From a virus, in IMG/VR virus record IMGVR_UViG_3300042381_000722, positions 1 through 34,286 of that record: a stretch of DNA of 34,286 bases. One strand, given 5' to 3'. The position numbers and the translations under genes were made by a program. The notes beneath the pieces are model-generated. The model was not told the DNA's origin. It saw only the letters and a program-made list of their open reading frames with translations, and did no database searches. Each line of letters opens with the position of its first letter. Position 1 is the first letter of the stretch. Shown here in pieces: positions 1 through 34,286 of the stretch.

Positions 1-26
1 TTAAACGTGGGGTGTAAAAACGCTCT
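1..26. repeat. Left copy of 26-bp terminal direct repeat
   Basis: The first 26 bases match bases 34244-34269 at 23 of 26 positions and are followed at once by a C17 run, whereas the right copy is followed by G16. The mismatches are clustered (positions 11, 13 and 15). In the reading frame of the right-end RHH gene this left copy supplies a TAA stop (bases 14-16) that the right copy lacks. The simplest reading is a circular overlap damaged by low-quality bases beside a homopolymer; a genuine terminal repeat is the alternative. Confidence 0.75.
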
Positions 27-50
27 CCCCCCCCCCCCCCCCCAAGCGTT
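19..50. repeat. Inverted repeat around a C17 homopolymer
   Basis: AACGCT (19-24) and AGCGTT (45-50) are reverse complements flanking CT, seventeen C (27-43) and A. If the G16 at the right end of the window truly precedes the C-run, the joined sequence would be a long G-C hairpin with these flanks as the base of the stem. That would explain why assembly stopped here. It could serve as a terminator for the rightward RHH gene. The length of the tract cannot be trusted. Confidence 0.5.
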
Positions 51-67
51 AACTCTTTGATATCAAC

Positions 68-1141
68 GTGATACGAAGCGACTCGGTTACGGTTGGTAAT
101 ATGTCGGCTAGGCTCTGGCTTGGCTCAGACGGAAGATGGAAGTGGCACGCGCACAAGGCCGGCAGACGTACGCTCTGCACCGCCCGCGACTTAGACCGCG
201 CCCGCGATAAGGCCCGCGCCCAACTAAAGGCCATGCGCGCCGGCAAGGCCGATCTTGCCGACGTAAGCCCCGCCCTCCTCTCCGAGTTCCAGCAATGGCG
301 AGCCACCCGCCTTAAGTCGCCCAAGGTTGCCGAGGCCGTGACCCGCTACATGGCACACCTCAAAGACCGCAAGGTTCAGGAGACGCGCATCGTGGCCTCC
401 GACCTTGCAAAGTTTGCCAAGGCCCACCCTTGCCGAATGACCGAGGTGACCGCCGACCAGATCCGCGACTACCTTGACCGGCTGCCTGTTGGGCCACGCC
501 GCCACAACAATGTGCGAACGGCGCTGGTCAGCTTCTTCTCCTGGGCGCGCAAGTCGGCCTTGATTCCTGACGGCATGACCGCTCCCGAGCGCACGCACTC
601 AAAGACTTTGGACGCAAAGCCCGTGGCGATCTACTCGCCCAAGCAGTTTCGCGCCCTGCTTGCCGTTGCGCCTGTGGAATGGCGGCTCGGTCTGGCTATC
701 GGCGGACTTGCGGGCCTTCGGACTGAGGAGATCCAAGGCTTAAGGTGGGAGGACATCAAGCTCGGCAGGAAGCACATCGAGGTGCGGCCCGAAATCTGTA
801 AGACAAAACGCCGCCGGCTGGTTCCCATTCTTCCCGCACTGGCAACGTGGATACGCAAAAGCGAGCCGCAGCCGGGCAACATGGTTGCACCGCAAGATCG
901 CATCGACAACTTGGCCAAGCGGGTTCGGAGGAAAGGCGCGTTCTGGGTCAAAAACGGGTTGAGACATTCTTTCGGTTCCTACCGCTGCGCGGCGGTCAAA
1001 TCGGCCTCCCAAGTTGCTTTAGAAATGGGCAACAGCGAGGCCATCGTCCGCAAGCACTACCTAGAATTTCAAGAGAGGAAGGCCGCAACCGAGTGGTTCA
1101 AAACTGGTTACTTTCCTTGCTCAAATTCTGTAAGTCGTTGA
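68..1141 (+). CDS. int: Tyrosine site-specific integrase
   Basis: Integrates and excises the phage genome by site-specific recombination. The N-terminal part (about 80-170) looks like a SAM-like core-binding domain, and the C-terminal part (about 190-340) is the catalytic domain. Catalytic residues visible are Arg218 (GLRTEE), a basic KTKRRR strand carrying the Lys, Arg299-His300 in GLRHSF, and the nucleophile Tyr331 in KHYLE. Two usual histidines are replaced: the residue two before the box II Arg, and the one in the LGH-type motif, which reads MGN. The start is uncertain: GTG at 68 gives 357 residues, ATG at 101 gives 346, and neither has a clear ribosome site. The 3' end runs into the attP region, as expected for a phage integrase. 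Confidence 0.93.
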   Translation: MIRSDSVTVGNMSARLWLGSDGRWKWHAHKAGRRTLCTARDLDRARDKARAQLKAMRAGKADLADVSPALLSEFQQWRATRLKSPKVAEAVTRYMAHLKDRKVQETRIVASDLAKFAKAHPCRMTEVTADQIRDYLDRLPVGPRRHNNVRTALVSFFSWARKSALIPDGMTAPERTHSKTLDAKPVAIYSPKQFRALLAVAPVEWRLGLAIGGLAGLRTEEIQGLRWEDIKLGRKHIEVRPEICKTKRRRLVPILPALATWIRKSEPQPGNMVAPQDRIDNLAKRVRRKGAFWVKNGLRHSFGSYRCAAVKSASQVALEMGNSEAIVRKHYLEFQERKAATEWFKTGYFPCSNSVSR

Positions 1142-1387
1142 TTTGTAAGATGCCGGCGGAGGGGGTCGAATCTACACTCCTAGTGTTTTAGGGTGCAAAG
1201 TAGTGCCGTCCGACACAGGAAATTGAGAAAGTTGGGTGATAACATAGATTCGGAATAGTGGTTACTTTCTGGTTACTTTTTGAAATTATTTTTCACCCAC
1301 ACGCCATGTTGATGTTAACAGAGTAAAAAAGCGGTAGTGTGGGGGCTTGTGGGTTGCGTGCTTCAGAGCGTAACCACAAAGTAACCA
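1105..1387. other. attP: attP attachment site with arm-type repeats and tRNA-like core
   Basis: Four perfect copies of the 10-mer TGGTTACTTT lie here: 1105-1114, 1259-1268, 1270-1279 (plus) and 1378-1387 (inverted). They have the number and arrangement of integrase arm-type sites. Between the first and second, bases about 1150-1175 read on the minus strand as the 3' part of a tRNA: a T-loop-like ATTCGA, then CCCCCTCCGCCGGCA. Phages that integrate in tRNA genes carry exactly such a 3' fragment as the crossover core. An intact site with arms on both sides indicates the circular, excised form of the genome. The crossover point and host tRNA are inferred. The rest of the 1142-1419 gap holds no gene. 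Confidence 0.7.
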
Positions 1388-1419
1388 GTTTTATATGACT
1401 TGACATAGCGCGCCGCACT

Positions 1420-2160
1420 GTGGCGTCCAAGACCAAAGGCTGGCAAAAATATCTGGCAGTCAGTTGCACGCACGGAGCGGAGGCCGACCCTCGCGCCCTC
1501 GATGCCATGCTTCGCCTCAAAGAAGCGTGGAAACCGCAGTTCACCCTGCACCTCGGAGACGCCATTGACGCCCGATGCCTGCGCTCGGGAGCGCGTAAAG
1601 ACTCGGACAGCGCGGACCATGCCGCCGATCTAGCTGATGATTTGATGCAAGGCTTGTCCTTTTTGAAGGCACTCAAGCCGAACGTCTACCTACTCGGGAA
1701 CCATGAGGCGAGACTTACGGAGTTGGCCCACTCGCCCAATGCCGTGCTGTCTTACGCCGCCGGCCACGTCATGGGCCGGATCATGGATGAGATGGGCAAG
1801 ATCAAGTGCCAGGTCGTGCCATACGTCGGCGTCCACCCGGCAGGCGTCTTCATGCTTGGCGACACGGGATTTACCCACGGCTCGCTTTATGGGGTTTCTG
1901 CCGCTCGGGACGTTTGCGAGATGTCGGGACGCAGCATGGTGATGGGCCACACCCACCGGGTGGCTATGGAAAGCGCCCGCACGCACGCCAAAAGCATCGG
2001 CTACAATATCGGCTGCGGGATCAAGCTCGACATAGGCTACTCGGCCAACCGCCGGCAGACCCTCGGGTGGCGTCACGCGGCTGCATACGGGCATTTCAAC
2101 GGGTCGCACTGCACGGTGAACATTGCGGTCTTTGATCCCCACTACCGGCTGCCGCTATGA
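1420..2160 (+). CDS. Calcineurin-like metallophosphoesterase
   Basis: Predicted two-metal phosphoesterase of the calcineurin superfamily; the substrate cannot be read from sequence. Motifs occur in canonical order: S15-C-T-H18-G, G-D47-A-I-D50, G93-N94-H95-E96, FTH153G and G176-H177-T-H179. The first motif is normally D-x-H; here the Asp position is Cys or Ser, so one metal ligand is altered. The length (246 residues) is normal for single-domain members. The GTG start at 1420 has no obvious Shine-Dalgarno. The stop overlaps the next ATG as ATGA (2157-2160), so the two genes are coupled. It lies downstream of attP, on the strand opposite to all virion genes, which suggests an accessory or lysogenic-conversion role. 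Confidence 0.85.
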   Translation: MASKTKGWQKYLAVSCTHGAEADPRALDAMLRLKEAWKPQFTLHLGDAIDARCLRSGARKDSDSADHAADLADDLMQGLSFLKALKPNVYLLGNHEARLTELAHSPNAVLSYAAGHVMGRIMDEMGKIKCQVVPYVGVHPAGVFMLGDTGFTHGSLYGVSAARDVCEMSGRSMVMGHTHRVAMESARTHAKSIGYNIGCGIKLDIGYSANRRQTLGWRHAAAYGHFNGSHCTVNIAVFDPHYRLPL

Positions 2161-2405
2161 AGCCGAAGCCCGACCCAGACTTGGCCAGGTGGTGCAAAGC
2201 CCTGGCCGCTGGAACCGTAGTGGCCGAGGTTGTCCCGCCCGGTTGGTTCACTTGCAAGGAATTGTCGAAAGCCCGAGGCCGCAGCGAATGCAGCACCAGC
2301 ACTTCCCTGGCGCGAATGGTCGAAGCGGGTCTGGCCGAGAAGCGCAGCTTCACGATCAAGCTGGCCGCGCAGACTCGGCCCGTCCCGCACTACCGCTTGC
2401 TTTAG
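2157..2405 (+). CDS. Small winged-helix-like DNA-binding protein
   Basis: An 82-residue protein starting at the ATGA overlap with the phosphoesterase gene. After a hydrophilic N terminus, residues about 28-70 follow a winged-helix pattern: GWFTCKELSKA (helix 2), then STSLARMVEAGLAEKR (recognition helix and turn), then a strand ending RPVPHYRL. This resembles the small transcription-regulator-like folds common in phages. It may regulate this four-gene cassette or bind DNA beside the phosphoesterase. The fold is inferred from pattern alone. Confidence 0.65.
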   Translation: MKPKPDPDLARWCKALAAGTVVAEVVPPGWFTCKELSKARGRSECSTSTSLARMVEAGLAEKRSFTIKLAAQTRPVPHYRLL

Positions 2406-2406
2406 T

Positions 2407-2751
2407 ATGGCAAAGCCCGCCAGCACCCCACGCAGGCGCAAAAAAGGCCCAGCCTCGATGCGCTTCAAGTTCGACGGCGAATGGTGGCGGGTGGTAATCC
2501 AGCGGCCCCCAAGCAAAGAGCTTTGCGAAGGGATGGCACATTACCGCCGGCGCACCGTTTACCTCCACCCCAAGGCCGTTGCTGGCAACCTCCTTGGCAT
2601 TGTTGCCCACGAGCTCGCGCACGTCACCATGCCGTGCGTGGCCGAGGAGAACGTCCGCGATCACGAACGTCTGGTGTCTGTCGTCGTTCGGTGGGCGGCT
2701 AGTCTCAACGATGGCAAGGTGACCATTGGCCAGCACCGGGCAGACAAATGA
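2407..2751 (+). CDS. Putative zinc metallopeptidase (HExxH)
   Basis: A 114-residue protein starting at ATG 2407, one base after the previous stop. An open frame extends further upstream to 2230, but that stretch is the out-of-frame shadow of the preceding gene. A basic N terminus (about 1-22) is followed by strands and the motif H68-E69-L-A-H72, the zinc-binding helix of gluzincin or SprT/M78-like proteins. A candidate third ligand lies in the following acidic stretch, EEN (80-82) or DHE (about 86-88). Its compactness suggests a minimal zincin. Its role could be processing of a repressor or a host protein; this is inference. Its stop overlaps the next small gene. Confidence 0.72.
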   Translation: MAKPASTPRRRKKGPASMRFKFDGEWWRVVIQRPPSKELCEGMAHYRRRTVYLHPKAVAGNLLGIVAHELAHVTMPCVAEENVRDHERLVSVVVRWAASLNDGKVTIGQHRADK

Positions 2752-2900
2752 CGTTCTGGCCGCTCGCCATCACCACCGCCTGCTACCTCTGGACGGCCTA
2801 CGGATTCTGGAGCCAAGGCCAGCCAGCCCTCGGAACGTGCTTTCTGTTTTATGCCTGCGCGAACTGCGCGTTTATGGCGATTGCCTTGGGGTGGCGTTAA
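2748..2900 (+). CDS. Small two-helix membrane protein
   Basis: A 50-residue protein that starts in the ATGA overlap (2748-2751) with the zincin gene and ends TAA at 2898-2900. Two hydrophobic stretches (about 4-20 and 27-47, Phe/Trp/Tyr/Cys-rich) predict two transmembrane helices. Coupling to the upstream gene and good codon choice support it over the longer frame at 2726-3019, whose translation looks random. It closes the accessory operon. It could anchor the zincin or act as a superinfection-exclusion-type membrane protein; no family was recognised. Confidence 0.65.
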   Translation: MTFWPLAITTACYLWTAYGFWSQGQPALGTCFLFYACANCAFMAIALGWR

Positions 2901-2966
2901 ACTTGTGCAGAACTGTGGCCTTTTCTATCCACATCGTTTGCAACGTGCATACGAATGACTTCTTTT

Positions 2967-2991
2967 TCGACACGTCCCGGCAACGTGTCGA
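2967..2991. terminator. Hairpin between convergent operons
   Basis: TCGACACGT (2967-2975) pairs with ACGTGTCGA (2983-2991) around a 7-base loop. It lies in the 150-bp gap between the plus-strand accessory operon (ends 2900) and the minus-strand lysis genes (end 3051), where both transcripts should stop. There is no U-tract on either side in the proper orientation, so it is either a weak or factor-dependent terminator or another protein-binding palindrome. The rest of 2901-3050 shows no convincing gene. Confidence 0.4.
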
Positions 2992-3050
2992 TGGCGTCGA
3001 CATACAAAGCGGCAAATAGATCAAGCCACGCTTGAACTACGGCGCAAAAG

Positions 3051-3491
3051 CTATGCCATCTGCGCGGCCAGATACGCCTTAAACCGCGCCAACTGGCCCG
3101 CCGCCAAATCATCCTTCCGCCCCGGTGAGACGGTGCGGTGGTCCGTCACGTCGGCCAGCGTCAGTCCGTAGCGTTTCATCAGCGGCATCAGATATTCCGC
3201 CATGCTGGCCATCTCGGGCTCGGTCAATTCCCGCTTGTTGGTGTCGCCTTCAAAAGCCGCACCGATGGCCCAGCTATTCAGATCCCGCTTCCCCCGCCAG
3301 GACGAAACTCCCGCGTGCCAAGTGCGCTCGTCGGGATCAGCCAGCACCGTGCGCTTGCCGTCCTTCCCAACAATGGCGTGGTAGCTCACCCGGCTGATCG
3401 GGTCCATGCACCACGCGACTGATCCAGCATAGCTGCCAGACGTGTGGTGGAGGACAATGGCCTGCGGCTTGATGCGCCTGCCCGCCGACAC
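3051..3491 (-). CDS. N-acetylmuramoyl-L-alanine amidase (endolysin)
   Basis: Cleaves the amide bond between N-acetylmuramic acid and the stem peptide to lyse the host. It is a single Amidase_2/PGRP-type domain of about 146 residues. Zinc and catalytic features (numbered from GTG 3491) are His15/His16 (VLHHTSG), His118 (DHRT) and Asp127/Asp128 in the SPGRKDD signature, plus THWAG-like TWHAG at 57-61. The frame is open up to 3668, giving a Ser/Pro/Thr/Lys-rich N-terminal extension that could start at a GTG overlapping the lipoprotein stop. I prefer the short form because the upstream stretch lacks GC-rich third positions and is the shadow of the 50-codon gene at 3502-3654. It is the last gene of the late operon. 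Confidence 0.88.
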   Translation of the reverse strand: MSAGRRIKPQAIVLHHTSGSYAGSVAWCMDPISRVSYHAIVGKDGKRTVLADPDERTWHAGVSSWRGKRDLNSWAIGAAFEGDTNKRELTEPEMASMAEYLMPLMKRYGLTLADVTDHRTVSPGRKDDLAAGQLARFKAYLAAQMA

Positions 3492-3501
3492 GTTCGGGGT
3501 G

Positions 3502-3654
3502 TTAAGCTGCTTTTCTTTGAACCTTGGGCTTGTCGGCTTTGCTGGCTTTGTTGTGCTCGGCCCGGTCGTGCAGGATGCGCTGGATGGCGATGACGATTTC
3601 AGCGAGGTCGGTGCTGGGCCAGCGGGAGAGGCCGCGAATAAACGATTTAACCAT
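3502..3654 (-). CDS. Small helical protein of the lysis cassette
   Basis: A 50-residue protein from ATG 3654. Third codon positions are strongly G/C, unlike the alternative frames. It has an amphipathic helix (about 15-32, DLAEIVIAIQRILHD) and a very basic Lys/Arg-rich tail. The open frame extends to a TTG at 3708, but that would overlap the lipoprotein gene. It lies between the lipoprotein and the endolysin. A lysis-accessory or spanin-partner role is possible from position, although no transmembrane helix is seen. No family was recognised. Confidence 0.6.
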   Translation of the reverse strand: MVKSFIRGLSRWPSTDLAEIVIAIQRILHDRAEHNKASKADKPKVQRKAA

Positions 3655-3664
3655 TGGATCAGTT

Positions 3665-3805
3665 TCACTTTTTAAGGCCGGGCTCAAGAGGCGCTTCCAA
3701 CTCGGCAAAAAAACGCTTCGCTTGGAAGTCGTAGCCTAAATTGAACTTGGTTCCCGCGCAGCCGGTGAGGGCGAGCGCGACCAGCGCCAAAAGGAATTGG
3801 CGCAC
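3665..3805 (-). CDS. Small phage lipoprotein (Rz1/o-spanin-like candidate)
   Basis: A 46-residue gene starting at GTG 3805, two bases after the holin stop. The N terminus is a classic lipoprotein signal: MRQ, a hydrophobic core of Leu/Ala/Val, then the lipobox LTGC with Cys16 as the lipidated residue. About 30 residues remain after processing. Position between holin and endolysin is where outer-membrane spanin subunits are encoded in Gram-negative phages, which supports a diderm host. It lacks the Pro-rich content typical of Rz1, so spanin function is inferred from location and lipobox only. Confidence 0.65.
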   Translation of the reverse strand: MRQFLLALVALALTGCAGTKFNLGYDFQAKRFFAELEAPLEPGLKK

Positions 3806-3807
3806 GA

Positions 3808-3999
3808 TTAGCCTTTACGGAAGACGTTGATCAGCCCGACCAGACCGAGCGCAGCGGCAATGATGGCCTCGTTGTGAGATTCCGAAAGCTGCCAACCGAG
3901 GGCTCCCGCCAAGAGAATGAGGCCGCGCCACGTTGAAGATTGCCCGAGTTGCTCGATGACTTTTTCCATAGACTCACGCCTAGGTGTCAAAGGCGTCAT
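3808..3999 (-). CDS. Holin
   Basis: A 63-residue protein starting at ATG 3999, which overlaps the preceding stop as ATGA; an internal Met at residue 11 is an alternative start. Two transmembrane stretches are visible: WRGLILLAGALGWQL (about 24-38) and AIIAAALGLVGLINVF (about 45-60), joined by a short polar loop and followed by a basic RKG tail. The pattern, especially the GLVGLINVFRKG end, matches small phage holins that open the inner membrane and release the endolysin encoded downstream. Confidence 0.75.
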   Translation of the reverse strand: MTPLTPRRESMEKVIEQLGQSSTWRGLILLAGALGWQLSESHNEAIIAAALGLVGLINVFRKG

Positions 4000-4208
4000 A
4001 GCCGCGTGGTGGTCAGCATCCCGTCATCGTCCACGCTCAAGGCAAACTCGGCCCCGGTGGCCGTGCGTAGGGTGACCGAGGTCACGCCATTAGCCAGGAC
4101 AGCCGACGCGCCCTGCGGGCCTGTTGCGCCTATCTCAAGGACCGTTGTTGAGGGCATTTCAACAACTAGGGTGGCCGTGGACGCCTCGATGACGAGTTCA
4201 GCCGCCAT
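3996..4208 (-). CDS. Small structural protein with VDDDG C terminus
   Basis: A 70-residue, beta-rich protein. It contains a short collagen-like GATGPQGAS turn (about 27-35), often found in phage fibre proteins. Its C-terminal strand, EFALSVDDDGMLTTTRL, closely resembles the C terminus of the protein at 6549-7076 (SLWTVTIDNDGILTASK), so the two share a terminal module. Likely a small virion or fibre-associated protein; exact function unknown. Its stop overlaps the holin start. Confidence 0.65.
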   Translation of the reverse strand: MAAELVIEASTATLVVEMPSTTVLEIGATGPQGASAVLANGVTSVTLRTATGAEFALSVDDDGMLTTTRL

Positions 4209-4212
4209 GACT

Positions 4213-4560
4213 TTACCTTGTGACGTTGCGGCTAATCGTGCAGACGCCTTGCAAAAGCCTTGTGACGATGCCCGAGCCGCTCACTAGTTCCAGATCGTAG
4301 ACGCCACGGCCAGAGGTTAGGGCTGCCGTGTCGGTGGCCGAGATGGTCAAGGTGATCGTGCCTGCGGCCCCGCCCAAGGCAATGCGGCTGTTGGCCGTGG
4401 TCAGTTCGACCAATGTGCTTGCTGACTCCAAGGTGGCCCGCACCTGCATCCGCGCCGTATAGCCGGTGAGGTTTACTGCCACGCCAGCCTCCTTGTAGGT
4501 GATTACCTGGCTGTAAGTCGCGCCCTGCTCAATCAGCAAATCGTATGTCGTGGCGGCCAT
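4213..4560 (-). CDS. Ig-like phage structural protein
   Basis: A 115-residue, all-beta protein beginning YDLLIEQGATYSQVITYKE, followed by NLTGYTARMQVR, a GTITLTISATDTAAL strand and VYDLELVSG. This strand order recurs in many phages next to fibre or baseplate genes and looks like a small immunoglobulin-like or baseplate-associated domain. I recognise the pattern but cannot attach a proven function. It lies between the small fibre-like gene and a small membrane protein in the late operon. Confidence 0.7.
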   Translation of the reverse strand: MAATTYDLLIEQGATYSQVITYKEAGVAVNLTGYTARMQVRATLESASTLVELTTANSRIALGGAAGTITLTISATDTAALTSGRGVYDLELVSGSGIVTRLLQGVCTISRNVTR

Positions 4561-4561
4561 A

Positions 4562-4780
4562 TTATTTTTTGCGTTGGTAGTCGCGCCACACGCTCATCAA
4601 GGTCACGATGCCGATGGCCAGACCAAGCACAAGCCCGCCGATGCGGAGATAAAGCTCAAACTGCGACAGAAAAGAAACGGCCACACTGCCCCCGGTGGCG
4701 AGTGTGCCGATTACTCCGCGCTCAACGGTGGACAGGTGCTGGTCGACGGCATTCACGGCATCCCCTCGATTGCCGTCCAT
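4562..4780 (-). CDS. Small membrane protein, second holin-like candidate
   Basis: A 72-residue protein with a polar N terminus, a weakly hydrophobic stretch (about 25-42) and a clear transmembrane helix (about 47-64, IGGLVLGLAIGIVTLMSVW), ending in a strongly basic DYQRKK tail. Size, topology and tail fit a holin, antiholin or i-spanin-like protein in a phage that already has a holin at 3808-3999. Its start overlaps the 3' end of the upstream gene by 28 bases, so the two are probably coupled. Confidence 0.65.
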   Translation of the reverse strand: MDGNRGDAVNAVDQHLSTVERGVIGTLATGGSVAVSFLSQFELYLRIGGLVLGLAIGIVTLMSVWRDYQRKK

Positions 4781-5139
4781 GCTGCGAGCAGACCGTCCCG
4801 CAATTCGGCGGGCAGCGCCTCGCTTGAGTAAACAACGCTGCGCGATCCCTGCGCTGCGTGGGCGGTGACGGCAGCGGACAGCTTGGCGCGGGTGCTGGTG
4901 GCGACCTGTGTATCTACGCCTTCGGCGTCCACTTGCGTCTCGTAGTCGGAGTGTGTGCCGTCTGGCTCAAGAAACACTTGGCCGACACTTTCGCCTTCGA
5001 CGAGTTGGGCTTGCAGCCATGCCAGAAGCGTTTGCGCGGTTGTAGCAAGGTCGCCGTCAAGCGGGATGGCAGTTGTGGTGGCGTATGCTCCCGCGTTGCT
5101 GTAGCGGGTTAAGGTGTTGTTGGAGAGGAGGAGTTTCAT
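4753..5139 (-). CDS. Hypothetical phage protein
   Basis: A 128-residue soluble protein, Ala/Thr-rich, with no recognised family. The middle has an acidic stretch around QVDAEGVDTQV and the C-terminal third is helical (LPAELRDGLLAAWTAIEG). It follows the tail-fibre gene after four bases and overlaps the next gene. By position it may be a fibre assembly protein or minor virion component. GC-rich third positions and tight spacing make the gene itself reliable. Confidence 0.65.
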   Translation of the reverse strand: MKLLLSNNTLTRYSNAGAYATTTAIPLDGDLATTAQTLLAWLQAQLVEGESVGQVFLEPDGTHSDYETQVDAEGVDTQVATSTRAKLSAAVTAHAAQGSRSVVYSSEALPAELRDGLLAAWTAIEGMP

Positions 5140-5143
5140 GCGG

Positions 5144-6538
5144 CTATTGTTGCAAAATATACCCGGGGTTGGCGCGGACTCGGAACCCAGAGCTTACAGT
5201 TGATGTGTTGGAGATGCTAATGACCCACCTTTGGGTAGCGGCAGAAAATGTTGTCGGCACGTTGTTGGTAACGGTGGCCAGCAAAGTGCTTTCGCCACGA
5301 TAAAAACGAGCTACGCCAGATTCAGAAACCGCCCAAAACACATCCGGTCCAAAATTATGCGTCAAGGCCACAGCGTTGGTTGTCTCAAAAAGCGTTGTTC
5401 CGTCATGCGTTTCAAAAAACATATTGTTACCGTTTACTCGGATGCCCATTCCTCGCTCATCAAGTGGGCCGTGGTTCGTAACGCTTGCGTTTCGCCCAAA
5501 TTGCATCCGAACCTCTACGTTAGTGCTAAAACGATTAAACGACCACGCTGCGACAACCCGCCCTTGCCACACCGTGTTGCCACCAGTTCCAGACAATGTT
5601 TGTTTAGACCCAAAATAACCGCGATAAAGGCTGGAGCTTGCGCTGTTTGTGCTGGTGGTTAGGTCAAAGCCATTTACGTCAATGGCCCCTCCTCCTCCAT
5701 TAGTTGAGTGAACTGTTCCCATGTCTGACCTAATTTGGTCAAGCAACGCCAACTGGCCAAACAACCGAAAATCGGACAACTCCCGCGTCATCAGACTCGA
5801 CGCACTGCTCGCCGTCTGCGATGGCGCAGTGTTGCCGACGCCGCTCATGGTGACGTTGCCGGTGACTGCCAGCGTCCCGCCGACCACAGCGTTGCTGGAA
5901 ACCGTCATTCCAGTGCTGCGGAAGGTCGCTACGTCTGAAAGAGCGTTGCTGCTGGCCCCGACGGCCAAAGCAATTTGAGCAGTGCCAGGGTAGCCGCCAT
6001 AAATTGCTGCGTGCTGCGAGCCGCCGAGGCCGCTCCACTGAATGCCTTGTGCGGCGGCGGCGTTGGTCGCTGGCGTGGCGGTCGAGTCATTGGCCGTCAA
6101 AATTCCGTCCGCCGTGATGTTGCTGAAGGTGACGTTGTTGGTTGCGCCGAGGCCGAGGTTGGTGCGGGTGGCTGCCGGAGTAAGAGAAGAAACTGTGTTG
6201 TCCGCGTTGATTCGGAGATAAAGTTCCTGATACTGTTCGGGAACAGTAAATATATTTCCACCCACAATGCTTGCACCAAGAGCAGTTCTGGCAGCGTTAG
6301 TTGTCGCCGCAGTAAAAACCGCATTGCCCACCGTGGTCCCGCCCAAGTTGGTGCGCGTTTCTGCTCGGGCGTTGGTCGAAAATTGCAGCTGGTTGGTAAA
6401 GGTCAGCGCGTTTGTGCCACTGTAAACGACTTGTCCGTTGGTTGTGTTGTAGCCCAAGCTCTTGATCGTTTGCCCTGCGGCGGGAGCGGCAGCCAGGGCG
6501 GCGGCGGCGAGGAGAAGGATTGAGAGGCGACGTTTCAT
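5144..6538 (-). CDS. Tail fibre-like protein with N-terminal signal peptide
   Basis: A 464-residue protein. Residues 1-22 are a textbook Sec signal: MKRR, a Leu/Ala core, then cleavage near AAG/Q. Next come repeated fibre motifs (ETRTNLGGTTVGN, NAARTALGA, AATRTNLGLGATN) as in trimeric phage tail fibres, a Ser/Thr/Asn-rich shaft (about 120-240), and a C-terminal beta domain (about 310-464) with a lectin-like feel. Fibre repeats say host recognition; a signal peptide is unexpected for a cytoplasmically assembled virion. It could instead be an exported or surface protein, or the hydrophobic start could be a membrane anchor. Confidence 0.75.
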   Translation of the reverse strand: MKRRLSILLLAAAALAAAPAAGQTIKSLGYNTTNGQVVYSGTNALTFTNQLQFSTNARAETRTNLGGTTVGNAVFTAATTNAARTALGASIVGGNIFTVPEQYQELYLRINADNTVSSLTPAATRTNLGLGATNNVTFSNITADGILTANDSTATPATNAAAAQGIQWSGLGGSQHAAIYGGYPGTAQIALAVGASSNALSDVATFRSTGMTVSSNAVVGGTLAVTGNVTMSGVGNTAPSQTASSASSLMTRELSDFRLFGQLALLDQIRSDMGTVHSTNGGGGAIDVNGFDLTTSTNSASSSLYRGYFGSKQTLSGTGGNTVWQGRVVAAWSFNRFSTNVEVRMQFGRNASVTNHGPLDERGMGIRVNGNNMFFETHDGTTLFETTNAVALTHNFGPDVFWAVSESGVARFYRGESTLLATVTNNVPTTFSAATQRWVISISNTSTVSSGFRVRANPGYILQQ

Positions 6539-6548
6539 TAGGCTTTCG

Positions 6549-7076
6549 TTATTTGCTGGCTGTCAAAATTCCATCGTTGTCGATTGTCACGGTCCACAGG
6601 CTTGAGTCTGGAGCCAGCAGCTTAAACGAGGCCGCTGCGGTCACCGTCGGCACACCTTCGCCGCCACGGATCACATCGTTAAAAACAGTCGCGCTTGTCG
6701 GCAGCGTGGAGGAGGTCGTTCCGCTTTCCGTCCATTCAATTTCCACTTTTGCGGTGATGGAGTCCTCGGTGTCTAAGGGAAATTCCGCGTTGAGGTTTGT
6801 GGTGTTGAGGTTGAGGTCGAACTGATAGACGGTGGTTGTCCCCGTGCCGGTTTTGGTGAACGAGGCGTCATTTGCGAGGAATGAGCCAGCGAAGGTCTTT
6901 TTAAGCCCCATCTGGCCCGTTGCGCCGGCTGCCAACTCAACCACCGTCCCACCGCGCACAAACTGAACTTGGACAGGCACGATGTCGCGGCGTGTAAAAA
7001 AGAGCGTGCTTACCCGCTGCAACAAAACAGGAGAAACAACGAACTCGCGGGAATCGAGGTTGACGTAAACGCGCAT
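6549..7076 (-). CDS. Beta-rich virion protein (baseplate/fibre-associated)
   Basis: A 175-residue protein starting MRVYVNLDSREFVVSP, rich in beta strands, with Thr-rich segments (about 90-105) and the C-terminal module SLWTVTIDNDGILTASK shared with the protein at 3996-4208. Such proteins recur beside fibre genes of related phages. The role is probably distal tail or fibre attachment. It sits between the RmlC-like cupin and the fibre gene in the late operon. No enzymatic motif is seen. Confidence 0.65.
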   Translation of the reverse strand: MRVYVNLDSREFVVSPVLLQRVSTLFFTRRDIVPVQVQFVRGGTVVELAAGATGQMGLKKTFAGSFLANDASFTKTGTGTTTVYQFDLNLNTTNLNAEFPLDTEDSITAKVEIEWTESGTTSSTLPTSATVFNDVIRGGEGVPTVTAAASFKLLAPDSSLWTVTIDNDGILTASK

Positions 7077-7106
7077 GGCCTTGCCCTCGTCGCCTGTGTC
7101 AAAGGG

Positions 7107-7535
7107 TCAGCGAGACTGAACGTCCCATTGAAATGGGAAGGCAAACGGCCCCCGGCGGTCTTCATCTGGATCGGCGGGGTCGTATTCGTGGGAGGGCAAG
7201 TTGAGAATGGATGCCTCGCGGTGGCCGTGGCACGGCGTAAAGCCGTGGAATAAGCCAGCCGGGATGACCAAAAGCTGCGGGTGGTCGGCGGCAAGGATGA
7301 TCGTCTCGCCGCGCATTGCCTCGGCGTCCCAAATGCCGACCTTGGCCGCGCCAGCGACGCAATACCAACGGTCTACTTGCAGCCGATGGCGATGCCAGGC
7401 TTTGACCACGCCTGCCGCTGCCGTGGTGATGTATGCCTGGCCAAAGCCGTGCGCGTCATCGCTTGCGCGGTGGATCTCGGTGAGCCTGCCACGCTCATCG
7501 AGGTGGGCGGTGAGTGGGCGCAGCTGGGCTAACAT
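7107..7535 (-). CDS. RmlC-like cupin (dTDP-4-keto-6-deoxyhexose epimerase family)
   Basis: A 142-residue protein. I place the start at ATG 7535, which overlaps the glycosyltransferase stop by seven bases; the frame is open to 7706, but that part is a shadow. Cupin/RmlC hallmarks: VVKAWHRH (His48, His50), QVDRWYCVAGAAKVGIWD, QLLVIPAGLFHGF (His97) and the tail LNLPSHEYDPADPDEDR, typical of dTDP-4-dehydrorhamnose 3,5-epimerase relatives. It may epimerise a nucleotide-linked deoxysugar, or simply bind sugar. Coupled to a glycosyltransferase within virion genes, it points to glycan synthesis for particle or host-surface modification. Confidence 0.8.
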   Translation of the reverse strand: MLAQLRPLTAHLDERGRLTEIHRASDDAHGFGQAYITTAAAGVVKAWHRHRLQVDRWYCVAGAAKVGIWDAEAMRGETIILAADHPQLLVIPAGLFHGFTPCHGHREASILNLPSHEYDPADPDEDRRGPFAFPFQWDVQSR

Positions 7536-8551
7536 GGCATGAAGGGCTGCTGCCGTTGTCGAAGGTGGCCGCGATACTCGCCTTCGGTTTCGTGGTAAGC
7601 CCGGTGGTGGACTACCTCCCCCTTGGCGTCCCGCTTCACATGGTCCGCCGCCGTGTGCGGGATGGCCGCAATGCGGAGCCCGTTGGGGTTCCACCTGTGC
7701 CAGCAAAGGAACAGGTCTTGAGTCCCTTGCCCTTGGTAGCCTTCAAAGGTTGCAAGAGCCAAGGCCCGGGCAGAGAGCAAGGTGCAGCCCAACCCGCACC
7801 AATCAGACGGGACGATGGCCCCCCTGCCAAGCCCAGGGTAAGCGAAGTCCATCCATCCCCTGCGCCGCCAGCCGTGTTTGCCGCTCACTTCAAACACGTT
7901 GCCATCCGGCGGGCATTTCTTCACGCGCTCGGCCAGCCGCCCGAGGCGCTTGCCCTCCTTTTCGCCAATGGCTTTGTCCTGGCAGTCCTTGAGTCGGGCT
8001 CGGCAGGCTTCCAGTGCGCGGACAAGGCGGGGCGGGAGTTTGCGTTCCTTCTCGGTGAAGTCCTCCTCGATTGGCCGCTGTGGCGTCCCGCATCCCCCGA
8101 GGAAAAGACCGTTGGGGTAGGTGACGGCGGCGACATGGTAAAACGGGCTGCCGTCCTCGGTTGGCATGGCCAGCGCCCACTCGGCCACGCGAAGGGCATC
8201 AGGCGGGACAAGGTTGTCGGCCTCGACAGACCACAAGGCCGTGGCTCGGATCTTCCTGGCTGCGGCGAATGCGGCCCCTTGCAAGGCAGCAATCCGCATT
8301 TGCGCGTCTACCTGGTAGTTCTTGCCCTCAAAACCGCCGTCTTCCATTGGCAGGGCAATAGCTTGGATGCGCCAGCCTTCGGGCAATTCAACTCTTGCGG
8401 CCTCAATGGCCGCTTTTGCCTCGTCGGACTGATCCGTGGCTAATATGAAATGCGCCTCGGCGTGGTGGCCGGCTGCGGCGGCAATGCGCCGGAGGAACTG
8501 CGGCCAGACGTGGAAATACGAACGGGTTGCGTAGGTGGCTATGGCTAACAC
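7529..8551 (-). CDS. Putative glycosyltransferase (GT-A-like)
   Basis: A 340-residue protein from a GTG start (8551). The N-terminal region alternates strand and helix like a GT-A nucleotide-sugar-binding fold and reaches LWSVEADNLVPP (about 106-117), where EADN takes the place of the DxD metal motif. The C-terminal half has a conserved-looking core around DFAYPGLGRG, SDWCGLGCTLLS and GTQDLFLCWHRW, as in acceptor-side regions of phage glycosyltransferases. A helical, charged insert lies at about 165-215. Its 3' end overlaps the RmlC-like cupin, and the Ser/Thr-rich tail protein lies just upstream. Donor and acceptor are unknown. Confidence 0.72.
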   Translation of the reverse strand: MLAIATYATRSYFHVWPQFLRRIAAAAGHHAEAHFILATDQSDEAKAAIEAARVELPEGWRIQAIALPMEDGGFEGKNYQVDAQMRIAALQGAAFAAARKIRATALWSVEADNLVPPDALRVAEWALAMPTEDGSPFYHVAAVTYPNGLFLGGCGTPQRPIEEDFTEKERKLPPRLVRALEACRARLKDCQDKAIGEKEGKRLGRLAERVKKCPPDGNVFEVSGKHGWRRRGWMDFAYPGLGRGAIVPSDWCGLGCTLLSARALALATFEGYQGQGTQDLFLCWHRWNPNGLRIAAIPHTAADHVKRDAKGEVVHHRAYHETEGEYRGHLRQRQQPFMPC

Positions 8552-8569
8552 TCGCGGGCGGGCGGCGTG

Positions 8570-10402
8570 TCAAGCGTTAGGCGGCATGGTCGGCGGCAGT
8601 GCCGTGCTGTTGCGGGCCTCGGTCCAGTAGCCAAATGAAGGACGAGTCTCAACGTCTTGGCCCAACGGCGGCCCAAGGCCTTGGATGGGAAAAAAGGAAG
8701 ATAGCGGCAAGCTGGTGGAAAATGTTGTGGCCCCGCGCCGAAATGATGATGTTTCGCCGCCAATGCGGTTGCGGTAAACGCCATCTGTGCCAGCCACGTT
8801 GGCAAAGGTTTCGCCCGCTGCCGGTGATCCGCCCCAGATGCCAATCGGCCCAGAATCAAAAACGGTTGTTGTTGAATTGCCCGACACTTGCAGAATGGCG
8901 CTGGAGGTGGTCGTGGCTGACTGCCCAGAGATTAGGGTGGTCTTTGTAAAAGTAATACTGTCGCTGTTGTAAGTGACGTACTGCCCTGTGGTTGGCATCA
9001 AAGTGGTCAGAAACGAGCGGCCATCGTAAACGTAGGTTCTTTCCTCAAGCGTGTCGGAAACATCTAGGACAAACCAATACCCGCTGGCCGTTCCAACCTT
9101 GGCCGCCCTCGGGACAAATTTGGATTGAGACAAAATGTTTCCCATAGTTAGCCCGCAAATGGGCAACTGCGGCAGATAGGTGTTTTGGTCTATGGTTTTG
9201 CCGCTGGTGTATCCGCCCTCCGATCTAAAAGAGCTTCGCTCATCGTTACCGGGGAAGTCTGAATCAGTAGTTTGGCCCGAAACTGTATAAGAGGTTGAGC
9301 TTTGCGATGCCTCACACAAAGCAATCGGCGCGGTGGTCGTGAGCGAGTAGGCCGTTGTCGTTGTGCGTGGCGCGTCCCAAGTTAGCAGGGAGCCACTGTA
9401 AAACGTGCCAGGAGTTGCATTGTTCGACACGGTGGCCAAACTCAAAACGCGGGTGGTCGCATCCGTGGCCTCCACATTGCTTGCATCGCTGTAGAAGAGA
9501 GTTACGCCAAACGATTCCGTAGTTGATCTTGCGATGGTTGGCGTAAAGGTCAGCGTTTCGTTGGGCAAATCTCCAAGAAGAACAAAGGTGCTAATGGTGC
9601 TAGTGGGCGCAGTCGTTGTGTATTGGCTCTGGTATGTGCTGTCTGCGTAACTGTAGCTGTGCGATGAGTTGCCCGCCACCCCGGTTGAGCTTTGGCTGGT
9701 GCTGGCAGTGACCTTTGGCAATGCCGTTAAGACAACGAGTGGCGAAATGGTTAGCCGGGTAGTTGATGTAGCGCGGTCAGTGGCGGCAGTTATTCCGCTC
9801 CAATTCGTGATTGAACTGTAATACCAAATCACCTCCGAGCCTGCGGCCTGCAAAATAGTATCGGCCAAACCGCTTGAAAGAACTGTGCTGCTCGTGGTTG
9901 TGGCGTCTAGGGTGACAGTGCCTGTTTGTGCGCTCGTCGTGTTTTCCGTTGCACCTGTTGAAACCGTGAAAAAACTACTGCTGGAATAAGACCACCCCGA
10001 GCCAGTGGTGGCCGTGGTCAGGCTGACCGCAAATGTGTATTCGGCGGTTGTGGTTGTGCTAGTTTGCGCGGCAACAGAAATTAGCGAGGCTGTCGTGATT
10101 CCGCTTGAGGAGGTTGTAAAAGATTCGGCAGAAGAGGTGGGGTCATAGAGCGGCGAGTCGCTTGTTCCGGCAGTTGAATGGCTAGAGAAAAAGCTGAAGT
10201 AAGTCGTAGACCCGCTTGCGCCGTGGCTTGTGTAAGAAATTCCGCTTGTTGTCGTGGTTCCAGAAGCAGGAAAGCTGACAGTTATTCCTCCGGCTCCTGT
10301 TACAGTTTGCGCGCTGCTCACAGTGCTGCTGGCTGAGTCGCCAGCCGTCTCCTCAGTGTAGCCGGTCAGGACTTTTGCCCGTGGGATTGTCCAGGCGATC
10401 AT
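8570..10402 (-). CDS. Large Ser/Thr-rich distal tail protein
   Basis: A 610-residue protein. In the first 100 residues I count 44 Ser or Thr, with runs such as SGTTTTSG and SAESFTTSSSG; this continues to about residue 330 before a more mixed C-terminal third. It begins MIAWTIPRAKV, starts in an ATGA overlap with the upstream gene (10399-10402) and has no signal peptide. Composition suggests an extended beta-rich fibre or an O-glycosylated surface protein. By order after the tape measure and two tail proteins it may carry a tail-tip or host-contact function. Its glycosyltransferase neighbour makes it the most obvious glycan acceptor; this is inference. Confidence 0.7.
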   Translation of the reverse strand: MIAWTIPRAKVLTGYTEETAGDSASSTVSSAQTVTGAGGITVSFPASGTTTTSGISYTSHGASGSTTYFSFFSSHSTAGTSDSPLYDPTSSAESFTTSSSGITTASLISVAAQTSTTTTAEYTFAVSLTTATTGSGWSYSSSSFFTVSTGATENTTSAQTGTVTLDATTTSSTVLSSGLADTILQAAGSEVIWYYSSITNWSGITAATDRATSTTRLTISPLVVLTALPKVTASTSQSSTGVAGNSSHSYSYADSTYQSQYTTTAPTSTISTFVLLGDLPNETLTFTPTIARSTTESFGVTLFYSDASNVEATDATTRVLSLATVSNNATPGTFYSGSLLTWDAPRTTTTAYSLTTTAPIALCEASQSSTSYTVSGQTTDSDFPGNDERSSFRSEGGYTSGKTIDQNTYLPQLPICGLTMGNILSQSKFVPRAAKVGTASGYWFVLDVSDTLEERTYVYDGRSFLTTLMPTTGQYVTYNSDSITFTKTTLISGQSATTTSSAILQVSGNSTTTVFDSGPIGIWGGSPAAGETFANVAGTDGVYRNRIGGETSSFRRGATTFSTSLPLSSFFPIQGLGPPLGQDVETRPSFGYWTEARNSTALPPTMPPNA

Positions 10403-11034
10403 GGCCCGAGCAGATAATAGATGTCGTAAGGCGACTCGCCCGGGGCCGCAACAGGGTTGGCGCTGGTCACTAGCCAGGTGCGAGTTGGCAGGACAATTTG
10501 CCCCGCCCCGATGACGCGATAGACGCTGCCCTCGGAAAACAGGCCAAACAGATATTCCACCGATGCGGCAATGCCAAACTCCACCGGCTCCTGCACAGTG
10601 GGCGGCGTGGCGTCGATCTCAATGGTCACGCCAGTAATGGCCTCGCCGTCCGTGGCAAGGACGGCCTTGGCATACCACAAGCCCGTGCCGGGATACTCAA
10701 ACTCCTCGTCCCAGTTGCTAGGCAAGATGCCGTTAGCCGTGCCAGGGCGCACGCGGACAAGGTAGGGTGGTGTTGCGTCCTCGGGTGCGGCGTCAGGGTC
10801 TACGCGGGCAACCAGATCCCAAGGTTGCGTGGTGGCGGGCGTCGAGCTGCCGCCAAAGACAGAGGCAGCAAGGTCAACCCTCACCCCAAGACCTTCTTGC
10901 CGTAAAGTAATGCCTCGACCTGGCAGCGGCTTATTGCGTTTTATTTCTGCCAGAATCGAGTTGAAACGATCTGCGGAAATCTCATTTAGCAGTGGTCGGT
11001 TTGCCAAAAACCTTATGGAATTGAAATCGGCCAT
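10399..11034 (-). CDS. Distal tail/baseplate protein
   Basis: A 211-residue protein. The N terminus is helical (SIRFLANRPLLNEISADRFNSILAEIKRN), followed by a beta-rich domain with a Thr/Pro linker near 65-72. It sits two genes after the tape measure and is coupled to the Ser/Thr-rich protein. Gene order suggests a component of the tail tip. I recognise no family, and no catalytic motif is evident. Confidence 0.6.
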   Translation of the reverse strand: MADFNSIRFLANRPLLNEISADRFNSILAEIKRNKPLPGRGITLRQEGLGVRVDLAASVFGGSSTPATTQPWDLVARVDPDAAPEDATPPYLVRVRPGTANGILPSNWDEEFEYPGTGLWYAKAVLATDGEAITGVTIEIDATPPTVQEPVEFGIAASVEYLFGLFSEGSVYRVIGAGQIVLPTRTWLVTSANPVAAPGESPYDIYYLLGP

Positions 11035-11035
11035 A

Positions 11036-11692
11036 CTACTCGTAGCCGTAAAGCGTTTCCACGTCTTCCCAATCGCTAAAGTTCAAAGTGTACTCTCTAG
11101 TCACTTCGTATCTTTCGCCAATGGGGCTTGCTGTGACTGAAGTGCAGATCCAAAAATTTCCTTCAGGAGCAGTAAGCTCGGGAGGGTTGGCCACCTTGGC
11201 AACGATTGAAAGGTCCGGCAGCGTGCTTTCAAACTCCGAAACTCGTCCGACAATAGCTGGAGCTAAAGCGTAATCGACTTTGCGCCGCAAAAAATTGTAA
11301 AGTAGTTGCTGCGTTTCATCTGCAAATGTTGCCCAAAAGTCAGGTTGCGGGTTTTCAATTTTGGTCAGAACTTCAGCTATTTGAGTTTCGGTCAAAAGTT
11401 TAAAAGCGGGATGCGTCTGAATGGGAACCTCTCTTGTGCCGCCAGTTAGCTCAACGCGCTTGCCATACTGGTTGTAGGTCGCGCTGCTTTCGCTTGCTGC
11501 TGCCGTGTACTCAAAAATAGCACGCTGAACGCCACCGGCTTCTTGCGTGATGCTGCTATTGGTCAAGATATAGCCGGATGGCGAACTCGGTACTGATATC
11601 TCCTCACCGTCCGTGCCAACTACAACTTTGCGAATTATCGCCCTGTCTCCGCTCAAAGTAGAGCCGCCGCCGATTGTTTCAAATTGTGCCAT
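11036..11692 (-). CDS. Minor tail protein
   Basis: A 218-residue protein immediately downstream of the tape-measure gene (two bases apart). It is beta-rich, with a helical middle (TETQIAEVLTKIEN and TQQLLYNFLRRKVDYAL, about 95-145). Its position corresponds to the distal tail or tail-completion genes of siphoviruses. No family could be named from sequence. It is probably coupled with the next gene, whose ATG lies just after its stop. Confidence 0.6.
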   Translation of the reverse strand: MAQFETIGGGSTLSGDRAIIRKVVVGTDGEEISVPSSPSGYILTNSSITQEAGGVQRAIFEYTAAASESSATYNQYGKRVELTGGTREVPIQTHPAFKLLTETQIAEVLTKIENPQPDFWATFADETQQLLYNFLRRKVDYALAPAIVGRVSEFESTLPDLSIVAKVANPPELTAPEGNFWICTSVTASPIGERYEVTREYTLNFSDWEDVETLYGYE

Positions 11693-11694
11693 AA

Positions 11695-13146
11695 TTAAGA
11701 GGATGACGGCAGGACAAGTGGCCCGCCTTTTTTGAGAATTTCCAGTATTGATTTTGCAGCCTCTGCTGCCCTTTTGGTTTCTTTGTTGGGATCTTCCCTG
11801 CGGCGAGCGTCAAATGACTCGCTTGAGGCAAATCCGATGCGCTGCAAGCCCGATGCGCCAGATGTGCCGGTCAAAGCGCCCTCTTTTCCCATCTGGCCCT
11901 GCAAGGCCATGATGCGGCTAATTGCCTGCTGCTTTTCCAATTCTACGCCTGGGCCGCTGAATCCTTCCAAGTCGGCCAGCCCCTGCATCTCAAAGTCCAT
12001 TTGCTCCTGCGGAGTCATGGCGGCTTTTTGGTTGGCTGCCGCTTGCTCCTGAACAGACTTAAGGGTTGTTCTCTTTTTTTGCGCTTCTACTTCCGCTGCT
12101 TTGGCTAGTTCGTTTTCTAGGGCAATTTGACGCTGTTTGCTTTGTTCAATTTTAGTGTTTATCTCCAGCACCCGTGCTTCAATTTCGGCAAATGATCTTG
12201 CGCCAGAACTTGCCCCGACTGCTTCCCCCGCCAGTTTTTCTTGCGTGATTTTTTCCTCGTCCAACTTTTCTTGGGTGGACATTCCGGCCTGTCTTGTCTT
12301 TTTGCTTTCTGCTGCAAAGGCGGCTTTTGCTTTTTCAACTCTTTCTGCGTCGGTCGTTCTGTCTTCAACAGCAAACCGCCGCTCGTTGTCTTCCATTGCG
12401 TTTCTGATAAAAAGCCCCTCTTGTGGCGTTTTTGCATTATTTAGTCGTTCTTGCAGCGCGGCCTGCTCCCTTTCTCTGGCTTGAGTAACGGCCAAAGCAT
12501 CAACCGCCGCGCTGCCACCCGATCCCATTGCGGCTTGTCTTTCTTCCGCCTGCTTAAGCTGTAGCGCGGCAGACCCAGACAGGGCTGAAGCGGCGGCATT
12601 GCCCATCGACTTAATGGCGGCTCCCATTTCGGCAAATGCGGCTCCTCCCGTAAGTGCATTGGCAATGACTGCGCCAAAGTCAGACTGAAGAGCTGAAAGG
12701 TTGGCTTGAGCCGCCTTGACGGATTGCTGCAACTGGTCAAAACCAGTAATGGCCGCATCCATTGTCGTGGCATTGGCAACCGCCGCATAATTGCTGTTGA
12801 ACTCCTGCAAGTTCTTTGTGCTATTGGCGACCCCTTCGGAAAGTTTGCTGAATTGGCCGGCGACAATTTGCCCAATAGCAAAACCGCCAATGACTGCTGT
12901 GACCTTGCCAAAAGCACTGGCCACTCGCGTGGCCACTGCTTGAAAGGCTTCGGCTGGTGTCGAGGCTGCGGCTAGATCAGTGCCAAGCCCCTTTAATGCG
13001 CGGCGTATGCCTTCCCCGCCGCTCCCGCCTCCGGGCGTTGCCGCCTTGGTCGCCTCGCGGCCAAAAGCCTTGGCATCGTTAAGGGCCGACTGAAAACCCG
13101 TCTTGGTCTGGTTTTCGGCAACAACTTTTACCCTGACCTCGCTCAT
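11695..13146 (-). CDS. Tail tape-measure protein
   Basis: Sets tail length and occupies the tail lumen before DNA ejection. The 483 residues are Ala/Gln/Glu/Lys-rich and largely helical or coiled-coil (about 190-400). A single hydrophobic stretch lies at about 82-106 (FGKVTAVIGGFAIGQIVAG), typical of the membrane-inserting part of tape measures. The start MSEVRVKVVAENQTKTGFQ matches the N-terminal pattern of many tape measures. At about 0.15 nm per residue it predicts a short tail of about 70 nm. Its ATG overlaps the upstream stop as ATGA. Confidence 0.85.
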   Translation of the reverse strand: MSEVRVKVVAENQTKTGFQSALNDAKAFGREATKAATPGGGSGGEGIRRALKGLGTDLAAASTPAEAFQAVATRVASAFGKVTAVIGGFAIGQIVAGQFSKLSEGVANSTKNLQEFNSNYAAVANATTMDAAITGFDQLQQSVKAAQANLSALQSDFGAVIANALTGGAAFAEMGAAIKSMGNAAASALSGSAALQLKQAEERQAAMGSGGSAAVDALAVTQAREREQAALQERLNNAKTPQEGLFIRNAMEDNERRFAVEDRTTDAERVEKAKAAFAAESKKTRQAGMSTQEKLDEEKITQEKLAGEAVGASSGARSFAEIEARVLEINTKIEQSKQRQIALENELAKAAEVEAQKKRTTLKSVQEQAAANQKAAMTPQEQMDFEMQGLADLEGFSGPGVELEKQQAISRIMALQGQMGKEGALTGTSGASGLQRIGFASSESFDARRREDPNKETKRAAEAAKSILEILKKGGPLVLPSSS

Positions 13147-13697
13147 GCCGCCCTCCTTTTTGCTTTGCTTTTCAATATGGCGATGCGCTCGGCGTCGGTC
13201 ACAATCTCAAGGTTTGAGCCGCACTCGGCCTCAAAGTAGGCTGCCTCGTACCAGCTCGCCACGCCAACCGGGGTGGCCCAGGCTTGCGGCTCGCTCATCC
13301 CAAGGCGCATTAGTCGCACCACAGTTGTGATGCTATTTGGTATGCGGGACGGTTCTGCGCGTGACTCCCCTGCCTTGGCTGTTTTGGCCCACATCTGAGG
13401 AGGCGCGCAAAAGTCGGCCACATAGGTTTTCCAGCGGGCAACCTCGCTTTCAAATTTAAGCCGGCGCAACTTCCATAGTCGGCAAGCCCATGAGTTCATA
13501 TCTGGCAGGGTTAGCCCTGGCCGCGAGCAAATCCACGCCGCAAGCCGCAGATCAGCCTCTGTGCCAAGCTGGCCGTGGTAGAATGGCGATGAGATGGCTT
13601 CTAGGCTGAAAGCGTGGCCAAGAGAAAGCGGAAACATTTGCAGTCCGCAAACTCGATGCGTTGCGTTTAAGAACGCTTCAGCGGCCAGCGAATCCAT
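13143..13697 (-). CDS. Putative tail assembly protein upstream of tape measure
   Basis: A 184-residue, mostly helical protein with several Trp (about 55, 65, 70, 85, 103 and 148). It lies between the major tail protein and the tape measure, where tail-assembly chaperones (lambda G/GT-like) are encoded. I see no obvious slippery sequence near its end, so a programmed frameshift product is not supported. The stop overlaps the tape-measure ATG. The functional label rests on gene order. Confidence 0.6.
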   Translation of the reverse strand: MDSLAAEAFLNATHRVCGLQMFPLSLGHAFSLEAISSPFYHGQLGTEADLRLAAWICSRPGLTLPDMNSWACRLWKLRRLKFESEVARWKTYVADFCAPPQMWAKTAKAGESRAEPSRIPNSITTVVRLMRLGMSEPQAWATPVGVASWYEAAYFEAECGSNLEIVTDAERIAILKSKAKRRAA

Positions 13698-13709
13698 CGC
13701 CGTAGCTGG

Positions 13710-14270
13710 TTACGTTCCTGCGAACGCTACCGTGGTAACTGTTTTGCGGACAAAATCCGTGTTGCTTAGTCGCAACTCAACGCGGATGGTGGAAGTGCTG
13801 GCGTGTGTGCCAGTGGTGACGGTGTCGCCGTCTAGCGTGGCAGTATTGATGGCCGTGCCTCTGATCGAGGTGCGGACCACATCGCCGGCTGTTTCGCTTT
13901 TTTCGGCTGAAAGAGTAGTAAAGGTAATGCCGTTTAGGGTGAAAGTGCTGGCCGTAAACGCCCCTAAAACTGTGGCCGAGGCCTCGGCGCGGGGATTGTA
14001 AAAGCGGACGCTAGGTGGCGCGGTGGAGGCAGTCCCGCTTTCAATCAGTTGCTCGTCGACCTGGGCGGTAATGGTGGCGTTAAGCACGTCATCCGAGCCA
14101 ATGGCAAAGCCGCCGAAGGTTGTGCCGATGGTTTCTGTGGTTGTTTCGGTGCGGACGTACTTGGAAAGAATGGTCGTGGTGACGCCATTTTTGTCCGCAA
14201 CCAGCAGCTTCTCAAAAGTCTTGCTTGTCGAAACGCTAAAGCCGGAAGCTACTCCATAGGTAATTGCCAT
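13710..14270 (-). CDS. Major tail (tube) protein candidate
   Basis: A 186-residue, beta-rich, Thr-rich protein starting MAITYGVASGFSVSTSKTFEKLLV, with a middle segment IGSDDVLNATITAQVD and a final strand DFVRKTVTTVAF. Size and position, between the tail-terminator-like gene and the chaperone/tape-measure pair, correspond to the siphovirus tail tube protein, which should be the most abundant tail subunit. The assignment is by order and composition. Confidence 0.65.
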   Translation of the reverse strand: MAITYGVASGFSVSTSKTFEKLLVADKNGVTTTILSKYVRTETTTETIGTTFGGFAIGSDDVLNATITAQVDEQLIESGTASTAPPSVRFYNPRAEASATVLGAFTASTFTLNGITFTTLSAEKSETAGDVVRTSIRGTAINTATLDGDTVTTGTHASTSTIRVELRLSNTDFVRKTVTTVAFAGT

Positions 14271-14286
14271 GCCCCTTGGGGCGGTG

Positions 14287-15168
14287 TCAATTCTGCTGGC
14301 AGTAGAGGGTCAGGGTCAGGACATCAGTCAACTTGTTGTCGCTGCGATCAGAGCTGTGGCCTGTTTCAATTAGGCCTGCCACAGTCACGTTGGCCGAGGT
14401 GAAGTCTTGCGCTAAGATTTGCCGCAAGGTGGCGCTGACATCTTTCGCTACCCCTTGATGCGTAGTCGCGCTTTCCCCTGGCGTGACTACCTCAATGGTC
14501 ACATTGGCTGACCACCGGGCTAGTTGGGCAAAGGGTCGCATGGCTGTTAGACAGGAAACCACAATGCGCTGCGCTGGCAGTGCCGTTTCGGCATACTGCG
14601 GATAGACCGTGTAGTAATCAGTCACGCCGCCTGGCAACTCGGCCTGCAAATGGGCTGCGACTATTTGCTCAATTTCATGCCGCAGACTGTAGGTTTGCGG
14701 AGAGGCGCTAGTCGGTCCTGCCGGAGAGGTGGCGATGCGATCCCCTGCCACGGTGGAAATACGGATCGTGTCGGTTTGAATATTTGGGGCCGTGTTGCCC
14801 TCAAGCTCAACCAAGTTCCAACCGTACAGGGTCAGATCGGCCTGTGCCGCGTTTACATAGACAATCGCCGCATTGGTGTTGGTATCGTCAAGCCTGTTAG
14901 AAAGGGCCGCCACTCTGTTTTTGTGGGCAGTTTGCCAGCCCGCTCCTCCATTGGCCGATGACATTACGCTGAAATCCATTGTCACTCGGCTGCCCGAACG
15001 CACGCCGCCCTCGATCAGATCCGAGCCGGCATTGGCCACAATAACGCACGGCATGGCCAGCGGGTCGGCAGGAACGGCATGGCGAATTGAAACGCCAGAA
15101 AGGCTTGTCCCGCTGACTCCTGAGATGAGCCAGTTGGCCAGATGGGTTTCTAGCTCGCGGGCAATCAT
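14287..15168 (-). CDS. Tail terminator-like protein with internal duplication
   Basis: A 293-residue protein whose halves look like two copies of one domain (about 1-140 and 160-293). Each half begins with an amphipathic helix (IARELETHLANWL; LRHEIEQIVAAHLQAEL), then a loop with small hydrophobics (AMPCVIVANAG; LPAQRIVVSCLT), then long strands, a helix (NRVAALSNRLDD; DVSATLRQILAQD) and closing strands. This is the order expected for small tail-terminator or completion proteins, which are usually about 130-150 residues. It probably caps the tail tube where it meets the head. Its ATG overlaps the upstream stop. Confidence 0.6.
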   Translation of the reverse strand: MIARELETHLANWLISGVSGTSLSGVSIRHAVPADPLAMPCVIVANAGSDLIEGGVRSGSRVTMDFSVMSSANGGAGWQTAHKNRVAALSNRLDDTNTNAAIVYVNAAQADLTLYGWNLVELEGNTAPNIQTDTIRISTVAGDRIATSPAGPTSASPQTYSLRHEIEQIVAAHLQAELPGGVTDYYTVYPQYAETALPAQRIVVSCLTAMRPFAQLARWSANVTIEVVTPGESATTHQGVAKDVSATLRQILAQDFTSANVTVAGLIETGHSSDRSDNKLTDVLTLTLYCQQN

Positions 15169-16052
15169 GGTTTGGCCAGTGCTGCTGCCAGTTTGTTTTT
15201 GAGGTCCGCAGCCATGCGAATCCTTCGACCCTCAAGGGCTCGGCCTAGGACGCTGTTAAGCTGGCGGTTTATGGTGCGCGCCGAATTAACCAGGGTCACC
15301 GATGGGTTGTCGCCCTGTAGGTCGGCATTAAAACTTCCGTTGGCGTGTGGTGCGTTTTTGACGTACTTGGGCAAGCCCGTGATTCCGAGGGCATCCGCAG
15401 CGGGTCGCCAACCCGCCTTGAGCGTGCCGACGTTGCGTTGCCGCGCTTTGATGTATTGCGCCAAACTGCCGTTTTCTAAGACCAACTGCGACCACTGCTT
15501 GCCGCCGACAAAAGTCCGCTCGCCGCGTTGCCGGCTTTTGTGAACGGCGCGGCTTGGTTTTTGTTGGGCCGTGGTAATTTTGCCCAGGCGTGCGTTGTTG
15601 AGGCTTATTTCTATCGATCTCGTTTGCGAGTAAGACTTGACCTTAACCGCCTTGCCCTTTTGTTGCCGAGTGTATCCCTTGGCTTTTACTGTTTTGTCTA
15701 GGCGTCCGTTAAGAAGGTCTATGGCTTTTTTTAAGTTGTTGGCCTTGATGTATCGGTTAAAGGCCACGCCCACCCCGCGCACGCCTGCGCGCTTAATGAT
15801 CTGGCTTGCCGTTCCTTTGGTTACAAAGACGCGGCGAATGTCTCGCTCAACCACTGCGTTTTGCATTTTTTGGCCACCCTGATCTTCGGCGGGTGGCGTG
15901 TATGGAATAAGGCCTTCGTCGCGGCCACCGCCAGAGCCTCGCAAAAGCAACTTGGCTTGCTGCTTAACCACATCAGCAAGAGTTTTGCCTGTTGCTTTAG
16001 CCAGCCGAGGGATCAAGTCGGCAAACTGCTGCACGTCAACGACAACTTCCAT
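15165..16052 (-). CDS. Neck or minor tail protein, highly basic
   Basis: A 295-residue protein. I use ATG 16052, five bases beyond the stop of the upstream gene, rather than the longer open frame to 16103 that overlaps it. The sequence is unusually basic, with many Lys, Arg and Gln (about 115-205). The N terminus, DVQQFADLIPRLAKATGKT, and the position before the tail terminator resemble HK97-gp10-like neck proteins, but it is longer than usual. A DNA- or tape-measure-contacting role at the head-tail joint is possible. Confidence 0.6.
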   Translation of the reverse strand: MEVVVDVQQFADLIPRLAKATGKTLADVVKQQAKLLLRGSGGGRDEGLIPYTPPAEDQGGQKMQNAVVERDIRRVFVTKGTASQIIKRAGVRGVGVAFNRYIKANNLKKAIDLLNGRLDKTVKAKGYTRQQKGKAVKVKSYSQTRSIEISLNNARLGKITTAQQKPSRAVHKSRQRGERTFVGGKQWSQLVLENGSLAQYIKARQRNVGTLKAGWRPAADALGITGLPKYVKNAPHANGSFNADLQGDNPSVTLVNSARTINRQLNSVLGRALEGRRIRMAADLKNKLAAALAKP

Positions 16053-16056
16053 AGGG

Positions 16057-16389
16057 TTACTCTGCCAGCCCGCCGGCAGTGATCTCGACCACGGCAGCGT
16101 CACGGTTCACGGCCAGCACTTGCAGCTCTTGGTCACGCACCGTGATGCGGCTCCAAATGGTCGGCACGGCATTGGTCACGCTGCCAAAGCTCGGCAGGAA
16201 TGCGCTGGCAGGCAGGCCCAGTTGCACGCTGCGGATCTGCCGCACGCCGCCCTCGGCCAACTCGTCGCGCTCATCTAGGCTGCCGACAATGGCGCGGTAA
16301 GCGATGTCGCCAATGGTGACTACCTCGCCGCCAATGTCAGTGATCGCGCCGATGCCTAGGACGTGCGCGGTGTCGAGTTGCGTGGCCAT
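16057..16389 (-). CDS. Head-tail joining protein candidate
   Basis: A 110-residue, beta-rich protein (GIGAITDIGGEVVTIGDIAYRAI at about 11-33, then VRQIRSVQLGLPASAF). The compact beta fold, length and location between the capsid region and the tail terminator match gpFII-like head-tail joining proteins. The label is by position and general appearance. It starts three bases after the glycosyltransferase stop, so the sugar gene is embedded in the neck cluster. Confidence 0.55.
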   Translation of the reverse strand: MATQLDTAHVLGIGAITDIGGEVVTIGDIAYRAIVGSLDERDELAEGGVRQIRSVQLGLPASAFLPSFGSVTNAVPTIWSRITVRDQELQVLAVNRDAAVVEITAGGLAE

Positions 16390-16392
16390 GCT

Positions 16393-18144
16393 CTATGGCT
16401 TGGAGTCAAGGAAGTCAGGGTTCCTGCGCTTAAACACTTCTGCTCCAAATTTGTAAGCCTCGTTTGAGTTTTCCACATCGTAGATGGCATCCGTGGCGAC
16501 CTTGGGATCAAAGGCTGGGTGGTTGTGGAGAAACACAATGTCAGTGTCCAAGACAATGCCGGCCTTGCGGACACGGTGGGAAAATTCGGTGTCGGAATAG
16601 ATGCCGTGGTAATCACCGGACAAGATGCCGCCGTCGTTGCCAAGCCAGCCCAGCGTTGGCCGCGTGCAAATGAAAGTGACCATGAGGCCGTCGTTGCGGT
16701 GGCCGTCTTTGATGCCCAAAACCTTGGGCCGCTTGAGGTGCGGCTCTAGCGCCTGCCAAACAAGCTCGTCCCAAAAGAGCGGCGGCTCGATGTCATCCTG
16801 AGCGGTCACGATGATCTGACCCGTGGACGCCTTGACCGCCGCATTGTAGTTGGCCACTGCATTGCCGCCCACTTGACCCATGAGGCCGGCGGGAGATAGC
16901 GCGTGTTTGAAGCGCCCCAAGATGTCCCGCGTCTCGTCATCGTCCTCGGCAAACCCAAAGATGTATTCCACGGACTGCGGGTCTTTGGCGGCCTCTAGCC
17001 ATTTCTTGCGCGTCTCGGCGGCTTGTAGCGGACGCCCCCGAGTAGGATGGCAAACGCTTATTTTGCCACCACACTTTTTGAACCAATCCAATTCAAACTG
17101 GTCGGCGCGCTTGGTGTCGCCGTTGGCGCGCAGGGTACAGGCATAGAGGCCGACGCCTCCGAATCCATAAACCACCGGGCGGTGAGTCCACGGCACGATC
17201 TCAGGCACTGGCAGGGCCATAAAAGCCCTGGCATAAGCCAAGGCGTTTTGCGCCTCGTCGTTGTCTAAGCTGATGGCGGCAAGCTGCGCCAGAGCTTCCC
17301 TGCGCCAAGGGCTGACCCTGTAGGCTTCATGGAGCAGTGACTTCTTTGCGGGGAACACGGGTGTCCGCATGGCCAGTTGCAAATAAAGCTCGTAGCGTTC
17401 ATCGCCAGAAAGCGTCTCATGTTTCAGCGCCTCGATGGCCAACTCCATGCCTCGGGCGTCCTCCTTCATGCCGAAATGCTCAAGGCTGCCGTAGAACAGC
17501 CAGCGTGGGTCTTTCTCCCAGCCAGGCTGGCTAGACAGGATGCGCCAGTTGCGGCTGTTGCCCTGCTTTTCGGCGGCGGCATCCTTTTTTTCGTCAGGTG
17601 CGTGGACGATGCGAGCGTCTTCCCAGCGCACTTGGCCCTCCCCTGACTTGTCGAATGGCTCAAGATGTTCGTGAACAGCACCCTCCCAGCGTGCCGTGCC
17701 GGCCTTCCAGACGCGCTCGCGCAGGAGGTTGAGGCCGTTGTTGGTCAAGCGGTAGGGAATTAGAGCCAACGAGGTTGTGGCAGCCGTGTCAGAGAGATGC
17801 TGCCTGATAATCTCGCAGGACTCTTGCTCAATAATATCGTCCGTGTCGGCCCACATTAGCCACTGGTGGCCGTCTGCCTGGGCCATCTCGGTGGCCATTT
17901 GCCGGGCGTTGGCGAAGTTGTCCACATGGTCCCAAAACTGGAACGCCTCGGCGTTTTTGTATTCGCCCACCTTGCAGCCCATTTCTCGGGCAATGTCTAG
18001 GGAGCGGTCTGGCTCCCTGGCCCCGCAGGCCCGCACGATGTAAATGTGCGGCGTGAGCTTCTGGAAGCTCTCAATAAAACGCCCGATGTACGACTCGCTA
18101 TTGCCCGTAATAGCGACCAACGCCAAAGAATGTTGTGTGGTCAT
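16393..18144 (-). CDS. Two-domain family-2-like glycosyltransferase
   Basis: A 583-residue protein. Domain 1 (about 1-210) is GT-A/GT2-like: LALVAITGNSESYIGRFIES, then WLMWADTDDII with the metal motif D100-T-D102-D103, then RVWKAGTARWEGAVHEHLE. A middle helical, TPR-like section (about 215-345) follows. Domain 2 (about 355-583) looks like a second GT2 fold: ISVCHPTRGRP, FGFAEDDDETRDI and IIVTAQDDIEPP. It is a cytoplasmic enzyme, probably processive or bifunctional. It sits between capsid and neck genes, after the capsid terminator, so its level should be lower than capsid. The likely job is sugar transfer to virion proteins or to the host surface; donor unknown. Confidence 0.82.
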   Translation of the reverse strand: MTTQHSLALVAITGNSESYIGRFIESFQKLTPHIYIVRACGAREPDRSLDIAREMGCKVGEYKNAEAFQFWDHVDNFANARQMATEMAQADGHQWLMWADTDDIIEQESCEIIRQHLSDTAATTSLALIPYRLTNNGLNLLRERVWKAGTARWEGAVHEHLEPFDKSGEGQVRWEDARIVHAPDEKKDAAAEKQGNSRNWRILSSQPGWEKDPRWLFYGSLEHFGMKEDARGMELAIEALKHETLSGDERYELYLQLAMRTPVFPAKKSLLHEAYRVSPWRREALAQLAAISLDNDEAQNALAYARAFMALPVPEIVPWTHRPVVYGFGGVGLYACTLRANGDTKRADQFELDWFKKCGGKISVCHPTRGRPLQAAETRKKWLEAAKDPQSVEYIFGFAEDDDETRDILGRFKHALSPAGLMGQVGGNAVANYNAAVKASTGQIIVTAQDDIEPPLFWDELVWQALEPHLKRPKVLGIKDGHRNDGLMVTFICTRPTLGWLGNDGGILSGDYHGIYSDTEFSHRVRKAGIVLDTDIVFLHNHPAFDPKVATDAIYDVENSNEAYKFGAEVFKRRNPDFLDSKP

Positions 18145-18169
18145 TCGCGCACGGCGCGCTTGTCAACCA

Positions 18170-18206
18170 AGCCAAAAGCAAAGCCCCCGGCTGATGCCGG
18201 GGGCTT
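18170..18206 (-). terminator. Rho-independent terminator after capsid gene
   Basis: Read on the minus strand, AAGCCCCCGGC pairs perfectly with GCCGGGGGCTT around an ATCA loop (18181-18206) and is followed by TTTGCTTTT (18170-18180 region). It lies 25 bases after the capsid stop in the 86-bp gap before the glycosyltransferase gene. It should give high capsid and reduced downstream expression, or be read through by antitermination. Confidence 0.85.
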
Positions 18207-18230
18207 GCGAACACACAACCAGACCAGTGA

Positions 18231-19145
18231 TTAGGCCTTCTTAGCCAAGATCTTAAGGCCGGCGGTCACACCATAGGTGTAGCCTCCGACTACCTCAAAA
18301 TTCAAGAAGTGAGTGCCATTTGCCGTATTATAGTGACGGCGGTATCCGAGCCCAATGCCGCTGACAGGATCAACGATGGTGCGGGCCTCAAGGTACTCTG
18401 AAGGAGCCTGGGGCTGAAGGGTGCGGATCGCCACGGCGATGGCCGAGGGATGCACCGCGAAAGCGGCCAGAGTGATGCTGGTTCCGACGTTGGTCGCCGG
18501 GATCAGGGTGGACTCGTAGACGTTCAGGCCGGCCAAACGGCGGACCACACCTTCGCGCACACCTTCAGAACCGAAGTTCAAGTTGGCGAGGATGTTGGTG
18601 CTGTCGGACAGCAGCGCGTCGTAGGCCTCGGGCTCCAAGAAGAGCGAGCGGTCATTCTGCGGGGCTTTCGCCTTGGTCAACTCCAAGCGAGCCTTGCGGA
18701 CTTCCGCCATGCTGAAGGAGGCCGAGGTGAAGCTAGCAACCGCCGCGCCGTAGTTGGCCGTGGTGATCATGCTCCAGACGGAGCTGATGAACGCCTGGGC
18801 AACCGCACGCCCCTGCTCTGCGCCGATGTCGGCCAGCATCTGAGGGGTGAGAGCCGAGGACTTAGCCCACTGGGTGTCCGTGAAATCAACCGTGGACAAG
18901 AAATGCTTGTCGATGGTGACTTCGCGGGCCGTGAGGGTCACGTCTCCGTCAGCACCTTCGTAGGTGTTGTTGAAAGTCGAGGCAGTGATTGAGCTAATGA
19001 GCGGAATGCTTACCACTTCGCCCTTGCGCGCTGCTTCGGCGTTGTAGTTAACGCTGAAAGCGGACAGGGGATGCAGGGAATCAACAAACGCTTTGAGCGC
19101 CGCTGAACTGATGATGTCGTCGTTTAGACCAGTGATGGAAGCCAT
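18231..19145 (-). CDS. Major capsid protein (HK97 fold)
   Basis: Forms the icosahedral shell. It has 304 residues. N-terminal segment (about 1-60) GLNDDIISSAALKAFVDSL; a beta E-loop-like region (60-95, SFNNTYEGADGDVTLT-like); a helical P-domain with the long spine helix (SMAEVRKARLELTKAKAP, about 144-161); the A-domain after NDRSLFLEPEAYDALLSDS; and a C-terminal EARTIVDPVSGIGLGYRRHYN with GYRRH as in P22/HK97-like coats. It follows the protease-scaffold gene after six bases and ends at a strong terminator, as expected for the most abundant virion protein. Confidence 0.9.
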   Translation of the reverse strand: MASITGLNDDIISSAALKAFVDSLHPLSAFSVNYNAEAARKGEVVSIPLISSITASTFNNTYEGADGDVTLTAREVTIDKHFLSTVDFTDTQWAKSSALTPQMLADIGAEQGRAVAQAFISSVWSMITTANYGAAVASFTSASFSMAEVRKARLELTKAKAPQNDRSLFLEPEAYDALLSDSTNILANLNFGSEGVREGVVRRLAGLNVYESTLIPATNVGTSITLAAFAVHPSAIAVAIRTLQPQAPSEYLEARTIVDPVSGIGLGYRRHYNTANGTHFLNFEVVGGYTYGVTAGLKILAKKA

Positions 19146-19151
19146 GATGTT

Positions 19152-19982
19152 TTACTTGTTGTTTTTGAGTTTGCTGATGAGAGAAAAGTCGCGGGCTTCA
19201 AGAGCCTTGCGAACGATTTCAAATTTAGTGGCGCGGTCGCCGGCGGCGTAGGCCTCTTCAACGGAAACGGCGGAACCGTTGCCAGAGATGGCGTTGTCGC
19301 CGCGAGCGGCGAGTTCAACTTCCAAGGCAGAGAGCTTGCTGGTGACGGCTTCCAATTTGGCGGCCATCTCAGAATCAACCTCGGGCTTTTCGTCCTTCTC
19401 CTCGTCTGGCTGCATGGCCTTGACGGCTTCAGCGAGTTCGGAAACGGTGGCACTGAGAGCTTCAAACGCTGCTTTAGCGTCAAACTCGTCTTCTTTTTTC
19501 TCAGGATGCATAGGCATATCGTCTAGCGCAGTGTCAACTTTGGGCGCGGCCTCGGGTTCTGATCCTGCGCGAAATACACCGTCAGGATTGGCTGCCGGGC
19601 GGCTAACCAGATCCACGCTGACCAGCTCGGCCACCCTGGCAAAACGCTTGCCGTCCTGCTCGTCGGGCTGGCCACTAAAGGTCATGCTGAAGCCAACGCG
19701 GTTCGGTGCTTTGTTCAAGATCTCCATGTAAAAAGCTGCCTGCGGATGTGAGCCAAGAAGCTCTAGGTCGGCGCGGAGCTGGTCTTCGACAATGCGAAAA
19801 TTGGCTAGGAAGCCGATGAGGGAATCAATGCTTTCGTCGTGATCCACAAAGACTTTGACCGGGCTGCCCTGTTTGCCGGCCTCCTCGGCCTGCAACAGTG
19901 TTACGTCATCAACCATCATGGCGTGACCAAGTGCAGGGCCGACCGTTGCCACACTGATGCCTTCAAATTTTAGCGAGTCCAT
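19152..19982 (-). CDS. Prohead protease fused to scaffold
   Basis: A 276-residue protein combining a serine protease and a scaffold. Residues 1-140 resemble capsid maturation proteases: candidate catalytic His48 in VFVDHDE, Ser99 in RVGFSM, Asp124 in VSVDLVSRPAANP. Residues about 145-276 are very acidic, helical and coiled-coil (ATVSELAEAVKAMQ, AAKLEAVTSKLSALEVEL), as for internal scaffold. The protease would cut the scaffold after shell assembly and free the interior for DNA. The gene lies between portal and capsid, its normal location. Confidence 0.85.
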   Translation of the reverse strand: MDSLKFEGISVATVGPALGHAMMVDDVTLLQAEEAGKQGSPVKVFVDHDESIDSLIGFLANFRIVEDQLRADLELLGSHPQAAFYMEILNKAPNRVGFSMTFSGQPDEQDGKRFARVAELVSVDLVSRPAANPDGVFRAGSEPEAAPKVDTALDDMPMHPEKKEDEFDAKAAFEALSATVSELAEAVKAMQPDEEKDEKPEVDSEMAAKLEAVTSKLSALEVELAARGDNAISGNGSAVSVEEAYAAGDRATKFEIVRKALEARDFSLISKLKNNK

Positions 19983-19999
19983 ACTCGCTTGCCCTCATG

Positions 20000-21520
20000 T
20001 CAAGGGGTCGGCTTGTCGGTCTTCTTGCGGCGATAGAGACGCTTGCGCTTTTTGGGCAGGGCAAGTTCTGTTGGTTCTTGCTTAATCTCCAACTGTGGCT
20101 CGGCCACTGCGGGCGCTTGCGGTTCTTCAACGATCACTGCCTGCGGTTGCGCCTGCTCGACGCCGATGATTACGCCTAAGTCCGCAGCAAAGTCGCGCTC
20201 GGCGGCAATCTCAGCCACGGCCTCTTTCCAATCCAGACCTTGCTCGCCAAAGAAGTCGGCCAGGGTCATCAAACCGGCCTTTACGTCATCCCTTCTCGCC
20301 GCAGCCTCGCGGCCCACGTCCACGGTGATGCTGCGCGGGGTCTGCCATCCCACTTGCTGCCAGCCAGCGACCATTGGCAACTCGCGGCGAGAAATAGCGC
20401 GGGCAATAGCGTAGCGCCAGAGTTTCGACAGGAAGGCATTTACCAGCACATCCTGCCGGGCGGCAAAGCATCTTGCGGCCTTTTGAATGATAAACCGCTG
20501 CGCCACGCCGCCGATGGCCGAAGTGTCCCAGACAAACTCGTAAGGCAGGCCAAGGCCAATGGCCGCTGCCCGGATGTATTGCTCAAGGTGTTTGTCTAAC
20601 TTCTCGTTCGGCCTATTCATTACGAAAGACTGAATGTCCTCCGTAGACTTCATGCGCGGCACTAACCCGCCGCCGAAAATGGTTTCGCGGGTCAAGTTGC
20701 CGCTGCTGTCTTTGCTAAAGTCACCAAGGAACCCTTCTGCCCCGATGTTCCCCGTGGCGTTTTTGATAACGAGGCCGATGCTGCTCCCAGCCTTGGCCGC
20801 CATCATTTCAAAGCGGAGCAATTCGTCGCGGTCCAAAACACTGTTCAGTGCCACACCAATGGCAGGGTAGCCGCGCACCTGGTCGGAGCGTTCGGGCTCG
20901 TAGACGTGCAGCATCACGTCCGCTTTTACCTCGCGGTGTCTGCGCGGGTATTCGTCGCCCTCCCCAATAAAATAGCCCAGAGGCCGCTGAAACTTGTCTA
21001 GCTTGACGCCATCCACCACCCCGGCATTGCCCGCCGCCGTGTCGGGCGACTCAATGCGGTGAGATTCGACGATCTGCACGGCAGGAGCGCCATCGCTTTT
21101 GGCGGTTAGGACTGCAAAGATTTCGCCGTCGCGGTCAATGGCCTCGGAAACCAACATCTGAAGCGAGCGCATATCGTGCCGCCCACTGATCTCGGGCGAG
21201 CGCGCCCAGTTTTCCCACCACTGCTCTGCCGCATCATCCCACGCCTGGTCGCCAGACATGGCTTGCGGACGGATGCCGATGCCGCTGCCCACGGAATACA
21301 TCGCTTTATCACGCACCGCGCCCCTGACTATCGCGTTGTTGTAGAAACACTTGCGCGATAATGCCATCAGGCGGGTGCGGTCATAGGAGGAAAGGTCAAC
21401 TTTAGAGTCCTGCGCCTGCGCGTAAACCCAGCCGCGTTCCTCGCTGCGGTGGCTGGCGGCCTCGATCATGCGCGAAAACCCGAAGGCTGCGGCCACGCGG
21501 TCAACAAATTTGGTCTTCAT
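20000..21520 (-). CDS. Portal protein (lambda-like)
   Basis: Dodecameric DNA gate at the special vertex. The 506 residues match the lambda gpB-like portal family: RGWVYAQAQ near the start, RLMALSRKCFYNNAIVRGAV (about 51-70), an acidic PEISGRHDMRSLQMLVSEA section, DRDGEIFAVL, VQIVESHRI, LHVYEPERSDQVRGYP, the clip/stem region ELLRFEMMAAKAGSSIGLVI, and LGLPYEFVWD. The C-terminal tail is Glu/Pro-rich, then Lys/Arg-rich. Its start overlaps the upstream stop at 21517-21520. Confidence 0.93.
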   Translation of the reverse strand: MKTKFVDRVAAAFGFSRMIEAASHRSEERGWVYAQAQDSKVDLSSYDRTRLMALSRKCFYNNAIVRGAVRDKAMYSVGSGIGIRPQAMSGDQAWDDAAEQWWENWARSPEISGRHDMRSLQMLVSEAIDRDGEIFAVLTAKSDGAPAVQIVESHRIESPDTAAGNAGVVDGVKLDKFQRPLGYFIGEGDEYPRRHREVKADVMLHVYEPERSDQVRGYPAIGVALNSVLDRDELLRFEMMAAKAGSSIGLVIKNATGNIGAEGFLGDFSKDSSGNLTRETIFGGGLVPRMKSTEDIQSFVMNRPNEKLDKHLEQYIRAAAIGLGLPYEFVWDTSAIGGVAQRFIIQKAARCFAARQDVLVNAFLSKLWRYAIARAISRRELPMVAGWQQVGWQTPRSITVDVGREAAARRDDVKAGLMTLADFFGEQGLDWKEAVAEIAAERDFAADLGVIIGVEQAQPQAVIVEEPQAPAVAEPQLEIKQEPTELALPKKRKRLYRRKKTDKPTP

Positions 21521-21786
21521 GTTCTATTTGGAAAGCGCATTTGGGTGACGCGGGAGTTGCCGATCGTGCCGGCGTTGATGGCGAGGGCTGTTTCGATCAA
21601 GCCCAGCATATCCCAGCAGGAATAGGTTTGCTGAAGGGTGACGCTGCGCCCGCCGACGCTGGAGCTGACCACAAACGCCTGGCTGGCCCCGCCGGACAGG
21701 ATCTGCGCTTTGCAGGACGCCTTGAGTTGCGCCAGTTCGGCTGCGCTGAATACTTCGGATAAAATGGCGGCGTCCGTCACGCTCAA
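21517..21786 (-). CDS. gpW-like head-tail joining protein
   Basis: An 89-residue protein between terminase and portal, the place of lambda gpW. It has two helices (SEVFSAAELAQLKASCKAQI; CWDMLGLIETALAINA) around a beta hairpin (AFVVSSSVGGRSVTLQQ), which fits the gpW fold of helices flanking a hairpin. It plugs the portal after packaging and provides the tail docking surface. It overlaps the portal start by four bases. Confidence 0.75.
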   Translation of the reverse strand: MSVTDAAILSEVFSAAELAQLKASCKAQILSGGASQAFVVSSSVGGRSVTLQQTYSCWDMLGLIETALAINAGTIGNSRVTQMRFPNRT

Positions 21787-21796
21787 GACGGTTGTG

Positions 21797-23539
21797 TCAA
21801 GAGGCGGGCTGTGACGCCGAATACTGCGACATGATGCTGTCGATCAGGACAAGGCCCATCTTTTCGCAGTCGGCAAGGTGGTTCGGCCCCAACCGCGCCC
21901 ATTTGGCCACCCCCTCTTTCTCAATCAACGCCTCCCCCTGCAACTGGCCAACGTAGTCCTTGGCGATGTCTCGCGGCAAATACCACTTGCCGCGCCCGTC
22001 GCGGAGCACATCGTGGTAAAGCCTCGCCTGCCAGAATTCGGCGTCGAATTGCAGCATCCAGATATTGTGGCCCGCACCCAAAATCTGCTGGAACTTCCAC
22101 GGCTCCCGCAGTCCCTGGCTAACCGTGCGCCCCTTGGCCGCGCAAAAGAGGCCACCCGAGCGGGCGACAAAATCGTAAACTCCCGCCGGGGTCTTGGCGG
22201 CATAGCCCGAATCTACTACCCCCTTGAAACATTTGTAGTGACGAAACTTTTCCATGATTAAGTCCCAGCCAATCGCTGCGCCATAATCAACCAAGTAGCT
22301 GCTGCCATCCTCGTGCAACTCGCGGATGATCCACCACAATTCGGTTTGCTGCACGTCCACGGACATGATGCGGCCCAACATCTTGCCCTCGGGCGGTTGC
22401 CCGATGACGTAACGAGGCGAGGCGTCCACCCGCTCACGGATCATGGCCGTGGTGATCAATGAGCCGGCGGGCTTCCAAGGCAGGGCCAGCTCGCGGTTGA
22501 AGAAATCCTGCAAGCCGCCTGGCGTCTCGCGGTCTTGAAGGAACTTGATGGCCAGCTCGGGCCAAGGTCGCCAAGGCGAATACAGGGCAGATAAATGGTA
22601 GCTGCGCCGAGTTTTGTCGGCTGAAAAGTCCGTTGCCCTCCATTCGCCGGCCTCAAGCCAGTTCTTTTTGTAGCTCGGCGGGTGCGGCGATCCGCATTTC
22701 ACGCAATGGTAAAAGGTAGTTTGGGCCACGCGCTCCATGTCCCAATCGCCACCATCGAGCTTGGCCGACTGATCCCACTTGATGGACTCCCACTCTAGGG
22801 CCTGCATCTCTCCGCAGTCGCGGCACGGCAAGAAGTAGCGGCGCTTGTCGCCCTTCATGTATTCCAACCAGATGGCCCCGTCCTCGTAGGTTGGGGTCGA
22901 GGTGCAAATAATGAGGTGGTCAGGGAAGGTGACACACCGCGCCTCGGCCAACTGGATCGGGCTGGCCTCTTTGCCCGCCTTAGAAGCGAACTTGTCCATC
23001 TCGTCTAGGGCAAGGAGCGAAATACTGCGCGAGGAAAGGTTAGAAGGAGAATTGCTGCCCGTGAAATAAACGTTCATGCCGTTGCTAAACTTTTGTTCAA
23101 GAACGGTAAGATCATCGCCGTTGGCCGGCTTGTGTTGCCGTAGCGTGTCACTGGACTCAATCAACGGCAGCCAGCGCGACTTGCTGAATGACCGAGCTAA
23201 GTGCGTGGACGGCATGACCCAAAGGCAGGGCGATGGGTTCTGATCAAGACGGTAAGCAATGCCCGACAGAATGAGCGTGGTCTTGGCCGACTGCGCGGCC
23301 CACACCAAGGCCAGCCGGCGGATGTTCGGGTCGGCAAAAGTCTCTAGGGGCTCGCGGATGTAAGGCGTCTCCCGAGTCCGATACGGCCCATGAAGGTGCG
23401 CGGTGCTGCCAATGTGTAAATTGCTCTCGGCCCACTCCACCACGCTTTGCTTTGGCGGTGGGGCGGCTCGTCGGGCAATGGCCTCGGCTAAGTCGCCGCC
23501 GTTTAGCGATTGTTTAATTTTGCCGAGAAAATCTGACAC
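21797..23539 (-). CDS. Terminase large subunit (lambda GpA type)
   Basis: Packages DNA with ATPase and nuclease activity. It has 580 residues. ATPase domain: a deviant Walker A, WAAQSAKT at 80-87 (Ala at the usual Gly), and Walker B LLALDE at 175-180. A zinc-finger-like CxxC pair lies at FLPCRDCG and YHCVKCG. The nuclease domain begins near GRIMSVDVQ, with Asp expected to bind metal, and ends NHLADCEKM. This is the GpA family that normally makes cohesive ends. The ATG 23539 overlaps the small subunit gene by 37 bases. Confidence 0.93.
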   Translation of the reverse strand: MSDFLGKIKQSLNGGDLAEAIARRAAPPPKQSVVEWAESNLHIGSTAHLHGPYRTRETPYIREPLETFADPNIRRLALVWAAQSAKTTLILSGIAYRLDQNPSPCLWVMPSTHLARSFSKSRWLPLIESSDTLRQHKPANGDDLTVLEQKFSNGMNVYFTGSNSPSNLSSRSISLLALDEMDKFASKAGKEASPIQLAEARCVTFPDHLIICTSTPTYEDGAIWLEYMKGDKRRYFLPCRDCGEMQALEWESIKWDQSAKLDGGDWDMERVAQTTFYHCVKCGSPHPPSYKKNWLEAGEWRATDFSADKTRRSYHLSALYSPWRPWPELAIKFLQDRETPGGLQDFFNRELALPWKPAGSLITTAMIRERVDASPRYVIGQPPEGKMLGRIMSVDVQQTELWWIIRELHEDGSSYLVDYGAAIGWDLIMEKFRHYKCFKGVVDSGYAAKTPAGVYDFVARSGGLFCAAKGRTVSQGLREPWKFQQILGAGHNIWMLQFDAEFWQARLYHDVLRDGRGKWYLPRDIAKDYVGQLQGEALIEKEGVAKWARLGPNHLADCEKMGLVLIDSIMSQYSASQPAS

Positions 23540-24015
23540 GCATCCTCCACTAGTTTTCCGGCGTCTGGGTGATCACGGTGTAAACGCTTGAGGCAGCTAT
23601 CAAATGAGGCGTCAAACGCGGCCAAAATTGCAGTCTTGTCCATGAGTGTTCCCATGCGTCTCTGCCACTCGACGAACTCGCCCTCGGCATAAGAAGCGTC
23701 CTTGCATGATAACGAATACGCTTTCTGAAGCTCGCACGCCTCACGCACTTGGCCAGCCTCTGCCGCTCCGAGCCAAAGCGCGTGGTTCTTGGCCACCATT
23801 GCATGGGCTTGCGTCACGCGGCTTTCCGCATCGCAATCGGTCGGCTCTTCTGCCGCGCTAACAGATCGTCGCGCCCGGCGGTTGCCAGTGACGTTCGCGT
23901 AATACCATTCTTCAAAAAGCGCCAAGGATTTGGTGGGTGCGCCCGCTTTTTTTAACTGGCTGACCCTGCCGACAGTCAGGCTGAACTTTTCTGCAATTTG
24001 CTGTGGGACGGTCAT
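23503..24015 (-). CDS. Terminase small subunit candidate
   Basis: A 170-residue protein. Its N terminus is a helix-turn-helix (QQIAEKFSLTVGRVSQLKKAGAP) that resembles Nu1-like terminase small subunits, which bind the packaging site. Charged helices follow; the C-terminal half (EFVEWQRRMGTLMDKTAI) could be the oligomerisation or large-subunit-contact part. It directly precedes the large subunit, which supports the label. Its start has no strong ribosome site, so a later start is possible. Confidence 0.75.
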   Translation of the reverse strand: MTVPQQIAEKFSLTVGRVSQLKKAGAPTKSLALFEEWYYANVTGNRRARRSVSAAEEPTDCDAESRVTQAHAMVAKNHALWLGAAEAGQVREACELQKAYSLSCKDASYAEGEFVEWQRRMGTLMDKTAILAAFDASFDSCLKRLHRDHPDAGKLVEDACQIFSAKLNNR

Positions 24016-24158
24016 GCTATTGAGACTGATGGCCCGCCGATCTGTCTTTTAGATGAGCAAATCGATGTAAATTTTCGCCAAAACGGTGCGCGTCGCAAGC
24101 TCCTCGCGCTCTGTAGGTTGAGAAGACTCCTAGTGCATTATCAATAGGCTTGGCCACC
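24016..24158. promoter_or_regulatory. Gap before terminase: possible cos region and late promoter
   Basis: This 143-bp gene-free stretch lies just upstream of the terminase genes, where lambda-type phages keep cos. I cannot identify a cosN-like symmetric nick site with confidence. On the minus strand GATAAT (24143-24138) resembles a -10 box, but no good -35 lies 17 bases upstream, so an activated late promoter is possible. No gene is seen. Confidence 0.3.
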
Positions 24159-24734
24159 TTATTGCCCCCCATTCAGTGCAACCAGGCGCTTCTCGTAGGC
24201 CCAGATCATGTCCCTCACCGGCTTGACCACGCGCAGCGTGTCCTCGATCTGCTCTGCGCTCATAGACTCAGGCGGCAGCTTGTGGATCAGTTGCGAGAAC
24301 CAGCGCCGCGCATCGTATACCCACCCGGCGGCAATGTCCCTCACGCTCACGTCAGGCACTTCGTCCTGCTTGGGTTGGTCGCCCTCGCCCCCCGATTCAG
24401 CGTTAGCCTTGGCCTGTGCGACCACGCTGGCTCGGTCCTCGATCATCTTGAAGCCAGGCAAGAACAACTGGTCAGGATGGTAATGGGCATGATGGCGAAT
24501 GTATCGCTCGGCCACTGCCGTGCTGATCGTCACGTTCTCCCGCAGCCAATGCTGAAACGCTGGCCCAATGGTATCGCGGGCGCTGGTCAGTGCCATGCCT
24601 ACCTCGTTGGCGATTGAGCCAATCTCCTTGGCTGTGTCCTTTACGCCGTCCACAAGGGCCATGATGGCCTGATGCTTGCTGTTAATGTCCTCGGCCAGCG
24701 CCTGCGCTGCCGCCTTCTCGATCTCTTTATTCAT
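24159..24734 (-). CDS. Early-operon protein, DUF3102-like
   Basis: A 191-residue protein from ATG 24734, with the good ribosome site AAGGAGA upstream; the open frame continues to 24866, but that part is a shadow. The helical N-terminal half (KEIEKAAAQALAEDINSK, IGSIANEVGMALTSARDTIG, then FQHWLRENVTISTAVAERYIR) matches proteins of plasmids and phages in which a WLxxNxxIS-x-RTAxRY motif binds DNA-like or replication partners. The role could be regulatory or in late control. It is the last early gene before the terminase. Confidence 0.65.
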   Translation of the reverse strand: MNKEIEKAAAQALAEDINSKHQAIMALVDGVKDTAKEIGSIANEVGMALTSARDTIGPAFQHWLRENVTISTAVAERYIRHHAHYHPDQLFLPGFKMIEDRASVVAQAKANAESGGEGDQPKQDEVPDVSVRDIAAGWVYDARRWFSQLIHKLPPESMSAEQIEDTLRVVKPVRDMIWAYEKRLVALNGGQ

Positions 24735-25242
24735 TGTGTGTGTTCTCCTTGTCTCCCTGTCGTTTGTTCCAAGAACGGTGCGCGGCTTTCCGCGAACTCT
24801 CGCGGGCCTGCTCGCTCTTTTGAAATCCGTTATGGGCCGTGAGCCCAAGCTGGCCCTGCATTTCAATGACGGCCTTTGATAGTGCGGCCCTGGTCACGCC
24901 GATCTTGCGGGCCAACTCCGAGTAGGAATGCGCCAAGGTGATCGAGGTGTCGCCCGCCGCCAGCAGAAAGGCGTAATAGCGCAGCGTCTTGTTGCCCTTC
25001 GCCTCGTTCAGATAGGTGACGATAGGGATAAGCATCCGGCTGGCCGTCTCCCGGCTCTCGCGCAAATGGTATTCGGCCAACATTAGGGCCAGCGCCTCGA
25101 CTTGCCAGGCAACCAGATCCAAGTCCTCGGCCCACTCTTGGGCAAGGGTGTCGATCTCGCCGGCCATGTCTGGCCGGTGGGAGGTTTCTAGTTTATCCAG
25201 CGGGTTTTCTCCCATGCTGGCGAAGCGTCGAATGTCAATCAT
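24727..25242 (-). CDS. Helix-turn-helix phage regulator
   Basis: A 171-residue protein. The C-terminal half contains a helix-turn-helix (SYSELARKIGVTRAALSKAV, about 105-124). The N-terminal half is helical and acidic. The tail is Lys/Arg-rich. It is the penultimate early gene before the late operon, so it is a candidate late-gene activator or replication control protein. Its 3' end overlaps the next gene by eight bases and its ATG overlaps the upstream stop. Confidence 0.7.
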   Translation of the reverse strand: MIDIRRFASMGENPLDKLETSHRPDMAGEIDTLAQEWAEDLDLVAWQVEALALMLAEYHLRESRETASRMLIPIVTYLNEAKGNKTLRYYAFLLAAGDTSITLAHSYSELARKIGVTRAALSKAVIEMQGQLGLTAHNGFQKSEQARESSRKAAHRSWNKRQGDKENTHNE

Positions 25243-25457
25243 AAGCTAAATTCCCTCCTTGCCCGTCGTATCTGTTTGGCCCGCAGTTGGGCAAAGTGCC
25301 TGGCGTTGTGTTCTACTGATGCCGGTGAGCGGCGATGCCACTTGCAGCAATAGACGCAAAGGTAAGTGTCCTGATCTGGGAAATACTTGCTCGCCCGCAA
25401 AGCCTGGCGCTCGGAGTCGTAACCCCGCTTCCATAGGCACGCTTCCGATTTCCTCAC
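25239..25457 (-). CDS. Small zinc-ribbon-like protein
   Basis: A 72-residue protein with Cys/His pattern C-x2-KRGY near the start and LCVYCCKWHRR (about 33-43), as in small phage zinc ribbons. Helical segments are very basic (RAKQIRRARREF). It starts with GTG in a GTGA overlap (25454-25457) preceded by a GGAGGG-like site. A nucleic-acid-binding role is likely; partners unknown. Confidence 0.65.
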   Translation of the reverse strand: MRKSEACLWKRGYDSERQALRASKYFPDQDTYLCVYCCKWHRRSPASVEHNARHFAQLRAKQIRRARREFSL

Positions 25458-25645
25458 GCCGCCCTCCCCTCATTTAGCCGTAGGGTCACCCCGGCAATCT
25501 CAACAGACGCAGCGGCAAACAATACGGCCGCCTCGGCCACATCTTGGCCGACTGCCGCAACCAACCATTCTGCCGGTCTGCCATTGTTGAGGCTTGGCCT
25601 GCCCTCTCGTAGTTCGGCCAACTTTGCTTTGCGTGTCTTTTTCAT
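25454..25645 (-). CDS. Small hypothetical early protein
   Basis: A 63-residue protein: a basic N terminus (MKKTRKAKLAELREGRP), then a helical, Ala/Val-rich second half (AEWLVAAVGQDVAEAAVLFAAA). It is the first gene after the 138-bp non-coding gap, coupled by GTGA to the zinc-ribbon gene. No family was recognised. The hydrophobic helix may be amphipathic, not transmembrane. Confidence 0.55.
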   Translation of the reverse strand: MKKTRKAKLAELREGRPSLNNGRPAEWLVAAVGQDVAEAAVLFAAASVEIAGVTLRLNEGRAA

Positions 25646-25783
25646 TGGTTTTGTTAGCCATTCGGGTTCGGCCCTACAGACCTTGGGCGGACGTGACGAA
25701 AGGAACGTCCGTCCTTGGTCTTACGGGAACCCCCTACCCCATACTTAATACTATAAGGGTCGTAGGGGGGGGGTTGAGGGGGG
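25646..25783 (-). promoter_or_regulatory. Intergenic control region with palindrome and G/C runs
   Basis: A gene-free gap inside the early operon. CGGACGT (25688-25694) and ACGTCCG (25705-25711) form a 7-bp palindrome with a 10-base loop, in the leader of the 25645 gene. On the minus strand TATAGT (25755-25750) could be a -10 box; the expected -35 position reads CTCAAC, which is poor. The segment also has runs of nine and six G (plus strand, 25765-25773 and 25778-25783). A regulated internal promoter for the last four early genes is my best reading. Confidence 0.35.
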
Positions 25784-27016
25784 TCAAAAGGGGTCATTTG
25801 AGGGCTTTCTATCGGCCAATTTCAGACGCCAAATCGGGTCTTTTCCGTTGTCCAAAGCGACCACTTCTACGCCGACCTCGGCCAATGCTTTCGGGTGGTC
25901 TTTGATGCATTTCCGCCATGCCGCAATGGCATTATTGTCGGGAAAGGTGCCACCCGATTTGATCGCTGCCGTCAGCGCCGAGCGGCTCGGCAACTCGCCG
26001 CCATTGGCCACCAGGGCCGCCCTGACCGCGTCGGCCCGCTCGGGTGCCTTGCTCACCCCAGCCTTGCCCGGCTGCCGCAGCTTGGCCGAGTCCAAGTCAT
26101 CCCTTGGGTTAAGCACCGGGCAGGCCCACTCGAAGACCGTGGCCGGCACCGGGGCGAACTCCCTCAGGCTCGACTCCATGACAAAACAACTCTCCTCCTC
26201 GTGCTGGGTGAAAGTCACGATGGCATCAGGGTCGCGGGCCATCACCCCTGACCCCGAGATGCGGTCCATGGCATCCTTGCCCGCCTGGTTGCCCTTGGAA
26301 AAGTGTGCCGCAAAGCAAATTGCCGCCCCGCACTCGTCGGCAAACTGCTCGAGCTCAAGCATCAGGCTGGCCATGTCGCCGGCCGCATTCTCATCGCGCC
26401 CGCCATAAGTCTTATAGATCGGGTCGAGGATGATGACCTTGAGCCCACCAGGCACCTCCTTGACCCTCTGGCGGGCCGCAGAAAGCATAATGGAAAGGTC
26501 GTAGCACTTACCCCGCAGATTCCACGTCAGGAGGTTGTCGTGGATCTCTGGCGGCAATTTGCCGTCCACGGCCACCTCGCGGAACGTGGCGATCCACTCC
26601 ATGCGTCGGGCCGCCGTGCAGCCGTCGAGCTCGAGGTTGACGTAGAGCACCGCCCCTTGTTCGCACTTGAACTTGCCCAGCCACTTCCCGCCCGAGGCCA
26701 CCGCCAGGGCCAAGTCGCATAGAGTCCACGTTTTGCCCATCTTGGACGAACCACCAATGACCAGTTTGCGCTTCTGCCGCAGGATGGCCCCTTCTTCGCC
26801 ACCGTTTGGGCCGCAGATCAACAGCCCCGGGGTCTGCGCCTTGAGCGCAAAGAGGTCATTGCCCTTGAGCCAAGGCGGCAAGCTGTCTTGAAAGCCTTCC
26901 TCCGGATCATCGGCCACCTTCAGCGTGTGGATCTTCGGCGCTTCGTCCTCGTCCATGCCCTTGGTTTCCATGTAGGCCGCTTCGCCGGCTGGTTGTGCTT
27001 TGTGAATCTTACGCAT
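25784..27016 (-). CDS. RepA/KaiC-like hexameric ATPase, replicative helicase candidate
   Basis: A 410-residue protein from ATG 27016, which overlaps the primase stop by eight bases; the longer open frame to 27283 is a shadow. RecA-fold core: Walker A VIGGSSKMGKT (86-96), ENLEL-like VNLELDG (126-132), Walker B VIILDPIY (194-201) and AAHFSKGN (236-243), as in RepA-type helicases. The C-terminal region (about 300-410) is a separate helical domain that could bind DNA. It unwinds the fork together with the primase next door. Confidence 0.85.
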   Translation of the reverse strand: MRKIHKAQPAGEAAYMETKGMDEDEAPKIHTLKVADDPEEGFQDSLPPWLKGNDLFALKAQTPGLLICGPNGGEEGAILRQKRKLVIGGSSKMGKTWTLCDLALAVASGGKWLGKFKCEQGAVLYVNLELDGCTAARRMEWIATFREVAVDGKLPPEIHDNLLTWNLRGKCYDLSIMLSAARQRVKEVPGGLKVIILDPIYKTYGGRDENAAGDMASLMLELEQFADECGAAICFAAHFSKGNQAGKDAMDRISGSGVMARDPDAIVTFTQHEEESCFVMESSLREFAPVPATVFEWACPVLNPRDDLDSAKLRQPGKAGVSKAPERADAVRAALVANGGELPSRSALTAAIKSGGTFPDNNAIAAWRKCIKDHPKALAEVGVEVVALDNGKDPIWRLKLADRKPSNDPF

Positions 27017-27899
27017 CGAAAAACTCCACTCGTTGAATTGTTCCATCCTCCCGCTGCCCATTAGGCAGGCGGACAAATTGTGACTTGAGCCAGGTCTTCG
27101 GGTCGCCGCCCAAGCGCACGGCCTCCTCCATGAATTTGCGGTCCTCGGCCTCGTCCTTGGCCACATACCAGCCGTGCAGGGATTTGCTGCCGCTGAAGAC
27201 CACCATCCGCAGCTTGCGGTATTCGGAGAGCCAAATATGCCTGGCTGCCTGCTCGTCTGGCGTAGCGCCGTCATCGAACTCAACTACGATATTCTGGCGT
27301 GGCCCCGTGTTGTCCAAGGTGTGCGCCGACAACTCGCCGTCCGACTTCCGCTTGCCCTCGCGGGCCGACATGGCGTTCGGCACGACGAACTCCCACAGGT
27401 GAAGCTGTCCGCGCACCTCCTCGAGCGGCAACGTCTCAAACTTGGCCACGCCCTGGCCAATGCAAACCAATGCGCCCTTGCCCACCATGTCCGCCAAAAA
27501 GAACCACGGGTCGGCTTCGAGCGCGTCTTTGACCGTAAAGGCCGAAGCCTCCCGCAACTTCTCCAACGTCCAGCCGCGAGCCTTCGACAGCCGGCGGCAC
27601 TCGCCTTGCAGTGTGCGATTCGGCACCGGCCACGGCCGCCTGCGCGCCGTGCCGGTCGAAGGCGTCACCTCGTAGGCCGTCTGGATAGCCGACAGGATCT
27701 CCCGATCCGGCGTAAAGCGTGCCGTGTCCTCCCGCACCGCATCCACCATCTGCCGGATGATGCGATAGGCCCGAGGGTGAGTAACGCCATCGTCCCGCAG
27801 CAGACAGGCCCAATGGTAAATCTGGGAGTGCAGGCTGCCGGCCACCTTCTTGCGGCGGTTCGGGTTGCGGCACCAGGCGAGGAATTTGCTGTTGGTCAT
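27009..27899 (-). CDS. AEP-type primase
   Basis: A 296-residue protein. Its C-terminal two-thirds carry archaeo-eukaryotic-primase signatures: VVEFDD (205-210, metal-binding Asp/Glu), SGSKSLHGWY (236-245, with the sxH-type motif) and RLPNGQR (277-283). The N-terminal 90 residues are helical and basic, and may bind DNA. It makes primers for phage replication with the RepA-like helicase encoded immediately downstream. Its ATG lies in an ATGA overlap with the shifted-frame end of the methyltransferase. Confidence 0.85.
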   Translation of the reverse strand: MTNSKFLAWCRNPNRRKKVAGSLHSQIYHWACLLRDDGVTHPRAYRIIRQMVDAVREDTARFTPDREILSAIQTAYEVTPSTGTARRRPWPVPNRTLQGECRRLSKARGWTLEKLREASAFTVKDALEADPWFFLADMVGKGALVCIGQGVAKFETLPLEEVRGQLHLWEFVVPNAMSAREGKRKSDGELSAHTLDNTGPRQNIVVEFDDGATPDEQAARHIWLSEYRKLRMVVFSGSKSLHGWYVAKDEAEDRKFMEEAVRLGGDPKTWLKSQFVRLPNGQREDGTIQRVEFFDA

Positions 27900-27902
27900 C
27901 GT

Positions 27903-29615
27903 TTAGCCTCCACAATCGGCGTCTGCCCCTCGTCCAAGGTCGTGTTGATTCCTTTGCCCATCCGCGCCGTCAGCGGGTTGGCGAGCGCAGGCAAATATGC
28001 GGCCCGTGTAGGCATCTTGGCCGTTAAGCCCCCCCCCCTGGTGCGCGCCGTCTGTCAGTGCTCCGACTGTGTATGGCACTAGATTAGCCCCCCCCTGTGC
28101 AAAGATGTCTTGATTTGCGTAGCCGGGACTTCCGTTTTCTCTTCGCAAAGTTGCGGCAACGGATGCGGGCCAGCGACCGTCTCCAACGCCTCCCGCAGCA
28201 TCGGCGGCAACTCCTTGCCCCTTTTCTCTGCTCGGCGCAGGATTCCGGCACACGCTTTCTGACTCAAATAAAACCGTTGCGGCAGCGGCCCCGTCTCCAA
28301 GACATCCGACAACGAACACACGGCGACGGCGCTGGGCCACTCCGAACCACTGTGCGTCCAGCACCCGGTAGGCAAACCCATACCCCAATGCCCCCAACGC
28401 CCCAAGGAAGGCTCCAAAATCCCTTCCTCCGTCTGATGACAGGACGCCGGGGACGTTTTCCCAGACAATCCATCGAGGCCGCTGACGTTGAGCGATCTCA
28501 AGAAATGTAAGCATGAGTCCACCTCGCGGGTCGTGGAGTCCTTTGCGGAGGCCGGCGACACTGAAGGATTGGCAAGGCGTTCCTCCGACCAGAAGGTTGA
28601 TTGCTCCCAAGTTCCATGATTCATGGCGCGTCATGTCCCCCAAGTTCGGCACTTGCGGCCAGTGATGCGCCAAGACTGCGCTCGGAAACTTCTCCACCTC
28701 GGCAAAGGCCGCAGGCTCCCAGCCCAGCGGTTCCCATGCGACCGAGGCCGCTTCGATCCCGCTGCATACGGAGAGGTAGCGCACGCCCTCCTTGTGCTGC
28801 GCGGCAATGCGCTTGCCAATCCACGCCATGCAGGGAACGGCCATGCTGTTTCCCAGCGCCTTGTAGCGCGGCCCATCCGGGCAGTCCTGCGGCGACTTGC
28901 CGCGCCACGGGATGAGTGTGTGATCGTCGGGAAATCCCTGCAATCGCTCGCACTCTCGCGGGGTGAGTCTGCGGACGGCCATTGCTTGCCGCAGAAATTG
29001 GTAATTGTGCTCCGCTCCAGACCGCAAAGCCTGTGCTGTTGGGTTTTCCAGTTGCCCCCCACCAGAAGCCCACTGAACTTGCACGGCCTCTTGCGCCACG
29101 ACATCCATCCCGCGATCCGCGCAGGGCGATGAGTCGTGGCGGGCTTGCAGGGTTCTGGCTATGTCGCCGCCAAACGCAATCGCTGGCGGATGCGCCCCTG
29201 CTGCAAGAGGATGGCATGGCCCCCCATCCTTGGGCGCTGAATAGTTGCTTGGGCTTGTTATCTGCGTTGTGTCGAACGCGATAGCGACCGCAGCGTGGTT
29301 TGTTGATTCCGCCGCTTTGAGCGTTGGCGACAACTCCTCGTTGTTTCCTTGGCCCAATGATCCTTGATTGGAATAAAACCCAACTGCGTGCTGCTGGCCG
29401 CTTGAGCGCACAGCAAACATCGGGTCGCCCTCCTGCCCCACGCCCGTCATTTGCTTGTCTCGCAGTTCCTTGTTGAGCGTCATGCCGTTGATGGGAATCG
29501 CCACCCCCTGCGTAGCCGCCGCATCCAGCGTGTAGCTCGTTCCGTCCTCGCTCCACCCGCGCCCATTCTGGGCTTTTTCGCGGGTAGTTGTGTCTTGGAT
29601 GGCGATGGGTTTCAT
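27903..29615 (-). CDS. Circularly permuted C5 cytosine DNA methyltransferase, 3' frameshift
   Basis: Transfers a methyl group from SAM to cytosine C5. The 570 residues hold all core motifs in permuted order: target-recognition-like part 1-210, motif IX RRLTPRECERLQGFPDD (215-231), motif X ALGNSMAVP (253-261), then motif I LSVCSGIEAA (281-290), catalytic PCQ with Cys348, motif VI ENVPG (386-390), motif VIII QRRRRVFVV (428-436), then more TRD-like sequence. The last about 30 residues look out of frame: one base over, the sequence reads NPLTARMGKGINTTLDEGQ and ends at TGA 27896-27898 in ATGA with the primase. Internal GTG 28781-28779 after AAGGAGG could start a short form. It may protect phage DNA from host restriction. 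Confidence 0.85.
   Translation of the reverse strand: MKPIAIQDTTTREKAQNGRGWSEDGTSYTLDAAATQGVAIPINGMTLNKELRDKQMTGVGQEGDPMFAVRSSGQQHAVGFYSNQGSLGQGNNEELSPTLKAAESTNHAAVAIAFDTTQITSPSNYSAPKDGGPCHPLAAGAHPPAIAFGGDIARTLQARHDSSPCADRGMDVVAQEAVQVQWASGGGQLENPTAQALRSGAEHNYQFLRQAMAVRRLTPRECERLQGFPDDHTLIPWRGKSPQDCPDGPRYKALGNSMAVPCMAWIGKRIAAQHKEGVRYLSVCSGIEAASVAWEPLGWEPAAFAEVEKFPSAVLAHHWPQVPNLGDMTRHESWNLGAINLLVGGTPCQSFSVAGLRKGLHDPRGGLMLTFLEIAQRQRPRWIVWENVPGVLSSDGGRDFGAFLGALGALGYGFAYRVLDAQWFGVAQRRRRVFVVGCLGDGAAAATVLFESESVCRNPAPSREKGQGVAADAAGGVGDGRWPASVAATLRRENGSPGYANQDIFAQGGANLVPYTVGALTDGAHQGGGLNGQDAYTGRIFACARQPADGADGQRNQHDLGRGADADCGG
28029..28095. repeat. Two homopolymer tracts in methyltransferase TRD
   Basis: Plus-strand C10 at 28029-28038 and C8 at 28088-28095. 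On the coding strand each is a G-run preceded by CA or CCA and followed by GC/CT, so both encode Gln-Gly-rich segments, and the two look like copies of one another. One base fewer in the G10 would put the following sequence in the frame that joins the primase. They are candidates for slippage, either real or technical. Confidence 0.7.
28079..28624 (-). CDS. Overprinted gene within the methyltransferase
   Basis: A 181-residue open frame from ATG 28624, in the +1 frame relative to the methyltransferase and inside its catalytic region. The sequence is not random: from memory, phage proteins ending in a pattern like LSDVLETG, FYLSQKACAGILRRAEKRGK and ELPPMLREAL recur widely and always over cytosine methyltransferase genes. 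The C-terminal 55 residues form two basic helices, consistent with a nucleic-acid- or protein-binding module. The first 100 residues are Ser/Thr-rich and less structured. Function unknown. Confidence 0.65.
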   Translation of the reverse strand: MNHGTWEQSTFWSEERLANPSVSPASAKDSTTREVDSCLHFLRSLNVSGLDGLSGKTSPASCHQTEEGILEPSLGRWGHWGMGLPTGCWTHSGSEWPSAVAVCSLSDVLETGPLPQRFYLSQKACAGILRRAEKRGKELPPMLREALETVAGPHPLPQLCEEKTEVPATQIKTSLHRGGLI

Positions 29616-29807
29616 TCACTCGCCGCCCTCCTTCCACTCCCGGCTCGCTTTGATGAACTGGTAGTAGGCCGCATTCACCGTCTGCTCGTCCATGTGTCCG
29701 CCGCCGGCCGGCAAGGCCCAGAACAACTGCTTGGCCAAGTTGCGCGCCTCGTTGCGCTCTTTGGCTAGGCGCAGGATGGCGCTGTCGATGTAGTTAGTTG
29801 CTTCCAT
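29616..29807 (-). CDS. Small hypothetical early protein
   Basis: A 63-residue protein from ATG 29807, preceded by a clear GGAGG; the open frame to 29885 is a shadow. It is helical and charged (NYIDSAILRLAKERNEARNLAKQLFWAL, then EQTVNAAYYQFIKASREWKEG). Its stop abuts the methyltransferase ATG (29615). No family was recognised. Confidence 0.65.
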   Translation of the reverse strand: MEATNYIDSAILRLAKERNEARNLAKQLFWALPAGGGHMDEQTVNAAYYQFIKASREWKEGGE

Positions 29808-29809
29808 AA

Positions 29810-30118
29810 CTAACTTCCCTCCGGCGCATCCATAACCCAGACGATGCTGGACACGCGGATGTCTATTCCGCGCTCGTGGCCCCATGTTGCGCGGCTTTCA
29901 CCGATGCCAGTAATGTGGACCCACGCGCTATTGATGATTCGCGCTCCAGTAAAGCGAAAGATTTCGCCTGTGTCTAACTTGAGGGCGTAATCAAACTCAT
30001 CCACGCACGCCTTCGCCAACGCCTCCGACCCGCAAAGTTGCAGGGCTTGCAACTGATCCTTATGAAGCTCCCGCATATAGTCAGGAGTTGCGGTCCAATC
30101 ATTGTCTGACTCGCTCAC
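29810..30118 (-). CDS. Small hypothetical early protein
   Basis: A 102-residue acidic protein. The start is a GTG in a GTGA overlap (30115-30118). The helical N-terminal half (MRELHKDQLQALQLCGSEALAKACVDEF) is followed by a beta-rich half (EIFRFTGARIINSAWVHITG). Composition and coupling support a real gene; no family was recognised. Confidence 0.6.
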   Translation of the reverse strand: MSESDNDWTATPDYMRELHKDQLQALQLCGSEALAKACVDEFDYALKLDTGEIFRFTGARIINSAWVHITGIGESRATWGHERGIDIRVSSIVWVMDAPEGS

Positions 30119-30366
30119 TCTGCACCTCCTTCCACCCCGACAAACTGCGTGTCGTTGTCACACAGAAGCGCGTAGAAGCATCCGCTGTCCGCCTGCTTCG
30201 GAAGCATGGCCGAAACAATGCGCGTGCAAGTCTTGCGCTCGTTGCAGATGGCAATAGCCTTGCTATTGGCCGCCTCCTGCTCGCACGCCATTGATGCAAA
30301 CGTCCAGATGTTGCTGCCCACCGGCCGCTCGACGATGAAGTAATATTGCCGCAGTTCTTCGTTCAT
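30115..30366 (-). CDS. Small hypothetical early protein
   Basis: An 83-residue protein with a beta-rich start (RQYYFIVERPVGSNIWTFASM), then a helix-like ACEQEAANSKAIAICNERKT and a final Cys-containing strand segment. It starts in ATGA overlap with the RecB-like nuclease (30363-30366) and ends in GTGA overlap with the next gene. No family was recognised. Confidence 0.55.
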   Translation of the reverse strand: MNEELRQYYFIVERPVGSNIWTFASMACEQEAANSKAIAICNERKTCTRIVSAMLPKQADSGCFYALLCDNDTQFVGVEGGAE

Positions 30367-31199
30367 GCCGCCTCCTTCATCTCAGTCTGCGGCCTCGGGT
30401 CATACCCCTTCCGAAAGCGCCACACCGCGCACATCTGGCAAAACGCCTCATAGGCCGCGACCATCTTCTCCTTGTCGTGCTTGACCACCTCGAGGCGGCC
30501 CGGCTCGGTGCTGCTGATAAAGAGATTGGCCGCGACAACGTGCTTGAGGTGCTGGGGGCCGTAATGCGTGGCCGCGTAAGCTGCAAGCTGGAGGAGGTGC
30601 TCGTCGTAGGCTTCAACCTTCTCGTCGGGCTTTGTTTTTTTTGTCTTAAAATCGCAAATACCCATCTTCCCGAAGCCATCGCCCCAGGTGAACAGCGCAT
30701 CCACGCGGCCGGCAAAGCCATGCACCGCATTGACCAGGACAATTTCGGAATGCGTGACTTTGACGCCGACAGACCGCATCCACTCTAGCACCGGCTTAAC
30801 GAATGGCCGCATCTCCTCGCTCGGCTCCTCGGCGCTGCCGCGCATCAGGTTCTCGATCGCGTTGTGTATCTTGGTCCCGAGGTCAGCCGCCTGGGTCACC
30901 TGGCTCATCGCGTGCTCAATGGCGCGATCTGCAAACCGTTCCACTGGCTCCTCGCCCTGCGGCCCAGGGATGACGATGGCCGCCTTGGCCACTTCGCGCA
31001 TTTTCCACTTGGTCAGTTGCGGCTTGTCCAAAATGTCGATGATGTTTGTGACCGATGGCAACAGGTTCAGCTTGCGCGCATCGCGCAGCGTTGTGTTGCG
31101 GGTGTCTCCGCCGTCCTTGGTCGGCACCGTGTGGCACGGTTTTCCGTCCAGTGAATACCAATGTGACCCGCTCATTGCGGGGCGTGTTATGATAGCCAT
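30363..31199 (-). CDS. RecB/Cas4-like PD-(D/E)XK nuclease
   Basis: A 278-residue DNA nuclease. RecB-like active-site order: His112 in GTKIHNAIE, Glu152 in SEIVLVN, Asp167 in GRVDALF, Asp183-Phe-Lys185 in CDFKTKK, then a QLAAYA helix. It resembles the exonuclease used in phage recombination. It is followed by three small genes and preceded by an SSB-like gene, so it belongs to the replication-recombination cassette. The 80-bp gap upstream (31200-31279) contains GC-rich near-palindromic runs and no gene. Confidence 0.85.
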   Translation of the reverse strand: MAIITRPAMSGSHWYSLDGKPCHTVPTKDGGDTRNTTLRDARKLNLLPSVTNIIDILDKPQLTKWKMREVAKAAIVIPGPQGEEPVERFADRAIEHAMSQVTQAADLGTKIHNAIENLMRGSAEEPSEEMRPFVKPVLEWMRSVGVKVTHSEIVLVNAVHGFAGRVDALFTWGDGFGKMGICDFKTKKTKPDEKVEAYDEHLLQLAAYAATHYGPQHLKHVVAANLFISSTEPGRLEVVKHDKEKMVAAYEAFCQMCAVWRFRKGYDPRPQTEMKEAA

Positions 31200-31279
31200 T
31201 GCAATCGTAAGGGTTGCGGGGCGGAGGGGCTGCGGCTTCCCGTCGAAAGTTGGCCGCGTTGCCTCCCCGCCCCTATTCC

Positions 31280-31810
31280 TCAGAACGGATCTCCGCCCTT
31301 GACCGGCCCGAGCACCTCGAGGTCGGAATCATCCGACTTAGGTGACGAGTCACCACCGACTTTGGCGAAGGCGTTGACCGCCGGCACCTTGTCCGCGTAG
31401 TCCTCCAACACCGGGGCAATGCCCGTGATGTTGTTGTAGGTCTTGCCGTTGCGGGCCTCCTCGGCCGACACGGTGATCTGCGCGCCCTGGCCCTTGAGGG
31501 ATTCGGTGTCCCAGCCCGCTTTTGGCACCTCGCCTGTCCATGCTTTGATGAACTTGGTCAGGTTAGCCTTCGGCCCGCTGGTGATCTTCATCTCGCGGGT
31601 GGCAATCTTGTGGAGTTGGCCGCTCTTGGTCTTCACACCGAAGACGAAGCGCGTCACGTCCACCTTCTCCATTTCCTCGGATTCATACTTCTTGCGATCC
31701 ACTCCGTAGAGATCGATCACGTCGGTGCAAACTGCGAGGTAGGTTCCGGCCGGTGGTGGTGGCCCCATGTCCGCCAATCCGCCGCCGCTTGATTCTGGTA
31801 TCTTTGCCAT
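31280..31810 (-). CDS. SSB-like single-strand DNA-binding protein candidate
   Basis: A 176-residue protein. The N-terminal 110 residues are beta-rich (GTYLAVCTDVIDLYGV, TRFVFGVKTKSG), consistent with an OB-like fold. The C terminus is a flexible acidic tail (DSDLEVLGPVKGGDPF) that ends in Asp-Pro-Phe, like the protein-recruiting tip of bacterial SSB (IPF). Genes of this kind accompany RecB-like nucleases in phages. It may cover single strands and guide the nuclease and resolvase. A start at ATG 31810 with AAGAGAA is supported. Confidence 0.7.
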   Translation of the reverse strand: MAKIPESSGGGLADMGPPPPAGTYLAVCTDVIDLYGVDRKKYESEEMEKVDVTRFVFGVKTKSGQLHKIATREMKITSGPKANLTKFIKAWTGEVPKAGWDTESLKGQGAQITVSAEEARNGKTYNNITGIAPVLEDYADKVPAVNAFAKVGGDSSPKSDDSDLEVLGPVKGGDPF

Positions 31811-31846
31811 GTGTGTTCTCTTTTCTATTGGTGCTTAGTTGTTCAG

Positions 31847-32224
31847 CTATCCGGCGCACCCGGCGGATTGCTGTTGTGCGTCAGCCGGCAGCACTTCGGC
31901 CGCCTTGAGCTTCTGCAAAATCAAAAGAAAATCTTCCCCTGCCATCGTCACTAGCCACGGCTTGCTCGAGGTCTTGTGGGCCACGGCCGGCGGCTTGTCG
32001 AAAGCCGCAGCCACGGCTGCCTGCTCGTATGCCTGGCGCACGTTGAGCTTCTCGACAAACTTGACCTCCCACCACAGACCGCTGTTGTCCTCCACGTCAG
32101 CACCACCACCGCCAAAGGCCGCTTGCTTGTATCCGGCGCGCTCGGCCACAAAGCCATAGCCACGCAACACGTCACGCCATAGACGCTCGCCCCGCTTCCC
32201 CTTTTCGCGGCTCATCTTACTCAT
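31847..32224 (-). CDS. Holliday junction resolvase-like endonuclease
   Basis: A 125-residue protein with the Hjc/PD-(D/E)XK pattern: REKGKRGERLW (Glu13), GGGADVED (Asp43) and WWEVKF (Glu53 and Lys55). Cleaves four-way junctions in replicated or recombined DNA before packaging. Length is typical of Hjc-like enzymes. It overlaps the upstream gene by eight bases (32217-32224) and works with the SSB-like protein and nuclease encoded downstream. Confidence 0.85.
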   Translation of the reverse strand: MSKMSREKGKRGERLWRDVLRGYGFVAERAGYKQAAFGGGGADVEDNSGLWWEVKFVEKLNVRQAYEQAAVAAAFDKPPAVAHKTSSKPWLVTMAGEDFLLILQKLKAAEVLPADAQQQSAGCAG

Positions 32225-32600
32225 GGTCGCGCCCTCCGAATTCGTACTCGGGGTCGTACTTATCCCTGACCGACTCTCTGATCTCTTCCAACGTCGCGGG
32301 CCGGCTGCCTGCTTGTAGGTTCACCAGCTTGACGAACAAATCCGCCTTTTCTTCCTTCAGCTTGTTAATGCTGTTGACCAGGGCCATGGCCAAATTCTCG
32401 GCAGCGCGAAACTGGACCCGCAGCAGATCCCGCTCGCCTTCCATCAATGCAATAGTGGCCCGTAGTTCGTCGGCCTCGCACTCAAGGCGCACGATGCTGG
32501 CGGCCATCGAGTCTTCGACGGAATAGCCAACCGAGGCGGCTTTTGCGAACCCCCCAAGGTCCACCGCCCCGGCTGGCATTCTCCCTACGAGAGTGCTCAA
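32217..32600 (-). CDS. Coiled-coil early protein
   Basis: A 127-residue protein. I place the start at TTG 32600, because AGGAGG lies seven bases upstream and the TTG overlaps the previous stop as TTGA; a later ATG has its ribosome site too close. The middle (about 35-95) is a heptad-rich helix (RLECEADELRATIALMEGERDLL and onward). The C terminus is acidic. No enzyme motif. It may be a structural or regulatory partner of the recombination proteins. Confidence 0.7.
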   Translation of the reverse strand: MSTLVGRMPAGAVDLGGFAKAASVGYSVEDSMAASIVRLECEADELRATIALMEGERDLLRVQFRAAENLAMALVNSINKLKEEKADLFVKLVNLQAGSRPATLEEIRESVRDKYDPEYEFGGRDHE

Positions 32601-32773
32601 AGTGTTTCCTCCTGGTTGCCGCCACGATATTTGCGGGCGATGGCCATTGCTTCGTCCAGCGCCAACGTGAGCCGACTGTTCTGTTCGCGGAGGGCTTGGT
32701 TTTGTTCCTCGACCACGGCAACCTTGCGCTTCATGTCTGCGAGGTAGTCCTCCATCTCCATTTCGTGACTCAT
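32597..32773 (-). CDS. Small coiled-coil protein
   Basis: A 58-residue protein from ATG 32773 (ATGA overlap) to TGA 32597. Nearly all of it is a charged coiled coil (YLADMKRKVAVVEEQNQALR and further). It may form a heterodimer with the next gene, whose product is also coiled-coil. Third positions and two overlap junctions support it against the longer frame on the same strand. Confidence 0.65.
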   Translation of the reverse strand: MSHEMEMEDYLADMKRKVAVVEEQNQALREQNSRLTLALDEAMAIARKYRGGNQEETL

Positions 32774-33192
32774 TGCCGGCCTCCTGCTTGATGCTTAACC
32801 GTGCTTTCAAAGATTTCCGCAGCGGGCAAATTGCACCCGATCAAGTCGCAAAAGATTTGCGCTTCGCCGCTGATAAACCACGCCCGTAACTGCCGGTGCT
32901 CATGCGGGCCAGTGCAGCAACAAATTTGCGCTCGGGATTTGTGGTTAAAGCATTCCAACCTTCCTCGCTGCATTTTGAACCGCCGCCGCATTTCATATGG
33001 CCACGGCCCGCAGTTTCCCTGGGGATCAATGAGCCCGTAGCGGCAATAAGTGGCCAGATCGTCCACCGCTTGCTCCAAAATTGCCCACGCCAACAACTCC
33101 CAGCCGCTCCGCTCAGGCGACTTATGCCCGGTCGCCATGATGGGCTTGCCGTTAATGGCCGAGCCTGTCAGGCCTTCAAGGTTGGAAATCAT
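32770..33192 (-). CDS. Cys/His-rich early protein
   Basis: A 140-residue protein from ATG 33192. It is rich in Cys and His after residue 48: YCRYG, GNCGPW, LECFNHKS, QICCCTGPHEH, FCDLIGC. The pattern suggests zinc binding, perhaps more than one site. N-terminal residues about 20-48 form a helix (SGWELLAWAILEQAVDDLA). It overlaps both neighbours by ATGA. The longer open frame to 33381 is a shadow. No family was recognised. Confidence 0.65.
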   Translation of the reverse strand: MISNLEGLTGSAINGKPIMATGHKSPERSGWELLAWAILEQAVDDLATYCRYGLIDPQGNCGPWPYEMRRRFKMQRGRLECFNHKSRAQICCCTGPHEHRQLRAWFISGEAQIFCDLIGCNLPAAEIFESTVKHQAGGRQ

Positions 33193-33296
33193 CGGAGCAG
33201 TTGCAAAATGGTGTTGACGCTCCAGGCGCAAAGCAGCGCGAGGCCGCAGAGAATGAGCATGGCCATGAGCGATTGATCCGGGGGGTGCGGAGTCAT
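33189..33296 (-). CDS. Tiny single-helix membrane protein
   Basis: A 35-residue protein from ATG 33296 to TGA 33189, both in ATGA overlaps. The central residues about 10-30 (MAMLILCGLALLCAWSV) are a transmembrane helix. Such tiny membrane proteins in phage early operons can block superinfection or inhibit host proteins; function here is unknown. Its support is the hydrophobic pattern plus coupling on both sides. Confidence 0.55.
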   Translation of the reverse strand: MTPHPPDQSLMAMLILCGLALLCAWSVNTILQLLR

Positions 33297-33457
33297 CGTG
33301 CGACGCGGTTGCGAAGTTGCTGCAATGCGGTGGTGAAGCGCTGGCGGAGCGAAGGCGTGCCGCCTTCGGCCAGCCGCTCACAAACGGCCAGCAATGCGTT
33401 TGCCGGAAGACAGGGCCGTTCGCCGCGACGGTCGATGGTGGTGGGGCGGATGCTCAT
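33293..33457 (-). CDS. Small basic protein
   Basis: A 54-residue protein from ATG 33457 to TGA 33293, ATGA-coupled on both sides. It is Arg/Thr-rich, with a helix ANALLAVCERLAEG and a basic C-terminal helix (RQRFTTALQQLRNRVAR). It could bind nucleic acid. No family was recognised. Confidence 0.55.
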   Translation of the reverse strand: MSIRPTTIDRRGERPCLPANALLAVCERLAEGGTPSLRQRFTTALQQLRNRVAR

Positions 33458-33645
33458 TTGCGGTTCCTCCGAGTGCGTGGTGCGCGGCGGTTTTCCTCGC
33501 GCAGCAGGGAGTTGACGCGGAGGTTGGCCAAGTTGCGCTCGGTGACGATGCCGCGCTTGCGGCCATACTCGTGGCCTGACAAAAATGCCAAGCCGACGAA
33601 GGAGGCGGTTAGGCCGGTTGCAATGATGACTGTTATTGGGTCCAT
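33454..33645 (-). CDS. Small membrane-anchored basic protein
   Basis: A 63-residue protein with an N-terminal hydrophobic helix (PITVIIATGLTASFVGLAFL) and a long basic cytoplasmic part (RKRGIVTERN, REENRRAPRTRRNRK). An AAGGAAA site precedes ATG 33645, and the stop overlaps the next gene. It may tether DNA or protein to the membrane. No family was recognised. Confidence 0.65.
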   Translation of the reverse strand: MDPITVIIATGLTASFVGLAFLSGHEYGRKRGIVTERNLANLRVNSLLREENRRAPRTRRNRK

Positions 33646-33806
33646 GTGTTTTCCTTTTTGCTGACTATGAGCGCATGGATGTCGGCTACGTCGTAGCGGG
33701 TTCCGTGCGCTGAAAGTTTCACGGCGGGCAAATGCAGCTTCACTTTGTTGCGGCTGATGCGGAGCATTTCGGCGGCTTGCTTGGTGGTGACGAGTTGAGG
33801 GCTCAT
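33633..33806 (-). CDS. Excisionase-like helix-turn-helix protein
   Basis: A 57-residue protein from ATG 33806 (ATGA overlap with the RHH gene) to TAA 33633. Residues 4-50 match the MerR-like/HTH_17 excisionase pattern: LVTTKQAAEMLRISRNKVKL, a short wing (HLPAVKLSAHGTRYDV) and a final helix (ADIHALIV). Being the second early gene and the only such protein, it is the natural directionality factor for the integrase. It may instead be a small transcription regulator. Confidence 0.72.
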   Translation of the reverse strand: MSPQLVTTKQAAEMLRISRNKVKLHLPAVKLSAHGTRYDVADIHALIVSKKENTWTQ

Positions 33807-33988
33807 TTACGGGTCGCCTCCACGTTTTGAGCCACCGCAGATTGGATAAGGGCGCGAATGTGACCGCTTAAACTGCGATGATTTTGGCGAGCATCTGCCC
33901 GAAGTTGATCAACCAGCTCGCGGTCTAATTTACCTACGGAGACGACCCGATATTGTTGCCCTGAACGTCGCTTGTTTTGCGCTACCAT
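33803..33988 (-). CDS. Ribbon-helix-helix repressor (Arc/MetJ-like)
   Basis: A 61-residue protein. It has a strand YRVVSVGKL followed by two helices (DRELVDQLRADARQNH; SLSGHIRALIQSAVAQ), as in Arc-family ribbon-helix-helix dimers that bind operators. I choose ATG 33988 because a longer start (34024) would place the promoter and operator repeats inside the gene. With the predicted promoter the mRNA would begin at or very near this ATG. It heads the leftward early operon and is likely autoregulated. Confidence 0.75.
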   Translation of the reverse strand: MVAQNKRRSGQQYRVVSVGKLDRELVDQLRADARQNHRSLSGHIRALIQSAVAQNVEATRK

Positions 33989-34023
33989 TGCGATGTTTAT
34001 CGCATTGATATCGCATGAGGTCA
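33986..34023 (-). promoter_or_regulatory. Early leftward promoter with operator repeats
   Basis: On the minus strand TTGACC (34023-34018) lies 17 bases from GATAAA (34000-33995), a fair sigma70-type promoter. Overlapping it are two direct copies of TATCGCAT (33998-34005 and 34009-34016, 11 bases apart, one helical turn) and an inverted core TGCGAT (33989-33994). Such spacing suits two or three RHH dimers. Binding would block the polymerase. Confidence 0.6.
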
Positions 34024-34095
34024 ATACCCCATTTCAATTTTTTTTGATTTTTTTTACATCATGGACGATGCTGTCGTTGCTCATGCGCCAACAAT
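34024..34095. promoter_or_regulatory. Divergent switch region
   Basis: A 72-bp A/T-rich gap with two runs of eight T, between the leftward RHH gene and the rightward RHH gene. It should hold the rightward promoter: TTGATT (34047 region) and GATGCT at 17 bases are a weak match. No protein-coding signal is seen. Confidence 0.4.
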
Positions 34096-34286
34096 ATGAA
34101 AAGAAAAGACGAGAAGCCGGATAAGGAGAGGCTGAATTTTCACATCTCTCCCGTCCTCTATGACCAGTTAGATCAGTTCGCCCAAGAGAGCGGATTTAAG
34201 CGAGTAAGCGAAGCGGCTTGGTTTATTCTGCACGCGGCTATGATTAAACGTGGCGAGGAAAAACGCTCTGGGGGGGGGGGGGGGGC
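34096..34286 (+). CDS. Second ribbon-helix-helix regulator, 3' end uncertain
   Basis: Starts at ATG 34096 and runs off the window at the G16 tract. A basic N terminus (MKRKDEKPDKE) is followed by strand RLNFHIS, helix PVLYDQLDQFAQESG and helix VSEAAWFILHAAMI, the RHH fold. In the right-end copy the frame continues through GEEKRS into glycines. In the left-end copy of the same sequence (bases 1-16) it would read IKRGV and stop, giving 54 residues, a normal RHH size. It is divergent from the other RHH gene and upstream of int. Confidence 0.65.
   Translation, partial: MKRKDEKPDKERLNFHISPVLYDQLDQFAQESGFKRVSEAAWFILHAAMIKRGEEKRSGGGGG
34244..34286. repeat. Right copy of terminal repeat with G16 tract
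   Basis: Bases 34244-34269 repeat the first 26 bases of the window at 23 of 26 positions, followed by sixteen G (34270-34285) and a final C. The C suggests that the G-run turns into the C-run seen at 27-43, making a perfect palindrome at the circular junction. Poly-G read artefacts are the alternative. Confidence 0.7.

What the first reader, a model, noticed from the sequence alone, without database searches (positions are those of the whole stretch)
7107..10402. Glycosyltransferase and RmlC-like cupin beside a Ser/Thr-rich tail protein
A 610-residue tail protein (44 Ser/Thr in its first 100 residues) is followed directly by a GT-A-like enzyme and an overlapping cupin of the dTDP-deoxysugar epimerase type. 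The acceptor-plus-enzymes order inside the late operon suggests the phage O-glycosylates its own tail protein, perhaps to hide from receptors, proteases or antibodies. I know of glycosylated phage virion proteins in other groups, but not of this set.
Basis: inference. Interest (0 to 1): 0.62.

Follow-up and report, generated by a model that had tools for sequence, protein, structure and literature searches.

The report
Phage tail-protein sugar-coating gene cassette
A virus from environmental metagenomes, probably infecting bacteria of the Verrucomicrobiota group, carries next to a very serine/threonine-rich tail-region gene an enzyme that probably attaches sugars to that protein; in dozens of related viruses the enzyme always comes with such a protein, and viruses that lack the enzyme lack the protein too.

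Summary
In detail: the 610-aa protein has 44 Ser/Thr in its first 100 residues (36% overall), followed by a GT-A-fold enzyme and an overlapping cupin. Comparative tests strengthen the acceptor-plus-enzyme idea. In 67 different relatives the gene beside the glycosyltransferase (GT) encodes a 476-858 aa protein with 21-39% Ser+Thr, in 31 BLASTP clusters. Five relatives without GT or cupin carry a 228-329 aa protein with 14-21% Ser+Thr in the same slot. The pairing also occurs with genes convergent in another virus group and beside GTs only 37-38% identical. The GT has conserved catalytic-type motifs and no transmembrane stretch; its best structural neighbours are collagen hydroxylysine galactosyltransferases. 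I conclude, at about 0.66, that the cassette O-glycosylates its own Ser/Thr-rich tail-region protein. 'RmlC epimerase' is not established: the cupin belongs to a wider nucleotide-sugar cupin group, and about half of the GT-bearing viruses lack it. No glycan has been shown; shielding from antibodies or receptors is speculation. Phage virion glycosylation is known in mycobacteriophages; a GT paired with a hypervariable Ser/Thr-rich protein as an exchangeable cassette appears to be a new variant.

The parts
8570..10402 (-). Ser/Thr-rich 610-aa protein (220 S/T, 36%); presumed tail-region virion protein and glycan acceptor
   Evidence: no family match; fold not predictable
7529..8551 (-). GT-A-fold glycosyltransferase, 340 aa; invariant E110-x-D112, D279, D303-H304
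7107..7535 (-). cupin, 142 aa, nucleotide-sugar isomerase/epimerase type (PF14667); 7-nt overlap with the GT gene
10399..11034 (-). 211-aa gene that precedes the Ser/Thr-rich gene (4-nt overlap) in this and many related viruses; anchor of the exchangeable slot
6549..7076 (-). 175-aa gene that closes the slot on the other side; kept in relatives with and without the GT

Best explanation
The three genes form a tail-glycosylation cassette in the late operon. The host supplies an activated (NDP-) sugar, which the cupin, where present, may isomerise or epimerise. The soluble, probably metal-dependent GT-A enzyme transfers the sugar to Ser/Thr residues of the neighbouring 610-aa protein in the cytoplasm before or during tail assembly, so virions carry a heavily O-glycosylated tail-region protein. 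The cassette is exchanged as a unit against a shorter protein of ordinary Ser/Thr content that needs no GT. Shown by computation: gene order, GT-A fold, conserved catalytic-type motifs, and linkage of GT to Ser/Thr-rich partners. Inferred: virion location, enzyme activity, acceptor, sugar, and benefit.
For: The GT-adjacent ORF is the most Ser/Thr-rich ORF of at least 300 aa in nearly all relatives (rank 1 in all but 3 of the loci scored). Among 72 different slot proteins, all 67 with GT have 21.5-39.4% S+T and all 5 without GT have 14-20.6%, and none of those 5 has a cupin; Fisher p = 7e-8 per protein, p = 0.003 at cluster level. The GT is at least 80% identical to the window's in viruses whose slot proteins fall in several BLASTP clusters; profile comparison finds no homology between the window's Ser/Thr family and those of L149, L064 and L051. 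So the shared feature of the partners is Ser/Thr richness, not sequence. The pairing also occurs with genes convergent in another virus group (L033-L047), and next to GTs of 37-38% identity: L149, flanked by 31% and 55% S+T proteins, the latter a Ser-repeat protein, and L186, 29% S+T. GT-A fold with best PDB matches COLGALT1, Z 18.7, and LH3, both of which glycosylate polypeptide. No TM-like stretch. Tight gene spacing consistent with one late operon. The S/T-rich 13710-14270 protein keeps about 30% S+T in GT-less relatives, so it does not track the GT.
Against: No biochemical or mass-spectrometry data. GT-plus slot proteins are also longer than GT-minus ones, so the association could be with a type of tail protein rather than with Ser/Thr as acceptors. 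Only 5 GT-less proteins (3 clusters) were found, and the 0.21 threshold was read off the data. Most GT-plus viruses were found with the GT as bait, although their Ser/Thr content was not selected. Codon composition explains part of the Ser/Thr excess. A shared fold does not give the acceptor.
Confidence: 0.66

Rival explanations
1. The GT modifies the host's surface polysaccharide, the receptor of the Ser/Thr-rich adhesin, so that infected or lysogenic cells and debris no longer bind progeny. GT and adhesin travel together because one modifies what the other binds.
For: Adhesin type and GT would be expected to co-occur under this model too; seroconverting phages carry GT genes; the window has an integrase, so it may be temperate.
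Against: The GT stays 56-95% identical while its partners lose all detectable similarity, whereas receptor modification predicts co-varying specificity. No GtrA/GtrB-type families among the window ORFs scanned and no membrane segment in the GT. It would not explain Ser/Thr richness of the partner.
Confidence: 0.15
2. The Ser/Thr-rich proteins are an inherently Ser/Thr-rich type of tail fibre, and the GT acts on a different virion protein (tail tube, capsid, or the 6549-7076/5144-6538 proteins) but is inherited in the same block.
For: The slot is exchanged as a block; other late proteins are Ser/Thr-rich, e.g. 13710-14270 at 31% and 5144-6538 at 23%; mycobacteriophages glycosylate capsid and tail tube (PMC12363180).
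Against: GT-less relatives keep the tail-tube-like and 6549-7076-like proteins with similar Ser/Thr content, so only the slot protein tracks the GT. The link persists where the flanking genes differ (L033-L047, L149, L186).
Confidence: 0.13
3. The GT glycosylates DNA or a nucleotide precursor (hypermodification).
For: Phage GTs are often DNA-modifying (cited in PMC12619734).
Against: The gene lies in the late structural operon beside the slot protein, not with nucleotide-modification genes; linkage to Ser/Thr content is unexplained.
Confidence: 0.03
4. Chance neighbourhood: an ordinary cargo (moron) GT with no functional tie to the Ser/Thr protein.
For: Phage genomes carry cargo genes.
Against: Linkage across 67 different partners, two gene orders and GTs down to 37% identity.
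Confidence: 0.03

Closest known systems
Virion glycosylation of mycobacteriophages Che8, Corndog and Myrna (Freeman et al. 2023, as cited in PMC12363180 and PMC12619734)
   Same: Phage-encoded GTs act on the phage's own structural proteins.
   Different: Acceptors there are capsid and tail tube subunits (glycans at the C-termini). Here the candidate acceptor is a hypervariable Ser/Thr-rich tail-region protein paired with its GT, in phages probably of Verrucomicrobiota. No tblastn match of this GT in the INPHARED phage collection.
Bacterial serine-rich repeat adhesins with dedicated GTs (SRRP with GtfA/GtfB; from memory)
   Same: Ser/Thr-rich surface adhesin next to the GT that glycosylates it in the cytoplasm; the L149 relative even has a Ser-repeat protein next to the GT.
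   Different: GtfA/GtfB are GT-B fold (from memory) and the acceptors are exported; here the GT is GT-A and no secretion genes were seen.
COLGALT1 / LH3 collagen glycosyltransferases
   Same: Nearest solved GT-A structures, polypeptide acceptors, solved with Mn2+.
   Different: About 15% identity, hydroxylysine acceptor, no recognisable sequence relationship.
Nucleotide-sugar cupins: Cap5F C-terminal domain, QdtA, 3ejk dTDP sugar isomerase, RmlC
   Same: Weak profile matches; DxRG...E, HxH and PxGxxHxF motifs.
   Different: Below the RmlC (PF00908) cut-off; RmlC catalytic Tyr position appears to be Asn; exact reaction unknown.

Membership tests
GT-A fold glycosyltransferases | GT-A Rossmann-like fold | tested here: met
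   AF2 model pLDDT 79, pTM 0.74; 90 PDB matches with Foldseek E<=0.001, COLGALT1 Z 18.7, LH3, Mnn9
GT-A fold glycosyltransferases | DxD-like metal motif and conserved acidic catalytic residue | tested here: met
   E110-x-D112, D279, D303 invariant in 33 relatives; ExD and GTQD also in L149. Metal binding itself not tested
CAZy GT2 (PF00535/PF13641) | Pfam gathering score | tested here: not met
   PF13641 17.4 bits against a cut-off of 27
PF14667 nucleotide-sugar cupin | Pfam gathering score | tested here: met
   36.0 bits against 28.7
RmlC dTDP-4-dehydrorhamnose 3,5-epimerase (PF00908) | Pfam gathering score | tested here: not met
   17.8 bits against 27
RmlC dTDP-4-dehydrorhamnose 3,5-epimerase (PF00908) | catalytic His and Tyr | tested here: inconclusive
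   His of 'KAWHRH' invariant; the Tyr position appears to be invariant N112, judged by motif from memory, not by superposition
Mycobacteriophage-type virion glycosylation | phage-encoded GT in or near the structural genes | tested here: met
   tight gene spacing within the late operon
Mycobacteriophage-type virion glycosylation | sequence homology to known phage virion GTs | tested here: not met
   no tblastn match among 50,697 phage records
Mycobacteriophage-type virion glycosylation | glycan on a virion protein | not testable with these tools
   needs mass spectrometry
gtrABC seroconversion cluster | GtrA flippase, GtrB, polytopic membrane GT | tested here: not met
   no such Pfam match among the window ORFs scanned and no TM stretch in the GT; very small ORFs not all scanned

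The most novel reading that the evidence does not exclude
A widespread, exchangeable 'acceptor plus private glycosyltransferase' cassette lets phages switch between a sugar-coated, fast-evolving Ser/Thr-rich tail protein and a bare short one. One conserved GT recognises Ser/Thr-dense polypeptide rather than a specific sequence, giving these phages a mucin-like tail region.
Probability: 0.45. Interest if true: 0.75.

Novelty: new variant of a known kind. Interest (0 to 1): 0.58.

Why it matters
Phage virion glycosylation is experimentally known from few systems. Here a comparative signal points to a dedicated GT for a hypervariable Ser/Thr-rich tail-region protein across several virus groups. 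It gives a directly testable acceptor-enzyme pair, a GT family that seems to accept almost any Ser/Thr-dense polypeptide (useful for glyco-engineering), and natural GT-less controls.

Tried and rejected
Cupin ORF as 199 aa from the TTG at 7706: rejected; relatives start at the equivalent of the ATG at 7535. L096 as a GT-less case: rejected; its Ser/Thr-rich gene runs off the contig end. AF2 model of the Ser/Thr-rich protein: pLDDT 39, not used. blastn and tblastn against INPHARED: no match for the region, the GT or the cupin. PDB sequence search with the GT, single or profile: no match. NCBIfam: nothing above cut-off. Similarity between the GT and the two-domain GT at 16393-18144: none of note. 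First run of the GT-presence test in the slot table failed for a technical reason and was redone. Literature searches for glycosylated Ser/Thr-rich phage tail proteins found no precedent in the open-access library; subscription papers are not covered.

Full report
What is in the window. The window is a 34,286-base virus record with an integrase, TerL, portal, scaffold-like and major capsid genes, most genes on the - strand. Behind the capsid lie tail-region genes, then the three genes of the finding, then further late genes and an amidase. Gene spacing from 11692 down to 5144 is -7 to +30 nt, consistent with one operon; no promoter-like match was found inside 6500-11100. The Ser/Thr-rich gene is 8570-10402 (36% S+T; 44 in the first 100 residues, as stated), the GT 7529-8551, the cupin 7107-7535.

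The glycosyltransferase. Pfam gives only a sub-threshold GT2 match. An alignment of 33 relatives shows invariant E110-x-D112, D279 and D303-H304 (H304 and the rest of the motif as printed there). The AlphaFold model (pLDDT 79, pTM 0.74) is a clear GT-A fold. The best solved neighbours are COLGALT1 (Z 18.7, 239 residues, 3.5 A) and LH3, both of which glycosylate polypeptide, followed by Mnn9. Other GT-A enzymes score within 2-3 Z units, so the acceptor class cannot be read from the fold. No transmembrane-like stretch.

The cupin. PF14667 is above its cut-off, PF00908 (RmlC) below. A profile search of solved structures gives weak but consistent matches to 3ejk (dTDP sugar isomerase), QdtA and Cap5F. 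The HxH, Asp and PxGxxHxF residues are invariant. The reaction (3,5- or 3-epimerisation or 3,4-ketoisomerisation) is open. About half of the different GT-bearing slots have the cupin nearby (33 of 67), and on the GT tree the cupin-less rows form mainly one large clade, so it tailors a donor in some viruses and is not needed in all.

Linkage to Ser/Thr-rich proteins. A scan of IMG/VR with the GT gave 80 loci. Next to the GT there is nearly always a large Ser/Thr-rich ORF, the richest ORF of at least 300 aa in the locus in all but three of the loci scored. In L033-L047, a group with other neighbouring genes, cupin and GT are on one strand and the Ser/Thr-rich gene is convergent, directly abutting the GT. 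GTs with only 37-38% identity keep the pairing: L149 in a genome drawn from the same phylum as the Chthoniobacter MAG and L186 (38% is its identity to the L149 GT). In L149 the GT is followed by a second protein of 55% S+T with a long Ser-repeat stretch. Profile comparison finds no homology between the window's Ser/Thr family and three others, so Ser/Thr richness persists where sequence similarity does not.

A natural control. Baits other than the GT (capsid gene, gene 6549-7076, gene 13143-13697, and genes from GT-less relatives) found relatives in which the slot after the 10399-11034-like gene holds a different protein: L097, L107/L108, L165/L182 and L180 near the window, and L153 whose upstream genes resemble the L033-L047 group. 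All lack GT and cupin, and their slot proteins have 14-21% S+T and 228-329 aa, against 21.5-39.4% and 476-858 aa for the 67 with GT. The separation is complete; Fisher p = 7e-8 per protein, p = 0.003 when clusters are the unit. The threshold was set after seeing the data, the GT-less set is small, and length differs as well, so this is strong but not conclusive. The tail-tube-like protein, also about 30% S+T, is present in GT-less relatives too and thus does not track the GT.

Interpretation. The simplest account is that the GT glycosylates its Ser/Thr-rich neighbour. The receptor-modification rival predicts that GT specificity changes along with the adhesin; instead the GT is conserved while the neighbour changes beyond recognition. 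The antibody-hiding purpose has no support. A contig holding a related phage region in a Chthoniobacter flavus MAG also carries a polysaccharide deacetylase and an SRP54-type GTPase gene, which suggests Verrucomicrobiota hosts; a second hit in a 3.4-kb contig of a Burkholderiales MAG may be a binning error.

Comparison with what is known. Phage self-glycosylation is established in mycobacteriophages, on capsid and tail tube (PMC12363180; PMC12619734). Neither the GT nor the cupin matches any of 50,697 phage records, and open-access literature searches found no glycosylated Ser/Thr-rich tail protein. I class it as a new variant of a known kind.

Noticed in passing
window 16393-18144 (-): A 583-aa protein with two GT2-like domains directly after the major capsid gene (PF00535 1.2e-7, phrog_13126 2.4e-14). 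It is kept in GT-less relatives and seems split into two genes in others (L005), so it is independent of the tail cassette and may glycosylate the capsid.
   Followed up: partly
L149:17173-18561 (+): 462-aa protein, 55% Ser+Thr, with a long Ser-repeat stretch (SSSSDSSLSSDSS...), directly downstream of a distant GT homologue.
   Followed up: partly
window 5144-6538 (-): Fibre-like protein with a signal-peptide-like N-terminus (MKRRLSILLLAAAALAAAPAAG), also seen in relatives (MKTLL..., MKHLL...); unusual for a phage tail-region protein.
   Followed up: no
window 8570-10402 (-), residues 1-4: Short conserved N-terminal motif M-I-x-W shared by many otherwise divergent Ser/Thr-rich proteins, possibly a tail-attachment signature.
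   Followed up: no
window 13710-14270 (-): Candidate tail tube protein with 31% Ser+Thr; stays Ser/Thr-rich in GT-less relatives.
   Followed up: partly
L048:11373-12176 (+): Gene downstream of the GT with a sub-threshold CBM5/12 carbohydrate-binding match and a Ser-rich stretch.
   Followed up: no
L064:11046-12017 (+) and the gene after the GT in L063: Similar 324-330 aa genes directly after the GT in place of the cupin; the one from L064 has no family match.
   Followed up: no
L151:16066-18142 (+): Bacterial-type genes (polysaccharide deacetylase; SRP54-type GTPase) on the same 45-kb contig as a related phage region in a Chthoniobacter flavus MAG, suggesting a prophage and a Verrucomicrobiota host.
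   Followed up: partly
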